DNA of 20,338 nt from a virus, in the IMG/VR virus record IMGVR_UViG_3300003495_000026, positions 5-20,342 of that record. One strand, 5' to 3'. The notes below the pieces were generated by a model, which was not told the DNA's origin, ran no database searches, and worked only from the letters and a program-made list of their open reading frames with translations. The stretch's first letter is position 1, and each line of letters begins with the position of its first letter. A program made the translations under genes and the position numbers. Below are positions 1 through 20,338 of the stretch, piece after piece.

Positions 1-224
1 CTGGTGCTAAAGGCGACACTGGGTTAAAAGGTCCAACTGGAGCTACAGGTCCAACGGGCCCAACAGGTCTAACAGGTTCCGCAGGAACTAATGGAACTAA
101 TGGAACTGCTGGTGCTGCTGGAGCTAAAGGCGACACTGGGCCTACAGGGAATACACATTTATTAAATGTTACTTCTATCTCAACAGATATTGACGGCTAT
201 TTAGTATTCACAATGAAGGCATAA
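1..224 (+). CDS. Collagen-like tail fibre protein, C-terminal end (partial)
   Basis: The 5' end lies outside the window; the first full codon is at base 3. The visible 73 residues begin with 17 uninterrupted Gly-X-Y triplets ([12 protein letters not shown] and so on), rich in Thr, Pro, Ala and Asn. They end in a 22-residue non-collagenous tail finishing FTMKA. Collagen-like triplets are well known in phage fibre and appendage proteins, where they form trimeric rods, and the short tail could serve as a trimer cap. Its position beside other fibre-like and membrane genes fits a virion appendage. Imperfectly repeated DNA (two copies of GGAGCTAAAGGCGACACTGGG-like units) suggests growth by unit duplication. 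The collagen-type repeat is certain; the fibre role is inferred because the N-terminal attachment domain is not visible. Confidence 0.8.
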
Positions 225-226
225 GA

Positions 227-652
227 ATGGCTAAAACTAAAACAAATAAAGAGTATTTAGAAAATTTAGAAACTACGCTAGCAGAGATAAAAAAGCATCT
301 ACCTAATGGAGATCTAAAGCAAATACAAATAACCTTAGAAGGAATCTCCGTAAAGCAAGAGGATATAGTTGTAGATATTGCAGAACTTAAAGAAGTTATT
401 GATAAACTTCAAAAAAATATATATAACCCAGAGGACGGTTTTGTGGTCAGGATAAACAAAAATACTGACTATAGAAGATTTATAGAAAGCCTGCAAAGCA
501 AAGGAGTCTGGGCTAACGCCTCCAAAAAAATAGATAGACTATGGGATTGGAGGGACTCAGTTAACCGAGCTCTTTGGGTCGTTTATGCGGCTGTTATTGG
601 TCTTTTATTAAAATTAGTTTTTTTTGGGGGAACCACTAGTGCTATTTTATAA
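227..652 (+). CDS. Coiled-coil protein with C-terminal membrane helix
   Basis: This is a 141-residue protein I do not recognise by name. Residues about 8-64 are charged and heptad-like and probably form a coiled coil. Residues about 115-133 (ALWVVYAAVIGLLLKLVFF) form one clear hydrophobic helix followed by a short tail. A helical domain plus one C-terminal membrane anchor recalls the layout of XhlA-type holin-associated proteins, but no family motif confirms that. It starts 2 bases after the fibre gene stops and overlaps the next small membrane ORF by 29 bases. The pair may act together at the inner membrane (inference). The region encoding the end of the helix contains a run of 8 T followed by 5 G. 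Confidence 0.7.
   Translation: MAKTKTNKEYLENLETTLAEIKKHLPNGDLKQIQITLEGISVKQEDIVVDIAELKEVIDKLQKNIYNPEDGFVVRINKNTDYRRFIESLQSKGVWANASKKIDRLWDWRDSVNRALWVVYAAVIGLLLKLVFFGGTTSAIL
618..630 (+). other. T8-G5 homopolymer tract at a gene overlap
   Basis: Eight T then five G lie inside the end of the upstream membrane gene, next to the possible starts of the downstream membrane ORF. The two frames differ by +1 (equivalently -2). The tract could be an indel-prone or sequencing-error site, a ribosome slippage site, or chance. The G run also lies 8 bases before the alternative GTG start at 639 and might weakly serve as a ribosome binding site. Confidence 0.4.
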
Positions 653-809
653 AAAAGAAAAAATAGGAAATACACAAGCAGTGCTTTTAAATGCCTCTTT
701 TGTCTGCTTAATAAGTTCCCTTCTTTATATGTCTCTCACAAGATGGGGCAGCGGTATAGGTTTTTTAATTTCTTTTTTACTATATAGCTCTGCAAAAATA
801 ATTAAATAA
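624..809 (+). CDS. Small two-helix membrane protein (holin-like size)
   Basis: Up to 61 residues, with two hydrophobic stretches (about residues 18-38 and 43-57), short charged linkers and a basic end (AKIIK). There is no ATG at the front: the longest version starts at a TTG (624), and a GTG at 639 gives a 56-residue version. The start is therefore uncertain. Overlap with the preceding membrane gene suggests translational coupling or a frameshift product. Small size and two membrane helices fit a class II holin, but many phage membrane proteins look like this, and no lysin is visible nearby. Real coding is likely because the frame is open up to the next gene, which starts 2 bases after the stop. 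Confidence 0.5.
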   Translation: MGEPLVLFYKKEKIGNTQAVLLNASFVCLISSLLYMSLTRWGSGIGFLISFLLYSSAKIIK

Positions 810-811
810 AT

Positions 812-1693
812 ATGAATATAAAAATATTCACATGGATCCTAGGCCTTAGCGCCTTTTTTATTGCCGGTAATGCGGCATTTTTTAGCATTACTGGCATTGC
901 TTATTTATTTTCTGGCTCTTTTTGGCCAGTAGTAATGATGGCCGGGTCTCTTGAGCTTGGAAAATTAGTATCCGCTAGTTTTCTTTATAGATATTGGGAT
1001 AAGATAAATAATTTATTAAAGATTTATATGCTAGTAGGTATTATAGTGTTAGTAGGAATAACCTCTATGGGAATTTTTGGATATTTATCTAAAGCATATC
1101 AAGGAGCTACTGTATCTATTGAAAGAATTTATACCAAACAAACAGCATATGAAGAAGAATTAAAGGTATCTAGAGAAGATAAAAAATACTTAACTGAAGA
1201 GCTACAAATACAAATAAAAGAGTTACCTGAGAATTATATAACTGCTAAACGTAACCTACGGCAGACGTATAATATCCAAATTGCCAATAAAGCTAAGCAA
1301 ATTTCAAAAATATTGGAGCAACTCAATATATTAAAATTAACATTAATAGATTCTGGAGTAGATGCGGGGCCTATATTATACATAGCTAAAGCATTTGGAA
1401 CAACTATAGACACAGTATCTAAGTGGATTATATTAGTTTTAATTGTAGTATTTGATCCATTAGCACTTGCTTTAATAATTGCTTTTAATGTTGCAATAGA
1501 GAAAGGTATAGAAAAACCTACACCAAGTGTTGTACAAAAATTAAAGCGTAGAAAAACCTACGAAGATAATAAACCAAAGAATAGTTCTTTAGAGGAACCA
1601 GTGGCAAAGAATCCCACATTACGGAGTAAGAAGAAAAATAATCCAGATGATACTCCAGCAGACTGGGTTACTCACTACCCAGACCAGCTCTAG
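812..1693 (+). CDS. Four-helix membrane protein with central coiled coil
   Basis: A 293-residue integral membrane protein. Hydrophobic segments lie at about residues 5-28, 32-57 and 70-93, and a fourth at about 204-229 (WIILVLIVVFDPLALALII). Between the third and fourth is a long charged helical region (about 103-180) that probably forms a coiled coil. The last 60 residues are basic and polar. I recall similar proteins, with a G-AAxFSIxG-type first helix, a LELGKLVSA-type second helix and a final FDPLA helix, as common and unnamed in large marine phages; I cannot verify this here. Function is unknown: it could reshape the host membrane or take part in lysis or injection. The intergenic gap after it suggests it ends a transcription segment. 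Confidence 0.8.
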   Translation: MNIKIFTWILGLSAFFIAGNAAFFSITGIAYLFSGSFWPVVMMAGSLELGKLVSASFLYRYWDKINNLLKIYMLVGIIVLVGITSMGIFGYLSKAYQGATVSIERIYTKQTAYEEELKVSREDKKYLTEELQIQIKELPENYITAKRNLRQTYNIQIANKAKQISKILEQLNILKLTLIDSGVDAGPILYIAKAFGTTIDTVSKWIILVLIVVFDPLALALIIAFNVAIEKGIEKPTPSVVQKLKRRKTYEDNKPKNSSLEEPVAKNPTLRSKKKNNPDDTPADWVTHYPDQL

Positions 1694-1762
1694 ATTGACA
1701 TAACTGGAATATAGAACAGCCATTGAGATGTATTAAATAATTAAAATTTGGAGATTTGAATA
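1694..1762 (+). promoter_or_regulatory. Intergenic leader with ribosome binding site
   Basis: One of only two sizeable gaps. It ends in an AT-rich stretch (TATTAAATAA at 1731-1740, TTAAAATTT at 1741-1749) followed by GGAGA at 1750-1754, 8 bases before the ATG at 1763. A promoter is plausible here but no proven consensus is present. A TTGACA at 1695-1700 has no matching -10 box at the right spacing. Confidence 0.4.
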
Positions 1763-2278
1763 ATGCCATTAAATGTAGATATTATAACACGCTTAGCTAA
1801 AGGCTCTCCTCTCACCGTAAGTGAGTTAGACCTTAACTTTGAAAATTTAAAGACTGCGGCTTTAAATGCTTATTCACATGCCGAAGAGGTTGTTGGGGGC
1901 AATATTGATTGGAGTCAAATTAGTTTTTCGCTGGACGGCTGGACTACTTCCAAAGATTCTCTTAATCTTTTAATCGATTTTGATATAGATGAAGCTAGCT
2001 ATGATGCCAATATTGCAGCATCTTTAGGAGCGGGTCAGTCTTTATCTTTGGGGGGCGGCCAAGCTACTTCCTTTATAAATGCAAAAAATTCGCTAGAAGT
2101 TAATTCAACTCAAAATGATGGACTAAATTTGTTAGATTTAAAAGTAAGCAATTCTAGCATGTTTGCTGTCGACAAAGATGGAATAATGTTTCTATCAACT
2201 AATTCAACCCCCTCCACAGTCGTATCAGGTGCTGTGTGGTTTGATGGATCAAATTTACAACTCGGTATAAGTTCATAA
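1763..2278 (+). CDS. Small tail-fibre-like structural protein
   Basis: 171 residues. The N-terminal segment (RLAKGSPLTVSELDLNFENL, residues 10-29) matches a motif style seen at the front of marine phage fibre proteins (GSPLT..ELD.NF..L), which I take as an attachment segment. The middle is rich in Ser, Gly, Asn and Asp with alternating small and hydrophobic residues, and the end (DKDGIMFL...GAVWFDGSNLQLG) resembles beta-rich fibre tips. It is much shorter than usual fibres, so it may be a short fibre, an adaptor, or the remnant of a longer fibre. It has a good ribosome binding site and follows an intergenic gap, which suggests its own expression control. Confidence 0.55.
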   Translation: MPLNVDIITRLAKGSPLTVSELDLNFENLKTAALNAYSHAEEVVGGNIDWSQISFSLDGWTTSKDSLNLLIDFDIDEASYDANIAASLGAGQSLSLGGGQATSFINAKNSLEVNSTQNDGLNLLDLKVSNSSMFAVDKDGIMFLSTNSTPSTVVSGAVWFDGSNLQLGISS

Positions 2279-2518
2279 ATGGAGCCTCTTCTTCCGCATG
2301 AAAAAGAGTTTCTTAAAAAAGAAATTAGAGAATCAATATTTGAGATTGATGACATAGCATTTATTCTAAAATGTATTGCTAATTCTAAAATTGATGGCAT
2401 AGACTTGCAACAGGCTGTAATTACTGTTGACAAGTTACAGAAGAAATATAGAGACTTTAAAATTATTGAGGAAAAAAAACCCAATAAAGATATAATAGCT
2501 AAGGATAAGCAATACTAA
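2279..2518 (+). CDS. Small charged helical protein, unknown
   Basis: 79 residues, starting directly after the previous stop codon (TAA ATG). It is rich in Lys, Glu and Ile, predicted mostly helical by eye, with no Cys motif, signal peptide or membrane segment. I do not recognise a family. Tight spacing suggests co-translation with the small fibre-like gene before it, perhaps as a chaperone or assembly partner (inference only). Confidence 0.6.
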   Translation: MEPLLPHEKEFLKKEIRESIFEIDDIAFILKCIANSKIDGIDLQQAVITVDKLQKKYRDFKIIEEKKPNKDIIAKDKQY

Positions 2519-2538
2519 CTAAATGGATTATACAACGG

Positions 2539-3324
2539 ATGCAAAGTTTAGTAAACTCCCGAGCAAACTATAGAAAAAACTTTATAGATTATAATGCTTT
2601 TATAGAACTCTCTATGGGGATCAAGGGCTCTTATCCCTCTATAAAATATGATCCATCTGTAGATTTTGAACTCTTTCAAGAATTAAAAAGAAAGTTAAAA
2701 AGGGAACTAGATAGCAGAGAGGACAAACAAGAATTGATGGGGCTATCTGCGTCTCAAATTGGCTTACCTGTTCATGCAATATATATAGAGAAAGATACAA
2801 CTTCTTCTGTAATGTTAATAGATCCAAAAATTGGACCAAGTCCTAAAGACTCTAATCCGGAACTTTTTTTAAAATTAATAAAATGCCCTACCTCCCCCTC
2901 TCCCTACCACCTTGGTCTATTTATAAAATCAGCTATAATTAAGTCTGCTACTAGTAAACCCTATGTTCTTGAATACGATGCATCCGACCCGACCTTTACT
3001 TTTTCTGCTAATTTACAAAGAATAATTTGGGCAGATAATGGATTCTTACCTGGAGATGATACCCCTACTCCTATTAACTACTCTAAGGCCTGTGATATAA
3101 TAGAAAGATCTGCAGCCTTTAAAAAACACTTTAGATGTACAATACATAGAAAAGAGATAACTAATATTTTAAAACAACCTTTAATTATTGACAGTTTAAA
3201 CATACATGAAAAAAATACATCCAGTCTTCATAAAAACTTACTGCAATTATTAGCCAATAATATTAATAAAGAATGGATTGAAATACCTTCCATAAATTTA
3301 TTTAAAGAAAAAATAATAAGTTAA
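2539..3324 (+). CDS. Peptide deformylase-like protein, catalytic motif lost
   Basis: 261 residues. Residues 68-75 (GLSASQIG) match deformylase motif 1 (G-h-G-h-S/A-A-x-Q). MLIDPKIGPSP (92-102) matches the following NPkI strand, and Cys116 lies about where the motif 2 Cys (EGCLS) would be. Where motif 3 (HEXDH-L-N-G) should be, the protein has RIIWADNG (161-168): the NG remains but both metal-binding histidines and the catalytic Glu are gone. A further 90 residues follow that normal deformylases lack. Many marine phages carry active deformylase, so this looks like a repurposed or decaying copy. The reading frame is intact, so it is not a simple pseudogene. GroES follows. A 16-codon ORF starting at ATG 2523 overlaps its start. 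Confidence 0.55.
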   Translation: MQSLVNSRANYRKNFIDYNAFIELSMGIKGSYPSIKYDPSVDFELFQELKRKLKRELDSREDKQELMGLSASQIGLPVHAIYIEKDTTSSVMLIDPKIGPSPKDSNPELFLKLIKCPTSPSPYHLGLFIKSAIIKSATSKPYVLEYDASDPTFTFSANLQRIIWADNGFLPGDDTPTPINYSKACDIIERSAAFKKHFRCTIHRKEITNILKQPLIIDSLNIHEKNTSSLHKNLLQLLANNINKEWIEIPSINLFKEKIIS

Positions 3325-3386
3325 TGCTTGATCCCTAATATATTTTTTCTTAAATTTAGGTACGAATAACATAGGAGAATATTCAA
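3325..3386 (+). promoter_or_regulatory. Intergenic leader of groES with ribosome binding site
   Basis: A 62-base AT-rich gap. AGGAGA at 3373-3378 lies 8 bases before the groES ATG and fixes that start. A CTTAAATTTAGG element (3349-3360) resembles AT-rich elements before the genes at 1763 and 19854 and may be part of a promoter, but this is weak. A CCTAA/TTAGG inverted pair (3334-3338 and 3356-3360) has only 5 base pairs and a long loop. Confidence 0.4.
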
Positions 3387-3683
3387 ATGAGTTTTAAATT
3401 AAAACCAAAACAAGACAGAATAATAATTAAACCAGAGGAAGTTAGTGATATTTCTGAAGGCGGAATAATTATACCCGATGGTGCAAAAGAAAGACCCAAA
3501 GAAGCTACTGTTATAGCTGTTGGTCCTGGATTATGGGAATCCTCTATAAATGGATACAGAGTTCCAGATGTACGAGTGGGAGAAGTTGTAATGTTCGCAA
3601 AATATGCAGGAATGAAAGTAATGGTGGATACAATAGACTATCTAATAATAAAAGAATCGGACATCATCGCGTCCCATAGTTAA
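3387..3683 (+). CDS. groES: GroES-type co-chaperonin (Cpn10)
   Basis: 98 residues, the normal Cpn10 length. The start LKPKQDRIIIKPEE matches the GroES first strand (L.P..DRv.vk). The segment SDISEGGIIIPDGAKERP (20-37) corresponds to the mobile loop with its GGI-type hydrophobic tripeptide that docks on GroEL. TVIAVGPG (41-48), VGEVVMFAKYAG (64-75) and the closing DYLIIKESDIIA (84-95) match the family's later strands. Phage co-chaperonins such as T4 gp31 replace or assist host GroES for folding the major capsid protein, and the same role is likely here because it lies in the late region. It has a strong ribosome binding site after an intergenic gap. A cytoplasmic heptamer cap working with host GroEL is expected. 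Confidence 0.92.
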   Translation: MSFKLKPKQDRIIIKPEEVSDISEGGIIIPDGAKERPKEATVIAVGPGLWESSINGYRVPDVRVGEVVMFAKYAGMKVMVDTIDYLIIKESDIIASHS

Positions 3684-3684
3684 A

Positions 3685-4014
3685 ATGCCTAAGCATTGTT
3701 GGACCCCTTCTAAAATCCTAGAAAATATTCTAGAGCTTCCTGAAAACAAAAGATACTCCACATACGTTAAGCAAACAAATGGAGCTTTGTGGAAAGCAGC
3801 TCAGAGGCATTTTGGATCCTGGAAAAATGCAATAGAAGCGGCAGATATGAATTACGAGAAAGTAGTAAAATGGGGCCCACGTAAAGCATATAATAAAGGA
3901 GCGGGGGGCCTGTGTACGTTTCCTGGATGTTCTAAAAAACATCACGCAAATGACTTATGCCAACATCATGATAATATGATGCGATATAAATTAAAACAAG
4001 AAAGACATATCTAA
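3685..4014 (+). CDS. Homing-endonuclease-type repeat plus zinc-knuckle DNA-binding protein
   Basis: 109 residues in two parts. Residues about 6-57 (WTPSKILENI ... ALWKAAQRHFGSWKNAIEAA) match the homing endonuclease-associated (HNH) repeat, with the hallmark L..AA.R.FGSW..A...A helix-turn-helix-like pattern. Residues 77-95 carry C77-x4-C82-x9-C92-x2-H95, a likely zinc site also common in phage-encoded DNA-binding and HNH-like proteins (C...GC.....LC..H). There is no HNH catalytic core, so it is probably a DNA-binding protein derived from, or trimmed from, a mobile endonuclease. It starts one base after groES stops. A transcription regulator or a partner of a homing system are both possible. 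Confidence 0.6.
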   Translation: MPKHCWTPSKILENILELPENKRYSTYVKQTNGALWKAAQRHFGSWKNAIEAADMNYEKVVKWGPRKAYNKGAGGLCTFPGCSKKHHANDLCQHHDNMMRYKLKQERHI

Positions 4015-4022
4015 TATACAAT

Positions 4023-4430
4023 ATGATTGTAATACATAACCACGCTGATGGTACATTTTCACCAATACATTATCCACGAAAATCCTTACCTGCCTACTTA
4101 AGTCAGCAGGTTAAAAGTGTTTTTGATTTAGAAGAGGTAGATTCAATTAAAATTGAGTTTAATATGTTATTTCACCTAGAGTTACCTAAAAGTTTAAGAG
4201 TAAGCAGATTTGTTAAAAATAAGCTTAAGTGTTATTTTGGAAAGGACTATACGGTCATAAGCATACCCACCACGCACTTTCAGATAGCCGAGACTGAGGG
4301 AATTCCAAAGAATTTAAGCTCGGGGGATACTCTATGGAAAGATATTATTATACTACCTACAAAATTAGAAAGAGCACTATTAAGATATATGGATAAATTT
4401 AAAGAGTTTACTATAAATGGCTTATCTTAG
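4023..4430 (+). CDS. Unknown protein, 135 residues
   Basis: Not recognised. The protein is soluble with mixed alpha/beta character, starting MIVIHNHADGTFSP and containing a basic segment around residues 59-75 (SRFVKNKLKCYFGKDY). There is no signal peptide or membrane helix. Its end overlaps the next gene by 14 bases, indicating translational coupling with that 368-residue protein, so the two may form a complex (inference). No strong ribosome binding site precedes its ATG. Confidence 0.6.
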   Translation: MIVIHNHADGTFSPIHYPRKSLPAYLSQQVKSVFDLEEVDSIKIEFNMLFHLELPKSLRVSRFVKNKLKCYFGKDYTVISIPTTHFQIAETEGIPKNLSSGDTLWKDIIILPTKLERALLRYMDKFKEFTINGLS

Positions 4431-5523
4431 ACGACCTAAAAAAATAAGATTAAAAAAAACAGTTTTTGGAGATCAGCCTATACGAGCTATTCCAGTTATA
4501 AGTGCTCAAGAAAGTTTGCCTTTTGATTTACAAATAGATCAATTAGAAAGTGAATATGATGATAATGTAAAATTATCATTATTAGAAAGAGGTGAGAAAA
4601 AAATAACAGAACTAGAAAATACCATAAAAGATAATCTAAAAGACATGTCTATAGTATTGGATCCAGAGAGTAATATGACTCTTATTAAAGCCGCCTCCCA
4701 GCTCAAACAGGAACCTACGGCCGTTCTAGATTTTGAAGTTATAGATAGGGCTATAGATATTGCTATGGATTCCCATCTACATGGTAATGGTTTTGATCCA
4801 GTTGCAGCCATTATGGGATTTCACGGAGCAGACGATAATGGAATGCCCCTAGCCCCAGTCCCTAGAATAGCTATGGACTGTATACAGATGCAAAACTTAG
4901 ATAATATCCCAGACCCAGAAGATAGTGATTATGAATTAGATAATATAGACAATATTACTATGGAGGCGGGGGAAGTTACTCTTGTAGATTTATTAAGAAA
5001 GCTCTGGCTGATTTTAAAATACTTTCCGGGATCAGACATTGTTGGTATGCTTAAAAAAATGTTACCAAAGAAAAAATGGTATACTAAACCAATAATAAAA
5101 GTAATAAAAGCTGCCATAAAATGGGTAGAGTGTAAATTAATAAATCCTGCCTATTTTCTTCTATTTGGAGAAGCTAGAGACTGTTCAGAGGAAGAAGAAG
5201 AGGACGAAACAGATTATAAAACTGAAAGCTATGATTTTGATCCCAGCACTCTTGATGGAACAGGACTAGATTGTATAGAAGCATCTTCGACAGTAATGCT
5301 TTGGATGATGAATAATATTACAGCTGGGGGACTTTCAGAAAGTGACGATTTAAAAAATCTAATGCATATAAAAGAGCAAAGAAGTAATCATGAAGCTAAT
5401 AAATATGGAACAATTAATAATTCGATAAAAAATAAAGATAAATTTTCTGATAGAATAGAATCTTTAAATGAACCAACTAATACAATTCCTAGGTATAAAA
5501 AAAGATATTTTAATAATCAATGA
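4417..5523 (+). CDS. Unknown 368-residue protein, possible minor virion protein
   Basis: Not recognised. Visible regions are a basic N-terminus (residues 1-15), a charged possible coiled coil (about 41-75), an acidic Asp-rich linker (161-180), an amphipathic or hydrophobic stretch (about 188-250, rich in Leu, Ile, Trp and Lys), an acidic run (258-266, mostly Glu/Asp) and a basic polar end. There are no catalytic motifs. Amphipathic helices between charged linkers, plus the late-region position, suggest a structural or assembly protein rather than an enzyme. It overlaps the previous gene by 14 bases and the next by 4 bases (ATGA). Confidence 0.65.
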   Translation: MAYLRRPKKIRLKKTVFGDQPIRAIPVISAQESLPFDLQIDQLESEYDDNVKLSLLERGEKKITELENTIKDNLKDMSIVLDPESNMTLIKAASQLKQEPTAVLDFEVIDRAIDIAMDSHLHGNGFDPVAAIMGFHGADDNGMPLAPVPRIAMDCIQMQNLDNIPDPEDSDYELDNIDNITMEAGEVTLVDLLRKLWLILKYFPGSDIVGMLKKMLPKKKWYTKPIIKVIKAAIKWVECKLINPAYFLLFGEARDCSEEEEEDETDYKTESYDFDPSTLDGTGLDCIEASSTVMLWMMNNITAGGLSESDDLKNLMHIKEQRSNHEANKYGTINNSIKNKDKFSDRIESLNEPTNTIPRYKKRYFNNQ

Positions 5524-5774
5524 AACATAATTCATATCAACGGGAAATTTATCTAGGAGAATATAGAATAGAATGGGCTGATCAAAAAATAAGTTTGGAT
5601 TGTAGTTGCGGAACATTAGAATTAGAAGTATTTTCTGATACGTTTACTATATGCCCTGCGTGTAAAAGAAGGTACTCTATTCTTGAATTAATAAAGGTGG
5701 AAACTTATTTTGAAGATACAGATGATGATGATCTGGGAGATACTCTGGATTTTATGGAAAAAAATAACTGGTAA
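5520..5774 (+). CDS. Small zinc-ribbon protein
   Basis: 84 residues with four cysteines arranged as C28-x-C30 and C45-x2-C48, separated by a short beta-like segment. This fits a zinc ribbon, and the second half (CPACKRRY) is typical. The C-terminal third is acidic (EDTDDDDLGD). Zinc ribbons of this size bind nucleic acid or act as protein-interaction modules; the target is unknown. Its start overlaps the stop of the 368-residue gene (ATGA), so the two are probably co-translated. Confidence 0.65.
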   Translation: MKHNSYQREIYLGEYRIEWADQKISLDCSCGTLELEVFSDTFTICPACKRRYSILELIKVETYFEDTDDDDLGDTLDFMEKNNW

Positions 5775-5792
5775 CTAAAGGAATTAATATTT

Positions 5793-6083
5793 ATGAGAAA
5801 AAGTATATTAGATAAGCTAAGAGAGTTAAAGGCAAGAAAAAAAGCTTCTACCGTGTCTTCGGCTAAGGATAAAGAAGTTAATAGAAAAGATATAACCTTT
5901 CTTCCGTCAGATTCAAATTCTACATCAATTACTGAGCATATTAATAGTAGAATAGATATGCTAATGGAGGCTGCTGGGGGTTCTGAAGCTTATGAAGATA
6001 AGGGGTCTACGGTTAATTTTATAGATGATAGTAAGGGGTATATTATCACTATAGAATATACAAAAACCGTGAGCGTTGGATGA
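5793..6083 (+). CDS. Unknown small protein, 96 residues
   Basis: Not recognised. It has a strongly basic N-terminal helix (residues 1-19, K/R-rich), a Ser/Thr/Asp-rich middle, and an end with beta-like alternation (GYIITIEYTKTVSV). AAAGGA at 5777-5782 is a reasonable ribosome binding site 10 bases before the ATG. Its stop overlaps the ClpP-like gene by 4 bases, so it may be a partner or substrate-related protein of that protease (inference). Confidence 0.55.
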   Translation: MRKSILDKLRELKARKKASTVSSAKDKEVNRKDITFLPSDSNSTSITEHINSRIDMLMEAAGGSEAYEDKGSTVNFIDDSKGYIITIEYTKTVSVG

Positions 6084-6706
6084 ATAGAATTATATTTATA
6101 ATAGAAGAAATATCCTCAGAGGGGGGACAGGATTCTTTAGTAAGGAGGGTAACAGAGCAACTATTATTTCTAGAGAGTCGTAGTAAGGAGCCAATTCATG
6201 TATTTATAGATACTGGCGGCGGTAATGTTCAAACTGCTTTGTGTCTTTTTGAATTATTTAAAATTTGTAGATCCCCAATATACACTTACGGACTATCAGA
6301 GGTTAGCTCCGCAGGAATATTACTATTTTTAGCCGGATCAAAACGTTTTTCATTAAAATACACTCAGTTTATGTCCCACCCAAGTATCTTATCTATGACA
6401 GCATCCTCCGAGGATTTCGAAGCTACTTCTGAGTCACTATTAATTCAAGGGTCACAAGTTAAACAAATATTTAAATCTACTTTAAAAATAAGTGATAAAA
6501 AGTTTAAAGACTTGCACTCTAGTACTCATTATATATGGCCAAAAGAAGCATTAAAATTAAAAATAGTAACTTCAATAATCGACAAGCTTCCAATAGTGGT
6601 TATTGAAGAATCCAGCCAGTTTTCTGAAAAAGATATGGAGTATATAGAAAAAGCAACCAGTTTTTATAAAGAATCTAAAAAACATTTATTAGCAGCGGAT
6701 TATTAA
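6080..6706 (+). CDS. ClpP-like serine protease with substituted triad Asp
   Basis: 208 residues, the usual ClpP length. EPIHVFIDTGGGNV (37-50) matches the ClpP strand and glycine-rich oxyanion segment (I.l.INSpGG.v). EVSSAGILLFLAG (74-86) aligns with the nucleophile helix, placing Ser77 as catalytic Ser. MSHPS (98-102) gives catalytic His100. In the usual DRFLSAPEA segment holding the third residue, this protein has THYIWPKEA (149-157), so the Asp is replaced by Thr149. The fold is well supported, but activity could be weak or altered. ClpP-family proteases serve in phage prohead maturation or host proteolysis. Another protease gene sits beside the capsid gene, so this one probably has a different job. 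It could be a dominant-negative or accessory subunit for host ClpP (inference). Confidence 0.75.
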   Translation: MNRIIFIIEEISSEGGQDSLVRRVTEQLLFLESRSKEPIHVFIDTGGGNVQTALCLFELFKICRSPIYTYGLSEVSSAGILLFLAGSKRFSLKYTQFMSHPSILSMTASSEDFEATSESLLIQGSQVKQIFKSTLKISDKKFKDLHSSTHYIWPKEALKLKIVTSIIDKLPIVVIEESSQFSEKDMEYIEKATSFYKESKKHLLAADY

Positions 6707-6707
6707 T

Positions 6708-7076
6708 ATGCATGAAATTACACTTATAGACGATTTACCTCAACCGGTACGAGTTATGGCTAAGAATTTTTATGAAGCGGATAGGTTTGAGCCAGAAATA
6801 TATGAAGTTACTAAATCTGAATATGATACATTAGCTGATAACGAAGACGCAGTCACTCAGCTTTTATATTGGAGGGCTGAGCATAAATTTTATGCTGTGC
6901 TTGCAGGGGATGCAAAACGAAAAATTCAATCTCAGATAATACAGCACGATCCATTTTTTAAAGAAACTTCTATTCTAGCATTTTATGAAGTAGGAGATGC
7001 AGACATAAGAGAATGGAAAACTAAGTATGGTAGAAAAATGCTTGACCCAGACCATGCCCTGGAGATGTACGGCTGA
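6708..7076 (+). CDS. Unknown protein, 122 residues
   Basis: Not recognised. Acidic and soluble, with Tyr/Trp-containing amphipathic segments (LLYWRAEHKFYAVL at about 52-65 and FKETSILAFYEVGDADIREWK at about 84-104). No Cys motif, membrane helix or signal peptide. It follows the ClpP-like gene by one base and overlaps the next start by one base (TGATG). A virion or assembly protein is possible but unsupported. Confidence 0.6.
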   Translation: MHEITLIDDLPQPVRVMAKNFYEADRFEPEIYEVTKSEYDTLADNEDAVTQLLYWRAEHKFYAVLAGDAKRKIQSQIIQHDPFFKETSILAFYEVGDADIREWKTKYGRKMLDPDHALEMYG

Positions 7077-7327
7077 TGATAGTAGGAGGAAAACATTCTC
7101 TGCAAAAATTTAAAGGAATGAGACTTTTTCTTTGTAATCTTGCTAGTGATGGAAAACTAGATCAACTAAAACAAGAATATAAAGAAGTAAATTCTTTTTT
7201 AAAAATTAGGAAAATAATGGGAGATAATTGTGATTATCTTCTTAGCTTGTGTAAAGTTATGTATGAAAACGAAAGCTTAATAGAAAGCTTAGAGTATGAT
7301 GACGATGACGGACAAAGATTCATATAA
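7076..7327 (+). CDS. Unknown small protein, 83 residues
   Basis: Not recognised. Mostly helical by eye, with a basic N-terminal half (KHSLQKFKGMRLF) and an acidic end (EYDDDDGQ). It has two short gaps between cysteines but no zinc pattern. It overlaps the next gene by about 30 bases, because that gene offers three in-frame ATGs (7296, 7299, 7305) inside this one. The overlap suggests tight translational coupling. Confidence 0.55.
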   Translation: MIVGGKHSLQKFKGMRLFLCNLASDGKLDQLKQEYKEVNSFLKIRKIMGDNCDYLLSLCKVMYENESLIESLEYDDDDGQRFI

Positions 7328-8102
7328 ACCTGACATAACTAATACAAATGGTTCTGTTTCAAATGAGCTAAAAGAAGCTCTTGATATATTAGGAAGAGGC
7401 GCTAGTGTAAAACTAGCTGACCTTCCAGAAGTACCAGAGTTACGGCATATTTTATCTGCTTTTCCAGAAGAGAAAAGAGGTGAAATAGAATTAACAAGAG
7501 AACAAGTTGGAAAGTTACTAAAGTATATAAAAGTTGCAACTTTTGGAGTAAGCCATACTCTGCCAATGCTCTGCAGAGGATCGGAATGTCCTGTTGCAGA
7601 GTTGTGTATATTCTATAAGATGGGTATTGCTCCAGAAGGAGAAAGATGTCCAGAAGAAATTATGTACATGGAGCAGATATTACCGCAGTTTATTAAAGAT
7701 ATGGGCGTAGATATGGAAAATTATTTAGAGGTTAGTATGGTGCAAGAATATGTATCAGCGTTACTTGATAAAAGAAGAGCAGAAAGAATGATTGCCCTTG
7801 AAGGAGATGTTAAGGAAGTAGCTACAAGTGTTATTCAAGCAACTGGCACCGTTATCTATAATGAGCAAGCGACTCCTTATACAGAAATAAAAGAAAAAGC
7901 ATCTAAAAGGTTAATGCAACTTAGAAAGGAACTATTAGCTACTAGAGAGCAGCGAGCTAAATACAAGCTTACTGACGAAAGTGACCCGTCTACTAGAGCC
8001 GCAGAGATGAGAGAAAAATTTAAAAAAATACAGGATCGTGAATATAATGATAGAAAGGCCCTAGAGTCTTCTTTAGATAAAGCGTTTAAAGAGGTAAAAT
8101 AA
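7296..8102 (+). CDS. Cysteine-cluster and coiled-coil protein, possible packaging factor
   Basis: 268 residues (266 or 265 if a later ATG is used). The middle holds C93-x4-C98-x5-C104-x13-C118 within LCRGSECPVAELCIF...GERCPEE, a likely zinc or iron-sulfur site. I recall this C....CP....C.......G..CP.E style from other phage proteins of unsettled function. The C-terminal half (about 150-268) is long, charged and helical, including LMQLRKELLATREQRAKY (206-223). DNA-binding helices followed by an oligomerising coil, located upstream of the large terminase, would fit a small terminase subunit. Five genes separate them from the usual adjacent position, counting this gene to terminase, so that call is weak. 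A tape or connector role cannot be excluded. Confidence 0.6.
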   Translation: MMTMTDKDSYKPDITNTNGSVSNELKEALDILGRGASVKLADLPEVPELRHILSAFPEEKRGEIELTREQVGKLLKYIKVATFGVSHTLPMLCRGSECPVAELCIFYKMGIAPEGERCPEEIMYMEQILPQFIKDMGVDMENYLEVSMVQEYVSALLDKRRAERMIALEGDVKEVATSVIQATGTVIYNEQATPYTEIKEKASKRLMQLRKELLATREQRAKYKLTDESDPSTRAAEMREKFKKIQDREYNDRKALESSLDKAFKEVK

Positions 8103-8103
8103 A

Positions 8104-8718
8104 GTGAATAGTGTATTAGGTAAAACATTAATGGGAGGAGCTGTTGCAGCTTTTAGTATTAAAGCGGCTGTTGATCCAACAAGTTCAAATTTACCTTTAA
8201 CTGGTAAAAGAAAAGTAAATCTTACTTACGAAGAAATGGCCACACAGGGATTTTGGAAAAAACAAGGAAATATTGCAGGACTAGCTATAGCCTCTGGGGA
8301 TATTGGAGGCTATGTGGGATATGGTTTTTCCAATCTAGCTTCCCCACTCACTAGTGGAAAAGGGCCCATATATGGAATGGTAGCTGGGGGTGCTGTAGGG
8401 GCGGCGTCAACTTTAGCATTTAGGGCTATTTCTAAAATTAAAGGAAGAGCTATACCCTCATATGCAGTAGCTACGGGGTCCGGAGCAGTTCTTGGAGGAA
8501 TTGCCGCTAGGAAAATACAACTTCAGTTATCTGAGTCATTTAATACAGTAAGAAAAAATATGCACAAAAAGCCCATGTTTTCTAATAAAGCTAGAACTCA
8601 AGGACCCGGGTATAGGTTATGGGCACAGAGAACGTCCATGGGTAAACCCGGACATCTTGGAGTAACTGGAAGCCTTCCTTTTGCTATGCATTCTGCTAGA
8701 CACAGGAGTACTGTATAA
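8104..8718 (+). CDS. Gly/Ala-rich probable virion protein (204 residues)
   Basis: The start is GTG at 8104, with GAGGT at 8091-8095 giving 8-base spacing. The protein is rich in Gly, Ala and Ser, with glycine-zipper-like hydrophobic stretches (IAGLAIASGDIGGYVGYGF around 57-75; GMVAGGAVGAASTLAF around 90-105; ATGSGAVLGGIAA around 122-134). The C-terminus is basic and polar. Such sequences can insert into or cross membranes and are common in phage internal or ejected proteins. I do not recognise the exact family. The next gene encodes a second protein of similar composition, so the two probably assemble together, perhaps as ejection proteins or baseplate components (inference). Confidence 0.6.
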   Translation: MNSVLGKTLMGGAVAAFSIKAAVDPTSSNLPLTGKRKVNLTYEEMATQGFWKKQGNIAGLAIASGDIGGYVGYGFSNLASPLTSGKGPIYGMVAGGAVGAASTLAFRAISKIKGRAIPSYAVATGSGAVLGGIAARKIQLQLSESFNTVRKNMHKKPMFSNKARTQGPGYRLWAQRTSMGKPGHLGVTGSLPFAMHSARHRSTV

Positions 8719-9806
8719 TGGCTATTAAAGATTTTACAAACAATTTAGCTAAAGCTGGGTATATGGGAGGTCTAGGTCTTGGAGCTGCAAATGTAATTTC
8801 TGCAAATACAATGGGCCTATCTACTCTAGATTTTACGCCAAGCGCGGTAACGGCGCCCTTTTGGGGAGCTTTTATGGACCCATTAACGGCATTACGCACA
8901 ATAAGTCCCTGGGGGCATGGTTCAGGTTGGATGGGTGGAATAGGAATGACATTTGCTGGGTATACTGATATTGAAGGTCAAATGGATGTAACTAAAATCC
9001 GGGCTAGATCTAAAGGAGGAGGAGTAATGCCTGGAACAATAACTAGAAAAATGAGTGGCATGAAAGCAGCTACTTTTCAAGGGGCTCAATACGGAGGCCC
9101 CATAGGATTTAAAACTCTGCTATTAGGAATGGGAGAAAAGCCTGGTATTGCAGCAAGGTTATCAATAGGTAATATGGCCTTATCCACTGCTGAATTAGTT
9201 GGAGATGCATTTTCGGCGGGGGGCTTAGGAAAAGCTACGTGGGTAAAAGCATTAACTAATGCTAAATCTCTTGGAGTTGCCGGCATGTTTAACATTGGTG
9301 AAGCTTCCCAATTCGGGTCTCCAGATAAACTAATCTATAAAGGTATATATAAGTTTGCTGGCATAGACCCCGTGAATATAAAAGCAGGGAAGAGTATTAA
9401 AGTTGCAGGAGAAGTAGCAGGAGAAACTGTTGAAAAATTTCTACCTAAACTTACATCAAATGCTCTAAAAGATGGAGTCAGGCTTGGTATAGGGGCTGGA
9501 GCACGAACTTTCACAACACTAGCAGCTGGAATGTCTCTATACACTTATTGGCAGATTTTTTCTGGAGTGTCTACTGCTATTGGTACAACTGCTGCGCGCG
9601 GAGTCGGCGAGTTGGCTCTCACTTTAAATCAATGGCTTGAAGAAAGACAAGGACTAGAATTTGGTTATGGCCGAATTCCAGCAGCTATGATATCATCAGC
9701 CGCAGCAACAGAACGTCAAAGAGCCATTCAAGCTTCTTACGGAGCAAAAATTAACCCCCGAAACAGATTAATGGGGAATGAAGCATCTTATAACCATTTG
9801 AGGTAG
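8718..9806 (+). CDS. Gly/Ala-rich probable virion protein (362 residues)
   Basis: It overlaps the previous gene by one base. The whole chain is rich in Gly, Ala, Met and Ser with many hydrophobic, glycine-spaced segments (GYMGGLGLGAANVI at 14-27; TTLAAGMSLYTYWQIFSGVSTAIGTTAARG near 260-290). The C-terminal region (about 325-362) has an AATERQRAIQAS...NPRNRLMGNEASYNH pattern that I associate, from memory, with unnamed marine phage proteins. There are no catalytic motifs. The likely role is an internal or membrane-interacting virion protein paired with the 204-residue neighbour. The ribosomal protein gene bS21 follows with only two bases between. Confidence 0.6.
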   Translation: MAIKDFTNNLAKAGYMGGLGLGAANVISANTMGLSTLDFTPSAVTAPFWGAFMDPLTALRTISPWGHGSGWMGGIGMTFAGYTDIEGQMDVTKIRARSKGGGVMPGTITRKMSGMKAATFQGAQYGGPIGFKTLLLGMGEKPGIAARLSIGNMALSTAELVGDAFSAGGLGKATWVKALTNAKSLGVAGMFNIGEASQFGSPDKLIYKGIYKFAGIDPVNIKAGKSIKVAGEVAGETVEKFLPKLTSNALKDGVRLGIGAGARTFTTLAAGMSLYTYWQIFSGVSTAIGTTAARGVGELALTLNQWLEERQGLEFGYGRIPAAMISSAAATERQRAIQASYGAKINPRNRLMGNEASYNHLR

Positions 9807-9808
9807 TA

Positions 9809-9973
9809 ATGAGTATATACGTAGAAAAAAGAAAAAATGAATCAATAGAATCTATGATTAAAAGATTTAGTAGACAAATCCGTAAAACTGGAATAATGGA
9901 GGAAGTACACTACAGAGCCTTTTATGTAAAACCTTCTCTAAGAAAAAAATATCCTAAAAAGAAAGTATGGTAG
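9809..9973 (+). CDS. rpsU: Ribosomal protein bS21 homologue
   Basis: 54 residues, easily missed because of size. MSIYVEKRKNESIESMIKRF matches the bS21 start (V..r.NEs.e.alrRFkr). RQIRKTGIMEEVHYRAFYVKPS (22-43) matches its core (K.Gi..Ev..R.fYeKPs), and the basic end RKKYPKKKVW is typical. In bacteria, bS21 sits on the small subunit platform near the anti-Shine-Dalgarno end of 16S rRNA and affects translation initiation. It is one of the ribosomal proteins known to be encoded by phages, including marine ones. A phage copy could exchange into host ribosomes and favour phage mRNAs (inference). Start: ATG with GAGGTAG just upstream. The last codons overlap the next gene's start by 7 bases. Confidence 0.88.
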   Translation: MSIYVEKRKNESIESMIKRFSRQIRKTGIMEEVHYRAFYVKPSLRKKYPKKKVW

Positions 9974-10731
9974 TTTCTTCAAAGCAACTTCTTTTAACAG
10001 TCACGGGAGAATTAATAGAGGCAATGGGCTCTAAAAATAAATCTATCCTATGGTGGGATGGGAATAATTACCAAGGGATTAATATAAAAAAAGTAGAAAG
10101 CTCAAATCAGCAACTACATAAATTTATTTCTGCGCATGGAAGACTTATTGTCTGTCCATTTAATACTGATTTTGTTGGAAATCCTGTAAAAGATTATGAT
10201 ACAGTAAATTATTCCAAAATAAAAAATATAGAAAGTGTTTCGCTACCAGGTCAGCATCATAAAACTCAAGTTTCTGTTTTAGGAAATCTCCCAATTTTTG
10301 GAGATTTAAAGTATAGTAATGAAGAACTAGAGCTTCTTAAAAACTCTTTTTATTTATTTCAACATAAAAGACCCAACTCTTATACTAAACTGAATGTTGC
10401 TCGCTCTTATTCTAAATTAGCACATAAAGATTTAGAATATATAATAAGTTCTTTTCTGGATAGTAAAATAATAAAGCACCTAACCTCATCTAGTAAAGAT
10501 TTATTGATATTTTTATTGAGCCGTTTAGGCATCAGAGCCAATGGACATAGTATAGCAAGTCCATTAGCAGAACATGGAACTCTTCGAATAAAAGGAAAAT
10601 CAAATGACCCTATTCGTTATGAGAATTTAAGATATTCTGGAAAAAGTAATAATGATCCTATTAAATTAATTTTTGATAAACCAACACCCAATGTATTGAT
10701 AGGAAGTTTCTTATGTCTGAACAGTCATTAA
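9967..10731 (+). CDS. Unknown 254-residue protein, possibly intein/LAGLIDADG-derived
   Basis: Not firmly recognised. Three stretches resemble parts of inteins. Residues 10-63 (TVTGELIEAM...SILWWDGNNYQGINIKKVE...HGRLIVC) follow a Hint-like beta layout. Residues 173-190 (TSSSKDLLIFLLSRLGIR) resemble the S.L...LL.rLGI helix of LAGLIDADG endonucleases. The end PNVLIGSFLCLNSH (241-254) resembles the N-F-V...G-F-L-x-H-N-S terminal blocks. The initiating Cys, the TxxH histidine and the penultimate His are all absent, so it would not splice. By position, directly upstream of and overlapping the large terminase start by 19 bases, a small terminase subunit is the main alternative. Its C-terminal codons are doubly constrained by the terminase frame. 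Confidence 0.5.
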   Translation: MVVSSKQLLLTVTGELIEAMGSKNKSILWWDGNNYQGINIKKVESSNQQLHKFISAHGRLIVCPFNTDFVGNPVKDYDTVNYSKIKNIESVSLPGQHHKTQVSVLGNLPIFGDLKYSNEELELLKNSFYLFQHKRPNSYTKLNVARSYSKLAHKDLEYIISSFLDSKIIKHLTSSSKDLLIFLLSRLGIRANGHSIASPLAEHGTLRIKGKSNDPIRYENLRYSGKSNNDPIKLIFDKPTPNVLIGSFLCLNSH

Positions 10732-13049
10732 ACAAAGAGGACTTACTGGAGGCGCAGATTCTTAGTGATCCTGTTTACTTTGCTGAAATGTATTTACGGT
10801 CTCCTTCTGATCCAAAGAAACCTCTTATACTTAGATCCTATCAAAAGAAAATATTAAGAGATAGAACTCAGAAAAGAGTTTTAAGGCTAGGAAGACGTAC
10901 TGGAAAAACTGTAAACTTGGCTATAGAAATGATATGGAAAGCTTTTACCCACAGTGATCGTGAAATTTTAATCACTGCTGGATATGATTCCCAAGTGCAA
11001 ACATTATTTAATCTTATAAATAGAATGACAAAGGATTCACCTGATATCTCAAACTCTATTGCAAGAACACGAATGCGACCTTATGAAATTTGGTTTAAAA
11101 ACAATTCTGTTATTATGGGATATGTTGGAAATAATGCAGTTCGTGGAAAATGCCTACCGAGAGATACTAAGATTGTTAAAATGGATGGAACCTCAATTGA
11201 GATTGATAAAATTAAAGTGGGAGATAAAGTATTATCAATAGATTTAAAAAAAGAAAAATCTATTATTGGAACGGTAGAGGCAGTACATGATAATGGAATT
11301 AAAAATATTTATGAAATAGAAACTGCATCTGAGCGTTATCTAAAGGCAACGGGAAATCATAAAGTAATGACAATGGGAAGAGGATGGTGGCCCGTAGAGG
11401 ATCTATATACTCAAGAGAAAGTGGACAGAGAAGCAGACTTTATATCAGTAATTCATCCTACTGGAAAAGCCTATTGGACTAGAGTTAAAAGAATTACAAA
11501 ACTTCCTAATAAAAAAAGAACCTTTGATTTGACAGTAGAACCTTCTCATAACTTTGTCGCTTTTAATGAAAGCAAAAGTACAAAAGGGGCTGTAGCTACT
11601 GGACCCTCTATAACCTCTGGACATAAAGTTAGAGGAATAGCTCCTGGAGGTTTTTTAGTACATAACTCTGCCAATGATTTATACATCGATGAAGTTGATT
11701 CTCTAACTAATGATGCTTTAGTTGAAGCTGTTCTTCCTATATCTACCACTTATAAAGACACTACTATCACTGTTTCTGGAACCCCATCAGGGAAGCGTGA
11801 ATATTTTTATAATATAGTTAAGCAAAAAAAAGAACTAGGATTTATGGAACATTTTTTTCCATCTATGGTGAGCCCTGAGTGGAATAAAGATAGAGAGGCT
11901 GAACTTAAAGTAGTAACTTCTAGAACTCAATATGAACATGAATATTTAGCCCAATTTGGTACAGCAGCTGAAGGTGTTTTTAAGAATAATTTTATTGACT
12001 CTAATTTATATGTATATTCCTACTCATCACTAAAGTATAATCCAGATAATTTATATATCTTAGGAGTTGATTGGAATGAATCTAGATTTGGAGTACAAGC
12101 TGTGGTTTTAGAGTATATGAATACGCCAGATTATGTATTACCTTATAATGATGGAGAGTGGAAAACTATAGACGGCGGGTTGATAAACAAGGTTGAAAAA
12201 ACAAATTCTTTACGAGTTTTTTATGCTGACTCAATAGACCCTGCAGACTATACAAATATGGGCTCTGTTGAGTTTATTTTAAAATTAATGAAAAAATTTA
12301 AATTTCACAAAATGATCTTTGATCGCGGGCACGGGGAAGCGAACTACGAAATGCTTCGATTATCTATAGATAGAGGCGAAGGGCCTATGGGAACAAAATG
12401 TACTAATATGTCTTATATGTTAGAAAGAATGTCATCTGTGGATATGGGAGGTACTACTGATATAATAGATAAAATTACAGGAGTTGCTAGAAAAGCTCCT
12501 ACTAAAAATACAATGGTTAAAAATATGCAACTTTTAAATGAGAGCGGTCAGTTAATTATTCCTGCAGTAGATTTAAAAGGCACGGTTGTTGAAAATGATG
12601 AGACTAAACTTATTGGACAAATGAGAGGATATGTAGTTGAAAGAATTGGTAAACATGGAGAAGTGTATGGTTCAACGGTTAGAGACGGGCTGGATCACAG
12701 GTTAGATGCAACTATGTTGGCTGCTTATGGTTATATGCTGGATACCTCTGTCTTTTACAAAAGAGATATGGATGTTTCTGCTGATAATGTTCCAGGACTT
12801 GAATTAGCTTTTGCAAAGGGAGGATGGCGTTCTAATCTAGAAAAAATTTTAGATGTTCCTAAAGTCTCCTCACTAAATGGCTCCTTACTGTACGATCATG
12901 GAAATTGGGCTGGAAGAGGAGAGCCTGCTGAATATGAATTAAATAAGGAAGGGGCTCCAGAAAAGATTGGCAATAGAGGAACAACTAAGCGTGGATTTTC
13001 CCATAGAACTAGAACGTTGTCCGGAAGCAATAGACGGAGGAACTTGTAA
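10713..13049 (+). CDS. terL: Terminase large subunit, interrupted by an intein
   Basis: 778 residues as encoded; 606 after removal of the intein at residues 147-318. It is the ATP-driven DNA-packaging motor and nuclease. The ATPase domain shows Walker A GRRTGKT (60-66), Walker B LYIDE (323-327, just after the intein) and a coupling motif SGTPSG (355-360). The nuclease domain has acidic residues in LGVDWNE (Asp453), MIFDRGHG (Asp537) and DGLDHRLDAT (Asp658/661/665), as in RNase H-like terminase nucleases. The C-terminal tail (740-778) is basic. AGGAAG at about 10698 precedes the ATG. The stop overlaps the next gene start (TAATG). All key motifs look intact, so activity after splicing is expected. 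Confidence 0.93.
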   Translation: MSEQSLNKEDLLEAQILSDPVYFAEMYLRSPSDPKKPLILRSYQKKILRDRTQKRVLRLGRRTGKTVNLAIEMIWKAFTHSDREILITAGYDSQVQTLFNLINRMTKDSPDISNSIARTRMRPYEIWFKNNSVIMGYVGNNAVRGKCLPRDTKIVKMDGTSIEIDKIKVGDKVLSIDLKKEKSIIGTVEAVHDNGIKNIYEIETASERYLKATGNHKVMTMGRGWWPVEDLYTQEKVDREADFISVIHPTGKAYWTRVKRITKLPNKKRTFDLTVEPSHNFVAFNESKSTKGAVATGPSITSGHKVRGIAPGGFLVHNSANDLYIDEVDSLTNDALVEAVLPISTTYKDTTITVSGTPSGKREYFYNIVKQKKELGFMEHFFPSMVSPEWNKDREAELKVVTSRTQYEHEYLAQFGTAAEGVFKNNFIDSNLYVYSYSSLKYNPDNLYILGVDWNESRFGVQAVVLEYMNTPDYVLPYNDGEWKTIDGGLINKVEKTNSLRVFYADSIDPADYTNMGSVEFILKLMKKFKFHKMIFDRGHGEANYEMLRLSIDRGEGPMGTKCTNMSYMLERMSSVDMGGTTDIIDKITGVARKAPTKNTMVKNMQLLNESGQLIIPAVDLKGTVVENDETKLIGQMRGYVVERIGKHGEVYGSTVRDGLDHRLDATMLAAYGYMLDTSVFYKRDMDVSADNVPGLELAFAKGGWRSNLEKILDVPKVSSLNGSLLYDHGNWAGRGEPAEYELNKEGAPEKIGNRGTTKRGFSHRTRTLSGSNRRRNL
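11151..11666 (+). other. Mini-intein inside the terminase large subunit
   Basis: 172 residues, from Cys147 to Asn318 of the terminase precursor, with Ser319 as the first C-extein residue. Block A begins CLPRDTKIVKMDG. A second block reads IKVGDKVLSID (167-177). Block B has the T-G-N-H motif (213-216). Block F reads TFDLTVEPSHNFVA (270-283), with the conserved Asp272 and His279. Block G is GGFLVHN/S (312-319). All residues needed for class 1 splicing are present. There is no LAGLIDADG or HNH endonuclease domain, so it is a minimal intein. Between blocks F and G lies an extra segment of about 28 residues (284-311), rich in Ser, Gly and Lys, that normal inteins lack. Insertion is between Walker A and Walker B, 4 residues before the Walker B strand, so the unspliced protein should be inactive. 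Confidence 0.93.
13036..13040 (+). promoter_or_regulatory. Ribosome binding site of the 753-residue protein
   Basis: GGAGG, 8 bases before the ATG at 13049, inside the terminase 3' end. It supports the start chosen for the downstream gene. Confidence 0.6.
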
Positions 13050-15310
13050 TGCCAGAGCATACAGATTTAGTTGGATCTTCTAAATGGTGGGACACGTTAT
13101 CTACGGAAATTGGAAAGGACGTAGATGAAGCCTTTAAACAAGAATTAAGTCAGATGTTCAACAGAGTTGAACAGTTAACTAATAAACAAGGTAGAGAGCA
13201 TACAGATTGGAGAGATCCTATATCCGCTTTACGAGGAAATAAGGATAAAGATACTAAAGGAGAAGGAAACCCTAGTGACGCTTGGAAGGCACTTACTGCT
13301 AGAATGTCAGACCAAATTAGAAATGTCGCTAATTCTCTTTATCCCCTAAATCCTATCTCTAATCATAAAGGATCCTTCCTTTCTATTAAATTTAAGGACC
13401 TTAGAACCTTAATAAATGGCGATGCTTTCAATAGTTTGCTAATGATAGATAATCCAGGAGACTCAGGCAGTAAGGGCGGAGATAGGTTAGAAAAATCAAA
13501 AATAGAATCTCTAAATAAAGAACTTAGGCTGGATGGAAAAAAAGAAATTACTTGGATTAATCCAGAAGCAGCTGCTATTAAATTTTACTATCAAGAAAGA
13601 CCAAAGAGTAATGATGAAAAATATAAGGATGTTGGAGGAGGCATTAAATATAAAAGTGATCTAAAGAAATGGGAAAACTTAAATAGTTTTAAGCTAGCTG
13701 AGGAAGAATTAGATAGAGGAAAAAAGATCTATCTGGGATTTCCTAAAATAGGCTTTGATTTTGATCTATCCTATGACGAGCGTTTAACTATTTTGCATCA
13801 AAAAGGAAAAAATAAAAAAGCAGTACGTTCAATAGAAGTAGATTCTATTTCCCTTGAAAATACAACTCTAACTATATATTTTAAAGAAGAGAATTTACAG
13901 GAATTTAAGAAAGAATGGAATGCTCTTGTTCCTATAGCTTTAGATGATTCTTCTAGAGATGCTTTTTCTATAATGATTGGGCGCTATGTTACGTTGGAAG
14001 AAGCAGATATTGATGGTTATTTGGCAAACCTGACTGCAGGAATATCCTACCACGGAGCTAACGGAATATCTGACATGCTTAATGGAGTAGGAGATGCTAT
14101 TGGTTCTTCGATAGATAGCCTGGGAACTAAGGAATTTTACTGTTGTATTTTTTATGAACTTCTGCGCAGTTCTAAAATAGAAGGAGTTGCAGATAATATA
14201 AAAATATATAGAGTGGACGAGGCAGGAAATATTATTCTTAGAAATAGATATAATTCTGACTCTGAATATCAAGAGGCCTATAATAATGGAACCCCCATCT
14301 CTCTTGATGATATTTTAGAAAATCCTAATCTATCCATACAACATATAGAGATGTTTTTACAAGAACAAAGAGTCTGGTTACGACAATTACATGCAATCTT
14401 AAATTCTATGCTTCCTCTTTTAAGTGGAAACTCTTTGTCTTTAAACTGGAATGCTGGCTGTTTTAATGTAGTTGCTATAATGCATACCTCTATAACAATA
14501 ATGTTAACAACAATGTTAAATACAATTCAGGAACATTTGTATGAACAAGCAGTACAATGGGGAAAAGAAAGAATTGAAGCATCCAAGAATCCCACAACAG
14601 TTAATAGGTGTCTCCCCTGGGAACAACTTTTTATGGGAATGATAACTGCATTATTTGGGCCAGATGGATGGGCTAAGCAGGTTAGAGAACTAATCTCTAG
14701 AATGCAAGAATATACCATTAATAAATCAAAGGAAATAGCTATGGAGGGAGCTGACTCTAATTCTACTATTGACTCCCACCCCTGGTTACCAAAATTAAAC
14801 GCCTCTATAGATATAATAGAGTGGTTAATAGATTTAAATGCGCAAGCCTTCATGGTATGTGCTACCCATAGACCGGATAGATTTGAGGACGATAGAGGAG
14901 GAGCTTCAAGTTCTGAAATATTAAATGAAACTACTGACGGCTCTTCTGACACTTCTACTCTAGGAAAAAGATATACAACTGGCGCCACTAGAGGCAGTGG
15001 AAGAAGTCAAAGTACAGGCGTTCCCTATGGGGGATCAGTCGGATCTAAAGAAGGCTCCACATACTCCCCCCTGTCTGAAATATCCCGCCAGGTTGACATA
15101 ACTGGTGAGAAGATAGATCCTATTTCATTACTAATAGGACATAAGGACGATGATGTTGCTAAATTTTTCACACAATATATGGGTTTAACTAAACAAGAAG
15201 CTAATGAGGCTTTAAGTAAAGCTAAGCGAGGAGAATGTTTAAAAGCTTTAGGAGTAGACGAGGTCCAGGATCTTAAAAATGCTCTTAATAACGTAGGATT
15301 AGAAATATAA
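13049..15310 (+). CDS. Unknown 753-residue protein between terminase and portal
   Basis: Not recognised. The N-terminal 100 residues are charged and helical. Residues about 110-300 are mixed alpha/beta with many Lys and Glu. A hydrophobic stretch lies at about 472-490 (FNVVAIMHTSITIMLTTML) with amphipathic helices on both sides. A second compact hydrophobic region containing CLPWEQLFMGMITALFG (521-537) follows. Residues about 612-672 form a Gly/Ser/Thr-rich flexible linker, and about 690-753 form a small helical domain. No enzyme motif is visible. Placement between large terminase and portal, coupled to both by one-base overlaps, suggests a virion or assembly protein such as a portal-associated or neck protein (inference). 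Its size is unusual for that slot. Confidence 0.75.
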   Translation: MPEHTDLVGSSKWWDTLSTEIGKDVDEAFKQELSQMFNRVEQLTNKQGREHTDWRDPISALRGNKDKDTKGEGNPSDAWKALTARMSDQIRNVANSLYPLNPISNHKGSFLSIKFKDLRTLINGDAFNSLLMIDNPGDSGSKGGDRLEKSKIESLNKELRLDGKKEITWINPEAAAIKFYYQERPKSNDEKYKDVGGGIKYKSDLKKWENLNSFKLAEEELDRGKKIYLGFPKIGFDFDLSYDERLTILHQKGKNKKAVRSIEVDSISLENTTLTIYFKEENLQEFKKEWNALVPIALDDSSRDAFSIMIGRYVTLEEADIDGYLANLTAGISYHGANGISDMLNGVGDAIGSSIDSLGTKEFYCCIFYELLRSSKIEGVADNIKIYRVDEAGNIILRNRYNSDSEYQEAYNNGTPISLDDILENPNLSIQHIEMFLQEQRVWLRQLHAILNSMLPLLSGNSLSLNWNAGCFNVVAIMHTSITIMLTTMLNTIQEHLYEQAVQWGKERIEASKNPTTVNRCLPWEQLFMGMITALFGPDGWAKQVRELISRMQEYTINKSKEIAMEGADSNSTIDSHPWLPKLNASIDIIEWLIDLNAQAFMVCATHRPDRFEDDRGGASSSEILNETTDGSSDTSTLGKRYTTGATRGSGRSQSTGVPYGGSVGSKEGSTYSPLSEISRQVDITGEKIDPISLLIGHKDDDVAKFFTQYMGLTKQEANEALSKAKRGECLKALGVDEVQDLKNALNNVGLEI

Positions 15311-17067
15311 TGGCTAAATTTAATTTTCCATTCTTTGGTAATAGAAAAACTCTTGAACAAAGAATTGATAAAATCTTAGTAAAAAGAAATCAAAGTATTC
15401 AAGGGGAGCCTAGTGCTAAAATTGTAGACCAATCTACGCGCTCTAATAGTATTTCCAATATTCTTAAAAATCTAAAGTCAAAGGTATTGAGCGTTATTGG
15501 AGGAGGGAATAGAGGAATATACGTTACTCCTGAGTGGGACTTTAAAAAAATTCAATTAGCTTTTACTAATGAATCTATCTTTAGACGCTCTGTTGAAAAA
15601 TATGTAGAACAAATAAGAAAACATTCTTGGGAATTTATAGGCAATAATCCAAACACAGTTGAGTATATAAGAAAAAGATTTAATCAAATTGCAATTGTAA
15701 CCAATAAACCTACTTCTGAGCTATTCGATGAAATATCTTTTAATATGGTTTTATATTCAAATGCTATAATAACTAAGCAACGAAATAGAAAAGCATCTGG
15801 AGGAAAAGAAAGAAAAACATTTGATGGATTCACAAGAGTGCCTGTAGCAGGATATCAAGTAGCTGATCCAAGCACTATTCAAGTAGATAGAGATAACTAC
15901 GGTAATGTAAAAAAATGGAAACAAATCATCGGCCAGAATTTGAGCAAAACTGCAGTACAAAGTTCTTTTTCTAGATTAATAAACAATAAAACTAAAGAAA
16001 CAGCTTCTCCCGAGTGGAGTACATACAATATTGTTCATATAAAAGATAGAAGTGCTACTCCATCTATGTTCTTCTTTGCAATGCCTATGTCTGTTCCAGT
16101 AATAGCGGACATGGAGGCTCTAAGAGAGTTAGAAGAACTTTCATTGTTAGAGTCTATAAAAGTAGCAATTCCAAAACTTCACGCTAAGGTCGGTAGTAAG
16201 GATCAACCCGGTACTCAGGATCAAGTAGATGATCTTGCTGGAACCATTCAAAGTTTAACAGGAGACGGTGTTCTAGTAACAACCGAAAGAGTAACTGTGG
16301 ATGATATTGCTAAAGCAACAAATGCAAATAATATATTAACCGCCTCTCTAGATTATTTTAGAGCTAGAATATTAGCAGGATTAGGAATGTCCGGTGTTGC
16401 AATGGGAGATGGAGACTCTGCGAACAGGGCCACCGCCCAAGTAATTAGTTCTGAAATGCAAAGCACTTCCGCAAAATATCAAAGAATCTTAAAAAACTCC
16501 ATAGAATTTTATATAGTCCGTGAGCTATTATATGAATCTGGATACACTGAGTTTACATTAAATGATGATAATATGGTTTATTTATCTATTCCTGAAGTTG
16601 ATTTAACTGAAAAAATTAAACGTGAGGCCCACCAACTTAATCTATATATTAATAATGCTATTACAGAAGATGAGCTTAGAAAAGAATTAGGAAGAGATAT
16701 TCTTATAGCTGAGGATAATCTGTATCTTAAAAATGTTCAAATTCCACTAGCTGAAGCTGGTGCTTCTAACCTTGCGGCGCCCGGCGAAAACTCTAGTAAT
16801 AATAATTCACGCCCAACTAACCAGCACGGCACTCAGTTAGCAAAGCCTAACATAAAAAAAGATTATTATAAAAAACTATGGAATGAGGCTTTAGGGACGA
16901 AAAGTTCTGGGGAGCTTGATACATTAATTACCGGGTCTAAGTTGGACCCGTATGACATAACTACTATGAAAATTATGTTACGAAGACACTCAACTAATGC
17001 TAACTTAAATGATACGATTGGAATTGTCTTTGACGCACTAGAAGCACAAATTACAAAGGATGCTTAA
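15310..17067 (+). CDS. Portal protein
   Basis: 585 residues, a normal portal length. The dodecameric portal forms the vertex through which terminase packages DNA and to which the tail attaches. Residues about 74-220 (VTPEWDFKKIQLAFTNESIF onward) form the beginning of the core. VADPSTIQVDRDNYGNVKKW (194-213) is the typical portal beta segment (l.p..i....d..G.v..y). ARILAGLGMSGVAMGDGDSA (355-374), followed by NRATAQVISSEMQS, matches the portal signature (lg.p...lg....nra.a). The next helix and a basic, Asn/Ser-rich C-terminal extension (about 490-520) complete it. Its location between terminase and prohead protease supports the call. It overlaps both neighbours by one base. Confidence 0.85.
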   Translation: MAKFNFPFFGNRKTLEQRIDKILVKRNQSIQGEPSAKIVDQSTRSNSISNILKNLKSKVLSVIGGGNRGIYVTPEWDFKKIQLAFTNESIFRRSVEKYVEQIRKHSWEFIGNNPNTVEYIRKRFNQIAIVTNKPTSELFDEISFNMVLYSNAIITKQRNRKASGGKERKTFDGFTRVPVAGYQVADPSTIQVDRDNYGNVKKWKQIIGQNLSKTAVQSSFSRLINNKTKETASPEWSTYNIVHIKDRSATPSMFFFAMPMSVPVIADMEALRELEELSLLESIKVAIPKLHAKVGSKDQPGTQDQVDDLAGTIQSLTGDGVLVTTERVTVDDIAKATNANNILTASLDYFRARILAGLGMSGVAMGDGDSANRATAQVISSEMQSTSAKYQRILKNSIEFYIVRELLYESGYTEFTLNDDNMVYLSIPEVDLTEKIKREAHQLNLYINNAITEDELRKELGRDILIAEDNLYLKNVQIPLAEAGASNLAAPGENSSNNNSRPTNQHGTQLAKPNIKKDYYKKLWNEALGTKSSGELDTLITGSKLDPYDITTMKIMLRRHSTNANLNDTIGIVFDALEAQITKDA

Positions 17068-17411
17068 TGGAACACGAATATTTGGAGTTTAGATGTCCCC
17101 AATGTGGATCTTTATTATGCAAGTATGCAGATCAAGAAAAACCTTATGCAGCCGAAATTAAATGCCAAAAAAGAGGATGCTCTTCTATTAATATTAGAGC
17201 CAACTGTGTTCCAACTAATTTAGTGGAATTAAGATGCCAACTTATCGATGAGAAAAAATCAGAAAAATGGGGAGCGACTACTGTGTGTAATAAACTTTTA
17301 GCAAAAATTATTCCAGGATCAAGTGTTGAAGTTAAATGCCCTAGGTGTAAAAATATAACAGAGGGCCTGTCCCAATTTCCTGAACTTTTAGTGGAGAATA
17401 TACATGAATAA
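17067..17411 (+). CDS. Double zinc-ribbon protein, Mu Com-like
   Basis: 114 residues with two zinc-ribbon-like units. Unit one: C10-x2-C13 ... C33-x4-C38. Unit two: C57 ... C74 ... C91-x2-C94. The second unit, with CNKLLAK followed by VEVKCPRCKNIT, closely follows the pattern of the phage Mu Com protein (RC..C.kLL.......eikCPRC), a zinc-binding RNA-binding activator of translation. A tandem or diverged pair of Com-like modules could bind phage mRNA, for example at the overlapping protease start (overlap 8 bases), which would fit translational control of the capsid genes (inference). Cys57 lacks a close partner Cys, so the second site may use another residue. Confidence 0.65.
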   Translation: MEHEYLEFRCPQCGSLLCKYADQEKPYAAEIKCQKRGCSSINIRANCVPTNLVELRCQLIDEKKSEKWGATTVCNKLLAKIIPGSSVEVKCPRCKNITEGLSQFPELLVENIHE

Positions 17412-19836
17412 ACTATTACATAATTTTGAAGACCATAGCGAGAGCTCTATTTCAACAGATTTTACTTTAGCTGAAGGTACTAAAAATAGTTTACCTACTT
17501 CTATTTTAATTATGTTGGATGCAACTCATTCGGGTTATAGAAATAAAAATTTCTTTCATTATGATACAGATGCTATGCGATATGCTGTATCTAAAGATGT
17601 TTGGACTTCCCCTTTCCCAAAACCATTTTTAAAGAATCACGACTTAGACAGTGAACCCTTAGGTAGAGTTCAAGCAGCTCGTTTTATTGATTCTGCGGAT
17701 GGCAAGGGATTTACTCAACTAGACGTACTAGTAACTGATAAGGATGCAATAGAGAAAATAATAGATGGTAGATACCTAACTGTATCCACCCACGGAGCAC
17801 CTCTAAAAGATGCTATCGCTGACTATAATTTTACAAAGTGTTCTATATGTAATATTAATTTAAATATAGAAGATTATTGCGGTCATAGTAGAGGAAGGGT
17901 CTATGAAGACGAGGATGGTATAGAAAAACAGTGTTTTTGGATTGTAGGAGCTTTAGACTATAAAGAAGTGTCTATTGTAAATACTCCTGCTGATAATGAT
18001 GGAACTACTGCTGCCCAAATAACAGGTGTTTCTATGATTGATGGTGAAAACCCTGCATCTCCCTGTAAAGGAGACTCTTGTCAAGTTCAAAAAAGCATGG
18101 TATTTATTGACTCGGAAGTTAATTATGCCAGCGAGACTTTTTTAGATGCTTGTGATATATTAGCTGAATTATTAGTTGCTAATAAAGTTTTGTGGAAAGC
18201 TGTTAAATATAATAAACAGACCTATATTGATCAAAAAGGATTATTATATGATGAAGATATTATATTAGCAAAATTAGAAAAAAAAGAATTACAAAAAATA
18301 AAAGAATCGGAAGACTGTACAAAACTTGAGGATAATGAAAATTCCCAAGAATTGAAAGAAAAAAAACCAACAGAACCGATTGTAACTCCAAAAGACTATA
18401 TGACTGAATGCTGCAGAGATCAAGATGCATATCTTAGTTCAGATGAGTTAGGGGGTTTGGCCATTAAACATTCCCACGTAGTTTACTATGAAGATGAACT
18501 AAAGAATGGTTATACTGATTGGGTTCTAGATCATTCTCATAGTGTTGTTGATGGAAAAATACTACCAACTATCATAAGGGGTACGGAAGAAAGTCATGAT
18601 CATCAAATTGGAAAAGACAAGATAGAAGTAGTTCACACAAAAATGCTTTTAGATTATAAAAATGATCATAGACATGTAGTATATATAAATGCTGCTGGAA
18701 ACGGGCATGCAAGTTATGTAGACGGGCATAGCCACGAAGTAGTAAATAATAAAATACTAAAGTCTAATGCAAACCATATCCATAAGTTAGTAGATTGGCC
18801 TGACGATCTAAATGATTTTGAATCCGAAGAAGGAGTATTTACCTCTTTAAATGATTTAGAGGCTTTAAAAGAAAAAACAAGTAAAGAAGAAATAAAAAAT
18901 TATTACGATGCCGTTTTAAAGCAGCATCAGTATAATAACAACGCCTTTGAGCGATATCAATATAGCTCCATATTTGAGTCTATTGATACGGAACTAACCG
19001 ATATAACATTACTTATAGGAAATGAAGCAATGAAACAACTAAATGATCTTACGCTGGAAAAACTAAATAAAACTATTGATGGTGCTTCTACAGAAAAAGT
19101 AGAACGTATTAAATTATTAATAGAAAATAACAGCAAAATATCCGACGACGTTAAGCAGGCTTTCCTAGAAGCAATCAAAACCCTTTTGCAAAAAGCTGAA
19201 GAAGGTAATGATGCTGAAGATGCTGCTAAAAACAATGAAGACACAGACAAGAATTCTCCCGCTGATCTTGTTGAAGCTTTAAAGATTGATGGAATGGATT
19301 CTTATATGGAATCTGTTAAAGATGAATCTTTTAAAGATGGATACAAGACTGGTTATGAAGAAGCTAGTGTTGCTGTTTCTCTCGACGACTCCTCTAAATC
19401 AGAGGAAAAAGATTCTGAATTAGCCGCTTCCGAACAGGAAGACACTAATAAAGAGACTAACGCCGATACAGATGGAGAAGAACAAAACACAAAAGACGAA
19501 GAACAGAGCAAGAAAGAGATAGAAGAAGTTAAGAATATTCTTATAGATTCTATCGTACACAGCGTTACTGCTCTTCGTAAATCAGAAATTGATTTAGAAA
19601 ATATTGAAAGCTCTAAAGATGCTTATAAAGCCTCTTTAGCAGATAAAAATATTGATGAATTAAGAGACTTATATAAAGAACTTGATAAAGACATGCTAGA
19701 TGCATTCGTTAATGTTCCTAGTGAGGCTCTTAATAAGGAAACAATTTCTGAAGATAAGCCCGAGGGCTTAAATGATAACGAAAAGCCAATGAGCGATACT
19801 AAAAAAGTTATCACATCTTACTTTAAATCTAAATAA
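17404..19836 (+). CDS. Prohead protease fused to a His-rich repeat and scaffold-like tail
   Basis: 810 residues in three parts. Residues about 30-200 form a prohead maturation protease: FLKNHDLDSEPLGRV (75-89) gives catalytic His79, and GRYLTVSTHG (122-131) gives catalytic Ser128, in the order His then Ser seen in HK97/T4 gp21-type proteases. YKEVSIVNTPADNDG (186-200) is the typical closing strand. A probable zinc site is inserted (C146, C149, C159, H161, C177). Residues 356-460 carry six HxH motifs about 20 apart. Residues about 470-810 are acidic, helical and low in complexity, like a scaffold. A protease-scaffold fusion next to the capsid gene fits lambda C/Nu3 logic: the scaffold shapes the prohead and the protease then removes it. 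GGAGA at 17393-17397 precedes the ATG. Confidence 0.82.
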   Translation: MNKLLHNFEDHSESSISTDFTLAEGTKNSLPTSILIMLDATHSGYRNKNFFHYDTDAMRYAVSKDVWTSPFPKPFLKNHDLDSEPLGRVQAARFIDSADGKGFTQLDVLVTDKDAIEKIIDGRYLTVSTHGAPLKDAIADYNFTKCSICNINLNIEDYCGHSRGRVYEDEDGIEKQCFWIVGALDYKEVSIVNTPADNDGTTAAQITGVSMIDGENPASPCKGDSCQVQKSMVFIDSEVNYASETFLDACDILAELLVANKVLWKAVKYNKQTYIDQKGLLYDEDIILAKLEKKELQKIKESEDCTKLEDNENSQELKEKKPTEPIVTPKDYMTECCRDQDAYLSSDELGGLAIKHSHVVYYEDELKNGYTDWVLDHSHSVVDGKILPTIIRGTEESHDHQIGKDKIEVVHTKMLLDYKNDHRHVVYINAAGNGHASYVDGHSHEVVNNKILKSNANHIHKLVDWPDDLNDFESEEGVFTSLNDLEALKEKTSKEEIKNYYDAVLKQHQYNNNAFERYQYSSIFESIDTELTDITLLIGNEAMKQLNDLTLEKLNKTIDGASTEKVERIKLLIENNSKISDDVKQAFLEAIKTLLQKAEEGNDAEDAAKNNEDTDKNSPADLVEALKIDGMDSYMESVKDESFKDGYKTGYEEASVAVSLDDSSKSEEKDSELAASEQEDTNKETNADTDGEEQNTKDEEQSKKEIEEVKNILIDSIVHSVTALRKSEIDLENIESSKDAYKASLADKNIDELRDLYKELDKDMLDAFVNVPSEALNKETISEDKPEGLNDNEKPMSDTKKVITSYFKSK
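18469..18783 (+). repeat. Six-copy HxH protein repeat within the prohead protease gene
   Basis: In the encoded protein, HSH (356-358), HSH (377-379), HDH (398-400), HRH (422-424), HSH (442-444) and HIH (458-460) recur at steps of 21, 21, 24, 20 and 16 residues, with DGK, DGH or NGH turns and V-V or V-D strands between. The arrangement suggests stacked beta hairpins with metal between histidines, comparable in motif to the HxH iron sites known in the T4 gp37 fibre tip. Function in a capsid protease is unknown. Confidence 0.7.
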
Positions 19837-19839
19837 ATT

Positions 19840-19845
19840 AGGAGA
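19840..19845 (+). promoter_or_regulatory. Ribosome binding site of the capsid gene
   Basis: AGGAGA, 8 bases before the ATG at 19854, in a 17-base gap. It is one of the strongest sites in the window and fits the high expression expected of a capsid gene. The AT-rich sequence TCTAAATAAATT directly upstream overlaps the end of the protease gene and could be part of a late promoter, which I cannot confirm. Confidence 0.6.
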
Positions 19846-19853
19846 CCAATAAA

Positions 19854-20338
19854 ATGGCTAAACTTAATTTCACTGCCCAGTCGGGCAGAACACGAGCATT
19901 AAAACGCTCACCACTCAAATACTCATTATCTGCAGGACGTCCAAATATCAGTCAATCTGATGGAGTACGTCCAGCATTTGCAATGCAGCCTTATGCAGAA
20001 CTTGCTACCAAGTTTCAAGATACCAATACTCAAGATTATGTTGTTATTCCCAAAGGTCGTATTGTAACTGCAATTACCGGCAATGATGGTGCATTCTTTA
20101 CCTCCGACGATGATTTTTATGGTGTCGGTCGTGGAGTTTTAGCACTAATGGCACCTTCAAGCGGAGGTTACTCTCATACAATGGGAGCTTTTGCTCAAGG
20201 ATCTGCTCACGGACCTATTGGTGTTGTTGAGCATGATGTATATCAAGATATCCGTGGAGATAACTTGAACTATGATATGCGTAACAAAAACTGGGGAGTT
20301 ATGGCTCGTCAGTTAATCAAACTTCCTGCAATCGATAT
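19854..20338 (+). CDS. Major capsid protein, N-terminal part (partial)
   Basis: 161 codons are visible; the gene runs past the window end. The N-terminal 40 residues are basic and Ser/Thr/Arg-rich (MAKLNFTAQSGRTRALKRSP), as expected of a region trimmed by the prohead protease. A beta-rich part follows (TNTQDYVVIPKGRIVTAITG, about 58-77). Position directly after portal and protease/scaffold is the classical capsid slot. Codon use differs from its neighbours: of 10 Arg codons, 7 are CGT and only one is AGA, whereas AGA dominates elsewhere by eye, a sign of selection for strong expression. The exact capsid family is not clear from this fragment, and a decoration protein is a minor alternative. 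Confidence 0.75.
   Translation, partial: MAKLNFTAQSGRTRALKRSPLKYSLSAGRPNISQSDGVRPAFAMQPYAELATKFQDTNTQDYVVIPKGRIVTAITGNDGAFFTSDDDFYGVGRGVLALMAPSSGGYSHTMGAFAQGSAHGPIGVVEHDVYQDIRGDNLNYDMRNKNWGVMARQLIKLPAID

Follow-up and report, generated by a model that had tools for sequence, protein, structure and literature searches.

A predicted maturation protease fused to a scaffold, with two copies of a recurrent histidine module in the linker, in a tailed phage

How is a single phage protein to be understood in which a putative prohead protease, a stretch rich in HxH motifs and an acidic tail follow each other in one reading frame? Such a protein of 810 aa, here labeled P0001, is encoded by an unbroken frame (17404..19836, + strand) in the window, i.e., the whole stretch of 20,338 nucleotides from an IMG/VR virus record of 20,342 bases that was analyzed; all coordinates refer to this window, and the parts of the frame given below lie on the same strand. 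A sequence-only reading had taken the protein for a protease-scaffold fusion into which a six-copy HxH repeat and a Cys/His cluster had been inserted. Its layout, from the N-terminus, is an ordered protease (residues ∼30–280), a disordered linker, an ordered beta region (∼350–465) and an acidic scaffold part (543–810). We consider it the best explanation of the whole, at a probability of roughly 70%, that this is a head-maturation gene of a tailed phage, encoding a serine protease of the gp21/assemblin fold joined to a scaffold, with two modules of three HxH each in the linker that likely bind metal, and with an internal methionine (M543) that probably gives rise to free scaffold. Compared loci are designated by L-numbers.

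Gene neighborhood

The genes upstream of that for P0001 encode a large terminase with an intein, a portal and a zinc-ribbon protein. P0001 is also encoded, with 100% identity, on another IMG/VR contig (L003), and there the gene is followed by those of a 328-aa protein and of a 449-aa protein, the latter in the position of the capsid gene and assigned as such by this position. The gene order is portal, zinc-ribbon protein, protease and capsid genes, and the protease is thus located between portal and capsid genes. Searches of Pfam, PHROGs and NCBIfam with P0001 itself gave no match.

The large terminase gene (10713–13049) is interrupted by an intein (Intein_splicing, E 8e-15; TIGR01445) which, being only ∼150 residues long, probably lacks an endonuclease. 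The window also encodes a GroES-like co-chaperonin of the phage's own (3387–3683; Cpn10, E 1.6e-23) and, upstream of the terminase, a ClpP-family protein (6080–6706; E 8e-22) that is additional to the gp21-type protease, while a match to a small terminase (7296–8102) is borderline (Terminase_4, E 4e-5, just under its cut-off). The small zinc-ribbon protein between portal and protease (17067–17411) is weakly similar to Mu Com and is conserved in relatives.

A recurrent 10-mer of the coding strand, TGACATAACT, resembles a late promoter. The window holds exactly four copies, all on the + (coding) strand (1696, 7331, 15094 and 16953). On the coding strands of related loci it is the commonest 10-mer and never occurs antisense (it was noted at L004, L014, L017, L020, L101, L125 and L130), and six whole records contain 30 copies vs. 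0 for the reversed pattern; it is absent from 479 kb of distant loci. Often spaced by ∼1.9 kb, copies precede the portal gene by ∼217 nt and the zinc-ribbon gene by ∼114 nt, and in relatives one stands directly before the gene for free scaffold. Where DIT occurs in long frames, it is encoded by exactly the TGACATAACT codons in 14 of 17 cases.

Protease domain

The N-terminal part of P0001 is taken as a maturation serine protease of the gp21/assemblin type, its proteolytic activity being predicted from homology and from the structural model. Residues 23–210 match two phage proteins, one from Bacillus phage KLEB27-3 that is annotated as "prohead protease" and one from Moorella phage MTATph1, and relatives of the protease are encoded at 80 IMG/VR loci. 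The core (residues 30–207; 17491..18024) is defined by the homology to the KLEB27-3 protein, by invariant residues and by structural matches. H79 (17638–17640), S128 (17785–17787) and E188 (17965–17967) are invariant in 31–33 aligned homologues, a conservation that suggests catalytic roles for all three, S128 being the candidate nucleophile. The gathering threshold of Pfam Peptidase_S78 (PF04586) was reached neither by P0001, which had no match, nor by its relative L016 (E 0.073, below threshold).

A predicted model of residues 1–481 shows high confidence across the protease and the helices after it. The best 30 VIA-align matches are T4 gp21 or herpesvirus proteases, with Z from 10.1 down to 5.5, and unrelated chains appear from 4.8. 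The top structural match to residues 30–194 is T4 gp21 (PDB 5jbl; Z 10.1 over 124 residues, rmsd 2.6), and herpesvirus proteases reach Z 9.7 (VZV protease, 1vzv); in Foldseek alone gp21 came third, at a weak E-value. The protease is followed by a helical segment in the predicted model (residues 232–308; 18097..18327) that is conserved with L010 and whose first part falls within the aligned range of the herpes assemblin structures (to residue 280).

Inside the protease domain lies a C-x2-C-x9-C-x-H cluster (residues 146–161; 17839..17886), a zinc-type site that may bind zinc. It had been regarded as an insertion. However, C146, C149, C159 and H161 are all invariant in the 31–33 protease homologues, the Moorella and Bacillus phage proteins included, and we therefore rejected the insert: the cluster is a standard part of the P0001 protease family.

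Scaffold fusion and a candidate internal start

The interpretation of the acidic tail (residues 543–810; 19030..19833; pI 4.39, 26% D/E) as a scaffold in a protease fusion is supported by its homology to free proteins that relatives encode right after the protease. Residues 543–807 are homologous to free scaffold ORFs of L101 (39% identity and, with E 1e-45, the best match), L014, L016, L018 and L020, and in L014, L015, L016, L018, L020, L101, L125 and L130 the protease ORF stops and a separate ORF of ∼220–250 aa follows. In P0001 the protease ORF runs on in frame into the scaffold, which makes up its C-terminal part. This fusion was found only in P0001 and L008/L010, the other members of the HxH clade that were checked having a separate scaffold gene.

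In the unfused relatives the gap between the two genes contains the TGACATAACT motif, a ribosome-site-like sequence and an ATG. The P0001 gene retains a degenerate copy of the motif, CGATATAACA (18999..19008), whose counterpart precedes the free scaffold gene in relatives, and M543 (19030..19032), which aligns with the start codon of the free scaffold gene and has an AGGA 9 nt upstream. Because the motif remnant, the AGGA and the ATG lie inside the fused ORF, comparison of the loci shows that the scaffold gene was fused to the protease gene, to judge from these sequences, by read-in of the old intergenic region.

M543 is a candidate internal translation start, and by analogy with lambda Nu3 and herpes UL26.5 free scaffold is probably still made in excess from this old start. 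Independent evidence for initiation there is slight, however, since in this phage the promoter-like motif is degraded and no raised codon conservation is seen. The latter was tried as a mark of an internal start and not borne out, conservation between P0001 and L010 being 0.62 near M543 vs. 0.63 overall. Both observations would fit a fused ORF that makes the full-length protein only, with the scaffold always tethered to one protease and no free scaffold. Against this, both fused lineages keep the AGGA and the ATG, and L004/L009 have the motif nearly intact, as TGACATAACC, inside the fused ORF; moreover, in herpesviruses protease-linked scaffold makes up ∼10% of the scaffold (PMC12474303), and next to this a protease on every scaffold copy would be unusual. 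We give such exclusive tethering the lesser, though still a considerable, chance. In the preferred reading, with free scaffold made beside the fusion protein, the scaffold part would co-assemble with the capsid protein and bring the protease into the prohead, and maturation cleavage would then free and degrade the scaffold, as in T4, lambda and herpesviruses.

Two units of three HxH

P0001 contains six HxH motifs (at residues 356, 377, 398, 422, 442 and 458). The sequence-only reading was right in their number, and they are conserved in homologous proteases, but instead of six equal repeats they form two units of three HxH. Unit 1 spans residues ∼354–402 (18463..18609; HxH at 18469, 18532 and 18595) and unit 2 residues 420–462 (18661..18789; HxH at 18667, 18727 and 18775). 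A unit has ∼45 residues and consists of HxH, ∼7–8 residues, (G)NG, ∼7 residues, HxH, a variable spacer and HxH.

The segment is rich in histidine (14 of 131 residues), and it might be asked whether it is fortuitous low-complexity sequence. When the whole protein was shuffled, at least six HxH arose in 3 of 100,000 trials and six within 105 residues in none; shuffling of the His-rich residues 340–470 alone gave at least six in 47 of 100,000. The density of six HxH is not due to chance. Stronger evidence than the shuffles is the conservation in homologous proteases, where three or six HxH occur in the same place (L014/L015, L016/L018, L020, L101, L125 and L130). In addition, a model built from 27 units outside the P0001 protease family recovered both units (i-E 1e-3 for unit 1 and 2.4e-8 for unit 2; 47.5 bits, with 9.8 as the best of 4000 shuffles). 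Together with the ordered structure predicted for the segment and the conservation over many proteins (see below), these results make a fortuitous origin extremely improbable.

Both units lie in an exchangeable cassette (residues 309–497; 18328..18894), which carries HxH in P0001 and a phrog_16160 (FCGPxRSFP) domain in the closest relatives: L010/L008 are 77% identical in the protease, and the equivalent of residues 309–497 is replaced there by a domain matching phrog_16160. Distant relatives, too, have an FCGP-type domain between protease and tail, and L020 and L130 have a divergent one after the HxH units. In the protease tree, P0001, L010/L008 and the HxH proteins, 11 rows together, fall into one clade (support 96/94), and P0001 groups with L010/L008 (100/95). 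Given these clades, HxH was most simply ancestral in the clade and lost in L010/L008. As its nearest relatives replace the HxH module, it is, on this comparative evidence, an accessory and dispensable part of the protein.

Distribution of the three-HxH unit

IMG/VR was searched with a codon pattern in which the first two HxH, GNG and a loosely coded Ser/Thr were fixed and the third HxH was left free. It matched 49 stretches; matches at L089, L092, L095, L096 and L114 were judged spurious-looking and left out. Although the pattern did not require it, a third HxH followed within 45 residues in 39 of 40 distinct ORFs of at least 55 aa. The six histidines of a unit are invariant in a 22-row alignment, four of them having been fixed by the pattern in most rows and two not.

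In total, the unit is present in ∼30 diverse phage proteins. Among these are HK97-type S78 proteases (L099, L100) and a further S78-type protease (L119), a polyprotein that also bears an XkdF-type S78_2 protease (L113), the "protease" of PHROG 15223 (phrog_15223, XkdF type), and the serine proteases of the cultured Stenotrophomonas phages DLP3 and DLP5, which bear one unit and have the major capsid gene a few genes downstream. It was further found at the C-terminus of a portal (L088), in a methyltransferase (L098), in a ligase-containing giant protein (L103) and as small free ORFs of 61–93 aa. The units in several non-homologous prohead proteases and at the portal C-terminus speak against the earlier view of HxH arrays as a fibre-tip feature foreign to capsid proteases.

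At L103, the ligase-containing protein of 1676 aa has one unit and adjoins a 208-aa frame with two weaker ones. Fourteen bacterial genomes, nearly all of planctomycetes (L136–L149), encode an HxH-NG-HxH hairpin with a further HxH upstream, and the planctomycete protein with this two-HxH half of the unit looks, from its sequence, like an ABC-type permease.

The unit is not covered by any Pfam or NCBIfam model. When phage records were searched by BLAST with the HxH segment, only chance-level matches were obtained, mostly to tail fibres; searches with short single-unit queries mostly gave no match, a consensus-like (non-natural) query none. The unit is a widespread but undescribed histidine module.

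Predicted structure and putative metal binding

Two structure predictions agree on an ordered, all-beta module region: residues ∼341–465 are predicted as ordered (pLDDT mostly 70–90) and are flanked by two disordered linkers. Within the limits of prediction the repeat does have an ordered fold, and the originally proposed fusion of protease and scaffold, with an HxH segment of ordered structure between them, is supported by this order and by the scaffold homology. The module is predicted to be a small all-beta domain. Fold libraries searched with the HxH model yielded nothing significant (best Z 2.8), which does not show a new fold; one BFVD match had a probability of 0.99 but a TM of 0.37 and E 0.2. 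With a sequence profile of the module, no match was obtained among PDB chains at E 10, gp37 included.

Strict pairing in HxH with invariant histidines is typical of metal ligands. Since six invariant histidines are what one octahedral site needs, as in T4 gp37, each unit most likely holds one metal ion. A module without metal, in which the histidine cluster serves as a pH-sensitive or peptide-binding docking surface, would agree with the fact that AlphaFold predicts an ordered fold with no metal in the model; it would leave the strict HxH pairing and the invariance of all six histidines across unrelated proteins without a reason, and we regard it as unlikely.

The metal might also be bound between molecules. 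HxH motifs coordinate iron in the tail-fibre tip of T4 gp37 (PMC11705849), and HxH of several chains could stack in the manner of this needle, the metal gluing protease-scaffold subunits into the prohead core; scaffolds do oligomerize, and two units per chain would permit cross-linking. But with three HxH at fixed spacing and six invariant histidines, one chain already offers six ligands, the unit also occurs in free ORFs of 60–90 aa and, in part, in a membrane permease, and its sequence matches neither gp37 nor any PDB chain. Intermolecular sites appear improbable to us, about as much as a module free of metal.

We favor one putative metal site within each unit. The recurrence of the module beside unrelated prohead proteases and on a portal makes a role as a metal-stabilized docking or stability part likelier than a catalytic one, whereas its presence in a methyltransferase, a ligase and an ABC permease, i.e., outside head assembly, weakens a role specific to the prohead. 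It is tempting to speculate, and we do so only tentatively, that the unit is an undescribed mobile metal-binding domain added time and again in phages to unrelated prohead proteases and to portals, and that the metal controls or stabilizes the maturation machinery inside the prohead and may stay in the virion.

The comparison defines an unnamed, recurrent histidine module of phage head proteins, whose metal binding becomes testable with the cultured phages DLP3 and DLP5. The compared loci also form a natural series that leads from a protease gene and a scaffold gene standing apart to a single fusion gene, as in lambda and herpesviruses, for which the origin of the fused arrangement has, to our knowledge, usually only been inferred.

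Comparison with known systems

P0001 shares the protease fold of T4 gp21 (PDB 5jbl), at an identity of 13%, and differs from it by the C3H cluster, the HxH units and the fused scaffold. The phrog_15223 proteases (DLP3/DLP5, XkdF type) resemble it in that a three-HxH unit directly follows a prohead-type protease and the major capsid gene lies a few genes further on, but they belong to the XkdF/Peptidase_S78_2 family, have a single unit and are not fused to a scaffold. With the iron needle of T4 gp37 the module has in common the HxH pairs as likely metal ligands. In gp37, however, the six histidines of one site come from three chains, whereas the P0001 unit combines three HxH in one chain with a conserved NG turn.

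The closest parallels in gene arrangement are lambda and the herpesviruses. Lambda gpC/Nu3 is alike in that the scaffold is encoded within the protease gene, Nu3 being the C-terminal, in-frame part of gene C, while gpC belongs to a ClpP-like protease family different from that of P0001. Herpesvirus UL26/UL26.5 shares both the assemblin fold and the order of an N-terminal protease and a C-terminal scaffold in one ORF; we know of no HxH module there. An interaction of C with Nu3 is listed (PMC3224144). The free scaffold of herpesviruses is the product of a nested gene and is identical to the C-terminus (PMC12474303); the putative internal start of P0001 would be the counterpart of this nested gene. 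P0001 is thus a variation on the known protease-scaffold arrangement of lambda and herpesviruses, with two copies of an undescribed histidine module.
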